Source: Sulfuricurvum sp.
GTDB taxonomy: Bacteria; Campylobacterota; Campylobacteria; Campylobacterales; Sulfurimonadaceae
Length of the DNA stretch: 64,000 nt
Assembly: GCA_024637295.1 (NCBI GenBank)
Contig: JAGXFL010000008.1
Coordinates: 1 to 64,000 of the forward strand
Direction: 5' to 3'
The notes beneath the pieces are model-generated. The model was not told the DNA's origin. It worked only from the letters and a program-made list of their open reading frames with translations, and ran no database searches. The position numbers and the translations under genes are program-made. The stretch's first letter is position 1, and every line of letters starts with the position of its first letter. Shown one piece after another: positions 1 through 64,000 of the stretch.

Positions 1-62
<62 letters not shown>

Positions 63-294
63 ATTGGTGTTCAATCCTATGACCCAAGATGTTAAAATCA
101 TTGGCTTCATAAATTGTTATCTATTTTACTTTTTGGTCTACTCGAAAGTAGAAAGTAAATAGACGGTTGTTGTATTGTGTTGACATTATATAGTCAACGT
201 TTTGAGATTGTCTCAAACCGTTTGACCTACTTAGTTTTCAATGATCGCAAACTCAAACTAAATGCCTTAACTCAAGGCGTCTCATCGTTTGTGG
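63..294 (-). other. 16S rRNA leader with three hairpins
   Basis: This is the transcribed leader between the rrn promoter and mature 16S; no protein is encoded. Three clear inverted repeats are visible. TTTGAGA-TTG-TCTCAAA (201-217) is a perfect 7-bp stem. TCTACT/AGTAGA (137-152) has a TTCG loop when read on the transcribed strand and sits inside a longer TTTACT/AGTAAA pairing. GCCTT/AAGGC is at 264-278. GTTGAC/GTCAAC at 179-198 is a further imperfect palindrome. Such leader structure normally guides antitermination and RNase III processing of pre-16S; that role is inferred here. Confidence 0.6.
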
Positions 295-300
295 ACGGGA

Positions 301-329
301 ATTATAGGGGAAAACTTCTTTATTGTCAA
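301..329 (-). promoter_or_regulatory. rrn sigma70 promoter (TTGACA-N17-TATAAT)
   Basis: On the minus strand a perfect -35 TTGACA (329-324) is separated by exactly 17 bases from a perfect -10 TATAAT (306-301). Transcription should start near 294. It drives the 16S gene with a leader of about 230 bases. Full consensus at both boxes is rare in this AT-rich group and fits a very strong rRNA promoter. Confidence 0.9.
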
Positions 330-518
330 TAGTTTTACGAAAGAATTTACATGATGTTTGGAAAAGATTTATCGCTCAAGTTAATATGTAATTATTTGTA
401 ACATTTTTACCCGTTTTTTTTCTTTTAACTTAATTAATTATCTACTTTTGCAAATACATAGTTAATAAATGTACTGTATAATCTCATTATCTAAATTTAC
501 CTCTATAAGGAAAAAGCC
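330..518. promoter_or_regulatory. divergent intergenic region, rrn / Bax-inhibitor gene
   Basis: This AT-rich spacer lies between the rrn promoter and the gene at 519. A -10 like TATAAT at 477-482 lies 37 bases upstream of that start, with no recognisable -35, which is common for Campylobacterota sigma70 promoters. An AAGGAA ribosome site lies just before the ATG. Nothing else is evident. Confidence 0.5.
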
Positions 519-1226
519 ATGGGTTTATATGATCGTGATTATGCACAACAACGTGCGTTTGGTTACGAGAGCGCTTCTAAAAGCGAAGCGCAGATCGTTT
601 CGTTTGTTAAAGAGACCTACAAATTGTTCGCAGCGTCAATGCTGGCGGGTGGCGTAGGTGCCTATGTAGGGATGCCGTTTGCCGGTATTGTTGCAGCCAA
701 TTATTGGTGGATTGCTATTCCATGGATGCTGTTTGGGATGTTTGGTCTTCAAATGATCAAAAACAAACCGGGCGTTAATATGATCGGATTGTTCGGATTT
801 ACGTTTGCGAGCGGTGTTATCATCACTCCGCTACTCAGCCATATTCTTGGAATGGCAGGTGGAGCGACTATCGTCGGAAATGCGTTTTTCATGACGGCTG
901 CATTGTTTGGCGGATTAAGTTTCTTTGCTATTAAAAGTGCAAAAGACTTCACAACCTGGACAAAGCCTCTTATGATCGCTTTTCTTATTATAATGGTTGT
1001 CTCTCTTGTGAATGTGTTCTTTTTCAAAAGTCCATTACTCTATGTAGCGATTCAAGGGGTATTCCTCATCGTTATTAGTATTATGGTTTTGGTCGATACG
1101 CAAAACGTTATCCGTGGTGCCTATGAGACACCAATGGATGGTGCTATCGCCTTATATTTGGATTTCTTTAACCTTTTCATCACGTTGCTACAAATCTTCG
1201 GAATTTTCGGTAACAGTGACGACTAA
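519..1226 (+). CDS. Bax inhibitor-1/YccA family membrane protein
   Basis: This 235-residue protein is almost entirely hydrophobic segments after a polar N-terminus of about 45 residues, consistent with the seven-helix BI-1 (TMBIM) fold. The N-terminus (GLYDRDYAQQRAFGYESAS) and the opening helix with LFAASMLAGG match the bacterial YccA/BI-1 family. The C-terminal half has the family's aspartate-bearing helix near LVDTQNVIRG. Family members are proton-gated calcium-leak channels or FtsH-associated proteins; the role in this organism is unknown. The start is fixed by AAGGAA six bases before the ATG. The stop overlaps the next gene's likely GTG start by 11 bases. Confidence 0.93.
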   Translation: MGLYDRDYAQQRAFGYESASKSEAQIVSFVKETYKLFAASMLAGGVGAYVGMPFAGIVAANYWWIAIPWMLFGMFGLQMIKNKPGVNMIGLFGFTFASGVIITPLLSHILGMAGGATIVGNAFFMTAALFGGLSFFAIKSAKDFTTWTKPLMIAFLIIMVVSLVNVFFFKSPLLYVAIQGVFLIVISIMVLVDTQNVIRGAYETPMDGAIALYLDFFNLFITLLQIFGIFGNSDD

Positions 1227-1632
1227 TACAACTCTTCCCTCGGAACTGTTCCGAGTGGTAGATGCCAATCTCAACCGTCTCAAAGAAGGGATACGTGTGA
1301 TTGAGGATATAGCGCGCTATGTTCACAATGACAAGTCTCTCTCAACTGCTCTTAAAACACTGCGACACCAATGCCGTATTGAGCCTCTCGAAGCACTCCT
1401 CGCTTCACGCGACAGTATTAGTGATGTTTTACGCCCTACGATGCCAAGCGAAATGAATCGTACAGATTTACGAAGTATATTGATAGCTAATTACAAAAGA
1501 GGACAAGAATCGGCGCGTGTTTTGGAAGAGCTGTATAAAATCGTTGAACCTGTTTTGAGTGAGCGATTTAAACAAATTCGCTATGAACTCTATACATTAG
1601 AAAAAGAAAACCTTTTAGGACTTGGTAACTAA
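1216..1632 (+). CDS. ThiD2-domain protein, often annotated thiamine-phosphate pyrophosphorylase
   Basis: A 138-residue protein with RVVDANLNRLKEGIRVIED near residue 13, the signature of the small helical ThiD2 domain that is fused to ThiE in some phyla and stands alone in Campylobacterota. A link to thiamine pyrimidine metabolism is family knowledge, not shown here. There is no TIM-barrel ThiE domain, so a plain ThiE label would mislead. An in-frame ATG at 1114 would extend far into the upstream gene and adds non-conserved residues. I prefer the GTG at 1216, which overlaps the upstream stop by 11 bases and suggests translational coupling. The exact start is uncertain. Confidence 0.72.
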   Translation: MTTNTTLPSELFRVVDANLNRLKEGIRVIEDIARYVHNDKSLSTALKTLRHQCRIEPLEALLASRDSISDVLRPTMPSEMNRTDLRSILIANYKRGQESARVLEELYKIVEPVLSERFKQIRYELYTLEKENLLGLGN

Positions 1633-1637
1633 GGTCA

Positions 1638-2915
1638 TTGAACTCTAAGCGTGTCGTCATTATCGGAGCTGGTCCTGCGGGCTTGATGGCCGCGGATGTT
1701 TTATCAGCACAAGGTATTAGCGTAGATGTTTATGAAGCAAAGCCTTCTGTGGGGAGAAAGTTTCTAATGGCAGGCAAAGGCGGCCTAAATATCACCCACA
1801 GTGAGCCGTCCTCTGATTTCATCAGGCGCTACGATCAAAGTGATTGGCTCAAACCCATGCTAGAAGAGTTTGATGCCCAGAAAATCAGAGCATGGATGGA
1901 AAGCTTGGGAGTCTCTTCGTTCATAGGAACATCTGGGCGAATATTTCCCACCGAGATGAAGGCAGCACCTTTGCTGCGTCGTTGGTTGTCTGATTTGAAA
2001 AAACGTGGCGTCAAAGTCCATTGCAACCATTATTGGGAGGGCTTTACACCTGAGGGAAATTTACGTTTTGCAACAGCGGAAGGTGAAAAAATCATAGCAC
2101 CGGATGCAACTATTTTGGCCCTAGGCGGTGCCAGTTGGCCCAGGCTGGGTTCCGATGGAGCGTGGGTTTCTATTTTGAGCGCTATGGATGTCGCTATAAA
2201 TCCATTATTGCCATCAAACTGCGGATTCAAAGTCACATGGTCCAACTACATGCATCCTTATTTTGGAAAACCTCTCAAAAATGTATCTGCTTGGGTTAAG
2301 AGTAATGACGGTGAAATACACAAGAACTCATCAGAAGCCGTTTTGACAACCTACGGTATTGAAGGGGGCTTGATTTATGCCTTGTCACGTCCACTAAGAG
2401 AGGAAATACTCTCTTTTGGAACGGCAAACCTCTATATAGACTTACTCCCTAATGTTTCCGAAGCCAAATTATTATCACTTCTCACACAAACAGGAAAACA
2501 ATCAATCAACAACATTTGGCGCAAAGCAGGACTGGATGATCTCAAAGCTACTCTCATTCGTGAACTGTTACCCAAAGAAAGCTGGTCCAATGCTTCTTGT
2601 GTTGCAGCATCCATAAAAAAATATCCCCTTAAACTTACAGGAATGCAACCTATAGAAGAAGCCATAAGTACAGCGGGAGGGGTAAAACGTGAAGCGCTTA
2701 CTGAAGATCTGATGATACGTAATGTACCTAATGTGTTTTGTACAGGAGAAATGCTCGATTGGGATGCCCCTACGGGAGGCTATTTATTGACTGCCTCTTT
2801 TGCTAGCGGGCGATTTGCAGCTAATGCAATTTTAAAAAGCGTGCTTAACGACGGCATTCATCCGCGTCACAATGATTTTGAGACTCAACAAACTCATCCG
2901 AAACATGTAGATTAG
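1638..2915 (+). CDS. FAD-dependent oxidoreductase, BaiN/HI0933 (TIGR03862-like) family
   Basis: This 425-residue flavoprotein starts with a Rossmann dinucleotide fold (GAGPAG, residues 10-15). It continues with the family hallmark GRKFLMAGKGGLNITHSE, which binds FAD and substrate, and ends with CTGEMLDWDAPTGGYLL and a helix that closes the FAD site. These motifs place it in the HI0933/BaiN family, near the TIGR03862 subgroup; substrates are unknown for most members. It starts with TTG five bases after the ThiD2 stop, with AAGG just upstream. About 30 residues after the conserved core overlap the oppositely oriented gene that follows. Confidence 0.88.
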   Translation: MNSKRVVIIGAGPAGLMAADVLSAQGISVDVYEAKPSVGRKFLMAGKGGLNITHSEPSSDFIRRYDQSDWLKPMLEEFDAQKIRAWMESLGVSSFIGTSGRIFPTEMKAAPLLRRWLSDLKKRGVKVHCNHYWEGFTPEGNLRFATAEGEKIIAPDATILALGGASWPRLGSDGAWVSILSAMDVAINPLLPSNCGFKVTWSNYMHPYFGKPLKNVSAWVKSNDGEIHKNSSEAVLTTYGIEGGLIYALSRPLREEILSFGTANLYIDLLPNVSEAKLLSLLTQTGKQSINNIWRKAGLDDLKATLIRELLPKESWSNASCVAASIKKYPLKLTGMQPIEEAISTAGGVKREALTEDLMIRNVPNVFCTGEMLDWDAPTGGYLLTASFASGRFAANAILKSVLNDGIHPRHNDFETQQTHPKHVD

Positions 2916-3219
2916 AACACGAGTCCAATAATCCGTATAGTTCCATTTCTCGCCCTGTAACGTGCCGAACAATCTTTCCTTGTCCATCTATAAAGACAAA
3001 TACCTCATATTTGTGCTCATTTTTTTTGATATGCTGAGAAAAAATAACGTACTCAGCACTTTTAAGCTCTGGCATTTGATGGCACGATGCTATGTATTTA
3101 CTGCACTCTTTATTTATTTTTTTAATCTCTAAAAATTCTGATTGGATTGCTTCTACAAGAACAGGCTGCAGCTTTGGTATCACATCTTTTAAATTGTCAT
3201 ATTTTTCAATGTTTTCCAT
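2845..3219 (-). CDS. small hypothetical protein
   Basis: A 124-residue soluble protein that I do not recognise. It is acidic, with an amphipathic helical first half and a more beta-like middle (EVFVFIDGQGKIVRHVTG). There is no signal peptide or membrane segment. The ATG at 3219 is preceded by a good GGGAG site, which favours it over an in-frame ATG 13 codons upstream. Its last 71 bases overlap the end of the convergent flavoprotein gene. The clear ribosome site supports it as a real gene, but its function is unknown. Confidence 0.6.
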   Translation of the reverse strand: MENIEKYDNLKDVIPKLQPVLVEAIQSEFLEIKKINKECSKYIASCHQMPELKSAEYVIFSQHIKKNEHKYEVFVFIDGQGKIVRHVTGREMELYGLLDSCSNLHVSDEFVESQNHCDADECRR

Positions 3220-3337
3220 CACACATCTCCCACTTTTATTGTGCATAGTATAACGCATATGATGTGATATTGTTTAAAATGTTGAAGTGAAAAAAATTAC
3301 AAGCTGCTATTGGGTAAAATTTCATAAAAAGAGCATT

Positions 3338-4591
3338 ATGCAAACGTTAGCACAACTGCGCCGTGGCGAATTAAAGGGGGTCAAAAGCCTCACTCTACGT
3401 GAAAATCTGACCTCTTTTCCCGAAGAAATCTTTGAACTATCCGATACTCTAGAAATTTTAGATTTAAGCCATAACGCCCTCTCGTCACTTCCCCATGACA
3501 TCGCTAGACTCAAAAAGTTACGAATTGCCTTTTTTTCTTATAACCGCTTTGTCAAACTTCCCTCATTTTTAGGATGTGACAATCTCACCATGCTGGGATT
3601 TAAAGGCAATGCTATCGAGGAGTTTGACGAAGACATCCTGCCACTGGATATCAACTGGCTGATTTTGACCGATAACAAGCTCAAAACTCTTCCCCGATCT
3701 ATCGGAAAACTGCAAAAGCTTCAAAAATTTCCTCTTGCCGGCAATCGCATAGAAACACTCCCTGACGAGATGGCCACATGTAAAAATCTGGAACTGTTAC
3801 GTCTCTCCGCCAATCAACTTACAGAGCTCCCCTTATGGCTGCTACAGCTTCCAAAACTCTCATGGCTTGCTTTTTCAGGTAATCCATGTAGCCCAAAACA
3901 GAAATTTGAACTCCAAGAGATAGCGTATGAGTCACTTGAGATCAAAGAGCTATTGGGCACAGGAGCTTCGGGAGAGATTTTCAAAGCCTATTCACAGGAA
4001 CATGAAGAAGAGGTAGCACTCAAACTATTCAAAGCTTCTATAACCAGTGACGGATATGCCCACGATGAAATGAATATCTGCATGAGTGTGGGTGAGCATC
4101 CCAATCTCATCAAAGTGTTGGCAAAGATAGCCGGGGATGAGAAGTTGGGACTGTTATTGGAATATATCCCCTCCGTCTATCATAACCTCGGGTTACCACC
4201 CGATTTTGAGACTTGCACGCGCGATACCTTTCATGCAGAAAAAACATTCAGCATCGAAACCATCCAAGCAGTAGCAAAAGCGATCGCCTCCGCCGCAGCG
4301 CATCTGCATTCACGCGGAGTGATGCACGGCGACCTCTATGCTCATAATATCCTCATCAATGACGATGACCACTGCTATCTGGGAGATTTCGGCGCGGCAA
4401 GTTTTTACGAACTTCATCAAAAAGAGTTTGAGAAGATTGAAGTGCGTGCATTCGGATGTCTGCTGGAGGATATGCTCTCATTGTGCCCTGTCAAAGAGGG
4501 GAAAAGGTATGAGATGCTGGAAGATCTGAGAGAACGATGCATGAGCGAAAAGGTAGAAGATAGACCACTGTTTAGTGAGATAGTATTCTAA
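3338..4591 (+). CDS. leucine-rich-repeat protein kinase
   Basis: A 417-residue protein. Residues 15-190 are about seven leucine-rich repeats (LxxLxLSxNxLxxLP pattern). Residues 205-417 form a eukaryote-like protein kinase. The glycine loop GTGASGEIF is at about 207, the VALK lysine near 229, the catalytic loop HGDLYAHNIL near 330 (Asp and Asn kept, Arg of HRD replaced by Gly) and DFG near 350. All catalytic residues appear present, so activity is plausible. The kinase lobe is short for its class. An upstream in-frame ATG at 3287 is less likely than this ATG, which has AAAGAG before it. No signal peptide is seen, so it is probably cytoplasmic. Substrate unknown. It overlaps the convergent bioC by 4 bases. 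Confidence 0.88.
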   Translation: MQTLAQLRRGELKGVKSLTLRENLTSFPEEIFELSDTLEILDLSHNALSSLPHDIARLKKLRIAFFSYNRFVKLPSFLGCDNLTMLGFKGNAIEEFDEDILPLDINWLILTDNKLKTLPRSIGKLQKLQKFPLAGNRIETLPDEMATCKNLELLRLSANQLTELPLWLLQLPKLSWLAFSGNPCSPKQKFELQEIAYESLEIKELLGTGASGEIFKAYSQEHEEEVALKLFKASITSDGYAHDEMNICMSVGEHPNLIKVLAKIAGDEKLGLLLEYIPSVYHNLGLPPDFETCTRDTFHAEKTFSIETIQAVAKAIASAAAHLHSRGVMHGDLYAHNILINDDDHCYLGDFGAASFYELHQKEFEKIEVRAFGCLLEDMLSLCPVKEGKRYEMLEDLRERCMSEKVEDRPLFSEIVF

Positions 4592-5271
4592 GACGTAATA
4601 AATACGACCTCAAATTCCAAATAATTTAATGGATAATTTCGCATCAGCGCTTTCATTTGCGCCACATCCAAAACTCGGCGTCCACCGCTGACTCCGCTAC
4701 GTTTTATATAGCGGAACATCTCTCGTACCGTATCAAACTCCAAGACATATCGGACGATCTCAAACTGTGCATCAAAATGGCGGCTTGCAATCTCAATCAC
4801 CTCATCCGAAGATTTAAGAATCGGGAAAAGTCCAGCCGTCTCATAGAGAGTCTTAAACGTGCCCGAGGTAAAAATAGCCAAAGATACACAGCTATGTAGC
4901 GCGTGAATCAATTTGAAGACCGTATCCAAATCATTCGCCCATTGAAGTGCTGACGCGGAATAAAGTCGATCAAAACTCATAGCAGAGAGTTGTTCAAAAA
5001 GTGTAGGATCGTTAAAATCTCCCAACATCAACGTGACATTTGAAGCGTGCGGATGGTGAGAGAGCATTGACTCGGAGAAATCGACTCCCGTAAAAGTATC
5101 CACTTCCCAATCAATATGTGAGAAGAGTGTCCCGTTACCGCAACCTAGATCGAGTATTTTTCTCGGTGTGTCTTGGGTATCGGTTGCAAGTTTTTGCGCT
5201 ACTTTGGCCTGAATGACGTTATGCTCTCCATATTGAGCCGCATAACGGGAGAACTCCTCAAGTACCCTCAT
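4588..5271 (-). CDS. bioC: malonyl-ACP O-methyltransferase BioC-like
   Basis: A 227-residue class I SAM methyltransferase with motif I LDLGCGNGT near residue 40. Outside the SAM fold it follows BioC closely: an N-terminal FSRYAAQYGEHNVIQ helix, SASALQWANDL in the middle, and a C-terminal block with IKRSGVSGGRR where BioC carries its LKGIGATH...GRD segment. BioC methylates malonyl-ACP to start pimelate synthesis for biotin. It is the last gene of the znuACB transcription unit and overlaps znuB by 4 bases, an unusual address for a biotin gene. A different small-acid methyltransferase is possible. Confidence 0.72.
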   Translation of the reverse strand: MRVLEEFSRYAAQYGEHNVIQAKVAQKLATDTQDTPRKILDLGCGNGTLFSHIDWEVDTFTGVDFSESMLSHHPHASNVTLMLGDFNDPTLFEQLSAMSFDRLYSASALQWANDLDTVFKLIHALHSCVSLAIFTSGTFKTLYETAGLFPILKSSDEVIEIASRHFDAQFEIVRYVLEFDTVREMFRYIKRSGVSGGRRVLDVAQMKALMRNYPLNYLEFEVVFITS

Positions 5272-6065
5272 GGAAGATTAATCACCAACGCTGCGATAAA
5301 AAAGAGCAAAAGACACAATACGATTGCCGCACCACTTGGAAGAGAAAAGAAAAAAGAGGCGCTAAGTCCGATAACAACACTCGCCAATGCCAAGGCGATA
5401 GAGAGAAACATCGTTTTGAAAAAACCCATACCAAATCGTATAGCCGCGACAGGGGGGATGACCATCAATGCTCCTATGAGCAATGTCCCAACAACCCGAA
5501 TCGAGAGGGCGATGATAACAGCAATAACGCTTACCAACATAAAGTTCAACGCTGCAACACGAATACCGCTGGCGCGTGCGACCTCTTCATCAAAAGCAAT
5601 AAAATAGAGCTCTTTAAAAAACAGCAATAATAACGCCATTCCTACCGTACCCGTAATCGCCATAATCACCAAGTCTTCGTTGGTCACTGAAAGAATAGAA
5701 CCAAAGAGATAACTAAACAGTGATGCATTAAACGAACCGGCAAGAGAGACGATGATAATCGCCAACGCCAAAGAACCTGACAAAAAGATAGCTAGGATCG
5801 AATCAGAATAGAGATGGTGAACGCTTCGCAGGTATTCGATCATCCATGAAGCGACCAAAGAAGCCGCGATCGCCATCCATAAGGGGTTGCTTCCAACCAA
5901 TAGCCCTACCGACACACCTACTAATGAGACATGTGCAAGTGTCTCACTCAACAAAGAATAGCGGCGCAATACGATAAACGAACCGCTGATTGCCGCTAAG
6001 ATCGCGATAATAAGTCCTGCCGCAAACGCACGCTGCATAAAAGGGTAATTAAGCATTTCTATCAT
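5268..6065 (-). CDS. znuB: zinc/manganese-type ABC transporter permease
   Basis: A 265-residue ABC-3 family permease with about eight hydrophobic segments. Conserved features include LRRYSLLSETLAHVSLVGV near residue 35, the cytoplasmic loop that docks to the ATPase, and a GTLLIGALMVIPPVAA helix near the C-terminus. It forms the inner-membrane channel for the substrate delivered by the binding protein at 6825-7742. It starts 7 bases after znuC. Zinc rather than manganese is inferred from the divergent Fur-family regulator and the ZevAB-like gene beyond it. Confidence 0.9.
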   Translation of the reverse strand: MIEMLNYPFMQRAFAAGLIIAILAAISGSFIVLRRYSLLSETLAHVSLVGVSVGLLVGSNPLWMAIAASLVASWMIEYLRSVHHLYSDSILAIFLSGSLALAIIIVSLAGSFNASLFSYLFGSILSVTNEDLVIMAITGTVGMALLLLFFKELYFIAFDEEVARASGIRVAALNFMLVSVIAVIIALSIRVVGTLLIGALMVIPPVAAIRFGMGFFKTMFLSIALALASVVIGLSASFFFSLPSGAAIVLCLLLFFIAALVINLP

Positions 6066-6072
6066 AACAGAC

Positions 6073-6834
6073 CTAGTGATTGTGCGTCAGCACATGAGAA
6101 GGATTTCCGTAAAGACGGCTGATGGATTCACATCCGACGATCTCTTGCGGAGTTTGAGACACTAACAACGTCTGGTTTACAAAAAAAAGTTTAGAGATAT
6201 CTTGCGCTATGACACCGACATCGTGGGTAATAAACAAAATACTAATCCCTCTACTCTTGTGCAACAAACGCAATAACTCATAAAATCGGTGCTGCGACTC
6301 GACATCAACCCCCGTATTAGGTTCATCGACGATCAGAACTTGCGGATGAGAGGCAAGGGCACGAGCGATCATGACACGCTGACGCTGTCCACCTGAGAGA
6401 TGGCCGATAAGACGATCACGTAAATCGGTCACCCCCATTTGCTCCATAGACTCTTCAATAATCCGACGATCTTCGGCCGACTCAAAACTAAAAAGGCCTC
6501 GAATCGCGTAACGTCCCATCGCAACCACTTCACGTACCGTTGCGGGGAAATTCGCATCCACAAGTGCAGAACGCTGGGGAACATAGCCGATTTTGTGCCA
6601 CGCTTTAAATTTAGATTGCTCTACTCCGAACAGTTTGATCATCCCCGATGTCGGCTTATCCAATCCCATAAGTAAACGAACTAATGTCGTCTTTCCCCCG
6701 CCGTTTGGTCCGATGATGGCACAATACTCGCCTTTTAACACCGTACAGTTGACCGATTTTAAAATCTCATTGTCTTGACGGGTCAAGCTGACATTATGAA
6801 ATTCGAAAAGACTCGGGGAAAATTTCAACGACAC
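6073..6834 (-). CDS. znuC: zinc ABC transporter ATP-binding protein
   Basis: A 253-residue ABC ATPase with Walker A GPNGGGKTT near residue 42, Q-loop VPQRSALV, signature LSGGQRQRV, Walker B VLIVDEPNTGVD and the switch histidine in FITHDVG. It powers metal import through the permease downstream. Its start overlaps the end of znuA by 10 bases, showing a tight operon. Confidence 0.93.
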   Translation of the reverse strand: MSLKFSPSLFEFHNVSLTRQDNEILKSVNCTVLKGEYCAIIGPNGGGKTTLVRLLMGLDKPTSGMIKLFGVEQSKFKAWHKIGYVPQRSALVDANFPATVREVVAMGRYAIRGLFSFESAEDRRIIEESMEQMGVTDLRDRLIGHLSGGQRQRVMIARALASHPQVLIVDEPNTGVDVESQHRFYELLRLLHKSRGISILFITHDVGVIAQDISKLFFVNQTLLVSQTPQEIVGCESISRLYGNPSHVLTHNH

Positions 6835-7742
6835 TCCATTGCTTGAGTCAGTTTTGCCAAGTTACTGCGCATGATCGACTCGTAGGTTTGATGCGATTTT
6901 AACTCATTTTCACTAATATTCTCTAGCGGTTGAAGTGGCAATGCGGTGGCTCCCGTCTCTTTTGCAATCGTTTGAGCCACATTATCATTGATCAATTCTT
7001 CAAAAAAGATCGTTTTTATCCCATGTTCTTTAACCAGGGCGATGATCTTGGCAATGATGTTTGCGCTTGGCTGTTCATCCGAAGAGAGTCCGATAATCGA
7101 CACATTTTCAAGACCATTCGCCGATGCCAAATACCCAAAAGCATCGTGATTGGAGATCAATGTGCGATTCTTACACTCCTTTAATCCCGATTGATAATCG
7201 CCTTTTAGCTTTTGCAGTTGTGCAATATACACTGTGGCATTGTCATGATAGGTCTTAGTATTTTGGGGAAACCGTTTAGTAAATTCTGCCTCCAACGTTT
7301 GCGTCATTTTAATCATATTATCAATGTCTAGCCAATAATGGGGATCGTACGCTGTGTCATTTTTTTCTTTGTGTAGCCGTACATGACCACTCATGTCTAT
7401 AACGTTGATGCTATCAGGTAATGTATTTTTGATAGACTCAGCCCAAGTCTCAAATCCGGCACCGTTGTAAATAAAAAAACTCGATTTAGAAATTTGCGCT
7501 ACTTGCGCAGGGCTTGGTGAAAACATATGAGCATCACTGCCTAAGGGGACGATAGGAAGAACTTCCAAGCTCTCTTTAGAGATCGCCGTGGCAACTTCGT
7601 ATAAAGTAAAGGTGCTGACTGAGACGATCGGACGCTTTGCTGCATCAGTATGCTCTTGTTCAGATTTTTTAGTAATAAATGTCACTGCGATAATTACCAT
7701 GATAACGATGGTTCCCATTACTAATAAACGTTTCAAATCCAT
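6825..7742 (-). CDS. znuA: zinc ABC transporter substrate-binding protein
   Basis: A 305-residue cluster A-I metal-binding protein with one N-terminal hydrophobic segment (signal or anchor). Candidate metal ligands are His in GSDAHMFSPSP, His in DPHYWLDI, His in SNHDAFGYLA and the acidic residue in the EELINDN region. The His/Asp-rich mobile loop typical of enterobacterial ZnuA is missing or very short. It is the first gene of znuA-znuC-znuB-bioC. An AAGGAA site lies before the ATG, and a palindromic operator lies about 40 bases upstream. Confidence 0.88.
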   Translation of the reverse strand: MDLKRLLVMGTIVIMVIIAVTFITKKSEQEHTDAAKRPIVSVSTFTLYEVATAISKESLEVLPIVPLGSDAHMFSPSPAQVAQISKSSFFIYNGAGFETWAESIKNTLPDSINVIDMSGHVRLHKEKNDTAYDPHYWLDIDNMIKMTQTLEAEFTKRFPQNTKTYHDNATVYIAQLQKLKGDYQSGLKECKNRTLISNHDAFGYLASANGLENVSIIGLSSDEQPSANIIAKIIALVKEHGIKTIFFEELINDNVAQTIAKETGATALPLQPLENISENELKSHQTYESIMRSNLAKLTQAMECR

Positions 7743-7782
7743 ATTTCAGGTTCCTTATGTAAAAATCTCGATACCATTCTAA

Positions 7783-7797
7783 TGCAACTCAGTTGCA
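7783..7797. promoter_or_regulatory. palindromic operator, probable Zur box
   Basis: TGCAACT-C-AGTTGCA is a perfect 7-1-7 palindrome in the 87-base divergent spacer between znuA and the Fur-family regulator gene. It sits where it could block both promoters: a TAGAAT-like -10 lies between it and znuA, and TATAAG lies between it and the regulator. Autoregulated Fur/Zur operators usually occupy this position. The assignment to this regulator is inferred from position and symmetry. Confidence 0.65.
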
Positions 7798-7829
7798 ATT
7801 AACCTTAATTTATAAGAAGTCTTATCAAT

Positions 7830-8201
7830 ATGACCCCAAATGAAAAAATAACCACCAATGGATTGCGGCTCACTGCCCCGCGAAAAAAAATATTAGCCGT
7901 CTTCTCACATCAAGCACACCCCATCAGCTTTGAAGAATATGCTTCGCTTGATACAACAATGGATAAAAGTACGTTTTACCGAAACATGCAAACGTTTGAA
8001 GCTGCCAATATCATCCAAGGGATTGAATCGGATGAAGGTAAACGCTATTTTGAACTTAGTGATACGATCCATCCCCACTTTGTCTGCCAACAATGCCACA
8101 ACATCACTTGTCTGGATGAAACGCCCATACCGAAACTAAACGGCTATCACGTTAATTCTATTACCTATAAAGGGCAATGCCCCCAATGCTCCGATTTATA
8201 G
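7830..8201 (+). CDS. zur: Fur-family metalloregulator, probable Zur
   Basis: A 123-residue Fur-family protein, short for the family (usually 135-150). The winged-helix half contains LRLTAPRKKILAVF and the recognition helix around MDKSTFYRNMQTFE. The dimerisation half has HPHFVCQQC and GQCPQC, the two CxxC pairs of the structural zinc site. It is divergent from znuACB with a shared palindrome, and the next gene is a ZevAB-like transporter, which together argue for zinc sensing. Fur or PerR functions cannot be excluded from sequence alone. Its 3' end overlaps the next start by 25 bases. Confidence 0.8.
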   Translation: MTPNEKITTNGLRLTAPRKKILAVFSHQAHPISFEEYASLDTTMDKSTFYRNMQTFEAANIIQGIESDEGKRYFELSDTIHPHFVCQQCHNITCLDETPIPKLNGYHVNSITYKGQCPQCSDL

Positions 8202-9583
8202 TTTTACTCTTTTCATGGACAACCCTTAGCTGGGGATGTCTGGCATGTACCTACGGTGACATCAAAGTGCTCACCCATGTGCACCTTAATGTCTCAAACA
8301 ATACACTAACTTCTGTTGATATTGGATGGACGCTGGATCCTATGTTTTCCCAAATGGTACTGGGCGATTTTGATCTCAATCGTAATGGTCAATTTGAACC
8401 CGCAGAAAAATACGAAGTCTATAAGGCAATCGAACCGATGAAAGAGATGGGATTTTTCATCCGTCCCCAAATCAACAATCGTTCCATACGACTAAAAGAG
8501 CTCAAAAACTTTACCGTCCGACAAGAAAAAGGGCTTGTGATCTACCGTTTTAATATCCCCATGAACGAGCCCATCAAACAAGCTGCTCATTTACGCATCG
8601 CATACGATACCAATGCCGCTTATAACAATGGAATCATCTATCACCTGAATGCCAAAAATGTCACCCTCAATCCTGCCAAATCTGCACAGCTGAATGTCAA
8701 ATTCCTTTCACCGCCAAACACACAACGTCCCGAAGGGACCCTTGACATCTTTGTACGCCCCCGAATCCTAGCACTGGCCTCACCACTGGGAGGAAACATT
8801 CAAAACAGGGCTGAGCAAAGTGGCTTTAGCCAAAGTCTGCGCACCATAACCGAAAAAATTCACGGCGCATTGGTAGAAGCTCAAGAGCATCCAAGCTTTC
8901 TGACCATCGGGGTGATTTTGCTGTTTTCCATGCTGTATGGTGTCCTGCATGCCGCTGGTCCTGGACATGGAAAGACCCTCGTTGCAAGTTATTTTAGTGC
9001 TAATGAACGTAGTTACGCACGGGGAATCTCAGTCGCATTGCTGATCGCTATCACCCATGTGCTGAGTGCCTTTACCATCACGATGATACTGTATTGGTTT
9101 GTTCACAGCATGTTTTCACAAACAATCAGTGATATTTCACTCTATATGACAAAGTTTAGCGGATTCGTTATTTTGTGCATAGCACTGTATCTTTTTCGTC
9201 AAAAATGGCAATTTTACCGTCCAAAAAAGCCCTCGATGAGCTTCAGCGCAACTGCCCCGCATTTAAGCAGCTGTGGATGTCATAGCTGTAAAACTACCAC
9301 CAATTCAACCGATTTAATGCTGATCTTGGGTGCGGGGATTGTTCCGTGCCCCGGAACGGTTGTCGTCTTTTTATTTGCCATTTCCATGGGAATGTTTTGG
9401 CTAGGAGCCATGAGTGCTGTCCTCATGAGCTTAGGGATGGGAATGACAATAGCCATCACCGCTGCGTTAGGTACAGCTCTGCGCCGTAAAAGCTCTAAGC
9501 TAGGAGATGATCTGCTGAAATACATCGACATTTTAGGAGTAGGTATTATGTTAATAGTGGGCGTCATCCTCCTTCTTTCATAA
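8177..9583 (+). CDS. fused ZevA (DUF1007)-ZevB (NicO-type) metal transporter
   Basis: A 468-residue protein. A signal peptide with cysteines (LSWGCLACTYGD) leads into an extracytoplasmic DUF1007-like domain of about 200 residues containing an EF-hand-like stretch GDFDLNRNGQFEPAEKYE. Residues from about 240 form a NicO/RcnA-type membrane domain of six or seven helices with LHAAGPGHGKT near 261. A Cys/His loop (SSCGCHSCK) precedes the helix with GIVPCPGTVVV. In Haemophilus the same two parts are separate genes, zevA and zevB, needed for zinc acquisition. The gene is translationally coupled to the regulator. The ATG at 8186 is an alternative start, better spaced from AAAGGG. Confidence 0.8.
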   Translation: MPPMLRFIVLLFSWTTLSWGCLACTYGDIKVLTHVHLNVSNNTLTSVDIGWTLDPMFSQMVLGDFDLNRNGQFEPAEKYEVYKAIEPMKEMGFFIRPQINNRSIRLKELKNFTVRQEKGLVIYRFNIPMNEPIKQAAHLRIAYDTNAAYNNGIIYHLNAKNVTLNPAKSAQLNVKFLSPPNTQRPEGTLDIFVRPRILALASPLGGNIQNRAEQSGFSQSLRTITEKIHGALVEAQEHPSFLTIGVILLFSMLYGVLHAAGPGHGKTLVASYFSANERSYARGISVALLIAITHVLSAFTITMILYWFVHSMFSQTISDISLYMTKFSGFVILCIALYLFRQKWQFYRPKKPSMSFSATAPHLSSCGCHSCKTTTNSTDLMLILGAGIVPCPGTVVVFLFAISMGMFWLGAMSAVLMSLGMGMTIAITAALGTALRRKSSKLGDDLLKYIDILGVGIMLIVGVILLLS

Positions 9584-9600
9584 GGGGCTCATCAACACTG

Positions 9601-9609
9601 TGCTATAAT
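9601..9609 (+). promoter_or_regulatory. extended -10 promoter for secG-frr-pyrE
   Basis: TGCTATAAT is an exact extended -10 (TGnTATAAT) 34 bases upstream of the secG ATG, with no good -35. AAGGACTC follows as ribosome site. It is positioned to drive the three-gene unit. Confidence 0.6.
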
Positions 9610-9642
9610 CGCGAACTTTTATACTATAGACAAGGACTCATA

Positions 9643-9960
9643 ATGACAGGCATTCTGCTCATCGTGCAAATCGTACTCGTGGTGATGATCGTCATCGCCG
9701 TACTCTTACAAAAAAGCTCTAGCATCGGTTTGGGCGCATACAGCGGTTCTAATGAATCGGTATTTGGAGCAAAAGGACCTGGCAGCTTTTTGGCTAAGGT
9801 TACGTTTTTTCTCGGATTTACGTTTGTGGTTAACACCATTGCATTGGGTTATTTTTACGCTCAACAAAAAAATGCGTCTGTCGTTGACTCCATGTTAGAC
9901 AAAACAGAGATTGCTGCACCGACAATCAACGTCCTAAACGACGCAAACACTACTAAATAA
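9643..9960 (+). CDS. secG: preprotein translocase subunit SecG
   Basis: A 105-residue membrane protein with two transmembrane helices, at about residues 3-21 and 55-74. They are joined by the conserved cytoplasmic stretch LLQKSSSIGLGAYSGSNESVFG, in which Gly-rich SecG residues sit. It is the third subunit of the SecYEG channel and assists SecA cycling. The polar C-terminal tail is variable, as usual. First gene of a unit with frr and pyrE. Confidence 0.93.
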   Translation: MTGILLIVQIVLVVMIVIAVLLQKSSSIGLGAYSGSNESVFGAKGPGSFLAKVTFFLGFTFVVNTIALGYFYAQQKNASVVDSMLDKTEIAAPTINVLNDANTTK

Positions 9961-9974
9961 GAGGGGGACATTTC

Positions 9975-10532
9975 ATGTTAGAAGAAGTGTATCAATTTTG
10001 TGAAGAGAAAATGCAAGGAAGTCATGATCATCTGCTCAGCAACTTTCGAACATTGCGTACGGGACGCGTAACGACTAAAATTTTAGATAACGTACGTGTT
10101 GATAGCTACGGTTCTATGGTTCCATTGGATCAAGCGGCGAGTGTTTTGGCAACTGACGCTACAACTATCACCATCTCCCCGTGGGATAAAACCATGCTAA
10201 ATGTCATTGAAAAAGCGATTTTAAAAGCTGACATCGGCGTCAATCCAAACAACAACGGTGCGGAAATCAAACTGTTTTTCCCTCCGATGACGGTAGATCA
10301 GCGTCAAGACACTGCAAAAAAAGCTAAAGGCATGGCAGAAGATGCAAAAGTGGCAGTACGAAATGACCGTAAAAAGGCCAATGACAAGATCAAAGTTCTT
10401 GAAAAAGACAAAGTAGTCACTGCCGATGATTCCAAAGCGGCTCAAGATAAAGTCCAAAAAATAACCGATAAATTTATCACCAAAATCGATGACTCGCTCA
10501 AAAGTAAAGAGCAAGACATCCTAACGGTCTAA
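9975..10532 (+). CDS. frr: ribosome recycling factor
   Basis: A 185-residue protein of normal RRF length. It has the two-domain L shape by motif: an N-terminal helix with [17 protein letters not shown], a beta domain with [16 protein letters not shown] and TISPWDKTM, and a long helical C-terminus rich in Lys and Asp. It splits post-termination ribosomes together with EF-G. GAGGGGGA precedes the ATG. It lies 14 bases after secG and 2 before pyrE. Confidence 0.97.
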
Positions 10533-10534
10533 TC

Positions 10535-11143
10535 ATGGACGTCAAAGCTATCTATATGAAAGCGGATGCCCTTCTTGAGGGGCATTTCAAGCTTAGCTCC
10601 GGCAACCACTCCCAATATTACCTCCAATCGGCAAAAGTACTCGAAGACCCTAAAACAGCAAAGCTGTTAGCCGATGCCCTCGCCGTACAGATCAATGCCA
10701 GTAAATTAGACGTCGATACCGTATGTGCACCTGCATTGGGCGGTTTGATCGCCGGGTTTGCACTAGCAACTGCTTTGGACAAGCGCTCCATTTTTGCGGA
10801 GCGCGTCAATGGCGAGATGCAAATACGCCGTGGTTTTGAGATCAAACCGGGTGAACGTGTCCTCGTATGTGAAGACATTATCACCACCGGCGGTTCAGCA
10901 CTCGAAGCTGCCCGTGCTATCGAAGCACTTGGCGGAGAAGTGGTTGCGTTTGCGGCACTTGCTAATCGTGGATTTTGTAAACGTGACAAAAGCGCATTGG
11001 AACGCAAAGAAAATTGTTCACTGCCTGAGAACAAACCACTTTTCGCCCTTGCGGATTTTGATTTTGAGATGTATGCTCCCGATCAATGTCCATTGTGCAA
11101 AGATGGTTCCGAAGCGATTAAACCGGGATCAAGAGGGAATTAA
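10535..11143 (+). CDS. pyrE: orotate phosphoribosyltransferase
   Basis: A 202-residue enzyme that makes OMP from orotate and PRPP in pyrimidine synthesis. The PRPP-binding loop [14 protein letters not shown] is near residue 108, with upstream [14 protein letters not shown] and the flexible-loop region around [14 protein letters not shown]. The C-terminal CPLCKDG adds an unusual CxxC. The stop codon abuts that of the convergent antiporter gene with no spacer. Confidence 0.95.
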
Positions 11144-12754
11144 TTATAAATCACAATACAGCGCTTCGCAGACTAGTTTGCTGGCGACCTCTTTTTTTCC
11201 ATCTACGGTAACGGAGATAGGAAGTCCTCTGAGCTCTCGCTTTTCCTCAATACTGACTACTTTGACAACCACCTTCACCTGAGGCGCATAGCTGAGGATA
11301 CTCTCACACACCAACCGTTTTTTTGCCAAGTTATCAAGCGTGACAATAACACTGGTCGCTTCTTGGATATGCAGCTTGTCCAAGATGGCTATCTTGGACA
11401 TATCACCATAATATGCTTTTTCACCGTCTTCAAGTGCCTCTTGGACATGCTTATAGCTGTTATCTACAATAATGTATTTAACATCTTCCAGCCGAAGGGC
11501 TTTAACCACAAATTTTCCCACAATCCCATATCCACAGACGATGACATGATTACTGTAAACTGAAAGAGAATCAAAGTCTTCCGTCATACTCGTCTCTTTG
11601 AAAAACACCCCCGCAATCGCACTAATCTTCGAGAGGATAAACGGTGTCGCCACAATAGAAAGAACAGCGATTAAAACAAGCATCTGAACCAATTGGGGTT
11701 CTAGAATCTTGTTATTGCCGGCAAGGGCAAAAATAGCAAACGAAAACTCTCCGACTTGAGAAAGAGCAACTGCTGTTTTAAACGCTGTTTTTGCTTTGGA
11801 ATAGATACGTACTATCCCAAAAATGATCATTGCTTTTATCAATAAAATAACGATTAATAGCCCTAATATCTGACCGATATGCGTCATAAAAAAAGCAACA
11901 TCGATCTTCATCCCCACAGTGACGAAAAACGTTCCCAAAAGCAAATCTTTAAAAGGGGCAATATCCGACTCTACTTTGTTATGATAATGGGTTTCGGCAA
12001 TAATCATCCCAGCGATAAAGGCTCCTAATGAATAAGTAAAGCCAAAAGCATGAGCACTTAGCGATGCACCGACAACAATCAAAAGGACCGACCCCATAAA
12101 GAGTTCTTCGACATTGCTCGTTGAAGAAAAATGCAGTAGCCATGTCATCACCTTCTTACCAACGACAAACAGCAAACTGACAACGACAATGGCACTAATC
12201 GTTGTTTGCAATAAAACCTGTGCGATGTTATCGCTGCCTGTGCTCAAAAATCCGATCAAGATCAAAATAGGGATGACCGCTAGATCTTGATAGATCAAAA
12301 TCCCCATAGAACGCTGTCCATAGGGACGTGATATCTCTTTGCTCTGCTTTAGATAGCTTAAAACAACCGCCGTTGAAGAAAGCGATAATGACATCGAAAC
12401 GATCATTGAGGTTGCAAAATCCAATCGGAACAAACCATAGCATGCCCCGAAAATGACGATTGCCGTAAGAGTCGTCTGTAAAAATCCATTCAAAAATACG
12501 TCGATCTTCATCGTAGCCAAACGACGGAGTGAGACTTCAAGCCCGATCGTAAACATCAAAAACACGACCCCAAATTCTGCAATTGCAGCTAAGGTATGTG
12601 AATCCGCCATATGACGTAAATCAAAAGCATACGCGACTACGGTCCCTGTCATAATATAGCCGATAATTTGGGAAATACCTATGCGTTTTAAAATAAGATT
12701 GACAACAATCGAAATTCCCAGCGCAATCGTAAGATAATAAAGAGCCGATTCCAT
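11144..12754 (-). CDS. KefB-like cation:proton antiporter (CPA2) with RCK domain
   Basis: A 536-residue protein. Residues 1-380 form a 12-13-helix Na+/H+ exchanger-type domain with LGVVF-like FGVVFLMFTIGLEVSLRRL and SLSLSSTAVVLSYL motifs. From about residue 400 comes a TrkA-N/RCK nucleotide-binding domain (VIVCGYGIVGKFVV). The short C-terminal segment after it is a partial RCK-C-like region. Likely role: potassium or sodium efflux coupled to protons, gated by nucleotide. It is monocistronic. Subfamily (KefB, KefC or RosB) cannot be fixed. Confidence 0.88.
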   Translation of the reverse strand: MESALYYLTIALGISIVVNLILKRIGISQIIGYIMTGTVVAYAFDLRHMADSHTLAAIAEFGVVFLMFTIGLEVSLRRLATMKIDVFLNGFLQTTLTAIVIFGACYGLFRLDFATSMIVSMSLSLSSTAVVLSYLKQSKEISRPYGQRSMGILIYQDLAVIPILILIGFLSTGSDNIAQVLLQTTISAIVVVSLLFVVGKKVMTWLLHFSSTSNVEELFMGSVLLIVVGASLSAHAFGFTYSLGAFIAGMIIAETHYHNKVESDIAPFKDLLLGTFFVTVGMKIDVAFFMTHIGQILGLLIVILLIKAMIIFGIVRIYSKAKTAFKTAVALSQVGEFSFAIFALAGNNKILEPQLVQMLVLIAVLSIVATPFILSKISAIAGVFFKETSMTEDFDSLSVYSNHVIVCGYGIVGKFVVKALRLEDVKYIIVDNSYKHVQEALEDGEKAYYGDMSKIAILDKLHIQEATSVIVTLDNLAKKRLVCESILSYAPQVKVVVKVVSIEEKRELRGLPISVTVDGKKEVASKLVCEALYCDL

Positions 12755-12887
12755 TAAAATTTTCCTTTTTATAAGCCATAGCAGTATATAATGGCCTACT
12801 TAAAATACGGCTACTAAAAGTCGTTACGTGTGCCTATTTGGCCTATTTTCACCCAAAATTTTGATCCATAACCCGAAGGAATAACTC

Positions 12888-14516
12888 ATGACCAAGTATA
12901 TTTTTGTAACCGGTGGCGTATTGAGTTCACTTGGAAAAGGGATTACCGCTGCAAGTATCGGTGCATTACTCACCCATTCCGGTAAAAAAGTCGGAATGCT
13001 CAAAATCGATCCGTACATCAATGTCGATCCGGGAACCATGAGTCCGTTAGAGCACGGGGAAGTATTTGTCACCAAAGACGGTGCAGAGACCGATTTGGAC
13101 GTGGGGAACTATGAGCGCTTTTTGGATGCCTCTTTTTTGCGTACCAGTAACTTTACGACCGGACAAGTCTACAGCAGTGTTATCGAGCGTGAACGTGCCG
13201 GCGGATACCTCGGGCAAACAATCCAAGTCGTACCACATATCGTAGGTGAGATCGTCGATCGTATCAAAAAAGCGGGTGAGGGACACGAGATCCTTGTCGT
13301 TGAGCTAGGCGGTACCGTCGGAGACATCGAAGGATTGCCATTTATGGAAGCGATCCGTATGATGAAGCACGATGATGAAGTGGAGGGGACATTTTTTATC
13401 CACGTAACCCTGATACCGTTTATCAAAGCTGCAGGGGAGCACAAAAGCAAACCGACACAGCACTCGGTTCAAGAGCTTCGCCGTATCGGTATCACACCGC
13501 AGATGATCATTGCCCGTAGTGAAGAACCTCTTCCAAAAACGTTCAAGAAAAAATTGGCACTCAGCTGTGATGTCTCTTCGGACAGTATTATCGAAGCATT
13601 GGATGCCGCTACCATCTATGCAATCCCGCTTACGTTCTTGCACCAAAACATACTAGCCCCTATCGCCAAAGAGTTGGGATTGGGTGAACTTAAACCGGAT
13701 ATGGAAAAATGGGACTCATTGGTCAAGAAAATCGTTTCCCCAAAATACCGTGTCACTATCGGTTTTGTCGGTAAATACCTCGAGCTCAAAGAATCATACA
13801 AATCTCTCATCGAAGCACTGATCCATTCAGGTGCCCATCTCGATACACGTGTCAATATCAACTGGATTGACAGTGAAAAGATCGAAGAGCAGGGGGCGGA
13901 AGTCTTCTTGCGCGATTGCGACTCGGTGCTTGTCGCCGGTGGTTTTGGGAACCGTGGTGTCGAGGGTAAAATCCAAGCTATCCGCTATGCACGTGAAAAC
14001 CGTATCCCGTATCTTGGTATATGTTTGGGAATGCAGCTCTCGCTTGTGGAATATGCTCGTAATGTCTTAGGATACACTGATGCCAACTCCATCGAATTCA
14101 ACCCTCAGACTACCCACCCAATGATCTATCTCATCGACAACTTTATCGATCAATCGGGTCAAAAACAGCTTCGTACCCACCGCTCTCCTATGGGTGGAAC
14201 GATGCGTTTGGGTGAATACCCGTGTGAGACCAAAGAAGGGTCTCATTTGCGAGATGCCTATGACGGTTCTCAAATGATTTATGAACGTCACCGTCACCGC
14301 TATGAAGCCAACCCAACCTATCGTGATGATCTAGAGCGTGCAGGGATGATCGTCACAGGAGAATCTGACGGTCTTATCGAAGCGGTAGAGATCCCGGGAC
14401 ACCCATGGTTTTTAGGGGTACAATTTCACCCTGAATTTACCTCTCGTTTGCAAACTCCCAATGCAACCATCCTTGCATTTGTGAAGGCTACCTTTGAGCA
14501 AACCAATCCTGCTTGA
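12888..14516 (+). CDS. pyrG: CTP synthase
   Basis: A 542-residue enzyme that aminates UTP to CTP. The N-terminal synthase domain starts [17 protein letters not shown] and has the [14 protein letters not shown] ligand region. The C-terminal class I glutamine amidotransferase has the nucleophile Cys in GICLGMQL and the His-Glu pair in GVQFHPEF. Length and motifs are complete. AAGGAATAACTC precedes the ATG, and a TATAAT at 12787-12792 is a possible -10. Its last 23 bases overlap recJ. Confidence 0.98.
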
Positions 14517-16095
14517 GGTTCCTCAGCTTAACCATGAGAGATTAACAGCTCTACTCTCACAGCGTTTTAATGCTCAAAGCGAAAAACTCTCCGATATTCC
14601 TCATCCCAATCTTCTCAAAGATGCTCAAAAAGCTGCCAAACGCATTGCTGATGCCATCCGTAACGGTGAAAAAATTGCTCTCGTAGGTGATTATGACGTA
14701 GATGGAGTCACATCCACAGCTATTGTAAAACGTTTTTTTGACCTCATCCCCTATCCCCTGATCGCAACGATACCCAATCGTTTTACCGATGGGTATGGTG
14801 TCTCTAAAGGAGTTTTAGAGCGCATTGATGCCGATGTCGTCTTTACCGTTGATAACGGCATCAACGCAATTGAAGCTGCTCAAGTGTGTAAAGACAGAGG
14901 AATCGACCTCATCATCACCGACCATCATACTCCATCCGATATCCTTCCGGATGCCTATGCCATCGTCAATCCAAAACAACACGATTGTCCCTATCCGTTT
15001 AAAGAGATCTGCGGTGCACAAGTTGGCTGGCTCCTAATGGGTCTCGTCAAGCAAGAACTCGGACTTACGATCGATATGCGACAATTTTTCCCTTTTCTAG
15101 CACTCGCTATCATCGCCGATGTGATGCCGCTAGTAGGGATCAATCGCTCCATTGTCAAAACAGGGCTGGAGATGATGAATACCTCATCGCTTCCCCCGTT
15201 TGTCATCATCCGCGACATTCTCAATCGTTCCACTATCTCCTCTGAGGATATCGGATTTCAAATCGCACCGCGTATCAATTCTGCCGGACGTCTTGAAGAC
15301 GCTTCCATCGCATTAGAGTTTCTAACAGCGAAGACAACCGAAAAAGCGTACCATCAATTTGATCTGCTCACTGCATTAAACACCTTGCGCAAAGAGATCG
15401 AAGCCCATACAACCTCATTAGCTATGTCAAAAGTCAATTCTACTGATACCGTGATTGTCGTTGCAGGTGAAAATTGGAATGAAGGGGTTGTGGGAATCGT
15501 AGCTTCCCGCCTTGTGAACCATTTTCAAAAACCCACCATTGTTTTAAGTATCCATAACGGCATTGCAAAGGGGTCGGGACGAAGCATCGGAAATGTCGAT
15601 TTATACACCCTAATCAAATCTCAAGAACATCTATTGGCAAAATTTGGCGGTCATAAAATGGCAGCCGGGCTCTCTATGGATTTAGAAAATGTAGAAAAGT
15701 TTCGTCTCTCTCTGAATACAGCAGCCCAAGCAATTCATCCCGATGACTTCATCCCTCAAAGCGATATTTTAGGGGAGCTTGAATGTGATTCCATCAATCT
15801 TAAACTCTTAGAACTGCTTCAAGAGTTTGAACCGTTTGGTGAAGGGAATCCGCGTCCGAGATTTTTACTTCGGGATGCACAGGTTGTCCAAATCAAACTT
15901 TTTGGAAGTGACAAATCCCATAGTCGCCTTGAGCTGCGCCCAGTACCAACTATCACCAAGACCATCGAATTAATTGCTTTTCGCCGTGTTCTTGAATGTC
16001 CTCAGAGTAAACAGCTCAGCTGCAGTTATACTGTCAATAAAAATGAATTTAATGGTAAAGTTTCCATGCAGTTAATGCTTGAGAGGTTATTTTAA
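14494..16095 (+). CDS. recJ: single-stranded-DNA exonuclease RecJ
   Basis: A 533-residue 5'-3' ssDNA exonuclease of the DHH superfamily. Motifs seen are [13 protein letters not shown] near residue 64, [10 protein letters not shown], the DHH motif LIITDHHTP near 142, and [12 protein letters not shown]. The DHHA1 part has GEGNPRPRF after a [13 protein letters not shown] segment. It works in RecF-pathway and mismatch repair and degrades entering or damaged DNA. The TTG start lies inside the end of pyrG, six bases after GAAGG. Its stop TAA overlaps the next ATG. Confidence 0.94.
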
Positions 16096-17138
16096 TGAAT
16101 ACTTTTTACATAGAATTTCGGGATCCTCTTTTTGGGATCATCCTCTTTTTCATTTTACTGTTTGTTATCTCATTTTTAAGCTATTGGGGAGGACGCTATA
16201 AAGCTTCCAGAGCACATAAAAGTCTCGAATCCTTTCTGGGGAAATTTGATGAAACCAATGATCCCACAGCCATCGCTTCTCAAATACATAATAATACCCT
16301 TAACAATGAATCCTGGCTTTTACTCGCACACAGCTTTGAGATACAAGGAAATACGGAAAAAAGTGTCGAGATTTACCTCGCAGTACTGGCAAAATACCGT
16401 GAACCCATGTTTCAAAAAGAGGTCCTTTTGCTTCTAGGAAAGACCTATTTCAAGGCTGGATTTTTAGAAAGGGCCCGTGTCAGTTTTATACAAATACTTG
16501 AAAGTCATCCACGCACTCCCACTGCACTACATTATCTTATCTTAGTATACGAGCAACTTCAGCAATTTGATAGGGCCCTGGAAGTGAGCGAATCACTACT
16601 GGAACTACAGCCACAATCGCATTCCATACAGACCTATCTTAAATGCCGACTTATCCTGATTGATCCAAAACTGACCATTGATGAGCGATGTGAACAACTC
16701 AGTTCAATATATACCCAAACACTGAGTCTTGGCTATTTGATTTTTGATTATCTGTTTACACATCGGCCAACACTTGCTTGGAAGATATTTGATCATGGCT
16801 TGAGCCACAGACTCAGTGACATCCTGTGGAGACTCAGTGACGAACAACTCGATTTTGCTATAATTTCACAAAATGGATATTTGCGTGAACTGTTCACCGC
16901 CCGTGGTGCTCTCGAACTGGCACAAAATAGTTCCATCTTTGAGCTCGATACTCTAATCGCATTGCGTAAATGCGGCATGAGTAAAGCAACGCTACAGTTT
17001 GAGTACGCATGCGGTGAGTGCAAGCAGATATCCTTTATTCCGTTTCACCGATGTCCGCATTGTCACACGATTGATACTATTAGTCCGATCTTAACCCTTT
17101 CCAAGGAACATTTTGAAGAAAATAACTCTTTTCAGTGA
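16095..17138 (+). CDS. LapB (YciM)-like TPR membrane protein with zinc ribbon
   Basis: A 347-residue protein. One N-terminal transmembrane helix (about 12-32) precedes tetratricopeptide repeats (about 70-280, for example ALAKYREP, RARVSFIQILESHP, ALHYLILVYEQLQQFDRAL). The C-terminus holds CGEC...CPHC near 304-325, a rubredoxin-like metal knuckle. This is the domain order of LapB/YciM, which tunes LPS synthesis by presenting LpxC to FtsH. Overall similarity is by architecture, so the same role here is an inference. It is tightly coupled to recJ and rnhA. Confidence 0.72.
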   Translation: MNTFYIEFRDPLFGIILFFILLFVISFLSYWGGRYKASRAHKSLESFLGKFDETNDPTAIASQIHNNTLNNESWLLLAHSFEIQGNTEKSVEIYLAVLAKYREPMFQKEVLLLLGKTYFKAGFLERARVSFIQILESHPRTPTALHYLILVYEQLQQFDRALEVSESLLELQPQSHSIQTYLKCRLILIDPKLTIDERCEQLSSIYTQTLSLGYLIFDYLFTHRPTLAWKIFDHGLSHRLSDILWRLSDEQLDFAIISQNGYLRELFTARGALELAQNSSIFELDTLIALRKCGMSKATLQFEYACGECKQISFIPFHRCPHCHTIDTISPILTLSKEHFEENNSFQ

Positions 17139-17553
17139 TGGTTCAGCGCTAGGGAATCCGGGACCTGGCGGTTACGGGGCCATTTTACGTTATGGCGATA
17201 CCGAAAAGATTGTCTGTGGCGGTGAGGGTCATACCACCAATAACCGCATGGAGCTTTTAGGGGTTATCGAGGGATTGCGCGCCTTGAAAGAGCCGTGTGA
17301 CGTTACCATTATCTCGGATTCCAGCTATGTTATCAAAGGGATCAACGAGTGGCTCGAGGGGTGGGTGAAGCGCAATTTTGCCAAAGTAAAAAACCCTGAT
17401 CTATGGCAAGCCTATCTCGAAGTCTCAGCATCACATCAAATATATGGCGAATGGGTACGAGGACATAACGGCCATCCGGAAAACGAGCGGTGCGATGTCA
17501 TCGCCAAAGAACAAGCAGAAAAATTTAAACAAGGACTCAACACCAATGGATGA
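17113..17553 (+). CDS. rnhA: ribonuclease HI
   Basis: A 146-residue type 1 RNase H that cuts RNA in RNA:DNA hybrids. Catalytic carboxylates are visible in [14 protein letters not shown] (Asp), NNRMELLGV (Glu), [10 protein letters not shown] (Asp) and ENERCDVIA (Asp). The TTG start, five bases after AAGGAA, overlaps the previous gene by 26 bases. The stop overlaps the rnc start by 8. Confidence 0.95.
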
Positions 17554-18226
17554 TCTACAAGCCCTGCAACAACAACTGGGGTATCAATTTAAAAACAAAG
17601 AGCTCCTTATTGAAGCGCTGACGCACAAAAGCTACAAACAGCCCTACAATAATGAGCGACTTGAATTTCTAGGTGATGCCGTTCTTGATCTAATTGTCGG
17701 TGAATATCTTTATAAAAAATTCACCCATTTCGAAGAGGGGAACCTTTCTAAGATGCGCGCTTCATTAGTCAATGAAGGGGGATTTACCCGTCTTGCCATC
17801 CATCTGAACCTAGGCGAATACATTTATCTTTCCAATGCGGAAGAAAATAACAGTGGACGGACTAAAAGCTCGTTACTGTCCAATGCATTTGAAGCCTTGA
17901 TGGGTGCTATGTACCTTGAAACAGGTTTGGATACCGTGCGTGGCATCACCATCGATTTACTCGAAAAAGTCCATCCGGATATCTCATTGGATTCACTGTT
18001 CAAAGATTACAAGACATCGTTGCAAGAGCTCACCCAAGCTCACTATGGAATCACCCCAGATTATCAACTCGTAGCAGCACATGGACCCGACCATAAAAAA
18101 GAGTTTGAGGTCGCCGCATTCATCGATGGAAAACGATATGCCAGCGCCGTCGGTAAAAGTAAAAAACAAGCACAGCAGGAAGCCGCCAAAATCGCTCTCG
18201 ATCTTCTGTCAAAGGAATTAAAATGA
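17546..18226 (+). CDS. rnc: ribonuclease III
   Basis: A 226-residue dsRNA endonuclease. The RNase III signature [14 protein letters not shown] is near residue 36, the second acidic site is [10 protein letters not shown], and a C-terminal dsRNA-binding domain begins near 152 ([11 protein letters not shown]). An in-frame ATG 34 codons upstream lies inside rnhA and gives a non-conserved extension. The ATG at 17546, ten bases after AAGGA, matches the family start. It likely processes the rRNA leader at the left edge and other structured RNAs. The stop overlaps aroC by 4 bases. Confidence 0.96.
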
Positions 18227-19296
18227 ATCGCTTCGGAGAACGCTTCACAATGACCACCTACGGTGAGTCACACGGCAAAGCTATAGGCTGTGTCCTTGAC
18301 GGTGTCCCTGCAGGACTTCCAATCGATGAAGCCTATATCCAAAGCGAGCTTGATCGTCGTCGTCCTGGACAAAATGAATTTGCCACCGCACGCAAAGAAT
18401 CCGATACGGTTGAGATACTAAGCGGTGTATTTGAAGGTCAAAGTACCGGAACCCCTATTATGATGGTTATCTACAATACCGATCAAAAAAGCGGTGATTA
18501 TTCCAATGTCAAAGATATCTTTCGCCCAGGTCATGCAGACTTCACCTATTTTCATAAATTTGGACTTCGTGATTACCGTGGCGGTGGACGTTCCAGTGCG
18601 CGCGAGACTGCTGCTCGCGTAGCCGGAGGTGCAGTTGCCAAACTGATGCTCTCAAAAATCGGCATCACTTTTTATAGCGGCATCAGTGCCATTCATGGAA
18701 TCCAAGCAAAAGAACTGGATTTCACTTATCCACGCAAAAGTCCCATCTATGCTTTAGACTCAAGCGTCGAAGAGGCACAAAAAGAAGCAATTTTAGAAGC
18801 CAAAAACCGCCATGATTCTGTCGGTGGCGTTGCCACTTTGAAAATATCCGGTCTTCCGATTGGCTTAGGAGAGGGACTGTATTATAAACTTGATGCGGTT
18901 CTTGCAAGTGCTATGATGGGGATCAATGCCGTCAAAGCGGTCGAAATCGGAGACGGTATTCACAGTGCCGAAGTATTGGCGTCCCAAAATAACGATCCCA
19001 TCACTACTAATGGATTTAAGACCAATAACTCCGGCGGAATTTTAGGAGGAATGAGTAACGGTGATGATGTTATCTGTAAGGTCCATTTTAAACCTACCCC
19101 TTCTATCTTTATCGATCAAGAGAGTATCAATACCGATGGTGAAAACGTTCATGTCTCTCTCAAAGGGCGCCATGACCCGTGTGTTGCTATTCGCGGCTCA
19201 GTAGTAGTTGAATCGATGGCAGCCTTAGTCATAGCTGATATGGTATTACTAAATATGGGACGTACTATGAAGGGGATTGAAGGTTATTATCAATAA
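18223..19296 (+). CDS. aroC: chorismate synthase
   Basis: A 357-residue FMN-dependent lyase that turns EPSP into chorismate, the last step of the shikimate path. The three family signatures are present: [14 protein letters not shown] near residue 11, [15 protein letters not shown] near 125 and [10 protein letters not shown] near the C-terminus. An ATGA overlap couples it to rnc. Confidence 0.97.
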
Positions 19297-19363
19297 CCTT
19301 ATTATCTTCCGTTAAGAATTATTTCACTACCATTGATAATCTTTATTCCACTAAGGTTTCAAC

Positions 19364-20827
19364 GTGAGCGAAAAAGAAAAATCCTATCTTCTAGACACTT
19401 CGGTCATCTTAGATGATCACACCAATATCTTGCGAATCAGCCAAGAGAATCAAAATGCGGTCATTATCACCAATGTCGTTCTAGCCGAACTTAACAGCAA
19501 AAAAGATGACATGCGCTCCGAAGCCGGTTTTCAAGCCAGAGAGTTTTTTCGTCTTGCCGACGTAGCTTTTGGTGAACCCATTGCCGCTGTCGAGCTTCCG
19601 GAAATTGTTTTGGAGCGAATCGACCCTGATAAATGTGCCAGTGATCGCTATTATCGCTTAGCCCTGAACTTTGACCGTTCATTGCATGGTGGTGAAGATG
19701 TCTTGATTGACTTTTACATCATCCATCGAGAAAACTACCGTGTTGCCAACTCTTTTGCTGAACCAAAAGGGATGAATGACGCCAAAATCGGAGAGATCGC
19801 GCATGACTATGATCTTACCCTTGTCACCAATGACATGTCGTTTCGTATCGCGGCAGAGATACGAGGAATACCGAGCCAAAACATTCGTAACAGCAGTGTA
19901 GAAGCTCCTGAAAACATCGACTTTTCATCGACCTATACCTATACTGGTGCTCCTGAATTCCCAACCGACGGTGAACATCATAACTTTGAACAATTCACTT
20001 TTATCGAACAAGCCGTCAGTACAACATCCGAGACCTATGCGACAGGTATACAGCGCTATGCGCTTAGCTCTAACGGGCAACTTGAATGGTGTGATTTTGA
20101 TCGCCGTTTTGGTGAACACTACGATGACAATCTGGTCCGTCCGATGAACATAGAACAAAAGTTCTATTTTTCGATGATGACCCATCCCCAAAACTTTGTG
20201 ACCGTAGTAGCTGGATCGACGGGATCCGGAAAAACCCTGGTCGCACTGCAAGCAGGACTTGAACTGGTTGAAGAGGGGATCGTAGAGGGGATCATCTATG
20301 CGCGAAATACCGTCACTTCCAACGATCAGCAATCCGAACTTGGTTTTAGAAAAGGGGATGAAGATCAGAAGCTGGGCTACTTTATGTACCCTCTCTATGC
20401 CGCTGTTAACTTTACGATCGAACATCAAAACAAACACTCCATTGATGCACGTGTCGAATTTACCGGAACGACCAATTCTACTAAACGGGAAAATGCCACT
20501 GAATTGTTTATGAAGAAATACAACATCGAAGCCATGGATATAGCCCACATGCGCGGAACCACCATCTCACGTAAATTCGTCATCATCGATGAAGCCCAAA
20601 ACATGACCAATGCCACACTCAAACTCATCGGTACCCGCATGGGGGAAGAGACACGTCTAGTCGTCATGGGAGATCCGGGACAAATCGACCATCCGTTCCT
20701 CTCCAAACGACGAAATGCTTTAGTAAGCCTTCTTAACAAAGCACAGCATTGCGATTTTGTAGCAGGGATTCAACTACGTCATACCATACGCAGTAATGTT
20801 GCAAATTGGTTTGACAATAATTTTTAA
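19364..20827 (+). CDS. PIN domain-PhoH ATPase fusion
   Basis: A 487-residue protein. The N-terminal PIN nuclease domain (about 1-170) starts LLDTSVILDD, with further acidic residues in LVTNDMSFRI. A C-terminal PhoH P-loop domain has Walker A GSTGSGKT near 285 and Walker B VIIDEAQNM. Fusions of this kind (PhoH2-like) are linked to RNA unwinding and cleavage in other bacteria. It starts with GTG behind TAAGGT. A GC hairpin follows the stop. No antitoxin-like gene lies upstream, unlike mycobacterial PhoAT-PhoH2. Confidence 0.9.
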   Translation: MSEKEKSYLLDTSVILDDHTNILRISQENQNAVIITNVVLAELNSKKDDMRSEAGFQAREFFRLADVAFGEPIAAVELPEIVLERIDPDKCASDRYYRLALNFDRSLHGGEDVLIDFYIIHRENYRVANSFAEPKGMNDAKIGEIAHDYDLTLVTNDMSFRIAAEIRGIPSQNIRNSSVEAPENIDFSSTYTYTGAPEFPTDGEHHNFEQFTFIEQAVSTTSETYATGIQRYALSSNGQLEWCDFDRRFGEHYDDNLVRPMNIEQKFYFSMMTHPQNFVTVVAGSTGSGKTLVALQAGLELVEEGIVEGIIYARNTVTSNDQQSELGFRKGDEDQKLGYFMYPLYAAVNFTIEHQNKHSIDARVEFTGTTNSTKRENATELFMKKYNIEAMDIAHMRGTTISRKFVIIDEAQNMTNATLKLIGTRMGEETRLVVMGDPGQIDHPFLSKRRNALVSLLNKAQHCDFVAGIQLRHTIRSNVANWFDNNF

Positions 20828-20840
20828 CGTAATAAGAAAT

Positions 20841-20854
20841 GGGGCAAAAGCCCC
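20841..20854. terminator. GC hairpin between phoH-like and nifU genes
   Basis: GGGGC-AAAA-GCCCC is a perfect 5-bp stem between convergent genes. On the minus strand it is followed by ATTTCTTATT, so it best serves as a terminator for nifS-nifU. On the plus strand no T-run follows. Confidence 0.5.
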
Positions 20855-20867
20855 GATATGCACTGAT

Positions 20868-21842
20868 TTAGATAGGTAAAACGCGGATTTTAGAAGAAAG
20901 CTTCTCTTTGAGAGTTGATTCGATCGCATACAATGTACCCGTGCTCGAACTCGCACACCCATTACATGCACCCAAATAGCGGATATAAATGTCAATATAG
21001 TCAGGTGAATCTTTAACATCGATAACTTCAACGTTTCCACCATCCATGATGAGAAACTGACGAACGCTCTCATCAATAACTGCATCAATGGCTTTGATCT
21101 TTTGGACCAAGGTCATCATTTCAAAATCACCGCTTGATCCGGCATCAGCGGCATTTTGCATTTTTTCCATATCCATCTCGTGACGTACTGTTGCCAAAAT
21201 ATCCACAAGATAGTACTCACGTGCCTCATGACCGCCAGGCTTGATACACGATTTACAAAAACCGCCCGCTTTGGTATAGTCGGTGATTTGCTCAATGGTT
21301 TTAAGATCATTGAGCTTGATCACTTCACGTAATGTTCCCAAACTGATACGAGCACATTCACACACGATGATCTCGGATTCAAAACTTGACTCATCAACGC
21401 CCAGATACAACCCCGCCGCTTTTTTGATAACGTCATAGGCCATGACCGAACAGTGCATTTTTTGTGGTGGTACAGCTGGAACATCCGGAGTATCACGTAA
21501 CGCCATCTCAACATCGATATTGGTGATTTTGACTGCTTCTTGGACTGTCTTACCAATACATAGCTCTGCCATCATGTCTGAACTTGCAATCGCAGTACCG
21601 CAACCAAAACTTTTGAATTTTGATTTTACAATCGTATCGTTAGCTGGATCTACTTCCCAGTATAAACGAACCGCATCTCCACAGCTCTCTGCACCAAAAT
21701 CAGCAACAATCAGCTTATTTCCTACCGCGTCACACTCTTCTTGTGTGATTTCACCCTGATTGGTCGGGTTGTTCATCAACGTGGTTACTTTATTTGAGTA
21801 TTGATCCCAAAGAGATCCGCCCAATAAATCATTTTTTGCCAT
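20868..21842 (-). CDS. nifU: Fe-S cluster scaffold NifU (full three-domain form)
   Basis: A 324-residue NifU with all three parts. The IscU-like N-terminal domain has Cys in FGAESCGDAVRL, FKSFGCGTAIASSD and KMHCSVMA. A central [2Fe-2S] domain has CECARISLGTL and FCKSCIKPGG. A C-terminal Nfu domain has GACNGCASSS. It receives sulfur from NifS and assembles clusters for transfer to apoproteins. In Campylobacterota this pair serves housekeeping Fe-S assembly. The ATG at 21842 follows AAAGGA; an ATG ten codons upstream lies inside nifS. Confidence 0.96.
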   Translation of the reverse strand: MAKNDLLGGSLWDQYSNKVTTLMNNPTNQGEITQEECDAVGNKLIVADFGAESCGDAVRLYWEVDPANDTIVKSKFKSFGCGTAIASSDMMAELCIGKTVQEAVKITNIDVEMALRDTPDVPAVPPQKMHCSVMAYDVIKKAAGLYLGVDESSFESEIIVCECARISLGTLREVIKLNDLKTIEQITDYTKAGGFCKSCIKPGGHEAREYYLVDILATVRHEMDMEKMQNAADAGSSGDFEMMTLVQKIKAIDAVIDESVRQFLIMDGGNVEVIDVKDSPDYIDIYIRYLGACNGCASSSTGTLYAIESTLKEKLSSKIRVLPI

Positions 21843-21853
21843 AATAGAATCCT

Positions 21854-23110
<1,257 letters not shown>

Positions 23111-23141
23111 TTATCTTGTTTAACTTTTGGGATGATAGTGC

Positions 23142-23175
23142 AACCCTTGTTATACTAACCTTAAGGGTTTTTTAT
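23142..23175 (+). terminator. hairpin plus T-tract upstream of nifS, plus-strand orientation
   Basis: AACCCTT pairs with AAGGGTT across an inner GTTA-TAC-TAAC stem, and a run of six T follows on the plus strand. It has the full form of an intrinsic terminator for rightward transcription, although no plus-strand gene lies to its left before the phoH-like gene. It could stop antisense read-through into fliI, or the same inverted repeat could act as an operator for nifS. Both ideas are inference. Confidence 0.5.
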
Positions 23176-23198
23176 ATTTAGCATGCTTTAAGAATTGA

Positions 23199-24509
23199 TT
23201 ACCCTTGTGCCATCAATGCGATCATCTGGTCAATACTGTCTTGAAAGTCGCTGATGGTAGTCGCATTTTGCGATAAAAAGGCTTCCATCTGCTCTTTTTT
23301 AGCAATTGCTTCGTCCAATTCTTTGTCCGAACCCCTAACGTACGCACCGATACGAATAAGCATCTCATTTTCTTTTAAGAGTGTATACAAACGTCGAAAA
23401 CGACGTGCCGCAGCCAAGTGTTCAGAAGTGATAATATCGTTCATAACGCGGGATGCAGAATTGAGGATATGGATCGGCGGATAAATCCCGAAATCGGTCA
23501 ACTCGCGAGAAAGGACGATATGACCATCCAAAATAGAGCGGGACTGATCCGCAATAGGATCAGACATATCATCCCCTTCCACGAGTACGGTGAAAAAAGC
23601 GGTAATCGACCCACGTCCCTCTTCTTTTCCCGCACGCTCCATAAGTTGTGGCAAGAGGGTGAGAGAAGAAGGAGGATACCCTTTGGAGGTAGGGGGTTCC
23701 CCTAAAGCCAATCCTATTTCACGCTGTGCCATCGCAAAACGGGTCACCGAATCCATCATAAAGAGTACATCGTGCCCCTGTGATTTGAAATATTCTGCCA
23801 CACTCATAGCGCTGAATGCCCCGTATTTACGCATAAGAGGGGAATCATCACTGGTGGCAACCACCAATACCGTATTTTCCAAATTTCCGCCAAGCGATTT
23901 TTCGATAAACTCAGGAACTTCCCGTCCGCGCTCACCTATGAGGGCCACAACTTTGATAGGTGCTTGGCTTCCGCGGACAATCATCCCCATCAACGTCGAT
24001 TTACCGACACCGCTTCCCGCAAAGATACCGAGTTTTTGCCCTTTTCCGCAGGTCAAAAGACCATCAATGGTTTTGACGCCCACCGAAAAAGGTTCATCGA
24101 TCATCCCCCGCTTCATCGCAGCAATGGGTGCTTTGATAATGGGCTCTATGTGAGAGCCCCAAACAGGACCTTTTCCGTCAATAGGTTTCATAAACGGGTC
24201 CACAACCCGTCCCAACAATCCATCGCCAACCTCGATTGCCATTCCCGTTTGATTGGGGAAAACTTTGTCCCCTGCACGAAACCCCTCGACAAATCGAAAG
24301 GGGGTGATAAAGAATCGATTTCGCTCTACTTCGCTCACCATTCCCATCGCTTCCGCACCACTGACATCCGAAACAATGCTGACCGTATCGCCGATACTGA
24401 CATGCAATCCTTCTGCCACTATAACCGTCGGGCTGATTTTAACAATGGTTCCGAAAATGGTATGAAGCTTCTCTTTGCCAAGACGCTCGCGAAGGGCTTT
24501 TAAAGGCAT
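23199..24509 (-). CDS. fliI: flagellar export ATPase FliI
   Basis: A 436-residue F1-beta-like ATPase of the flagellar type III export gate. Walker A GIFAGSGVGKST is near residue 160, followed by ALIGERGREVPEF and Walker B VLFMMDSVTRFAMAQREIGL. GEPPTSKGYPPS distinguishes FliI/type III ATPases from F1. It shows the organism is or was flagellated. It lies 7 bases downstream of folE on the same strand, away from other flagellar genes. Confidence 0.96.
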   Translation of the reverse strand: MPLKALRERLGKEKLHTIFGTIVKISPTVIVAEGLHVSIGDTVSIVSDVSGAEAMGMVSEVERNRFFITPFRFVEGFRAGDKVFPNQTGMAIEVGDGLLGRVVDPFMKPIDGKGPVWGSHIEPIIKAPIAAMKRGMIDEPFSVGVKTIDGLLTCGKGQKLGIFAGSGVGKSTLMGMIVRGSQAPIKVVALIGERGREVPEFIEKSLGGNLENTVLVVATSDDSPLMRKYGAFSAMSVAEYFKSQGHDVLFMMDSVTRFAMAQREIGLALGEPPTSKGYPPSSLTLLPQLMERAGKEEGRGSITAFFTVLVEGDDMSDPIADQSRSILDGHIVLSRELTDFGIYPPIHILNSASRVMNDIITSEHLAAARRFRRLYTLLKENEMLIRIGAYVRGSDKELDEAIAKKEQMEAFLSQNATTISDFQDSIDQMIALMAQG

Positions 24510-24516
24510 GGTACCA

Positions 24517-25092
24517 CTAGTAGCGGTTGCCCGTATGGGAGTTAATCAGACTAAAAAATTCCATACGCGTTTTTTCATCCCGCTTAAAAAGACCGCGCAA
24601 CGCACTGGAAGTGGTCGTTGAGCTAATTTTTTGAACCCCACGCATCTCCATGCACATGTGACGCGCTTGTATGACTACTGCGACCCCTTTAGGATTAATT
24701 GATCGCATCAAGGCATCGGCAATTTGCTCCGTCAACTGCTCTTGGATTTGCATACGTCGTGCAAAAACATCGACAACTCTAGGGATCTTTGAGAGACCGA
24801 CTACTTTTCCATCGGGAATATAGGCGATATGGGCTCGCCCGATAATAGGGAGAAGATGATGCTCACACGTAGAATAAAATTCGATGTCTTTAATCAATAC
24901 CATTTCATCGTTGCTCGTGGCAAACATCGCTGAATTTAAAATTGCTTGAGGATCTTCTTGATAGCCGCCAAACATGAACTCATACGCCTTGAGAACACGT
25001 TGGGGAGTTTTGAGAAGGCCTTCGCGCTGCACATCTTCACCTACGTGCCCTATCATCGTTTTTACTGCATTTATAAAATGTTCGTTTTCCAC
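24517..25092 (-). CDS. folE: GTP cyclohydrolase I
   Basis: A 191-residue enzyme that converts GTP to dihydroneopterin triphosphate for folate synthesis. The zinc and catalytic motif [20 protein letters not shown] is near residue 80, with [14 protein letters not shown] and [10 protein letters not shown] later supplying the other metal Cys. It is the first gene of a folE-fliI pair and is divergent from tig. Confidence 0.97.
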
Positions 25093-25224
25093 AGTCTCTC
25101 ACTTGTATGTTTACATTGCTATTACTTTAACATGTTATGGCTTTTATTCAGCCATTTATTAACCATACTACGCTATTATTGCCACCATTTACTCAACCAA
25201 ATGATAAAGCAATAAAGGGATTCA

Positions 25225-26520
25225 ATGCAAATCACAACCAATAAAATCAACTCTGCTAATGCAAAAATAAACGCCGCTATTACACGCAATACACTCGATA
25301 ATAACATCGAAAAAATAGCTAAACAACTCAGCAAAGACGCAAAGGTCCCAGGTTTCCGTAAAGGAAAAGTACCTATGGCTGCTGTTAAAAAGCAGTACGG
25401 TGAACGTTTGGTACAAGACGCTGAAGCGGCAGCACTTCGTGATTTGCTTGACGAAGGGCTAAAAGCGATGGGTATCGCACCCGACACTCTTATCGGTGAG
25501 CCACAAATTACTAAATTTGAAAAAACAGACAGCGGCATCGAAGTAGAAGTCACCATCGCTACGCGTCCAGCAATCGAATTGGGCGACTATGTTGCTATGA
25601 TTCCTGATGTTACCAAACCTGCAATTTCTGATGAAGCAATTATGGCACGTATCGAAGAAATTGCAAGCGCACAAGCTCCATTGGTCAATATCGAAGAGGA
25701 TCGTGCCCTTATCGATGGCGATACTGCATTGATCGATTTTGAAGGTTTTGTAGACGGTGTCGCATTTGATGGCGGAAAAGCTGAGAACTTTTCACTGCGT
25801 CTTGGAAGCGGACAATTCATCCCAGGATTTGAAGAGCAAGTCATTGGTCTAAGCAAAGGGGACGAAAAAACCATCGATGTCACTTTCCCTGAAAACTACG
25901 GCGGAGAAAAACTAGCCGGAAAACCAGCAAGTTTTAAAGTAAAAGTTCACGCTATCCAAGCTAAAGAGACCATCGTTATTGATGATGAACTGGCGAAAAA
26001 GATGCTCCCTGGATTTGAAGATGCCAATGTTGACATGTTAAAAGAAAAAGTAAAAGAGCATCTTGAAAACGAAGAGATGAGCAAACTCTACAACGATGAA
26101 CTCAAACCAAACCTTATGGAACACTTTGTGGCAAGCTTCACCATCGACCTTCCTGAGTTTATCGTAGAGCAAGAGATGGATATGGCTCTCAACAAAAAAG
26201 CGCGCGAAATGACCGAAGAGCAAATCGCAGAACTACGTGACAATGCCGAAAAAGTCAAAGAGATGCGTGAATCTTTCCGTGACGATGCATGTCGTGCAGT
26301 CAAAGCGACTTTTATCGTAGATGCCTTGGCTAAAGCTGAAAATATTTCGGTAAACGAACAAGAGCTTATGCAGACTATCTACTACGAAGCAATGCAAATG
26401 GGACAAGATCCTGCGGCGGTTTACAAAAACTACCAAGAGTCAGGCTATCTTCCGGCAATCCAAATGGCAATGATCGAAGATCGCGTTCTTAGCAAATTGC
26501 TTAACGATAAAATCAAGTAA
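25225..26520 (+). CDS. tig: trigger factor chaperone
   Basis: A 431-residue ribosome-bound chaperone and prolyl isomerase. The N-terminal ribosome-binding domain contains [19 protein letters not shown] near residue 42. The FKBP domain spans about 150-245 ([19 protein letters not shown]). The remaining C-terminal arms are helical and charged. AAAGGGA precedes the ATG, with a TATTAT -10 candidate near 25170. It opens the operon with clpP. Confidence 0.97.
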
Positions 26521-26525
26521 GCACC

Positions 26526-27122
26526 ATGAGCTACATACCTTACGTCATTGAAAAAACGGGTCGCGGTGAGCGCTCGTATGACATTTATTCACGTCTACTC
26601 AAAGACCGCATTATCATGCTCAGCGGCGAAGTCCATGATCAGGTCGCTTCATCTATCGTGGCACAGCTTCTTTTCCTAGAGGCTGAAGATCCCCAAAAAG
26701 ACATCTATTTTTACATCAACTCTCCGGGTGGCGTCATCACTTCAGGTATGGCAATATACGATACGATGAATTACATTCGTCCTGATATTTGTACTATATG
26801 TATCGGTCAAGCGGCATCAATGGGTGCATTTTTACTCAGTTCCGGAACTAAGGGAAAGCGTTATGCCCTTCCACACGCACGTATCATGATTCATCAACCT
26901 CTAGGTGGCGCACAAGGACAGGCGACCGATATTGAGATCCAAGCCAAAGAGATTTTACGCATGAAAGCCGAGCTCAACGAGATTTTGGCGAAGAATTGCG
27001 GGCAAACCGTTAAAAAACTAGAAAAAGACACCGATCGTGACAACTTCATGTCTGCCGCAGAAGGTGTAGAATATGGTATCATTGACGAAGTACTTCTACA
27101 AAAAGAAAAAGAAGAAAAATAA
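26526..27122 (+). CDS. clpP: ATP-dependent Clp protease proteolytic subunit
   Basis: A 198-residue serine protease barrel subunit. The nucleophile Ser is in [14 protein letters not shown], the catalytic His in [11 protein letters not shown] and the Asp in [11 protein letters not shown]. It partners ClpX or ClpA, neither of which is in the window. It lies 5 bases after tig, a conserved pairing. Confidence 0.98.
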
Positions 27123-27140
27123 TTCAAAGCAGAGAAAGAC

Positions 27141-28199
27141 ATGGCAGATACATCAGAAAATTCATTTTCTCATAATGCGGCTTCGCGCCTTGCTGGTGGC
27201 CAGTCAATCCAAGAAGCTGGTTTCCATGTAGGCTCACTAAGCGATCCTACAAGTGATTTAGAGATTTTTTCCAAAGAAGTGCTTAATGCACTGATTTCTG
27301 ATAATCTGCCTCCCACCCCCAATAACTTTTCCCTTTATTTTGATCGTATATTGGAAGACAAAAGCGAAAGTCTTCGTCGACAGATCGGTTCCATATTGGA
27401 GCTAGAAGACAATAACGAAGATGAGCAAAATATTGAAATGGAAAAAACACTCAAACAAGGTTTTTCATCGGTCAAAAGTATTCTGCAGCTAAGCGCTACA
27501 CTTTATAAAAATATGGCACTGATGGAAAAAATTCTCGAAAAACGAAAAGATGAACTTAAAAACATCCCTTCGTTAAATGAAGCTCAGCACGTATTGTCTT
27601 CTCTTACCGGTGATGTCAGTAAATTAAGTGGGATTTTGAGTAAACAAGTCACTCACATGAAAGATCTTTATGGTGAAACAGCGACCATTGTCAAGCAAGT
27701 AGAAAATGAAACCATTTTTGATAATCAGTATGGAGTCTACAACAAGCGTTATCTTCTCAATAAATTAGCTCAAGAGGCTAATCTTATCGAAGAGTTCCAC
27801 CATAAAAGCTCTCTAGTTATGGTGCAATTGTCCAATGACACCCTCTCTCTCATCAACAGTGAAAAAGCAAAAGGGTTAATGGTCCGCACGGTTGCACGTC
27901 TGCTACTCAAAACATCCCGAAGAAGTGATATTGTTGCGCACTATGGTGAGGGGATCTTTGCAATGCTGCTTAAACATACCGATACTGATAATGCCAAGCG
28001 TGCAGCTGAACGCCTTTATGAGTTAGTCTCATCCAGTAACTTTTTTCTGGGTGATCAAGAGATCCAATTAAAAATTGCTATTGGTCTGTCCGAATTAAAT
28101 CCTTCACGTTCAACCGAAGAGGTTCTCGTAGGAACACTCGATGCCATGTACGCGTCTAACGATGAAAAAGAATCCCATTATGTTGTCTGCAACGATTAA
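27141..28199 (+). CDS. degenerate GGDEF-domain protein
   Basis: A 352-residue soluble protein. The first 60 residues are low-similarity, 60-180 is helical and probably coiled-coil, and 190-350 is a GGDEF fold (DNQYGVYNKRYL matches D-x-LTGLYNRRYL). The active-site motif expected as YGGEEF reads YGEGIF, so metal and GTP binding residues are lost and cyclase activity is unlikely. It may act as a receptor or scaffold. It lies between clpP (18 bases) and def (11 bases) in one operon, where Campylobacter keeps clpP-def adjacent. Confidence 0.8.
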   Translation: MADTSENSFSHNAASRLAGGQSIQEAGFHVGSLSDPTSDLEIFSKEVLNALISDNLPPTPNNFSLYFDRILEDKSESLRRQIGSILELEDNNEDEQNIEMEKTLKQGFSSVKSILQLSATLYKNMALMEKILEKRKDELKNIPSLNEAQHVLSSLTGDVSKLSGILSKQVTHMKDLYGETATIVKQVENETIFDNQYGVYNKRYLLNKLAQEANLIEEFHHKSSLVMVQLSNDTLSLINSEKAKGLMVRTVARLLLKTSRRSDIVAHYGEGIFAMLLKHTDTDNAKRAAERLYELVSSSNFFLGDQEIQLKIAIGLSELNPSRSTEEVLVGTLDAMYASNDEKESHYVVCND

Positions 28200-28210
28200 T
28201 AAGAGTTTTT

Positions 28211-28726
28211 ATGCTTCTGCCGATTATCACCTATCCCCATAAACTTCTTAAGAGTGTTTCAACTGATGTTGCCATGTTTGATACTCAATTGCATACCTTT
28301 CTCGACAACATGTATGAGACCATGATTAGCAGTAACGGTATAGGGCTCGCTGCAATACAAGTCGCCATGCCTATTCGAGCTCTTATTTTATGCATTCCGG
28401 ATGAAGAAGGGAATCAAGATCCGTCCAACATACTAGAGATCATCAATCCTCGTATTGCGAATCCTATCGGTAAAACAACGTATCAAGAAGGGTGCTTAAG
28501 CGTCCCTGGCTTTTACGAAGATATTGAGCGCTATGAAGCTCTTACGTTACACTATCATGACCGTCACGGAAAAGAATGTGTATTAGAAGCCAATGAGCTT
28601 CTCTCTATTGCGATACAGCATGAGATGGATCATTTGGACGGTAAACTTTTTATCGATCACCTCTCTTACAGCCGCCGTAAAAAGTTTGAAAAAGAACACA
28701 AAAAAGCCCTTAAAGAAAAAAAATAA
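28211..28726 (+). CDS. def: peptide deformylase
   Basis: A 171-residue iron/zinc hydrolase that removes N-formyl from nascent proteins. All three motifs are present: GIGLAAIQV, EGCLSVPG (metal Cys) and QHEMDHLDG (two metal His plus catalytic Glu). The C-terminal tail is Lys-rich. Last gene of tig-clpP-GGDEF-def; a hairpin follows. Confidence 0.98.
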   Translation: MLLPIITYPHKLLKSVSTDVAMFDTQLHTFLDNMYETMISSNGIGLAAIQVAMPIRALILCIPDEEGNQDPSNILEIINPRIANPIGKTTYQEGCLSVPGFYEDIERYEALTLHYHDRHGKECVLEANELLSIAIQHEMDHLDGKLFIDHLSYSRRKKFEKEHKKALKEKK

Positions 28727-28735
28727 CTCTCTGTA

Positions 28736-28758
28736 AAATATTGCAAACTGCAATATTT
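28736..28758 (+). terminator. hairpin after def
   Basis: AAATATTGCA-AAC-TGCAATATTT is a perfect 10-bp stem with a 3-base loop, ten bases after the def stop. A T-rich stretch (ATATTTTTTCC) starts about 10 bases later rather than directly after the stem, so termination is probable but not classical. Confidence 0.55.
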
Positions 28759-28813
28759 AATCCCCATATTTTTTCCTTCGTTAAAATAACTCTTAAAAAT
28801 AGGGTCACACAAA

Positions 28814-30319
28814 ATGAAACAAATACTATGCGCTACACTAGAAGGGATTGACGCAAAAAACGTTGAAGTGCAGTTTACTGCGACCAAAGGTCTACCGGCG
28901 TTTAGTATCGTCGGTATGGTAAATACGGCTATAACAGAGTCAAAAGAGCGGGTCAAATCAGCACTTCTAAGCAACGATTTTACCTTTCCCCCTAAACGGC
29001 TTACCGTCAATCTCGCACCCAGTGATCTGCGTAAAGAAGGATCCCATTTTGATCTGGCGATTGCTGCATTAATTGCACTGGGCAATAATGAGATACAACT
29101 CGATGATTGGCATCTATTTGGGGAACTAGGATTGAACGGTTCTGTAACTGAGAATACACTCCTATATCCCATTATCCTATCTCTTGCCAATCAAGGCATT
29201 ATCACCAAAGCTATCGTTCCGCGCCAAAGCCTCAATAAACTCTCTAAAATCCCTAATATTGCATTTTATGGTGTCACGACCTTGACAGAAGCATTAGAAT
29301 TGTTACAGTCAAAAGAATCGATACCACATGCACAATCCACTGCTTTTGAGTTTCCCTCCGTACTGCATAACGAGCGACCCTATTATCACCATAAACACTA
29401 TCCACTGGATTTCATAGACATCAAAGGACAAGAGCATGCAAAACGTGCTGCCCTCATCAGTGCAGCAGGTATGCACAATCTTTTACTGGAAGGTTCACCC
29501 GGATCAGGAAAATCAATGATCGCAAAACGTTTACAGCATATTCTCCCACCCTTAAACAACAGCGAAATGCTTGATTGTGCTAAGCTGGAGATATTGGAGG
29601 GGAAAGAGCCTTCTTTTGCCCCTTTACGCCCTTTTCGCTCCCCTCACCATACCAGTACGGCAGCCAGTATCTTTGGAGGCGGCAGTCACAAAGCACAAAT
29701 AGGGGAAGTGGGATTGGCTCATAACGGTATTTTATTTTTTGATGAACTTCCCCATTTTTCCAAAAATGTCTTAGAGGCACTTCGAGAACCTATGGAAGAT
29801 AGACGCATACGTATCTCTAGAGTCAATACTAAAGTCACGTATGATGCCAATTTTCTCTTTGTTGCCGCAATGAATCCATGCCCGTGTGGAAATCTGTTTA
29901 GCAAAAGCATCGCCTGCCGCTGTACCGATTTGGAGATGAGCCGTTACCGTTCTCGCCTTTCCGATCCGTTTTTAGACCGTATTGATTTATACGTTCAAAT
30001 GCATCCCACATCTGCAGATGACAAAAGCTCCTATACATCGCATGAATTTCACACAAAGGTACGTACCGCATTTGCTCAACAAAAAAATCGGGGTCAAAAC
30101 GTACTTAATGGGTCATTGAGCGATAGAGAGTTGGAAAAATATTGTGGGCTAAATGATGAAGGTGAGAAAATAATAGATCAGGCAATCGGACGGTTTTCAC
30201 TTTCGTTTCGTGCCGTCTCAAGAATTCTAAAAGTGGCTCGAACCATTGCTGATATCGAGTCCATAGAAAGTATACAAAAAGAGCATCTACTAGAGGCACT
30301 CAGTTATCGAAAACGGTAA
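28814..30319 (+). CDS. comM: ComM/YifB-family Mg-chelatase-like ATPase
   Basis: A 501-residue AAA+ protein. It has an N-terminal LonC-like domain (about 1-170, LEGIDAKNVEVQFTATKGLPAFSIVGM), an ATPase core with Walker A GSPGSGKS near 228 and Walker B LFFDELPHF, an intervening zinc-binding Cys set (NPCPCGN...CRC), and a C-terminal lid. ComM of other bacteria is a branch-migration helicase that extends recombination during natural transformation. This suits the predicted DNA-uptake cluster at 40088-49821. Confidence 0.92.
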   Translation: MKQILCATLEGIDAKNVEVQFTATKGLPAFSIVGMVNTAITESKERVKSALLSNDFTFPPKRLTVNLAPSDLRKEGSHFDLAIAALIALGNNEIQLDDWHLFGELGLNGSVTENTLLYPIILSLANQGIITKAIVPRQSLNKLSKIPNIAFYGVTTLTEALELLQSKESIPHAQSTAFEFPSVLHNERPYYHHKHYPLDFIDIKGQEHAKRAALISAAGMHNLLLEGSPGSGKSMIAKRLQHILPPLNNSEMLDCAKLEILEGKEPSFAPLRPFRSPHHTSTAASIFGGGSHKAQIGEVGLAHNGILFFDELPHFSKNVLEALREPMEDRRIRISRVNTKVTYDANFLFVAAMNPCPCGNLFSKSIACRCTDLEMSRYRSRLSDPFLDRIDLYVQMHPTSADDKSSYTSHEFHTKVRTAFAQQKNRGQNVLNGSLSDRELEKYCGLNDEGEKIIDQAIGRFSLSFRAVSRILKVARTIADIESIESIQKEHLLEALSYRKR

Positions 30320-30320
30320 T

Positions 30321-31421
30321 TTAAAACGTCGCTACCACCCATTGAGTAATGGCAAAACCACCCAAAACAAGCCAAAGAAACATAGAACCTGCTGTATACA
30401 ATGGTGCTAATCCAAATCCTTTAAACTTCGCGAAACGCGTCCCCATACCCAATGCCGTCATTGCCATTGTAAGCAAAAAGGTATCTACCATGTTAATATT
30501 TGCAATGACACCTGTAATAATAGTCGCTACATCCACCGTCGCGCTCAAAGTATAATCGTGTATTAATGAATTGACACCGGCCATACCAATAAAATAGACG
30601 GCAAACCATGGTATTACCAGTTTAACTTTTGAACCCTCTCCTCCTGATTTTTTTGCCATATAGCTCAAAATAAGACCCAAAACGATCAACATAGGAGCAA
30701 TCAGGATAACTCTCGTCATCTTAACGATTACCGCAGTATTTGCCATAGACTGATCTGCACCGGGTACAGATGCCGGGACCGCTACTACTTGTGCTACTTC
30801 ATGTATCGTGCCGCCTACATACATCCCAAACGTTGACGGACTCATATGTAAAAATCCGGATGAGGGTTCGATGATCGTCGCATAAAGGACCGGGTATAAA
30901 AACATCGAGATCGTTCCAAAAAGAACTACCATAGAAACAGCAATTGCCGTTTTATGATCTTCAGACTTTAAGACAGGTTCTGTTGCCAAAACAGCTGCCG
31001 CTCCACATACAGAAGCACCAGAAGCCGTTAAAATAGACGTATCACGATCCATTTTAAAGACTTTAGTCCCTAGCCAAATACCCACAATCATAGTTGAAGA
31101 GAGTACCAAGAGAGAAACCATAAACCCTTGTATTCCTACCTCAGCGATTTGCTGAAATGTGATTCTAAAGCCGTAAAAAACAATAGCGAAACGTAGAATT
31201 TTTTTACCCGAAAACGTAATACCACTTTCCCATACAGACGGAAATTTATTATGCAGGGTATTGGCATAAAATATACCCAAAACAATCCCCACAACCAACG
31301 GTGAGATTCCTAAATTTTTGATGATAGCCAAATCGGCGATCATGGTTGCTGCAGCGGCAAAAATAGCGACAAATAGAATACCATTCATCGTTCCTGCACG
31401 CTTTTGAGGTGAAAATGGCAT
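30321..31421 (-). CDS. YeiH-family (putative sulfate exporter/UPF0324) transporter
   Basis: A 366-residue protein with about ten membrane segments. It carries family motifs GLxxVGIVLGIFYANT-like near residue 40, FYGFRITFQQI, and SGASVCGAAAVLATEPVL in the middle. Family members have been proposed to export sulfate or sulfite-type anions, but the substrate is unproven. That would suit a sulfur oxidiser; this is inference. AAGGAG precedes the ATG. Its stop is one base from the convergent comM stop. Confidence 0.85.
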   Translation of the reverse strand: MPFSPQKRAGTMNGILFVAIFAAAATMIADLAIIKNLGISPLVVGIVLGIFYANTLHNKFPSVWESGITFSGKKILRFAIVFYGFRITFQQIAEVGIQGFMVSLLVLSSTMIVGIWLGTKVFKMDRDTSILTASGASVCGAAAVLATEPVLKSEDHKTAIAVSMVVLFGTISMFLYPVLYATIIEPSSGFLHMSPSTFGMYVGGTIHEVAQVVAVPASVPGADQSMANTAVIVKMTRVILIAPMLIVLGLILSYMAKKSGGEGSKVKLVIPWFAVYFIGMAGVNSLIHDYTLSATVDVATIITGVIANINMVDTFLLTMAMTALGMGTRFAKFKGFGLAPLYTAGSMFLWLVLGGFAITQWVVATF

Positions 31422-31478
31422 GCTACTCCTTCTTATCTATAATTTAAGGGGGCATTATAGAACAAAATAATTAACAGA

Positions 31479-34400
31479 CTATTTTACAGCGATTTCCAAT
31501 CGTGCGGAAATTGCTTTGTCAGCATCTGCGACTACCTTTTCACTAGCCGCTATGTTAATACGATCAGCGAGCGCACCCTCTTTTTTCAAGTACCCAATCA
31601 CAGCATTGGCTCTAGCTTTGGCTAGAGCACTCAACTCTTCAGGAGTGACGACCTGCATCGGGATCAAACGTTCGATCAATGCCTGAGTGTAATGCTGAAC
31701 GAACTCAGCTTCTTGACTGTACTTCTTCGCTAACCCATTGCGCATTGATTTTAGCTCTGAGCTATCTAGAGATTTTTTCGCTGTTTTTTCTAACATTTCC
31801 AGACTCATGGTATCCGTCGAATCAATACTTCTTTTTGGATCTGCCCCTACGACTGCATGGATCAGTTTTTGAACTCGCAGTGCTTTATCATCTTCAACAA
31901 ATGCCCATGCACCATGGACTTTTAAACTCAGTTTTGGACGTTTTGTTAGGACTGCCGCTAATTTATCAAGCTGTTCTCGCATTGGAGGAGTCAGCGTATA
32001 TTCCCCCGCTTCAAAAGAAACACTTGAAAGGGCTTTATCATCGGATGATACCCCCATCAAAGAACCCAAAAGCTTGAACGGTGATGTCACCGCCTTGGTC
32101 AATAGATTTCCGATCACCTGCCATACCACTTTGCCGTATTTAAAATCAGGGCTGTTTACATCTCCTTTAATCGGCAGATCAATATCAATAATCCCTTCTC
32201 CATCTTCAAGTAATGCCACCACCAAGCCCATCGGCCATGGTGACCCTCCCGCTTTCTCTTCACCCAGTTCGATTTGTTTGATGACGACTTTGTTTTGAGC
32301 ATCCAGTTTTCCGGCATTAATTTTATACCCCAGATTCAAGAACAGCTTGCCATTAGCTATTTTATACCCTAAAAACTGCAAAGAATAAGGGGTATACTGT
32401 TTTAATTCAAGATTATCAAACGCGATATTAATATCGGTAAACAATTTCGGGGCATTGGTATTAAGCGAACCGTCAATCTTTGCTAATCCATACTGATCGA
32501 CTCCCCCTCTCAAACGGACAAATGTTGTGACATCTTTTGTGGTCGATATTCCTAATACCTCTCCGTTAAGATCGTGTATGTAGGTTTTAAACGGCAACGG
32601 CAAGGAGAGATCACTAAACGTTGCACTGCTGTTAAGAATAGCAAGTTTGACAACATCAATGCCAAAGGGATGAGCATTCTCTTTGGTCGTATTTGTTTCG
32701 CCCTTTTTAGCTTTGCTCAAAGTAGAATAGTTCAATGTCTTGTTATGGTCCACTAATGCATTGGTATAAAGTCCATTCACACTTAGCTGATTGATTTTAA
32801 GACGATTATCGGGATATGCATAGACAAATGGGGTTACACCGATACGATTCCATCCTAACAATACTGAATTATCACGACGATCTTCTACGACCCAGTCCGA
32901 CAATGCCAACTTTCCCTCAACAGAAGTTTTGTCCGGAGTATAGATATAGGAACCTTTGAGTGACAGATCTCCTCGGCGCAACGCGGCATTGGTACTTGTC
33001 TCAAGATATGGGTCAATGAGTGGAAGTGAAAAATGGTTGAGCTCAAACTCCCCTTTGCTTTTAAGCGCTTCGCGAGTTGTCAGGGAATGAAGCGTGAGTG
33101 TTGTTTTTTGATTAATTCGTCCCGATCCATCTAGACGAATTTCCCCTTTTGGATTACTTGATATCCCATTAATATTGATCTGAAGCTGATCGATATTGGC
33201 TACAATAGGATGTGCAGGGACTTCATCTGTAAAATCCACTCCGGTATTGTTGAGAGCAATATCATGGATTACATATGACCATGGAGCTTCTTGTGAACTT
33301 GGAGCTTTTTTTGCAGAGGCAAATACCAATTGCCCCAAATCGATATTCCCGTCTTTAAGTCGCTTTAACGCAATATGATTCCCTTCAACCCCAATGCTCT
33401 CAATAGACACGTGTTTTGCCTCCCGCTGTAGCGAGATACCGTTGATATCCAAACTCTCAAAGCCGGCGAATACTCGACTTTCCCCTATTTTATTGATCCC
33501 CAATTGTCCACAGTGTATTGCCGCATTTAAAAGCTTTGATGGATCGCTATTAAGATTTTGCGTATGCAAACTTAGACCGCTTAGAGCCGCATGATACGGT
33601 GTCTTTGGTGCATAATCATCCCATGTCAATCCGATATCTTCTAATGTGACATCTTTGACTGAAACTTGCCATGGCACTTTCGTCTCATTTTCATCAGATG
33701 GAAACGCTTTTTGGATCTGCTGTAGATAATCGTTCCAATCAATCACTCCACTACGTGCACGTGCCGCGCTCACCCCCAAGCCTTTAAGTTTTACCTCTTG
33801 GGCTTCAAATACTTTACGCAATGGCCATACATCTGCTTTGCTGATTTTAAACGATTCCAGCCCTAGAAGTGTCTTATCACCATTTTTGGGAATAATACGC
33901 AACTTGTTCAGTTTCATATGAAGTTTTGAAAGCTTTGTCGCATTGATATCATTGGCGCTAAGGGTATATTGGCATCCGAAATTTACCGTTCCATCGGCGA
34001 CTTCAATAGGAAGTTTATCCTTAAAATAACGCCATGGGGTGTACAGTTTTCCTGAATCAAATGCTATGCTTCCCTGTAACTCAAAAGGCTTTATCTGTCC
34101 GATCTTCCCTCGTAGATCAATAAAGCCTCCCTCATTGATGGTTGCGTACAATCGCATCATTCCACGATTACTAGAAGCGTCACGTAGATCAATATTTTCC
34201 AGATGAAATCCTATTGAATCAATAGCCTGATGGTAGTGTTTCCCCTCACTCTCATCCGTAAAGTCAATCCCCCCTCCCTTAAGAGTAAAGTTATTCAATA
34301 ATAGGGCTAATGGCTTAGATTCTTCTGCTGTTTGATTCTTATCGCCTCCCAATGCACTTAGCCATCCAAAATTCATCTCGCCCTGAGCGTCTTTATGCAA

Positions 34401-34727
34401 TGTAATCAGCGGTTTTTCAATGGTAACCTCTTGAATCACCAAACCAAACTTCCAAATATAATCAACAGGATTCACATTCACCATCAAAAAATCTACGGCT
34501 ATAAAATCGCTGTTTTTTGGAGTTTTAAAGGTAAAATTATGAAGAGAAAGTTTAAATGTGAATGGATTAAATGAAGCCGATTTTACACTGAATACACCGC
34601 CTTGCGTTACCTCTGATATTTTTTGAGGTGCAATGTTTTTAATGACATACGGGACTCCAAAAAAGCCGATTATCCCATATGTTACAAATATTCCTGCAAC
34701 TGCTTTGAGTATCCCTATTTTTTTCAT
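31479..34727 (-). CDS. DUF748/AsmA-like giant envelope protein
   Basis: A 1082-residue protein with one N-terminal transmembrane helix (about 7-28). A very long beta-rich region follows, with repeated strands such as NFTLKGGGIDFTDES, DVTLEDIGLTW and DIALNNTGVDFTDE, typical of DUF748 and AsmA repeats. The last 200 residues contain an OmpA-like segment (KRPKLSLKVHGAW...ALAKARANAVIGYL). By analogy with AsmA/TamB bridge proteins it may span the periplasm and move phospholipids to the outer membrane; that is inferred. It is monocistronic. Confidence 0.82.
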   Translation of the reverse strand: MKKIGILKAVAGIFVTYGIIGFFGVPYVIKNIAPQKISEVTQGGVFSVKSASFNPFTFKLSLHNFTFKTPKNSDFIAVDFLMVNVNPVDYIWKFGLVIQEVTIEKPLITLHKDAQGEMNFGWLSALGGDKNQTAEESKPLALLLNNFTLKGGGIDFTDESEGKHYHQAIDSIGFHLENIDLRDASSNRGMMRLYATINEGGFIDLRGKIGQIKPFELQGSIAFDSGKLYTPWRYFKDKLPIEVADGTVNFGCQYTLSANDINATKLSKLHMKLNKLRIIPKNGDKTLLGLESFKISKADVWPLRKVFEAQEVKLKGLGVSAARARSGVIDWNDYLQQIQKAFPSDENETKVPWQVSVKDVTLEDIGLTWDDYAPKTPYHAALSGLSLHTQNLNSDPSKLLNAAIHCGQLGINKIGESRVFAGFESLDINGISLQREAKHVSIESIGVEGNHIALKRLKDGNIDLGQLVFASAKKAPSSQEAPWSYVIHDIALNNTGVDFTDEVPAHPIVANIDQLQININGISSNPKGEIRLDGSGRINQKTTLTLHSLTTREALKSKGEFELNHFSLPLIDPYLETSTNAALRRGDLSLKGSYIYTPDKTSVEGKLALSDWVVEDRRDNSVLLGWNRIGVTPFVYAYPDNRLKINQLSVNGLYTNALVDHNKTLNYSTLSKAKKGETNTTKENAHPFGIDVVKLAILNSSATFSDLSLPLPFKTYIHDLNGEVLGISTTKDVTTFVRLRGGVDQYGLAKIDGSLNTNAPKLFTDINIAFDNLELKQYTPYSLQFLGYKIANGKLFLNLGYKINAGKLDAQNKVVIKQIELGEEKAGGSPWPMGLVVALLEDGEGIIDIDLPIKGDVNSPDFKYGKVVWQVIGNLLTKAVTSPFKLLGSLMGVSSDDKALSSVSFEAGEYTLTPPMREQLDKLAAVLTKRPKLSLKVHGAWAFVEDDKALRVQKLIHAVVGADPKRSIDSTDTMSLEMLEKTAKKSLDSSELKSMRNGLAKKYSQEAEFVQHYTQALIERLIPMQVVTPEELSALAKARANAVIGYLKKEGALADRINIAASEKVVADADKAISARLEIAVK

Positions 34728-34762
34728 AATCCATTCTCCTGCCTAGTGGCTTTAATGATATC

Positions 34763-34785
34763 TAGTGTAGAATAGTATAACACTA
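34763..34785. promoter_or_regulatory. nrdB promoter with inverted repeat
   Basis: TAGTGT (763-768 of this kilobase) and ACACTA (780-785) form a 6-11-6 inverted repeat overlapping a TATAAC -10 candidate at 34776-34781, 20-40 bases upstream of nrdB. It does not fit the 16-bp NrdR consensus. A regulatory role is only suggested by placement. Confidence 0.35.
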
Positions 34786-34804
34786 ACCAGCTTTTGGAGT
34801 ACCT

Positions 34805-35824
34805 ATGCAACGCAAGAAAATTTACAATCCGTCATCAACTGAGCATGTCAATGATCGGCGTATTTTCGGCGGCAATCCGACCGGTATTTTCGAGCTCAAT
34901 AATATCAAATACCAATGGGCCTATAACTTATGGGAAATGATGCTTAACAACACGTGGTTCCCAAAAGAGGTCGATATGACCCGCGATGCAGTGGACTATA
35001 AATACCTCACAGAGATGGAAAAAACAGCATACGATAAAGCTCTGTCGCAGCTCATCTTCATGGACTCACTTCAAACCAACAACCTGATGGACAATATCAA
35101 TCCGTATGTGACTGCACCGGAGATCAATCTCATCCTCGTACGTCAAAGTTTTGAAGAGGCGCTCCACTCTCAAAGCTACGCCGTCATGGTCGATTCGATC
35201 AGCCAAAACAGCGAAGAGATCTATCAGCTTTGGCGCACCGACATGATGCTCAAAACCAAAAATGACTCGATCGCTGCGCGTTACGATGAATTGGCCAACG
35301 ATCCAAGTGAAAGCGCCTTCTTAAAAGCATGTTTTGCGAATCAGATTTTAGAGGGTATCTATTTTTACAGCGGCTTTACCTACCTCTACACCCTGGCACG
35401 TTCAGGCAAGATGTTGGGAAGTGCACAGATGATCCGATTTATTCAGCGTGACGAAGTGACCCACCTCGTTTTGTTCCAAAACATCATCAACACCCTTCGC
35501 CGTGAACGTCCCGATCTCTTTACCGATGCCCTTACCGAAGAAGTGTACGACATGTTTCGCAAAGCGGTCGAACTTGAATGTGCATGGGGGAAATACATCA
35601 CCCAAGGACAAATTTTAGGTCTAACCAATGAGATCGTAGAACAATACATCCAGTATCTAGCTGATGTACGTCTCAATGCCGTAGGACTAAAGCCTCTTTA
35701 TAATGTCTCTAATCCTATTAAATGGGTTGATGATTTCAGTAAGTTTAATGATCAAAAGACAAACTTCTTTGAAGGTACCGTTACCAACTATTCCAAAGGA
35801 AGCCTCAGCTTTGACGACTTCTAA
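34805..35824 (+). CDS. nrdB: ribonucleoside-diphosphate reductase beta subunit (class I)
   Basis: A 339-residue di-iron radical subunit. Metal-ligand helices are visible in [13 protein letters not shown] and [13 protein letters not shown], with the earlier D/E ligand in the segment before TNNLMDNI. It pairs with NrdA encoded 15 kb away on the other strand, rather than in an nrdAB operon. TTGGAG precedes the ATG. Its end overlaps the next gene by 14 bases. Confidence 0.96.
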
Positions 35825-36554
35825 AACACGTCCCCTTACAACACTGTGTTTTCCGACCGATTTTCAATTTGAAAAAAATCTGACGTATCTCATAGAACTC
35901 ATTTCTCAAACACCTTCGGATGCCATCATCGTTGCACCTGAAGTATGTTTAAGCGGTTTTTCGTACGATCGATTTGACGAAGCGGCAGCATTCACCCCTA
36001 TCGCTTTAGAGCAGCTTCTTGCGTGTGTCCAAGACAGATTACTGATATTTACCGCTATCACCCTCACAGATGGCCAATTTTTCAATACCGCGTATGCGCT
36101 TCATAATAGTGCTATTCTTCACACACAAAGTAAAGTAAAACTGTTTGCACTTGGAGGGGAAACTGACTATTTTACAGCAGGAAATGAAGATGAAATTAGA
36201 CCTTTTGATTTTCAAGGCATCTCAATCGGTATACTGATTTGCTTTGAGCTACGCTTCAAGACACTTTGGCAGGCATTAGAGGGGTGTGATATCATCGCTG
36301 TTCCTGCCCAATGGGGAAAACTGCGCAGTGACCATTACGTCATCCTCACCAACGCCATAGCCGTAATGAATCAATGCTATATCGCCGCTTCCGATGCCCT
36401 CAATGAAGATACTAGCGGTATGAGCGGCATCATCACACCCTTTGGGGCAGAGATACGCAACAATGGAGAGGAAATTCTCACCTCCACGTATGAAGAGCGT
36501 ACGGTTACTTCCATGCGTCGATATTTAAATGTAGGAATCTCTCGTGATCGATAA
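35811..36554 (+). CDS. carbon-nitrogen hydrolase (nitrilase superfamily)
   Basis: A 247-residue amidase-type enzyme with the Glu-Lys-Cys triad: Glu in [10 protein letters not shown] near residue 42, Lys in QSKVKLF near 106, Cys in [10 protein letters not shown] near 140. The substrate is unknown. An in-frame ATG at 35703 lies deep in nrdB; the TTG at 35811, behind AAAGGA, starts just before the conserved core and gives normal coupling. Start moderately sure. Confidence 0.82.
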
Positions 36555-37185
36555 AGTAACCATCATCAAAACGACCCGCATGGCCGAAGAGATCACAAAA
36601 AAATTTCCCCTTCGTGAGAGTATCAAAAGTGCCATCATTCAAACCAATCGCGAAGCATTTGTCCCCTTATCCATGCGTCATAATGCGTATCGTTTAGATG
36701 CGCTTCCGATAGGAGCCCAACAATACATCTCATCTCCTCTTACTGTCGCCAAGATGACGCAATACCTCAGCCCTGAGGGGTGTGACAATGTTTTGGAGGT
36801 CGGTTGCGGCAGCGGCTACCAGGCAGCCGTTCTCTCCCGTATCTTTCGCCGCGTTTTCACCATTGAGAGAATCGAATCATTACTTCTGGAAGCAAAAGAA
36901 CGTTTTCGCCATCTCAAACACGGTAATATCCACACCCGTACCGATGACGGTCAAAACGGTTGGGAACAATATGCCCCCTTTGATCGTATTTTATTCTCCG
37001 CTTCTGCACGCACCATCCCTCAAAAACTCTTTGACCAACTCAAAGAAGGTGGCATTTTAATCGCACCTATGGAGCGCGGACGCGAACAGATCATCACCCG
37101 CTTTACCAAGCAAGGGAACAAAATCATAGAAGACGCCCTCGAGGTATGTGACTTTGTCCCCATTTGTGATGGAGTCGTACGGTGA
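36544..37185 (+). CDS. pcm: protein-L-isoaspartate O-methyltransferase
   Basis: A 213-residue SAM enzyme that repairs isoaspartyl residues in aged proteins. SAM motif NVLEVGCGSGYQAAVLS is near residue 81, preceded by the PCMT hallmark GAQQYISSPLTVAKM, in which the usual GQTIS region is recognisable, and followed by DRILFSASARTIPQ. The GTG start overlaps the previous gene by 11 bases. Confidence 0.92.
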   Translation: MIDKVTIIKTTRMAEEITKKFPLRESIKSAIIQTNREAFVPLSMRHNAYRLDALPIGAQQYISSPLTVAKMTQYLSPEGCDNVLEVGCGSGYQAAVLSRIFRRVFTIERIESLLLEAKERFRHLKHGNIHTRTDDGQNGWEQYAPFDRILFSASARTIPQKLFDQLKEGGILIAPMERGREQIITRFTKQGNKIIEDALEVCDFVPICDGVVR

Positions 37186-37793
37186 ACGATCAACGCGAAT
37201 TCTGGAATGAACGCTTCAGCCGTGAGGGATACTTTTACGGTACAACCCCTAATTTGTATCTAGCCTCTCATATCGATTTTCTTCCTCCTCGTCAAACTGT
37301 TTTGTTTTTAGGGGAGGGGGAGGGACGAAATGCTGTGTATGCAGTTGAGCGCGGCCATACCGTCACAGCTCTCGATGCAGCAGAAATCGGTCTTGCCAAA
37401 ACTGCCATGCTGGCTCAATCAAGAGGGTTTGAAATATCACTCATTCATACCGATTTGGAGTTTTGGTATCCAACCCAAAACTACGATGCCATTATGTGTT
37501 CATTCCTCCATCTTATAGAACCCTTACGCAGTGAAGTGTTTGCAAAATCCATAGAGCATCTGACAAGTGGCGGGGTATTAGTTGGTGAATTTTTTTCGAT
37601 CTATCAACTACCAAAAAAAACCGGTGGACCTAAAGATCTCAATCTCCTCTATACAGCTGATCAACTCCTCGCTATCATCACAACCTTACCGTGCGAAATC
37701 TTAGAGTTATGTGAAATCGATACCGAGCTGTATGAGGGGACAGGGCATAATGGCCATGCATCCGTAGTACGCCTAAAAGTACAAAAGAGATGA
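37182..37793 (+). CDS. class I SAM methyltransferase (TehB/TPMT-like)
   Basis: A 203-residue methyltransferase. It starts with FWNERFSREGYFYGTTPNLYL, the typical opening of TehB and thiopurine-methyltransferase-like proteins. SAM motif I is VLFLGEGEGRNAVYA near 36 and LDAAEIGLAKT follows. Substrate unknown; small-molecule or metalloid methylation is common in this group. The GTG start overlaps pcm by 4 bases, and its stop overlaps the next gene by 4. Confidence 0.83.
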   Translation: MNDQREFWNERFSREGYFYGTTPNLYLASHIDFLPPRQTVLFLGEGEGRNAVYAVERGHTVTALDAAEIGLAKTAMLAQSRGFEISLIHTDLEFWYPTQNYDAIMCSFLHLIEPLRSEVFAKSIEHLTSGGVLVGEFFSIYQLPKKTGGPKDLNLLYTADQLLAIITTLPCEILELCEIDTELYEGTGHNGHASVVRLKVQKR

Positions 37794-38731
37794 GTCTTCC
37801 TGAAGCGTTTATAGAGCGCATGCACCAAATTGTTCCACGTGAACAACTTCAAACCATCCTCAAGACTTTTGATGCTCCAAAACAGGTCACATTTCGTGTA
37901 AATACCCTCAAATCATCCCCTATTGAGCTTGAAAAAGAACTCATGGTGGCTAATATCCCTTATGAGCGTATAGCATGGCTTGAGGGAGCTTATCGTATCT
38001 CACCAGACGACAAACTGCGACTTACACAAACCGATGCCTTTTATGGCGGAAAACTTTACATCCAAAACCTTGCTTCCATGGTAGCTCCACTGATTTTGGC
38101 ACCCTTACCTGAGGAAACCGTTCTTGATCTTGCCGCAGCACCAGGGGGAAAGACGCTGATGCTTGCAGGAATGATGCAAAACACAGGATGGCTGTCTGCG
38201 GTAGAACCCACACGCGAACGCTTTTTTCGTCTTAGAACCAATCTGGAAAACCAAGGGGTTACCAATGCCCACACCTATATGACCGATGGGCGCAGTGTGG
38301 GAAAAAAATGCCCTGAGATGTTTGATCGCATCATGCTCGATGCTCCCTGCTCTTCCGAAGCGCGTTTTAAGACCCATGAACCCAAATCAATGTCATTTTG
38401 GAGTGTTCACAAGGCTAAAGAGACCTCAAAACTTCAACGCCGGCTACTGCTATCAGCGTATGATGCCCTTAAGCCTGGAGGAAAACTGCTCTACTGTACC
38501 TGCTCTTTTTCACCTGAAGAAAATGAAAGCCCTCTTCACTATTTGCTAGAACGTCATGGTGAAAATCTCTCAACACTCCCCATTTTACTGCCTTTTGAGA
38601 ATATACAAAAGCCTTTAGCGCGTTGGGGCAAAGAGATCTTTGACAACCGAATCCAAAATGCCGTGCGTATTCTCCCCACCGATACCATTGACGGATTCTT
38701 TTTATGCTTATTAGAAAAGAAACTGTGCTAA
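37790..38731 (+). CDS. RNA (cytosine-5) methyltransferase, RsmB/NOP2 family
   Basis: A 313-residue enzyme. SAM motif LDLAAAPGGKTL is near residue 108, motif IV LDAPCSSEARF carries the release Cys, and motif VI LLYCTCSFSPEENE carries the nucleophilic Cys. There is no N-terminal NusB domain, so it is RsmF- or NOP2-like rather than full RsmB. The target RNA position is unknown. Confidence 0.88.
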   Translation: MSLPEAFIERMHQIVPREQLQTILKTFDAPKQVTFRVNTLKSSPIELEKELMVANIPYERIAWLEGAYRISPDDKLRLTQTDAFYGGKLYIQNLASMVAPLILAPLPEETVLDLAAAPGGKTLMLAGMMQNTGWLSAVEPTRERFFRLRTNLENQGVTNAHTYMTDGRSVGKKCPEMFDRIMLDAPCSSEARFKTHEPKSMSFWSVHKAKETSKLQRRLLLSAYDALKPGGKLLYCTCSFSPEENESPLHYLLERHGENLSTLPILLPFENIQKPLARWGKEIFDNRIQNAVRILPTDTIDGFFLCLLEKKLC

Positions 38732-38769
38732 AATACCCCCATTACTTCCGCAACCAATTAAGGGATATA

Positions 38770-39429
38770 ATGTTAACTCAAAAGCTGCTACTGACCATTT
38801 TGTCACTTGCCTTTATGTTTAACACACTTCATGCGGAACCTACTTGTGCCCAAAATGCCCAAGAAGGAACTATCTCTTTTTATCATGAAAACTATATCGA
38901 AGCTCAAAAATATCTCACCAAAGCCTCTCAAGCCGGTGACCCAAGTGCAAACTATTATTTAGGAATCATGTATCTCAACGGCTATGGTGTCCCCGTAAAC
39001 TACCAAGAAGCCGCACGTCTTTTCACCCTCAGTGCACAAAAAAATCATTCAGGCGGTCAGATCGCACTGGGAGTTTTGCTCATCGAAGGGATTGGAATCC
39101 CTCAAAACTTCAAACGTGCCGCAGCATTATTGACACTTTCAGCCAAACAGGACAATCAAAGTGCCCAAGCCATTCTTGGATGGATCTATAAATACGGTGT
39201 TGGTGTACCGGAAAATAGGATCGTTGCATATGCCCTGTGGAACTATGTAGCTGCAAAAGGGGATGATTGGGCACGCTACAATCGCAACTATCTTCTGTCA
39301 GAGATGACCGAAGATGATCTGTATAAAGCGCAAGACCTCTCTATGAACCTCTCAGCCCTATGGAACTATTTGGAACATAAACAGGCTCCTGTCACAAAAA
39401 ACACCTCAAAGAAAAAAAGAAAACACTAG
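38770..39429 (+). CDS. secreted Sel1-repeat protein
   Basis: A 219-residue protein. It has an N-terminal signal peptide of about 23 residues ending near LHAEPT, and at least three Sel1-like repeats (YYLGIMYLNGYGVPVNYQEA, ALGVLLIEGIGIPQNFKRA, AILGWIYKYGVGVPENRIVA). The C-terminal tail is Lys-rich. Sel1 repeats bind partner proteins; its role is unknown. The ATG at 38770 follows AAGGGATATA. An upstream in-frame ATG would bury the signal peptide. Confidence 0.85.
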   Translation: MLTQKLLLTILSLAFMFNTLHAEPTCAQNAQEGTISFYHENYIEAQKYLTKASQAGDPSANYYLGIMYLNGYGVPVNYQEAARLFTLSAQKNHSGGQIALGVLLIEGIGIPQNFKRAAALLTLSAKQDNQSAQAILGWIYKYGVGVPENRIVAYALWNYVAAKGDDWARYNRNYLLSEMTEDDLYKAQDLSMNLSALWNYLEHKQAPVTKNTSKKKRKH

Positions 39430-39435
39430 CGCCTA

Positions 39436-39954
39436 CTATCCTCGCCAACTTCTCTCTTTCCATGTGTCTACATGAACAAAATTCGAATAGATCCCTATCC
39501 CTGCACCACCGCATAACCGCATCAAACGAGCCAGGTAATCAATCGGAATCCCTTCCATGTGAATGTCCGCTGCTTTCCCATATAGATGCATTGAGTTTAC
39601 CGCAGCACCTTCCGTCATACTGTTTGTATGTTGGGTTCGATACCCGGACGTGAGAATTATAGGTCGTTGTATATGATTACTTGCTAGCCACCCTTGCGCT
39701 TTCGCCAACACAGCAAACAGATTTGGATCCATTTGAACGGCGACTTGATCATGTGTATCCGCAAAAATCTTACACAGATCATAATAACCGTTCTGTTCTA
39801 AAGTACCATTACGCATAAAAGGTATGTTATAGGTATTTCCATTGCGAATGATATGCAGCAGTGTTTCTTCGTCTTTAGCACCACCCGCATATAGGGGAAT
39901 AGTTGCCGTAAATAATAAACTATTCTTTAGAAATGTTCTTCGTTGATTGTTCAT
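39436..39954 (-). CDS. Tat-exported DUF882/YcbK-like peptidase (M15 family)
   Basis: A 172-residue protein with a twin-arginine signal (NNQRRTFLKNSLLF). A YcbK/peptidase M15-type domain follows: TSGYRTQHTN, SMHLYGKAADIHMEG and FVHVDTW supply the His-Asp-His zinc set. It is likely a periplasmic peptidoglycan-processing peptidase. Two further in-frame starts 9 and 15 bases upstream are possible. Note that its proper export by Tat would imply cofactor or folding needs. Confidence 0.85.
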   Translation of the reverse strand: MNNQRRTFLKNSLLFTATIPLYAGGAKDEETLLHIIRNGNTYNIPFMRNGTLEQNGYYDLCKIFADTHDQVAVQMDPNLFAVLAKAQGWLASNHIQRPIILTSGYRTQHTNSMTEGAAVNSMHLYGKAADIHMEGIPIDYLARLMRLCGGAGIGIYSNFVHVDTWKERSWRG

Positions 39955-40034
39955 AAAATCCATACACACTTTTTTAAATTTTGCTATTTCGTAAACAATA
40001 AAAGCAAATTATAGTCCATAATAAAAAAACAAAC

Positions 40035-40052
40035 TTGGAACATCTTTTGCTT
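40035..40052 (+). promoter_or_regulatory. sigma54 promoter of pilus/competence operon
   Basis: TTGGAAC-ATCTT-TTGCTT matches the -24/-12 layout (GG and GC ten bases apart, N5 spacer) 35 bases upstream of the first gene of the cluster. The C at -22 is replaced by A. RpoN dependence would need an enhancer-binding protein, which is not encoded in the window. Confidence 0.7.
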
Positions 40053-40087
40053 TAAGTTCGCTATCTAAACCTCTAGAAAGCAGAGTC

Positions 40088-40489
40088 ATGAACTATTTTT
40101 GGTCATTTCTTTTCATTGCAGCCTCGGTAAATGCGGCCTATAACCCGTTTTTTCATCCACTTGCAAAACCAAAAAAAGCTCCGGAAGTGGCGCCAGCATC
40201 ACACCCGATGCCGCTTCCTCCGCTTTTAAAACCGACATTTGAGCCATCATTAGCGGGACCAAAAGCCCCTTTTGATCTTTCTTCACTTGTCTATAACTGT
40301 TATTTAGAAACAGCAAAGGGCAAATTTATCTTGCTTAAAATTGGAAGTAATACGGTTGTATTAAAAGAGGGAGATCCTTTTTATGCCAATAACAGTAAGT
40401 ACTTTATTCGTAATATTACCAGTAACTTCATCACTGTCGATGATGCCGGTAGAACACAAACCATCTACTTTACCGCGGGAGGTCAATAA
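40088..40489 (+). CDS. PilP/CtsR-like periplasmic protein
   Basis: A 133-residue protein with a short signal peptide (about 17 residues), a proline-rich linker and a C-terminal small beta domain (KGKFILLKIGSNTVVLKEGDPF) that resembles the homology-region domain of PilP/GspC. Such proteins dock the inner-membrane complex to the secretin. It lies directly before the secretin with overlapping stop and start, as ctsR does before ctsD in Campylobacter. Assignment rests on size, export and position. Confidence 0.62.
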   Translation: MNYFWSFLFIAASVNAAYNPFFHPLAKPKKAPEVAPASHPMPLPPLLKPTFEPSLAGPKAPFDLSSLVYNCYLETAKGKFILLKIGSNTVVLKEGDPFYANNSKYFIRNITSNFITVDDAGRTQTIYFTAGGQ

Positions 40490-41952
40490 TGCGTTCACTG
40501 ATTCTTGCAATCGCATTACTTGGATTAACCGGATGCAGTGTCGTTACCAAAAAAGAGATGCTAAAGCCTGAAATGACCTTGAAAGAACTCGAAAACAATG
40601 CAACCCAGATCCAGCGCAGTGAACCTGCCATGCAAATCGTAGAAGTTAATGCCGATAATTTTCATATTGAGACACAAACCATACCGGACAAAGAGATCAT
40701 CAAACGTGCCAAAATAATGGGAGCCAATTTAAACGATGTCATAGCACTATTAACCGAAGCTACCAATGAGAACATTGTTTTTCAACAGCAATCTGAATCT
40801 GTTACTTCAAGTAATTCACAATTAGGGCTTACTGGACAAACAGCTTCCTCTAATGCTGTTTCAAATAATGGGCAATACTCAAACGGCAATGATTATTTAC
40901 TTACAGACACTCGTATAAATCTCTCCGCATCCAATATTGCATTTGGCAGCTTACTCCAAAAAACCATGGGTGATAAACTGGGAATTCAGTATTATGATGA
41001 CACATTCTACTTAGGGCATGTTCATACCACTACTCTCAAAATTCCATCTGTCAATGGGTTATCTACCGCTATGAGCTCAAGCCTTAGCTCCATGGGTGCT
41101 ACCAATATTGCCTTTGACTCAGTCACTTCAACCATCAGTTTTTCCGCAAAAGAAAAAGAATATGGTGATATTATGAATTATCTTCAGATTCTCCGAAATA
41201 ACTTATACGTCATCGAATATGAAATCTCTATCTATACTGTTGACTTAAAAGACAATTATGCTTTAGGAATTAACTGGAGTTTGATCCCAAAAATGGCAGA
41301 AAACGGTATCGGGTTTATCGCTTCTTCCGCAGCCTCATTAGGTGCTGCAGGAACGACTGCGGCACCGCTGACTTTTGGAATGCTCATGAAAAACGACAAA
41401 TATAGCGGTCAAGCACTTATCAATGCCTTGGAAAACTTTGGAAAAGTCGAAAGCGTTCAACGACCGAAACTGCTAGGACTTGCAGGTACGACCGTTAGTC
41501 TTACCGATGGTGTTCAAACACCCTATATCAGTGGCATCACAAGCACATCCGTTGCTAATGGTACAGCACAACTTTCAACAACCAGCGCAACAGCTCTCAG
41601 CGGTCTAAATATTAATCTTAAATCTAACATGCTTGATGGGACTGTCATCACTGATATTGGACTTACCATCAATGACGTCGTCGGGTTTACCAATTTTGAA
41701 GTAGGAGCAACCAAATTTTCACAACCTACTACTGTCACAAAGGCAATCAATAACACCATGCGCGTACAGCCAGGTGTTCCGATTGTCATATCTGGTCTTT
41801 TCCGTAATAAAACAGATAAGGGATGGAATGGCCTTCCAGGCCTAGGGGATACTCCTGCTGCCGTCATTGGCGGAGCACGAAGTACTGCCAGCACTAAAAG
41901 CGAGATGGTAATCATCGTTACCCCTCGCGTCATCAAGTATGTGATGAAATAA
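40489..41952 (+). CDS. secretin, MshL/PilQ/CtsD-like lipoprotein
   Basis: A 487-residue outer-membrane secretin with a lipoprotein signal (ALLGLTGC, lipobox). N-terminal N-domains include DKEIIKRAKIMGANLNDVIALL. A serine/asparagine-rich linker (about 100-130) precedes the C-terminal secretin domain with VQRPKLLGLAGTTVSLTDG and VPIVISGLFRNKTDKGWNGLPGLGDTP, ending in EMVIIVTPRVI. It forms the exit or entry pore for a pilus or pseudopilus. Confidence 0.92.
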   Translation: MRSLILAIALLGLTGCSVVTKKEMLKPEMTLKELENNATQIQRSEPAMQIVEVNADNFHIETQTIPDKEIIKRAKIMGANLNDVIALLTEATNENIVFQQQSESVTSSNSQLGLTGQTASSNAVSNNGQYSNGNDYLLTDTRINLSASNIAFGSLLQKTMGDKLGIQYYDDTFYLGHVHTTTLKIPSVNGLSTAMSSSLSSMGATNIAFDSVTSTISFSAKEKEYGDIMNYLQILRNNLYVIEYEISIYTVDLKDNYALGINWSLIPKMAENGIGFIASSAASLGAAGTTAAPLTFGMLMKNDKYSGQALINALENFGKVESVQRPKLLGLAGTTVSLTDGVQTPYISGITSTSVANGTAQLSTTSATALSGLNINLKSNMLDGTVITDIGLTINDVVGFTNFEVGATKFSQPTTVTKAINNTMRVQPGVPIVISGLFRNKTDKGWNGLPGLGDTPAAVIGGARSTASTKSEMVIIVTPRVIKYVMK

Positions 41953-41954
41953 TC

Positions 41955-42749
41955 ATGGCAATATTTACAGCAGGGTGCCTCAATCTTACTAGCGACATCG
42001 ATAAGATCCGCGCGCAAGTATACCGTTGCGCGCGCTCAGACCTAGACTCGACTGCCGTCAAAGTTTCATTGCGCAAACACTCCGATGGGATCAACTACAT
42101 CGCGTTCTTGCCAAAAGAGAAGCTAGTGTATGAAAACATCCTCTTGCTCGCATCCAAGAACAGCGGTAAGAGTATCATCATCTTCGAACTTGACTACAAA
42201 CAAGTGGGTGTCGTACTCGAAGATCAAAAGATCATTGATTACATTCTTGACAAGCCTGAAGAGTTTGCAAAAGAGCGTAGTTATGAAACCATTTATGCCG
42301 ATAACACCAAGGGGGACAAGCTTGTCTCTCTTAATCTTGACAAGGATAGAAAGGACACATGGACTGGAAGTTTTCTATTGGCTTGTACCGTCATTATCAC
42401 TGCTGTACTCTTTTACGCGGGTTACGATTATTTGAACTCTACGCAGCTCAATCTTACTAATCGTGACACCCTCGTAACAGAGTACAAACAGTTGGTAACC
42501 AAAAACTGTAATGTCTCTCTTGCCATGACCAAAAAAGTGGACATGGTCGGTGAATTAGAAAAAATTGAAAAGATGACGCAAGATTCTGGGTCCACCCTTC
42601 AGCAGATAAGCTATCAAAACGATAGCTTATGTGCTGAGGTGGTGACACCAAACCTCAATGCTTTTGTCGGGCTATTACCACCAGAAGCTAAAATAATGAA
42701 GGAAGATGCTGCTCAAGGCATCGTGCAGTTTTGTAATGAAAAAGTATAG
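41955..42749 (+). CDS. Walker-A-containing inner-membrane protein, CtsP/PilN-like
   Basis: A 264-residue protein. The first 130 residues are soluble and contain ASKNSGKS (residues 66-73), an exact [AG]x4GK[ST] Walker A. A single transmembrane helix lies near 136-157, and about 100 residues follow, predicted periplasmic and partly coiled-coil. This is the layout of a PilM/PilN-type fusion in outline. By position it corresponds to ctsP of the Campylobacter competence locus, a predicted nucleotide-binding protein. No Walker B was clearly found, so nucleotide binding is uncertain. Confidence 0.55.
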   Translation: MAIFTAGCLNLTSDIDKIRAQVYRCARSDLDSTAVKVSLRKHSDGINYIAFLPKEKLVYENILLLASKNSGKSIIIFELDYKQVGVVLEDQKIIDYILDKPEEFAKERSYETIYADNTKGDKLVSLNLDKDRKDTWTGSFLLACTVIITAVLFYAGYDYLNSTQLNLTNRDTLVTEYKQLVTKNCNVSLAMTKKVDMVGELEKIEKMTQDSGSTLQQISYQNDSLCAEVVTPNLNAFVGLLPPEAKIMKEDAAQGIVQFCNEKV

Positions 42750-43179
42750 TCTCGTTGCTCTATTTATTGTTATCTTGATGACAATCCTGGTATCAACGTA
42801 CTTTTATTTTCTTGACATTGTGTACGAAGATAAAACGGTAGCCGAAGAGGTGAAGACCTTTAGTGCTTTAAAAACTGCCGTGGAGCAGCCAGTTGCTGTG
42901 TACGCCAAGGATCAAATCCTTCGCGCCAAGAACGATCAATATGATGAGCTCATCCAAGAGTTGAATTTGGATGCCAAAGTATCGATTGAGAAAGAAAAAT
43001 TAATTATCCAAGGAGGCATTCATGAAACCTATTCATACTTACTACTGAAGCGGCTCTTGGATGTTGTCAAAAACGACAATGTTGAATTGGTAAGCAGCTG
43101 CATCGGGAAAGGGTGCACTGCAGATGAATATGGCTTTACCATTACGGTTCATCCGTATGTTTTAAATGTTTCACAATAA
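42736..43179 (+). CDS. PilO/CtsX-like inner-membrane protein
   Basis: A 147-residue protein. It has an N-terminal transmembrane helix (residues 5-25), a helical linker and a small C-terminal alpha/beta domain (KVSIEKEKLIIQGGIHETYSYLL) like the ferredoxin-like domain of PilO/GspM. A pair of Cys (SSCIGKGC) lies near the end. The ATG at 42736 overlaps the previous gene by 14 bases. By order it matches ctsX. Confidence 0.58.
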   Translation: MKKYSLVALFIVILMTILVSTYFYFLDIVYEDKTVAEEVKTFSALKTAVEQPVAVYAKDQILRAKNDQYDELIQELNLDAKVSIEKEKLIIQGGIHETYSYLLLKRLLDVVKNDNVELVSSCIGKGCTADEYGFTITVHPYVLNVSQ

Positions 43180-43222
43180 AAGATCAATCTTGCAACGTCA
43201 AGATAAAAACAAAGGATATACA

Positions 43223-43786
43223 ATGACACAGAATTACACTGGAATGAGAAAAGGTATCTCTCTTGTAGAGATGATGATCGCGATTATTTTATTCGCAGCG
43301 TTGGCTACTGTTGGCCTTAAATACACCAAGAACTATATCAACACAGATCTTCAAGCGATGAAAGCACGTGTTGCTGCAGCAATGGATCAAGGTTCTCAAT
43401 TGACACAAGCGTACAAATTGTACACAACACAATACGGTGCTCCAACATCGATCAATGATCTCAATGCGACTGCTACTCCGGTATTGACATCACTTCCTGC
43501 TACTATCACAGAGATGAGTGCACTTGGATGGGATCTAAACACATCTACAGGTATCGGTTCTGGATATGGTTTCCATATGACCCTTGATGGTAATACAACA
43601 ACAGTTCAAGCTGGTACATACTGTGCTCTTTGGAACCATGAGTTCAACGCATCTGTTGAGACAAATGTTAGTGGAACAGAAGACTATGGCACTATCACAG
43701 CACCACTATATGTTACGTCTACTGCACTAAGCTACTGTTATGGAACATCTACAACAGGTTACGAAGTTATCGTTAAACTCCCGTAA
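43223..43786 (+). CDS. type IV prepilin, tandem copy 1
   Basis: A 187-residue prepilin with an 11-residue leader ending MRKG, cleavage before ISLVEM (Glu at +5), and a hydrophobic N-terminal helix (MMIAIILFAALATVGL). The globular domain has two Cys (TYCALW, LSYCYG) that likely form a C-terminal disulfide loop. AAAGGAT precedes the ATG. It is nearly identical to copies 2 and 3, sharing 108 consecutive bases with copy 2. No sigma54 site precedes it, so it may be read from the operon promoter at 40035. Confidence 0.9.
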   Translation: MTQNYTGMRKGISLVEMMIAIILFAALATVGLKYTKNYINTDLQAMKARVAAAMDQGSQLTQAYKLYTTQYGAPTSINDLNATATPVLTSLPATITEMSALGWDLNTSTGIGSGYGFHMTLDGNTTTVQAGTYCALWNHEFNASVETNVSGTEDYGTITAPLYVTSTALSYCYGTSTTGYEVIVKLP

Positions 43787-43813
43787 TCTGGCTTCTAATC
43801 TTTCATGAATTCT

Positions 43814-43837
43814 TTCTTGCTCCTATTAGAGCAAGAA
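43814..43837 (+). terminator. hairpin after prepilin copy 1
   Basis: TTCTTGCTC-CTATTA-GAGCAAGAA is a perfect 9-bp stem 27 bases after the stop. No T-run follows (GATTCAACCCCC), so it may stabilise the 3' end of pilin mRNA or cause pausing rather than classical termination. Confidence 0.55.
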
Positions 43838-43889
43838 GATTCAACCCCCTTCTCACCCCTTTATTAACAATAAATCTTTTCTATAAAAA

Positions 43890-43907
43890 TTGGCACAAAA
43901 ATTGCTT
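43890..43907 (+). promoter_or_regulatory. sigma54 promoter of prepilin copy 2
   Basis: TTGGCAC-AAAAA-TTGCTT is an essentially perfect RpoN promoter (TGGCAC-N5-TTGCW), about 65 bases upstream of the copy 2 ATG. An AT-rich run precedes it. Confidence 0.85.
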
Positions 43908-43971
43908 AGACCATTTGATGATACCAAATTCCTACATTGCACGCAGTGTAGGATAGACCAAAGGACATGCA

Positions 43972-44535
43972 ATGACACCAAATTACACCGGAATGAGAAA
44001 AGGTCTCTCTTTGGCAGAGATGATGATCGCGATTATTTTATTCGCAGCGTTGGCTACTGTTGGCCTTAAATACACCAAGAACTACATCAATACGGATCTT
44101 CAGGCAATGAAAGCTCGTACTGCTGCAGCGATGGATCAAGCCTCTCAATTGACGCAAGCGTACAAATTGTACACAACACAATATGGTCCTCTTACAGCGA
44201 TCGGTGATCTTAATGCGACTGCTACTCCGGTATTGACGGCTACCCCTGACATTATCGCAGAGATGAGTTTACTTGGATGGGATTTTAACTCAAGTACGGG
44301 TGTTGGAACTGGAAAGGGCTTTCATATGACCCTTGATGGTAATACAACAACAGTTCAAGCTGGTACATACTGTGCTCTTTGGAACCATGAGTTCAACGCA
44401 TCTGTTGAGACAAATGTTAGTGGAACAGAAAACTATGGCACTATCACAGTACCTCTGTATGTTGCAGATACTGCATTAAGCTACTGTTATGGAACCTCTA
44501 CAACTAGTTATAACATTATCGTTAAACTCCCGTAA
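43972..44535 (+). CDS. type IV prepilin, tandem copy 2
   Basis: A 187-residue prepilin with leader MTPNYTGMRKG and mature start LSLAEMMIAI (Glu at +5). Compared with copies 1 and 3 it has a distinct middle (about residues 68-110, with TAIGDLN, DIIAEMSLLGWDFNSS, GVGTGKG). Its C-terminal third is identical in DNA to copy 1 over 108 bases. Two Cys are conserved. It has the strongest sigma54 promoter of the cluster and may be the major pilin. Confidence 0.9.
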   Translation: MTPNYTGMRKGLSLAEMMIAIILFAALATVGLKYTKNYINTDLQAMKARTAAAMDQASQLTQAYKLYTTQYGPLTAIGDLNATATPVLTATPDIIAEMSLLGWDFNSSTGVGTGKGFHMTLDGNTTTVQAGTYCALWNHEFNASVETNVSGTENYGTITVPLYVADTALSYCYGTSTTSYNIIVKLP

Positions 44536-44562
44536 TCTGGCTTCTAATCTTTCATGAATTCT

Positions 44563-44586
44563 TTCTTGCTCCTATTGGAGCAAGAA
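44563..44586 (+). terminator. hairpin after prepilin copy 2
   Basis: TTCTTGCTC-CTATTG-GAGCAAGAA repeats the copy 1 element. The single loop change A to G lets C and G pair, lengthening the stem to 10 bp with a TATT loop. No T-tract follows. Confidence 0.55.
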
Positions 44587-44639
44587 GATTCAACCCCCTT
44601 CTCACCCCTTCATTAACAATAAATCTTTTCTATAAAAAT

Positions 44640-44656
44640 TGGTACAAAAATTGCTT
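44640..44656 (+). promoter_or_regulatory. sigma54 promoter of prepilin copy 3
   Basis: TGGTAC-AAAAA-TTGCTT is the second copy of the RpoN site. It carries C to T at the third base after GG, a normally conserved position, so it may be weaker than the copy 2 promoter. The ATG is about 83 bases downstream. Confidence 0.75.
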
Positions 44657-44738
44657 ATAAGACTTGAATGATACCGAGGTATCTGAATCTCTACATTAGA
44701 TCAGTCCCTCACAGCATGGACAGGCCAAAGGATATACA

Positions 44739-45302
44739 ATGACACCAAATTACACCGGAATGAGAAAAGGTATCTCTCTTGTAGAGATGATGATCGCGAT
44801 TATTTTATTCGCAGCGTTGGCTACTATTGGCCTTAAATATACCAAGAACTATATCAACACAGATCTTCAAGCGATGAAAGCACGTACTGCTGCAGCGATG
44901 GATCAAGGTTCTCAATTGACACAAGCGTACAAATTGTACACTTCCCAATACGGTTCCCCAACAACAATCACCGATCTCAATGCCACTGCTACTCCAGTAT
45001 TGACCAATATCCCTGCCGCTATCACAGAGATGAGTGCACTAGGATGGGATCTAAACACATCTACAGGTATCGGTTCTGGATATGGTTTCCACATGACCCT
45101 TGATGGTAATACAACAACCATCCAAGCTGCTACTTATTGTGCTATATGGAACCATGAGTTTAATTCATCTGTTGAGTTAAATGTAAGCGGTACAGAAGAC
45201 TATGGCACTATCACAGCACCTCTGTATGTTTCATCTACTGCATTAAGCTACTGTTATGGAACATCTACAACAGGTTATGAAGTTATCATTAAACTCCCAT
45301 AA
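44739..45302 (+). CDS. type IV prepilin, tandem copy 3
   Basis: A 187-residue prepilin with leader MTPNYTGMRKG and mature start ISLVEMMIAI. Its middle (ITEMSALGWDLNTSTGIGSG) matches copy 1, but its last third (IQAATYCAIWNHEFNSSVELN) differs from both. Two Cys are kept. A 14-bp hairpin follows. It lies at the end of the homologous array. Confidence 0.9.
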   Translation: MTPNYTGMRKGISLVEMMIAIILFAALATIGLKYTKNYINTDLQAMKARTAAAMDQGSQLTQAYKLYTSQYGSPTTITDLNATATPVLTNIPAAITEMSALGWDLNTSTGIGSGYGFHMTLDGNTTTIQAATYCAIWNHEFNSSVELNVSGTEDYGTITAPLYVSSTALSYCYGTSTTGYEVIIKLP

Positions 45303-45324
45303 TCTGCCAAAATATTAACTTTTT

Positions 45325-45359
45325 ACTTATTTTCACTCATAATAAGAGTGAAAATAAGT
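45325..45359 (+). terminator. long hairpin after prepilin copy 3
   Basis: ACTTATTTTCACTC and GAGTGAAAATAAGT form a perfect 14-bp stem with a 7-base loop, 22 bases after the stop. No T-run follows on the plus strand, but the stem itself is the longest in the cluster. It probably ends or protects the pilin transcript. Confidence 0.6.
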
Positions 45360-45446
45360 CCTCCATTTATTTTCATTGTAACCATTAAAGATTTATTTAC
45401 CATTGTCGATATACACAAATACAAGTGTTATAAAAGGAGTTTTAAC

Positions 45447-46034
45447 ATGAATCACCCATACAATGGAAAAAGAAAAGGTATCTCGTTGGTTGAGATGACA
45501 ATTGCTGTTATCTTATTTGGTCTTTTATCAGCCATAGCGTTGTTCTATTACAGAAGCTTATTTAACATTGATTTGACCGCTAAAAAAGCCCGTGTTGCTG
45601 CACTGATGGATCAGGCATATCAACTTTCGGGCGCATATGATATCTTTGTAGCACAACAGGGCGTAGCCCCTAGCGTGGCTAATTTAAGTGAATTAAATGC
45701 GACCAATGTATTGATTCTTAGAAATCTACCAAGAAAAATTCAAGAGATGACAACCGTCGGATGGGAACTGAATACTTCAATGGCCAATGGACGTCCTGGA
45801 TTTCAGTTCCCAATCGATCTAAATGGAACAAGCTATACAACCTTGTCTGATGATGATCTATATTGTGCTATCTTTAATCACGAACTTAACACCAGTCTGG
45901 AACTGAACGTTACCAATAACACCGATTTTGGAACAGCCACTGCCCTTAATGCTAATGCAGCCTATGGTGATGTGTTTTGTTACTCTGAACTTATCGGTAC
46001 TGATTATAAACACTGGATTGTAATCCTCAAGTAA
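45447..46034 (+). CDS. prepilin, divergent paralogue
   Basis: A 195-residue prepilin with leader MNHPYNGKRKG then ISLVEMTIAVILF. Sequence parallels the tandem copies (KKARVAALMDQAYQLSGAYDIF, DLYCAIFNHELNTSLELN, FCYSEL) but is clearly older. Both Cys are kept. AAAGGAG precedes the ATG, which is chosen over an upstream in-frame ATG at 45348 that lies in the hairpin. Likely a minor or alternative pilin. Confidence 0.87.
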   Translation: MNHPYNGKRKGISLVEMTIAVILFGLLSAIALFYYRSLFNIDLTAKKARVAALMDQAYQLSGAYDIFVAQQGVAPSVANLSELNATNVLILRNLPRKIQEMTTVGWELNTSMANGRPGFQFPIDLNGTSYTTLSDDDLYCAIFNHELNTSLELNVTNNTDFGTATALNANAAYGDVFCYSELIGTDYKHWIVILK

Positions 46035-46035
46035 G

Positions 46036-46533
46036 ATGATCATGCAAAGAAGAGCTTTTACCCTGATCGAAGTCCTCCTTACCATTTTTTTGGTAGGGAT
46101 TATAAGTGCGCTAGGATTTTTTTACATAAGCACAACGCATTTAAAACAAGCTGAGTACAAAACAGCGCTTCAATCACAGTTGAACCTCATTGAGTCAATG
46201 GTCTTTCAATGCAAAAGCCTGTCTGAACAGATGCCAAACCAAGTGGGTGGAGCAGATGCATCCGATACCAATCTCTCTGCTTTAGAATGCAATACAAGTA
46301 CCCCCTATAACTTTGATGGTGGCCGTAATGGATTTGTACCTATCCCCCCAGCTGGTTTTTCAGCCTATACTGCAACCGAGTCTGGAACGATTTTTTACAT
46401 CATGACAACTGCCGATAACAACTCGTCACAAGATGAAGCTTTGAAAAGTTTGATACTAAACTATACCTCGGTCCAAGCTACTCTTGATCATAATACAACT
46501 TCTGCAAGCTTTAAATTTTATCTATCGCGCTAA
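46036..46533 (+). CDS. prepilin-like protein (minor pilin)
   Basis: A 165-residue protein with N-terminal MQRRAFTLIEVLLTIFLVGIISALGF: a type IV pilin helix with Glu at +5, but Ala instead of Gly at -1, which some peptidases accept. Two Cys (VFQCKS and LECNTS) suggest a disulfide. It starts one base after the previous stop; the second ATG (46042) is an equally good start. Probably a tip or initiation pilin. Confidence 0.8.
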   Translation: MIMQRRAFTLIEVLLTIFLVGIISALGFFYISTTHLKQAEYKTALQSQLNLIESMVFQCKSLSEQMPNQVGGADASDTNLSALECNTSTPYNFDGGRNGFVPIPPAGFSAYTATESGTIFYIMTTADNNSSQDEALKSLILNYTSVQATLDHNTTSASFKFYLSR

Positions 46534-46564
46534 TTTTGTGTTATAATAATAACAAAAAGCGCCT

Positions 46565-48127
46565 ATGAACATAAAGAAGATATTAACGCCAAAGCAGCTT
46601 GAAGTATGCCAAAAAGAGCAGTACTATTATCAACAGCTTGGTGTTAAAAAACATCTTCTTCAAATCGCCCTCGAGCACCATTTCGTTCAAAAAAAAGAGC
46701 CTACTGTTATCCATAATCTTGAGCTTATGAAAGAATATGAGATGGTCATCGTTGAAGAAAGCGAAACCGTTCTCAAGATTGAGCGCAAAGAACTTTTAGG
46801 TGAGAAACGTCTTGCTGAACTTTCCACAAAAGCACGGAAAAACGTTGAGCAAAAAAATATTCCTGTCCGCGAATTTCAGCAAAAATACACAGCACATCTG
46901 CGCGTTGATCCCGAAGCAATCGAGCGAAAGATCAAACAATTCAATGCCATGGATTGTGAAGAAGATGAAGTCATCGATATCTTTGAAATGTTATTGGAGT
47001 ATGGTATTCAGCGCCATTCAAGTGATATTCATATCAATGCGTACGAATCCTTTTACTGGCTTCGCTATCGTATTGACGGGCATATCCACGCAAAATTCTT
47101 ACTCAATCATGAGCTGGCACAACGTTTTGCCCTTATTATCAAGGAGCGTTGTAATATTGATATGATCAATGTCTATGCACCTCAAGGAGGAAGTTTTTCA
47201 AGAGAATATCAAGACCGATCTATCGATTTTCGTATCGAAATAGCCCCTTCTCAATATGGTGAAAATATCGTCATGCGTATCTTGGACAAATCAAAAAACA
47301 TTAAAACATTAACTGCTCTTTTCCCAAAACAACACCCCATGAGTGAACATGTTCACCATTTCGTCAATCAATCCAGTGGCTTTTTCCTAGTCGTAGGCCC
47401 TACTGGTAGCGGAAAGACAACTACCCTCAATGCTATTTTGAATCAACGGGACCGTCTTCATGAAATCATCTATACGATTGAAGACCCTATCGAGTATAAG
47501 ATAGACTTTGTAACACAATACCAGATTAATGAAGCCAGCGGGTTCACCTTTATAGAAGGTATGAAATCAATCATGCGCCAAGACCCGGACGTTATAGTCA
47601 TCGGTGAAATGCGTGATAAAGAATCGATTTTAACGGGTCTAAAAGCCGCTCACAGTGGGCATATGGTATTCTCAACCCTTCACACCCCAAACAGTTTTAT
47701 GGCGATGGAGAGAATTCGTGATGAGGGGGGGGACTTATTTATTCTTGCGTATTCACTCAGTGGGGTTATTGCCCAGCGTCTTGTTCCAAAACTTTGCAGT
47801 TGCAAACAGCCTTCCTTTGTAGAAGAAGGTAAAAAGTTTTTTGACAGTACAACTACCGGATATGAAAAAACCGGATGTATCCAATGTAATTTTACAGGAT
47901 ACAATGGACGAGCACTGTTACTGGATATGGTCTTTATCCCGGGAGACATGAAAGTACGTTACCAATTTTACCTTGCACTCAAAAACAGTACTGTATTTAA
48001 AGCGTGGGAGCATTTTATCACATTTAGCTATTTCCAATCGGCACAATATCTTTTCAACAATGGCATTTGTGACCACTCCACGCTCTCTAGTGAATTATTA
48101 TCACTGGGATACGTACATGAGACCTGA
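46565..48127 (+). CDS. GspE/PilB-family assembly ATPase (CtsE-like)
   Basis: A 520-residue secretion ATPase. It has an N-terminal helical domain (1-150), then a core with DEVIDIFEMLLEYGIQRHSSDIHI, Walker A GPTGSGKTT near 277, the Asp box EDPIEYKID, Walker B RQDPDVIVIGEMRD and His box HSGHMVFSTLH. A zinc-type Cys set (LCSCK, CIQC) lies near 415-440. It drives pilus or pseudopilus polymerisation. No retraction ATPase (PilT) is in the cluster. An extended -10 TGTTATAAT at 46539-46547 could give an internal promoter, but no clear ribosome site is seen. Confidence 0.92.
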   Translation: MNIKKILTPKQLEVCQKEQYYYQQLGVKKHLLQIALEHHFVQKKEPTVIHNLELMKEYEMVIVEESETVLKIERKELLGEKRLAELSTKARKNVEQKNIPVREFQQKYTAHLRVDPEAIERKIKQFNAMDCEEDEVIDIFEMLLEYGIQRHSSDIHINAYESFYWLRYRIDGHIHAKFLLNHELAQRFALIIKERCNIDMINVYAPQGGSFSREYQDRSIDFRIEIAPSQYGENIVMRILDKSKNIKTLTALFPKQHPMSEHVHHFVNQSSGFFLVVGPTGSGKTTTLNAILNQRDRLHEIIYTIEDPIEYKIDFVTQYQINEASGFTFIEGMKSIMRQDPDVIVIGEMRDKESILTGLKAAHSGHMVFSTLHTPNSFMAMERIRDEGGDLFILAYSLSGVIAQRLVPKLCSCKQPSFVEEGKKFFDSTTTGYEKTGCIQCNFTGYNGRALLLDMVFIPGDMKVRYQFYLALKNSTVFKAWEHFITFSYFQSAQYLFNNGICDHSTLSSELLSLGYVHET

Positions 48128-49157
48128 TTTACTCACCCTTCTTAAAACACTGCAACTATCACTCGAAAATGGGAAAAGTCTGACAAATTCACTGATGCTA
48201 TTGCAAGGAATAAGCAAAGAAAAATCTGAACAACGTGCTTATGCACAAATTATTAAAGCAATTCAAGAAGGGGCCTCTTTCTCATCATCCGTTGAAAAAT
48301 ACATATCACCTTCTCCCGACATCATTCAATTTATCTCAATGGCTGAGAAGGGTGGATCATTTGTCAAGACACTAAAATCCGTTGTCAACTATTTGGAAAT
48401 CAAAAATACATTCTATCAAGAATCAAATGACAAAATTGCCCTTCCTTTAATCTATTTTACCCTGACTACTGTCATAGTAATTGGAATTCGTTTTTTCGCC
48501 ATCCCATTTCATCTCAAAGAAGCATCGACATATGACCCTAAAATCCAAGCTGTTATTGCAGAACATCTACATATGGCACAAATTTTAAGTGATGTATTAT
48601 TTGGCTCATTGCTCTTGCTTTCTATATACTTTTTTATTGCTATGATCGCACTATTTAATTACACAGGTATCTTACAAGGACTGGCAAAAAAATATGCTTC
48701 TATCCTTCCATTGTCCTCAGGCATCATAAGTTATTTTGAAAAATTCATGCTTTTAAGTTTACTCAGCGAAATGTTAAAAAATGGTGTTTCGCTCAAAACA
48801 TCCTTTAAAGCAGCTGCCACGAGTACCCTTGTCACTTCTATCTCTAAACAATTTACTATCGTACTTGATCGCCTAAGCAAAGGTGAAAAGCATTTTTGGG
48901 AAATTTCATTTTTTGAAGAAATAGAACAACGTCTTCTCTCGGGAGCTGGAAACATTACACAACTTGGAGATATGTTGGGACAATTTGCACAACGATCACG
49001 ACTAAATGCTCTTGCGGCAGCAACACGATTTTTTCGCATCATCACGGTTATGTCCATTTTACTCTTAGCATTTGCTGTCTTTGTTGAATTTTTCACCATC
49101 GTCCTCACACAAGTACTAATCCAGCAAGAGTTTATTAATGCCGCTGGTCATGCATAA
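48117..49157 (+). CDS. GspF/PilC-family platform protein (CtsF-like)
   Basis: A 346-residue inner-membrane platform protein with three transmembrane helices, at about residues 105-125, 155-180 and 305-335, the usual GspF topology. The first F-domain has SLENGKSLTNSLMLLQG and FISMAEKGGSFVKTL. The second has LLSEMLKNGVSLKTSFKAA. The ATG at 48117 overlaps gspE by 11 bases; an earlier in-frame ATG lies far inside gspE. Confidence 0.88.
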   Translation: MRPDLLTLLKTLQLSLENGKSLTNSLMLLQGISKEKSEQRAYAQIIKAIQEGASFSSSVEKYISPSPDIIQFISMAEKGGSFVKTLKSVVNYLEIKNTFYQESNDKIALPLIYFTLTTVIVIGIRFFAIPFHLKEASTYDPKIQAVIAEHLHMAQILSDVLFGSLLLLSIYFFIAMIALFNYTGILQGLAKKYASILPLSSGIISYFEKFMLLSLLSEMLKNGVSLKTSFKAAATSTLVTSISKQFTIVLDRLSKGEKHFWEISFFEEIEQRLLSGAGNITQLGDMLGQFAQRSRLNALAAATRFFRIITVMSILLLAFAVFVEFFTIVLTQVLIQQEFINAAGHA

Positions 49158-49167
49158 GGATAATACA

Positions 49168-49821
49168 ATGAAAAAAGGTTTTATGCTAGTAGAAGTGATG
49201 ATCGCGATTGTCATGGCAGGTATAATTGCAACCGTACTAGCAACTATGGGCTACTATACCATGATTCAAGCAAACAGCCTCAAACTTCAAAATACAAAAA
49301 CCATACTTGAAGTGATTCGCAGCCGTTTGGTCGGTCTAGCAACGGATCCCGACGCAGATTCTTATTTCGAGCTTCTCAAACAAGATGTAAACTCGACCGT
49401 CCCTGTCTCTGTGGGACTTGGTAAAGATGCATGGGGACGTAATATCTATTATACGACCTACGACTTTGGTATTGCAAATGTGATAGATCCAATCTATGCG
49501 GATACCAACACCTCTATCTCACCCAATGACAATGTGTTGGGTCGCCTGATCAGCACTGGTGAGGATGGTATTTTGGATACGAACGCTACGAGTTCTACCG
49601 CGCAAGGTGATGATCTGATGATAGAGATCGGGATCGGAGAGACCAATCATCTCAAGCTGTATGGCGGGTCTGAGATCACAACGCAGACTCGTGGCTATAA
49701 CAGTGCAATTGTCTCATCCACTGCACCGCTTACCCCAACACATGGAACTTTATGGTATTGCGATACCAATGCAACGCTTTACATGTACAATGCTACAGAT
49801 CTCAATTGGACTGCGATTTAA
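49168..49821 (+). CDS. prepilin-like protein, last gene of cluster
   Basis: A 217-residue protein. MKKG, then FMLVEVMIAI (Glu at +5), is a canonical prepilin N-terminus. The globular part contains GKDAWGRNIYYTTYD, like the GspG/GspH-type beta segment with a DPWGNPY-type motif, and is rich in Thr/Asn near the C-terminus. It is probably a pseudopilin of the minor set. Starts 10 bases after gspF ends. Confidence 0.82.
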   Translation: MKKGFMLVEVMIAIVMAGIIATVLATMGYYTMIQANSLKLQNTKTILEVIRSRLVGLATDPDADSYFELLKQDVNSTVPVSVGLGKDAWGRNIYYTTYDFGIANVIDPIYADTNTSISPNDNVLGRLISTGEDGILDTNATSSTAQGDDLMIEIGIGETNHLKLYGGSEITTQTRGYNSAIVSSTAPLTPTHGTLWYCDTNATLYMYNATDLNWTAI

Positions 49822-49823
49822 CT

Positions 49824-50198
49824 TTAGGATTCCCCAAATTCACGTTCTTCATAGCCTATGGTTGCGCCCATAATATACAACGGTGCATCTTCTATACGCC
49901 CTTTATAATCCCCTATTGCCAATGCCGCCTTGGCATTATCCAACTCAACCGTTATCCCCTCATCCATCGACAGTACACGTAAAACATTGTCACTGACCAA
50001 TTTAGCATCGCTAACACCCTCAATCACAAAAGCAACATCGATCCAGTCAAATCCTCGGGCTTTGTCTTGGACACTAAAACGTATTTCAATGGAAGTAGCG
50101 GAAAGAGGGATCAGAGAGTGTATTTCGCCGTTACGAGCGAAATCTATACGCTCACATAGGGATTTAAGCGTTAAGGCGTTCAGGGGCTTTACTGGCAC
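49824..50198 (-). CDS. conserved-looking unknown protein coupled to nrdA
   Basis: A 124-residue soluble protein with alternating helix and strand (IDWVAFVIEG-like middle) and no recognisable motif, metal site or signal. The GTG start overlaps the end of nrdA by 10 bases, so translation is probably coupled. It could be a RNR accessory or just a linked gene; I do not recognise the family. The convergent pilin gene ends 3 bases from its stop. Confidence 0.55.
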   Translation of the reverse strand: MPVKPLNALTLKSLCERIDFARNGEIHSLIPLSATSIEIRFSVQDKARGFDWIDVAFVIEGVSDAKLVSDNVLRVLSMDEGITVELDNAKAALAIGDYKGRIEDAPLYIMGATIGYEEREFGES

Positions 50199-52555
50199 CC
50201 GTCACACTCCATCGATCGGTCTTGCGTCTGAGCAACCGCTTCAGGTGATTGAGATCGTAGGTAATAAGTCGATTTAAGACCCAACTTCCATGCAAGCATG
50301 TAGATCTCATTGAGGTATTTACCGCTTGCTTTATCCAATGTGATAAAGATATTGAGACTTTGACCCTGATCGATCCATTTCTGACGAATTGCGGCGGCTT
50401 TGACCAAAATCGTTTGATCCAGATCATAAGCTGGCGTATAGTATCCCCACGTATCAGGATTGAGATTAGGGGCAACTACCGGAATAAGGCCTGAAAGATT
50501 TTCTTCAAACCATTTGCGCTTATAGATAGGCTCTATCGTCTGTGTAGTGCCTGTGAGGATCGAAATAGAGCTCGTAGGGGCGATTGCCATCAAATAGCCG
50601 TTACGCATCCCCTGAGTCTTTATTGTTTCACGTAGAACGTCCCACTCATAGTTAGGGGCAAACAATCCACCTCGGTCAATGAGGTTTTGGACTTCTGCAG
50701 TTGCATGATCCATCGGAAGGATCCCGCGATTCCACTTTGATCCTGCATATTCAGGGTAAGACCCTTTTTCAACCGCTAAATCTGATGATGCTTTGATAGC
50801 GTTATAACTAACCGCTTCCATCACTTCATCGATCTTATCAAAATGAGCTTGCGAGCCCCATACGATCTTCTGTCCCGCGAGCATCTCAGCTTCACCCATA
50901 ACACCCAAACCGATTGCACGGCTACGCATGTTAGTACGTTTTACTTTTTCTAACGGATAAAAGTTTAGATCGATAACATTGTCTAACGCACGAATAGCGA
51001 TAGGGACGATGCGATCAATATCCTCTTTGGTGTGAACACGAGACAAGTTTACAGAACCCAAATTACAAACAGCCGTTGCTCCGTCAACTTTCTCTTTTTC
51101 GACAATATAGACAGGACGACCACCTAAAGAATCCAATGCAGTTACTTTGTTCGCCGGTTTTTCAATACCGCTATCGACCTTGACGATCTCATCTTCTTCA
51201 TACGTTACAAAGCTTCCATCTTCATATTTGATCTTGATCAAATAATGATTTGGCTGTGTATTTTGAAAAATCTCCGTACAAAGGTTTGAACTACGGATGA
51301 TTCCATAATGATCATTTGGATTAGCACGATTAGCGCTGTCTTTAAAACAGAGGAATGGGCTTCCCGATTCAAAATAACTTGTCAGAATTTTTTTCCAAAG
51401 ATCTTTTGCTTTTGTGTGTTCTTTTACAATAGTTGCATCTTGCTCAAACTCTACGTATTTCTTCTCAAACTCATCGCCGTATAACTCGGTCAACTCTTTG
51501 ACGTCAAACGGATCAAACATTGTCCAAATACCATCTTCCACAACACGCTTCATGAACATATCATTGATCCACAATGCCGGGAACAAGTCATGCGCACGAC
51601 GACGCTCTTCCCCTGAATTTTTCTTGATATCCAAGAAATCTTTGACATCCATATGCCACGGCTCGAGATATACCGCAATGGCCCCCTTACGTGTACCCAA
51701 TTGATCTACTGCGATTGCAATGTCATTTGTGATTTTCAAGAAAGGGACGGTACCACCGGCTGCATTTTTATGTCCGTCGATAAAAGAACCCATTGCGCGT
51801 ACGCGTGTCCAGTCCCAACCGATTCCTCCACCGAACTTAGAAAGAAGAGCCATCTCTTTGTAACCATCAAAGATACCTTCGATGTTGTCCGGGCTTGAAC
51901 CGATATAGCATGAGCTAAGCTGATGACGTGTTGTTCGTGCATTCGACAAAGTCGGTGTTGCCAACATCACTTCGAATTTTGAGAGCATGTCGTAAAACTT
52001 TTTTGCCCATCCCATAGAATCCGATTCATTTTGTGCCAAGAACATTGAAATTGCCATAAACATATGCTGAGGAAGCTCTATAGGATCACCATTACGATCT
52101 TTGATCAAGTAACGGTCGTAAAGTGTTTTAACACCCAAATAATTGAATTCTAAGTCGCGATCCGCAACAATGTATTTATCCAATTCTACTAAATCGTATT
52201 TCTCTCTTAGTCCTAGAAGGATTCGACCTTCACCCTCACATCGCTCAAAATAATGCTGTAAGGTACCATAACCGGTAAAACCGTTAACGCGATGATATAG
52301 ATCATAAAGAAAAAGACGTGAAGCGACAAAGGTCCAATTTGGACTGTCTATATCAATCTTATCAACCGCTGTTTTAATTAACGTGTGCTGTATCTCATTA
52401 CTGGTGATGCCATCTCTAAATTGAATCTGTGCATCTACTTCCAATTCACTCTGAGAAACATTTATCAAACCTTTTACGGCTGCAGAAGTATATTTCTGAA
52501 TCTTTGTAATATCTAATGGCTCTCGTCGGCCGTTTCGTTTGACAATCGTTAGCAT
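50189..52555 (-). CDS. nrdA: ribonucleoside-diphosphate reductase alpha subunit (class Ia)
   Basis: A 788-residue catalytic subunit. It has an N-terminal ATP-cone (VKRNGRREPLDITKIQKYTSA), the active-site Cys in TRHQLSSCYIGS, and the catalytic segment SSNLCTEI...AVCNLGSVNLS with the loop Cys pair, interrupted by an insertion of about 60 residues common in epsilon relatives. The C-terminal redox arm ends ECDGCQ. It makes deoxynucleotides with NrdB, which is encoded on the other strand 15 kb away. A TATAAT -10 lies near 52600 and AAGGAAAT before the ATG. Confidence 0.96.
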   Translation of the reverse strand: MLTIVKRNGRREPLDITKIQKYTSAAVKGLINVSQSELEVDAQIQFRDGITSNEIQHTLIKTAVDKIDIDSPNWTFVASRLFLYDLYHRVNGFTGYGTLQHYFERCEGEGRILLGLREKYDLVELDKYIVADRDLEFNYLGVKTLYDRYLIKDRNGDPIELPQHMFMAISMFLAQNESDSMGWAKKFYDMLSKFEVMLATPTLSNARTTRHQLSSCYIGSSPDNIEGIFDGYKEMALLSKFGGGIGWDWTRVRAMGSFIDGHKNAAGGTVPFLKITNDIAIAVDQLGTRKGAIAVYLEPWHMDVKDFLDIKKNSGEERRRAHDLFPALWINDMFMKRVVEDGIWTMFDPFDVKELTELYGDEFEKKYVEFEQDATIVKEHTKAKDLWKKILTSYFESGSPFLCFKDSANRANPNDHYGIIRSSNLCTEIFQNTQPNHYLIKIKYEDGSFVTYEEDEIVKVDSGIEKPANKVTALDSLGGRPVYIVEKEKVDGATAVCNLGSVNLSRVHTKEDIDRIVPIAIRALDNVIDLNFYPLEKVKRTNMRSRAIGLGVMGEAEMLAGQKIVWGSQAHFDKIDEVMEAVSYNAIKASSDLAVEKGSYPEYAGSKWNRGILPMDHATAEVQNLIDRGGLFAPNYEWDVLRETIKTQGMRNGYLMAIAPTSSISILTGTTQTIEPIYKRKWFEENLSGLIPVVAPNLNPDTWGYYTPAYDLDQTILVKAAAIRQKWIDQGQSLNIFITLDKASGKYLNEIYMLAWKLGLKSTYYLRSQSPEAVAQTQDRSMECDGCQ

Positions 52556-52647
52556 AATTTATTTCCTTGACTCTCTCTAAAAAGAAGTATTATAGTCACT
52601 CAATATTGTATTGTTTCTTATATGTAAAACATGATTTTTTATGATTA

Positions 52648-53976
52648 TTATTTGAACACGCGATTAAAGATCTTATCCACATTTTTCGTATAGTAATCAA
52701 AATTGAAACATTCACGTATGGCGTCTCCACTCAAGCTTTGTCTCAACTCTTCATCTCCCAAGAGGTATTGCAGATAAAGACTTTCCCCTTTATCATTGGT
52801 TGCACTTTTCCCCTGCTGCAATCCTTCCCATACTTTCATCGCATTGCGCTGAACGATACGGTAAGCATCTTCACGACTCACCCCCTTGAGTGGTAGTTCA
52901 AGCAATACGCGTTGAGAGAAAACCAAACCACCCGTTAGGTTCAGATTGCGCATCATGTTTTGGGGATAGACCACAAGTTTGGCAATAACACCGTTAAAAC
53001 GGTTGAGCATAAAATCCGAAGTAATAAAAGAGTCTGGTAGCCAAAAGCGCTCCGTTGAACTGTGAGAGATATCACGCTCATGCCATAACGCGACGTTTTC
53101 CATTGCAGGTATAACATACGAGCGTACCATACGCGCTAACCCTGTTATGTTTTCTGTCAAAATAGGATTGCGTTTATGCGGCATAGCCGATGAACCTTTT
53201 TGTCCCACTGAAAAATACTCTTCACACTCATACACTTCGGTACGCTGCCAGTGGCGTATTTGTACCGCAAACTTTTCGATCGAACTTGCCATGAGCGCTA
53301 ACGCACTTGCAAGCTGTGCATAACGATCACGTTGTATGACTTGATTTGATGCAGGTGCCGCTTTTAGTCCTAACGCTTCACACGTGTACTCTTCAAGCTC
53401 TAGTGGTGCATGTGCAAAATTACCCATTGCTCCAGAGACTTGACCCACAGCGATGACCTCCATCGTTTGCTCTAGGTTAGTTAAATGACGTGCCATCTCA
53501 TCGTACCATACTGCTAACACTAAACCAAACGTAATAGGCTCGCCATGTATTCCATGAGAACGTCCTACCATCAACGTCATCTTGTGTTCCATCGCTCTTA
53601 CCTTGATCGACTCCATAACCATCTTAACGTCTGCAATGATTAAGTTTAGAGAATCACGCATTTGCAATGCTACCGCAGTATCAACCGTATCAGATGACGT
53701 CATGCCATAGTGAAACCATCGACTCTCGTCACCTAACGATTCTGATACCGAAGTCGTAAAGGCAATAAGATCATGTTTTGTTACCGCTTCGATCTCATCG
53801 ATGCGCTCAATATTAAACCCTGCATTTTCTACAATCTTTTGGGCATCATCATTAGGTATTAGGCCTAAACGATTCCAAGCTTTTACAACTGCGACTTCAA
53901 CATCCAGCCAAGCTTGATATTTTGCTTGCATTGTCCATTTTGATTTCATCTCTTCTCGTGCGTAACGTTCAACCAT
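52648..53976 (-). CDS. purB: adenylosuccinate lyase
   Basis: A 442-residue fumarase-superfamily lyase acting twice in purine synthesis. It has the signature GSSAMPHKRNPI near residue 270, the catalytic His loop GRSHGIHGEPITFG, and TSSDTVDTAVALQMR upstream. It lies upstream of nrdA on the same strand with a 92-base spacer; nucleotide genes cluster here. Confidence 0.97.
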   Translation of the reverse strand: MVERYAREEMKSKWTMQAKYQAWLDVEVAVVKAWNRLGLIPNDDAQKIVENAGFNIERIDEIEAVTKHDLIAFTTSVSESLGDESRWFHYGMTSSDTVDTAVALQMRDSLNLIIADVKMVMESIKVRAMEHKMTLMVGRSHGIHGEPITFGLVLAVWYDEMARHLTNLEQTMEVIAVGQVSGAMGNFAHAPLELEEYTCEALGLKAAPASNQVIQRDRYAQLASALALMASSIEKFAVQIRHWQRTEVYECEEYFSVGQKGSSAMPHKRNPILTENITGLARMVRSYVIPAMENVALWHERDISHSSTERFWLPDSFITSDFMLNRFNGVIAKLVVYPQNMMRNLNLTGGLVFSQRVLLELPLKGVSREDAYRIVQRNAMKVWEGLQQGKSATNDKGESLYLQYLLGDEELRQSLSGDAIRECFNFDYYTKNVDKIFNRVFK

Positions 53977-54071
53977 GTTTTTATTCCTTGAATGTGCTAA
54001 AATGCGCTTATCATTTGCGCTGGATACTATGTTTTTAGTTTATCCTACCCTCCCTTATAAAGGAATATATT

Positions 54072-55007
54072 TTGCCCTTCGTCACCAAAAGACTCCATGC
54101 TCCTATTCGTGAAAAAGCTTTTATTTTTTTGATCCGCGAGCTTGGTCTTTCCCAAGCCGAATCCCAACGTTTACTTGCCAAGGGTAGATTGACTCAAAAT
54201 GGAATCGTCATGAGTAATCAAGCCGGATACATAGAAGGCGACTTTGATTTTCTCATTTTTGAACCAGAATCTAAAGGGCTATCAGCTATCTTCGTTGAAA
54301 CTGATTTTGCAGTTTATGATAAACCAAGTGGCGTTTTGATTCATCCGCAAAGTAGAAAAACACCCTATTCCCTCAGTGATGAAATCAAACATGAGTTTGG
54401 CCATAATGCCAATGTTGCCCACAGGATTGACCAAGAGACAAGCGGTCTTGTATTAGCTTCTCGCAACAAAGAGAGTGAAACAGTTTTAAAATTGTTATTT
54501 GAAAACCGTCAAATTACCAAACGTTACTTGGCTATGGTGCATGGCCATCTACAAGATGACATGGACATACAAGAGCCTCTTTTACGTCGTGAAGACACCG
54601 ATACCCTTGTACGGATGGTTGTCAAAGTACATCCCGAGGGAAAAGCATCGCGTACGTTTATCAAGCCGTTACAATATTTACCTGATCTCAATATGACGTT
54701 AGTAGAAGCCTCACCGTTTACAGGACGTACACACCAAATAAGAGTGCATTTGTTTCACGTGAAACATCCCATTGTCGGTGATCCTATATATGGTCAAGAG
54801 GAAAATGATATACGAAGATTTTTGGATAAAGTTTTAACACCTCAAGACAGATTGGAAATGGGCGGAGCAACACGGCTTTTATTACATGCCAACTCTCTAG
54901 AGTTTAATTACAAAGGAGAGGATTACCATATCGTCTCACAAGAAGACTTCATCGCCACCTGCTATAAAGCCATGAAAATCAACGGGAACACCGCTACACC
55001 TCTTTAA
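54072..55007 (+). CDS. RluA-family pseudouridine synthase
   Basis: A 311-residue rRNA/tRNA pseudouridine synthase. An S4-like N-terminal part is followed by the catalytic motif AHRIDQETSGLVLASRNKE (Asp). PFTGRTHQIRVHL and HVKHPIVGDPIYG complete the core. RluC, RluD and similar subtypes cannot be separated. TTG start behind AAAGGAATATAT. It overlaps the convergent next gene by 14 bases. Confidence 0.9.
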   Translation: MPFVTKRLHAPIREKAFIFLIRELGLSQAESQRLLAKGRLTQNGIVMSNQAGYIEGDFDFLIFEPESKGLSAIFVETDFAVYDKPSGVLIHPQSRKTPYSLSDEIKHEFGHNANVAHRIDQETSGLVLASRNKESETVLKLLFENRQITKRYLAMVHGHLQDDMDIQEPLLRREDTDTLVRMVVKVHPEGKASRTFIKPLQYLPDLNMTLVEASPFTGRTHQIRVHLFHVKHPIVGDPIYGQEENDIRRFLDKVLTPQDRLEMGGATRLLLHANSLEFNYKGEDYHIVSQEDFIATCYKAMKINGNTATPL

Positions 55008-56718
55008 TGTAACGGTTTCGTTTTGCTTCTTTTATCTTATTGATCTCCACCATAATGTAACCATCAATACAATTATTAAAATCAACATCGATCCCAAAAT
55101 CAATAAATTGTGCCCCACCTACTTCGCATAGCTCACTATACTGCTTATACAGAACAGGGACAGCTACGTCAAATGTTTTGAGATAATCCTTTAATACTCT
55201 GAAGTCTTGCTCATAATCATTACCTAAAAATATTTCCGCAAACTCTGCATTAACATTATCAGAGAGATGAAATGGGGATTTTGCCTTAAGATACTGTCGA
55301 TCACAACCAAAATACAGCGTATAAAAATAGACCAGAGCTTCTTTGGCATGCTTCGGATAACTGCCGGATATACTGACAGGCCCTATCATGTATTTGATAT
55401 GAGTGTTGTGCGCCAAATAAGCCCCTATCCCTTGCCAGAGATAATCAAGCGCTCTGCTTCCCCAATATTTAGGCTGAACAAAACTACGTCCAAGCTCTAT
55501 TGCATCTTCTAAAATAGGATCGAACACATTGCTCATACTGCACAAATCATTGAGATACAATCCTTCTTTACCCAGCCACGACAATATCCATCCACACTCC
55601 CCTATGCGATACGCCCCAACAACTTCTAACGCATCATCATCCCACAAAACCAAATGATGGTAATAGCGATCATACTCATCAATGTCTCTTGAGAAGCCGC
55701 TACCCTCACCTACCTTACGAAACGAATACTCACGTAATCTACCGATTTCATTGATTAAGTTTGGAGCGTTATCGTACTCCATCAAATAGATGTGCTTGTC
55801 GTCGCTGGTACTTCCAAGACGCTCACCCCGCTTAAGCTCGCTGCGAAGCTCCTGCCGTGACACAGGATGGGCAATGGAGCATTCTGTCGGATATATCCCT
55901 TTTTTACCTCTTGATAGACGTAAGAGATGTTTACGAAAAAGACGTGCATGATGTTTTTCACTCATGGAGGTATCATTAAGGACTTTTGAATTGATCAGTT
56001 CACCTACTCTAAAATCAAATATTTGATCACGTGCCGCAAATATCTCGTGACCAAGCAAGAGAGTTCCTAGAGGCTTATAAACCCATGATGCAGCATAAAA
56101 CAAAGAGCTGTTCTTGGCTTTGATAAAAATTGGGACGATGGGAGCAGAATTGCGTTTGGCAAATTTAATAAACCCTCCCTTCCAGTGACCCTCTTTTTGC
56201 CCCAATAGACCTACGCGTGAAACTTCACCACTGGGGAAAAAAATCACGACTTCTTCGCCTTGTAATGCTCTATCAATTTGTCGTAAAGAATCTCGAGAAA
56301 GTTTGTCATTAAAATTATCAACACCTATAATAAACTCTTTGAGTTGAGGAATCGATGTCAGTATTTTATTGGCAACAATCTTAACTTTTTTATTTTGTCG
56401 CACGTTGCATACCATTTGTATCAACGATAAAGCATCTAATGCCCCCAGCGGATGATTGGCAACAACGATCACCTTACCAATTGCCGGAATATTTTCTACC
56501 TCTCTATGAATCACTTTATACGATACATTTAAATGTTCTAATACTGCATCAATAAAATCTAAACCGCTTTTATTTTTATGCAATTCCATAAAATGATTAA
56601 TGGAGTTTTCATGCACCATTAAACGTGTTAATCCAACAACAGCTTTCGATATAAAATCCGGATAACTGAATAATCCCGGATGCTCTTTTTTCAAAATTGT
56701 TTCAACACTGACCATCAT
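54994..56718 (-). CDS. OlsF-like fused acyltransferase (ornithine lipid synthesis)
   Basis: A 574-residue two-domain protein. The N-terminal PlsC-type acyltransferase (about 60-290) has the HxxxxD motif as VVANHPLGALDALS and FFPSGEVSRVG. The C-terminal part (about 310-570) is GNAT-like, in the OlsB ornithine-acyl family (YSFRKVGEGSG, ELGRSFVQPKYW). This is the order seen in the bifunctional OlsF of Serratia and Flavobacterium, which makes ornithine lipids in one protein. Function here is inferred from architecture. The ATG at 56718 (or 56715) has AAAGGT upstream. Confidence 0.78.
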   Translation of the reverse strand: MMVSVETILKKEHPGLFSYPDFISKAVVGLTRLMVHENSINHFMELHKNKSGLDFIDAVLEHLNVSYKVIHREVENIPAIGKVIVVANHPLGALDALSLIQMVCNVRQNKKVKIVANKILTSIPQLKEFIIGVDNFNDKLSRDSLRQIDRALQGEEVVIFFPSGEVSRVGLLGQKEGHWKGGFIKFAKRNSAPIVPIFIKAKNSSLFYAASWVYKPLGTLLLGHEIFAARDQIFDFRVGELINSKVLNDTSMSEKHHARLFRKHLLRLSRGKKGIYPTECSIAHPVSRQELRSELKRGERLGSTSDDKHIYLMEYDNAPNLINEIGRLREYSFRKVGEGSGFSRDIDEYDRYYHHLVLWDDDALEVVGAYRIGECGWILSWLGKEGLYLNDLCSMSNVFDPILEDAIELGRSFVQPKYWGSRALDYLWQGIGAYLAHNTHIKYMIGPVSISGSYPKHAKEALVYFYTLYFGCDRQYLKAKSPFHLSDNVNAEFAEIFLGNDYEQDFRVLKDYLKTFDVAVPVLYKQYSELCEVGGAQFIDFGIDVDFNNCIDGYIMVEINKIKEAKRNRYIKEV

Positions 56719-57194
56719 ATTTACCTTTGTGTCATCAAGATATCGCATGGTAAATTATGTTTATTTCAGTGTTGTTACATCATTATTACCTGATTATTAC
56801 AATCCAAAAATTTTTAAAATGTGAATAACTTTTTATAACAGCCACTTAAAAATTTCTGAAGTGATATAAATTCTTTAAATTGCTCTCAAAACCCCTGTTT
56901 TTAGGGCTTTTATAAAACAATAATCTACTTGATTTTAGGTAGAATTTATATAAATATTTTCTGAAATAAGATTAAATGATATGAATGATAAGGATATTTT
57001 CGAAACATTTATTCACATTCCGCTCACAGTGTGAATATTACACATTTATAGAAAAATAAACATTTTTTTTGATATTTTATTTTTCTTTTAGCTCTTTTTT
57101 CCAAAAGACTTAAAAAAAATATTGATGAGAGAATAAAGTATAAAATATAAGGAGAGTACCGATACACTTCTGACCTAGCGGCTCTCCTGGTGTG
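56719..57194. other. origin-proximal non-coding region with DnaA boxes (oriC1 part)
   Basis: A 476-base AT-rich stretch without a gene. Three DnaA boxes match TTATTCACA-type: 56820-56828 (-, perfect TTATTCACA), 57009-57017 (+, perfect) and 57030-57038 (-, ATATTCACA). A weak terminator-like hairpin with CCCT/AGGG flanked by AAAA/TTTT lies at about 56888-56911. From 57060 it becomes T-rich. The distal end contains the structured element at 57151-57202. Confidence 0.7.
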
Positions 57195-57202
57195 TTAGCC
57201 GC
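57151..57202. other. structured element between oriC1 and ruvC end
   Basis: GGAGAG (57151-57156) pairs with CTCTCC (57182-57187), and AGCGGC (57178-57183) pairs with GCCGCT (57197-57202). The two stems overlap and so are mutually exclusive. It overlaps the ruvC stop codon. On the minus strand the first stem ends in TTATATTTTAT, so it can serve as a ruvC terminator. On the plus strand TATAAA-like bases precede it. Its real role is unknown. Confidence 0.45.
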
Positions 57203-57695
57203 TTATTAATACTTTGCTCCCCTTTTCCAATTTAACTCTCTGCGCATGCGTTATTGCAACTGCCATAGCATCTGTAATATCCAGCGGTTTGATCTCTTTG
57301 GTAATCCCTAATATTTGTTTCACCATAAATGCAACCTGCTCTTTTGCCGCCTTAGCTTTTCCTGTCAATGCTTTTTTTACTTGTAATGCCGTGTATTCAG
57401 AAAATTCACCATGTTCTTGCAATAGTTTCAGCATGATTGCTCCTCGAAATTGGGCTAGTTTCAAAACTGTTTTAGGATTATGCGCATAAAAAATATCTTC
57501 CATTGCTACACTATCGATTTTATGTGCCGTAAATAATTGTTCAATCGCTTCAGCAATTTGAGGAATTTGATGCTGAAGTCCCTCGCTTTTAATTTTTATT
57601 AAACCTGCTTCGATCAATTTCATTTTATGCCCTTCTAATAAAATAAGCGCATACCCGCAGTTTCGTGTACCCGGATCAATTCCTAAAATGAGCAT
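57195..57695 (-). CDS. ruvC: crossover junction endonuclease RuvC
   Basis: A 166-residue Holliday-junction resolvase. The catalytic acidic residues are in [12 protein letters not shown] (Asp), AMEDIF (Glu) and [12 protein letters not shown] (Asp). The ATG at 57695 follows GGAGAAAG; a GTG five codons upstream is less likely. It diverges from dnaA, with DnaA boxes in the spacer. ruvC next to dnaA is typical of some Campylobacterota. Confidence 0.95.
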
Positions 57696-57702
57696 TCTTT
57701 CT

Positions 57703-57789
57703 CCATTCACATGTGTGATGATAATTATTCACATCAAATATGTCCCCAATTATAGGGAAAAAAGTGTATTATTACCATTACTATTCACA
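57703..57789. promoter_or_regulatory. DnaA boxes in ruvC-dnaA spacer (oriC1)
   Basis: Three plus-strand DnaA boxes with TTCAC core: CCATTCACA (57703-57711), TTATTCACA (57725-57733, perfect) and CTATTCACA (57781-57789). The last lies 17 bases before the dnaA ATG, so DnaA may repress its own gene. The core agrees with the TTCAC core known for this phylum. Confidence 0.8.
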
Positions 57790-57805
57790 TAGTTTGGGAG
57801 AAAGA

Positions 57806-59137
57806 ATGAACAATATCGGCAGCATGGTTATCCAAATGCTCAAAAATGAGATAAATGAAATTGATTACACGCGCTATATTAAACAGCTAACCTTCAATGA
57901 AGAGGAATCAAAAAGTAATTTAGCCATTTACAATGCCCCTAATCCATTAATAGCCAATTGGATACAAACCAAATATGCAGACAAAATTTCCCATCTTTTT
58001 GAAATCAAAACAGGGGTAAAACCTACCGTATCCATTCTTGTACGATCAATTAATACCCCATCCGCTCAACACTCAACACCCGCTATACAAACACACAGTG
58101 ATAAAACACCTGTCGCACTATTAAATCCCTCCTATACATTTCAAAATTTTGTAGTGGGAGGCTCTAATAACTTTGCCTATGTAGCTGCAAAAAGCGTTAG
58201 TGAAAAACCGGGTATCGTTTATAATCCACTCTTTATCTATGGTGGCGTTGGACTTGGAAAGACCCACCTTATGCAAGCTGTAGGAAATGTGATGCTTGCG
58301 CAAGGCAAAACCGTTATCTATACCTCAGTAGAACAATTTCTTAACGACTTCAGCCGACATCTTTCCAATCGTACTATGGATCGGTTCAAAGATAAATATC
58401 GAAAATGTGATTTGCTCCTGATCGACGACATACAGTTTTTAAGCAATAAAAATCAAATACAAGAAGAATTTTTTCATACATTCGAAGCATTGAGAAATGA
58501 GAACAAACAGATCATTATCACCTCTGATAAACACCCTAAAAAAATAGCAGGGCTGGAAGAACGTCTTAAAAGCCGTTTTGAATGGGGTTTGGTTGCCGAT
58601 ATACAACCCCCTGAACTTGAAACAAAAATTGAGATCATTAAAAAGAAATGTGAGATCAATCGCGTTAAACTCGACAAAGAAGTCATCAATTACGTTGCTA
58701 CCATTATCGAAAACAACACAAGAGAAATTGAGGGGATCCTCTCAAAACTCAATGCCTATTCACAACTTATGGGAGTCGATGTCAATATTGAATTCGCCCG
58801 TAATGTCCTCAAAGAACAAATGGCAGAAAAACGCAATAACATTACAACGGATCTTATTATGGAAATCGTTTCCAAAGAACTTAATGTAAAGACTAGTGAA
58901 ATTCGTTCAAAAAGCCGTAACAGCAACATAGTTTATGCTCGTCGTATTGCTATATATCTATCTCGTAATTTGACACCAAATTCAATGCCTCAACTCGCAC
59001 AATATTTTGGGATGAAGGATCATACCGCTGTCAGTCACACCATGAAAAAAATTAATGAACTCATGAAAAATGATGAAGATTTCAAAATAAAAATAGATGA
59101 ATTGTCCAATAAAATTTCGACAATGACGGCTGAATAA
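57806..59137 (+). CDS. dnaA: chromosomal replication initiator DnaA
   Basis: A 443-residue initiator. It has an N-terminal domain I (1-80), a short linker, an AAA+ domain with Walker A GGVGLGKTHL near 147 and Walker B LLIDDIQFL, and a C-terminal DNA-binding domain with the KDHTAVSHTM signature near 405. The ATG at 57806, behind GGGAGAAAG, matches the family start; an in-frame ATG at 57740 lies among the DnaA boxes. It marks the origin. Confidence 0.97.
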   Translation: MNNIGSMVIQMLKNEINEIDYTRYIKQLTFNEEESKSNLAIYNAPNPLIANWIQTKYADKISHLFEIKTGVKPTVSILVRSINTPSAQHSTPAIQTHSDKTPVALLNPSYTFQNFVVGGSNNFAYVAAKSVSEKPGIVYNPLFIYGGVGLGKTHLMQAVGNVMLAQGKTVIYTSVEQFLNDFSRHLSNRTMDRFKDKYRKCDLLLIDDIQFLSNKNQIQEEFFHTFEALRNENKQIIITSDKHPKKIAGLEERLKSRFEWGLVADIQPPELETKIEIIKKKCEINRVKLDKEVINYVATIIENNTREIEGILSKLNAYSQLMGVDVNIEFARNVLKEQMAEKRNNITTDLIMEIVSKELNVKTSEIRSKSRNSNIVYARRIAIYLSRNLTPNSMPQLAQYFGMKDHTAVSHTMKKINELMKNDEDFKIKIDELSNKISTMTAE

Positions 59138-59331
59138 TATTCTAATTGTAAAGGTGATTTAAAAAAGATATAATTCTTTGGTACAAGTGAATAGATGTGA
59201 ATGAAACAAAATGTTTTGGTCACGCCTGTTCATACCAGCTTTAGGGGGAAATATGTGCTTGTTCACACATTCACACCCCCTTATTACTAACTACTAACTA
59301 TTTAAGATATAAATTAAAAAGGAAATTCGTT
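59138..59331. promoter_or_regulatory. dnaA-dnaN spacer with origin unwinding site (oriC2)
   Basis: Four DnaA boxes: AGTGAATAG (59186-59194, -), TGTGAATGA (59196-59204, -), TTGTTCACA (59259-59267, +) and ACATTCACA (59267-59275, +). The last pair is followed directly by a C-tract (59276-59280) and a CTA-rich run TTATTACTAACTACTAACTA (59281-59300), then an AT-rich stretch to dnaN. Box pair, GC tract and CTA repeats are the layout of the DnaA-trio unwinding module first described in Bacillus. It is the best place for strand opening here. Confidence 0.75.
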
Positions 59332-60399
59332 ATGAAAATAACCATTGATAAGTCCATTTTAGAAAACATACTCCTTCATCTACAACCTTTTCTCGAAAAA
59401 AAAGATACATCTCAAATAACATCCCATATTTTATTAACTACGGATGGAAGAACACTTAGTGCAAAAGCCACTGATTATGAAATTGGATTAACCATACAAA
59501 CCAATTCACTTACCGTTATTGAACCAGGATCCGTAACGGCAAGCGGTAAAAAGTTATTAGACATCATACGTATCTTAAAAGATGAAGAAGTAGAAATAGA
59601 GCTGGTTAAAGAAAATCTTCACATACGACAAAAGCGTTCTAACTTTAAACTACCAACGTATAAAAGTTCAGAATTCCCGGCATTCCCAACAACCGACCAA
59701 AAACCAAAAATAGAGATCAATTCTCAACTTTTAATTGAATCACTTAAAAAAATCACACCGGCAACCGATACCAATAATCCGAAATTTGAACTTAACGGTG
59801 CACTCATCGATATTAAAAGTAATCAAATCAACTTCGTATCTACCGATACAAGACGTCTAGCATTGGTTCACATCGACAGTCAAAATGATCATGAACTCTC
59901 AATTATAGTTCCAAAAAAAGCAATCATAGAAATCCAAAAATTGTTTTCAAACAACATCGAAATCTACTATGACAACACACACTTGATCATAAAATCAGAA
60001 GATTCTCTCTTTTTCACCAAACTCATCAATGGCAAGTTTCCAGATTACACCCGTATTATTCCAAAAGAATCCTCTCGTTCGATAAATCTTCCAAAAGCAG
60101 CAATCATTACTGCTATAAAACAGATAACGACTATTTCCAATGACCTAAAATTGACATTTCAAAACGATTCAATTTTGTTTGAAAGTTTAAGTGACGATAA
60201 TATTGAAGCTAAAACAGCCGTTGAGATCGAAAATGGATTTGAATCTCCGTTTATATTAGCTATTAACAGTCGATACATCTTGGACTTTCTAGGACAGATC
60301 AACGGTGCAGAATTCACCCTCGAAGCCAACGAATCCAATCAACCCTTTGTGATCAAAGAAGGTAACTTCAAAACTATCGTAATGCCAATTGTAATCTAA
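59332..60399 (+). CDS. dnaN: DNA polymerase III beta clamp
   Basis: A 355-residue sliding clamp of three similar domains, starting MKITIDKSILENIL. Family landmarks include SAKATDYEIGL, the LPTYKSSEFPAFP stretch, FVSTDTRRLAL and the closing VMPIVI. AAAGGAAA precedes the ATG. A strong terminator follows. Confidence 0.97.
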   Translation: MKITIDKSILENILLHLQPFLEKKDTSQITSHILLTTDGRTLSAKATDYEIGLTIQTNSLTVIEPGSVTASGKKLLDIIRILKDEEVEIELVKENLHIRQKRSNFKLPTYKSSEFPAFPTTDQKPKIEINSQLLIESLKKITPATDTNNPKFELNGALIDIKSNQINFVSTDTRRLALVHIDSQNDHELSIIVPKKAIIEIQKLFSNNIEIYYDNTHLIIKSEDSLFFTKLINGKFPDYTRIIPKESSRSINLPKAAIITAIKQITTISNDLKLTFQNDSILFESLSDDNIEAKTAVEIENGFESPFILAINSRYILDFLGQINGAEFTLEANESNQPFVIKEGNFKTIVMPIVI

Positions 60400-60415
60400 G
60401 ATTACAACCCTCTTT

Positions 60416-60438
60416 AAAAACCCTAATTTAGGGTTTTT
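60416..60438. terminator. bidirectional intrinsic terminator after dnaN
   Basis: AAAAACCCTA-ATT-TAGGGTTTTT gives a 10-bp stem with an A-run before and T-run after, the form of a rho-independent terminator in both directions. It lies 16 bases after the dnaN stop and separates it from gyrB. Confidence 0.85.
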
Positions 60439-60460
60439 CCTCATAAAACTTCATTTTTAG

Positions 60461-62827
<2,367 letters not shown>

Positions 62828-62830
62828 TTT

Positions 62831-64000
62831 ATGACCTATACCGAGAAAAAAGAACGCTCATATCGTTTTACGTTAGCATTACGGATGGGCTTACCCATCT
62901 TTTTGATGAGTATTATCGCCTTGTATGCTCTTTTTTCGCAACCGTACTCTACCCTTGCTTCTCTTATCGTTTTAGCACTACTACTATTTGCTATGGCGGT
63001 CTATTTTCTCTTTTTTCTAATTAATCAAAGCAGCTATGAACATATTACTGAATCCATTACACATACTTTTACCCCTGATTATTTTTTTACCCGTTTTGAT
63101 GATTGGACAAAAGGGAAAATCGGGACATTAGCCATGATAAGCACCGATAATCTTGCTGGAATAAATGAACGCTATGGGGTTAAAAACGGAGACGATGTTC
63201 TTAGAGCTATAGCTGGACAGATTAACAATTTTTTTAGTGATAAAGAGATTAAAAAGTTACCGATTTGTCGTTTTAAGGGGGGTGATTTTATCCTTTTATT
63301 GACAGGAGAAAAAGAAAAAAACAGTGCTTTGATTGAACTTTTTTTAGCTAAATATGATGAAAGTCTGGTCAATGAGATCGAAGTTAAGCTTTCAGCGGTT
63401 TTGCTGGACACCAAACATCTTAAACAACCGCAAGAGATTGTGACACGTCTGTATGAATTACAATACGCTAACAAAGAAAAAAAGACCTTTACGGACCGCG
63501 ATGAAATTATCCCGCAAGAACTTGAAACATCAGTTTTAGAGTCACTGAGTTCACAGCGCTATTCCCTAGCATTGCAAACAGTTGTTTCAGAAAAATTATT
63601 GATAAGCGAGATATCGTTTAAGTTGGTAAATAAAAAGGGAGGTTTTATCCACCAAAGCCGTTTTATCCCTTTTTTAAATCGTATCGGAAAGATACGGGAA
63701 TATGAGAGTAATATTTTAGAGAAAACGGTTCAGCTGGTTTGCGAAGATGATCAATGCTATGTAATAACTATCTCGTCGGTTACCTTGCGTAACGGTTTGT
63801 TTTTTCAGCATGCACTAGAGTTGTTGCAACGCTATCCGGATGCTAAAAATAAAGTGATCATAATGTTTGATGAAAAAGAGTATTCCCCACATATCAAACG
63901 ATTTAAAGAACAAATTGCTCAGTATCGTGCTGTTGGCTATAAAATTGCTTTGGATAAATATGGGGTCAATCATACGACGATGATGTATCTCAAAGAGATA
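62831..64000 (+). CDS. membrane GGDEF-EAL protein, degenerate, 3' end missing
   Basis: An open frame continuing to the edge, 390 codons so far, 3 bases after gyrB. Two N-terminal transmembrane helices (about residues 15-35 and 38-65) precede a GGDEF fold whose signature reads FKGGDFILLL, so the usual GGDEF is altered to GGDF. Then comes an EAL-type domain with a GFxIALDDFG-like KIALDKYGVNHTTMMYL but with no EAL triad where it should lie. Both catalytic sites look altered, so it may bind c-di-GMP rather than make or break it. The remaining EAL part is cut off. Confidence 0.78.
   Translation, partial: MTYTEKKERSYRFTLALRMGLPIFLMSIIALYALFSQPYSTLASLIVLALLLFAMAVYFLFFLINQSSYEHITESITHTFTPDYFFTRFDDWTKGKIGTLAMISTDNLAGINERYGVKNGDDVLRAIAGQINNFFSDKEIKKLPICRFKGGDFILLLTGEKEKNSALIELFLAKYDESLVNEIEVKLSAVLLDTKHLKQPQEIVTRLYELQYANKEKKTFTDRDEIIPQELETSVLESLSSQRYSLALQTVVSEKLLISEISFKLVNKKGGFIHQSRFIPFLNRIGKIREYESNILEKTVQLVCEDDQCYVITISSVTLRNGLFFQHALELLQRYPDAKNKVIIMFDEKEYSPHIKRFKEQIAQYRAVGYKIALDKYGVNHTTMMYLKEI

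Follow-up and report, generated by a model that had tools for sequence, protein, structure and literature searches.

The pilus operon and its prepilin genes

The window, that is the whole stretch of 64,000 nucleotides that was analysed, belongs to the genome of a sulfur-oxidising Sulfuricurvum, 2.17 Mb in 13 contigs (the source genome), and carries a type IV pilus operon on the forward strand (positions 40088-49821). Its genes code, in this order, for a small protein, a secretin and two inner-membrane proteins (assembly genes, 40088-43179), four prepilins, and then a minor prepilin, the assembly ATPase, a PilC/GspF-like protein and a second minor prepilin (46036-49821), all on the forward strand. 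The assignment to type IV pili is based on prepilins with an N-terminal cleavage motif, the secretin, a T2SSE ATPase and a T2SSF protein. The secretin (40489-41952, forward strand) matched MshL best, with 98.6 bits against a cut-off of 250 for the MshL equivalog; the system is thus related to MSHA, without reaching the threshold for membership. The spacers behind prepilins 1, 2 and 3 comprise 185, 203 and 144 bases, respectively; the remaining genes of the operon lie at most 43 bases apart and frequently overlap.

Prepilin copies 1 (43223-43786), 2 (43972-44535) and 3 (44739-45302) are located on the forward strand, encode 187 amino acids each and share 82-91% identity at the protein level. 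The fourth prepilin (45447-46034, forward strand, 195 amino acids) is an older paralog which is present once per genome. All copies are complete open reading frames with start codons. In the protein tree the final prepilin of each genome clustered across species, and copies 1-3 clustered within the source genome, as did the two copies of another species (G002). The nucleotide differences among copies 1-3 are arranged in blocks (62 adjacent sites with the same pattern vs. 36 expected, a value reached in none of 20000 shuffles), and the majority of them is found in the C-terminal two thirds. Because the copies are mosaic and group by species, copies 1-3 appear to have been recently duplicated or gene-converted; gene conversion or staggered duplication would produce such blocks, and the homogenisation could alternatively result from very recent separate duplications. 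Copy number varies among species. In one genome (G033, contigs 7 and 10; L044 and L043) the assembly is broken within the pilin array, probably due to the tandem copies. A predicted model of the pilin (pLDDT 81) yielded no match to a solved structure at E ≤ 0.001, the best one being PilA1 of C. difficile (E 0.14), and a sequence profile search recovered, apart from weak chance matches, just the pilin helix at the N-terminus.

Predicted sigma54 promoters and hairpins

A sigma54 core (TTGGAACATCTTTTGCTTTA, 40035-40054, forward strand) precedes the first gene and represents the predicted main promoter of the operon. Among 228 genomes of the family that were searched, the secretin was found in 30, the upstream region was present in 29 of these, and in all 29 a sigma54 core was located at a distance of 441-602 bases upstream of the secretin; this promoter is also present in one further lineage (L063). 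Because the core occurs in 29 of 29 orthologous upstream regions, RpoN control appears to belong to the whole pilus operon and to be ancestral. On the opposite strand a further conserved element (ATGGACTATAATTTGCTT, window positions 40019-40002, reverse strand) faces a divergently oriented M15 peptidase gene (39969-39436, reverse strand). Its TGGACT-N5-TTGCTT is kept in most Sulfuricurvum loci; candidate roles are those of a sigma70 -10 box or of another sigma54 promoter, oriented divergently.

Two internal cores are located in the spacers ahead of copies 2 and 3, TTGGCACAAAAATTGCTTAG at 43890-43909 (expected transcription start at about 43917) and TTGGTACAAAAATTGCTTAT at 44639-44658 (expected start at about 44666), both on the forward strand. 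Both are exact matches to the sigma54 consensus, with the GG of the -24 element and the GC of the -12 element spaced 12 bases apart in the context TGGCAC-N5-TTGCW. When the spacers were shuffled with preservation of dinucleotides, the observed score, determined with a -24/-12 weight matrix built from the consensus and not trained, was reached in 0 and 1 of 2000 shuffles, respectively; the two matches are not independent, one being a copy of the other. Genome-wide, the strict pattern TTGGNNCN5TTGCTT occurred eight times vs. once in the reversed control; three of the eight sites lie within the pilus operon, and sites elsewhere precede flgH and a flagellin gene. The loose pattern TGGYACN5TTGCW, with five matches vs. 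three in the control, is alone not significant genome-wide; looser-pattern sites elsewhere in the genome precede fliD and pseB. Copy 1 has no sigma54 core of its own, its start lying 43 bases past the upstream gene.

Internal cores were surveyed in those species which have at least two upstream-type copies on one contig. In a sister species (G032), TTGGTACAAAGATTGCTTAC occupies the place orthologous to TTGGTACAAAAATTGCTTAT; 19 of the 20 core bases are kept between the two genomes vs. 58% of the flanks (binomial P 3e-4), which argues for the internal core being in use. The source genome carries a core in both of its two spacers and G032 in its single one; two further species (G030 and G001) carry none. 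In G002 a degenerate TTGGACTGCTTTTTGCT is located at the corresponding place, but is doubtful, since 21 of 2000 shuffles were equally good. The spacer before the last prepilin contained a sigma54 core in none of the species examined. By this survey the internal promoters appear to be a narrow addition to the operon, and an internal site does not seem to be required for a tandem array, because G030 and G001 have two tandem copies without it. A chance origin of the internal cores was rejected on the basis of the spacer shuffles and the conservation.

Hairpins follow copy 1 (TTTCTTGCTCCTATTAGAGCAAGAAG, 43813-43838, z -3.7) and copy 2 (44562-44587, z -4.0), both on the forward strand and without a T-run; a hairpin of different sequence follows copy 3 (45322-45359, forward strand, z -5.7), with no sigma54 core behind it. 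Within the genus a hairpin was found behind 14 of 15 upstream-type prepilin copies, mostly without a sigma54 promoter following, and the stem sequence varies between species with the structure being kept. Being present with or without a sigma54 core behind it, the hairpin is a 3' feature of the pilin gene, separate from the promoter. Two candidate functions were rejected. As intrinsic terminators the hairpins lack the T-run, and those of copies 1-3 were not among the terminator-like sites; as nif enhancers they would require TGT-N10-ACA, which is absent upstream of all three promoters. A search for known structured RNAs gave no Rfam match within 39000-50000.

These results modify a preceding sequence-only reading of the locus. 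Its description of nearly identical copies 2 and 3, each preceded by a hairpin and a -24/-12 core, was reproduced in coordinates, sequence and exact agreement with the consensus, and its view that the promoter was duplicated with the gene is borne out by copies 1 and 2, in which the 3' end of the gene, the hairpin and the promoter form a single nearly identical block. From the proposed repeat module of gene, hairpin and RpoN promoter, the tandem array and the RpoN-type promoters stand; the hairpin as part of the promoter module does not, as it follows 14 of 15 copies, mostly with no such promoter behind it. The suggestion that a C-to-T change sets graded promoter strength is weak, since orthologous operon promoters freely have C, T or A at this base and the internal promoter of G032 has T as well. 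That the duplicated promoters let pilin dose and variant be set separately is conjectural; one activator probably governs all three promoters. The alignment of the locus in relatives, which had been proposed as a check, recovered the operon promoter throughout but internal cores only in the source genome and G032, that of G002 being doubtful. Not included in that reading were the operon promoter at 40035, the fourth prepilin and the promoter-less state of copy 1.

Candidate activator

The genome contains two rpoN genes, a housekeeping-type one which adjoins lptB and another one in the nif cluster. Two sigma54 activators are encoded as well: one, located in the nif region, has the layout GAF-AAA-HTH, and the other is an FlgR-like receiver-AAA protein without HTH; FlgR was identified via its domain layout alone. 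The second rpoN gene and the GAF-AAA-HTH activator lie together in the nif cluster (L079, 6201-7466, forward strand, and 12848-14482, reverse strand), and the two mostly co-occur in the family. The genomes G149 and G105, both nearly complete and carrying the operon promoter, have a single activator each, which is FlgR-sized. In G190 (L087; operon, sigma54 promoter and one rpoN gene present; 94% completeness) no activator match was obtained at E 1e-30.

Because the operon-bearing genomes G149 and G105 hold only one activator, of the size of FlgR, the best guess for the activator of the pilus operon is, by elimination, the flagellar activator FlgR; G190 does not fit this. FlgR of H. pylori acts without enhancer DNA (PMC9696931). 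All three sigma54 promoters are probably under one activator.

Interpretation and known systems

The explanation preferred here, to which a probability of roughly two thirds is assigned, is that of an RpoN-driven pilus operon in which the major pilin was amplified in tandem, the spacer having in this lineage gained or kept a sigma54 promoter that was copied along. RNA polymerase with sigma54 would start at 40035 and transcribe the assembly genes together with copy 1, fresh sigma54 starts would follow ahead of copies 2 and 3, and as the outcome of the internal starts pilin mRNA would exceed the mRNA of the assembly proteins. The hairpins at the 3' ends of the pilin genes may shield or trim the pilin messages, not terminate them. 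FlgR as the activator, being devoid of a DNA-binding domain, would need no enhancer site in the spacers and would couple the amount of pilin made to the RpoN programme of the flagellum. If the copies are held similar via gene conversion or repeated duplication, the promoter would move with the cassette. A more far-reaching version, in which the promoter-carrying pilin cassette spreads in tandem under homogenisation by gene conversion and the FlgR-controlled operon sets dose and mixes variants in step with flagellar assembly, is offered tentatively, as one possibility among several.

A silent-passenger reading, in which the internal cores are chance matches or relics copied along with the gene, the pilins are expressed from 40035 only and hairpin processing alone sets the dose, is considered unlikely. 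G030 and G001, which lack an internal core in spite of their tandem copies and hairpins, indicate that read-through can suffice, and the site of G002 may be a decayed core; against this stand the conservation of the core relative to its flanks between two species and the exact matches in both spacers of the source genome, hardly ever equalled by shuffling. Still less credit, to the point of being highly improbable, is given to hairpin and core as one regulatory element with the palindrome as enhancer for a DNA-binding activator. The centre of the palindrome does lie at about -90 relative to the expected start, a usual location of enhancers at sigma54 promoters. The sequence of the palindrome, however, changes across species with the structure staying, it is present also where no core follows, nothing related is found in the region of the operon promoter, and the likely activator lacks an HTH.

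The copies might also serve as a reservoir of variation, in which exchange of segments alters the pilus surface, as in other repeated filament genes, and separate promoters express the variants. This reading, possible if somewhat doubtful, can be combined with the RpoN-driven amplification preferred above. The mosaic blocks among the copies, the differing copy numbers of the species and the concentration of differences towards the C-terminus agree with it; however, the copies are full-length and intact, with start sites and spacers, and not silent cassettes, and all three promoters appear co-regulated. The array also differs from the pilE/pilS system, in which silent copies are promoterless and 5'-truncated: all prepilin copies are complete and copies 2 and 3 have predicted promoters.

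The arrangement had been regarded in the sequence-only reading as not known as described, which overlooked flagellin pairs of the flaA/flaB type and the flagellin pair of the source genome itself. In C. jejuni sigma54 regulates flaB, and it has been proposed that flaA and flaB recombine with each other (PMC5126078); the likeness consists in tandem, near-identical genes for filament subunits with a sigma54 promoter before the downstream copy. In the source genome (G000, contig 4, 71275-76243; L110, 5276-10244, forward strand) a flagellin gene is followed by a hairpin, a sigma54 promoter and a near-identical flagellin gene, i.e. hairpin and promoter share the spacer before the second copy as in the pilin array. 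The two flagellins have about 805 amino acids each, which is long for flagellins. Differences are that the first gene of C. jejuni, flaA, is under sigma28 and outside a machinery operon, whereas the subunit here is a prepilin encoded inside a sigma54 operon, where two internal sigma54 promoters follow one another and an older paralog makes up the fourth prepilin gene. By analogy, the pilus array looks like an extra-dose design of the flaA/flaB type, as used by this phylum for its flagellum, set within an operon and with more than one copy of the promoter.

RpoN-dependent transcription of pilin genes is established for pilAB of Azoarcus BH72 (PMC3262810) and pilE of commensal Neisseria (PMC6528607), to which the operon is alike in its predicted RpoN-type pilin control. 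Both have a single promoter before the pilin gene(s) and an activator of the PilR/Npa type, whereas the present array has a promoter in each spacer between the near-identical copies, and the one general activator that the genome yielded is without HTH. In the open-access subset of the literature that was searched, no account was found of tandem pilin genes with a sigma54 promoter recurring in the spacers, nor a paper linking the flagellar sigma54 programme to a type IV pilus operon.

In this family of Campylobacterota the sigma54 programme would not be confined to flagella, but would also take in a type IV pilus operon through a single conserved promoter. The species also form a natural series for measuring the duplication of a promoter together with a filament gene, from one copy, via two copies without or with an internal promoter, to three copies with two.
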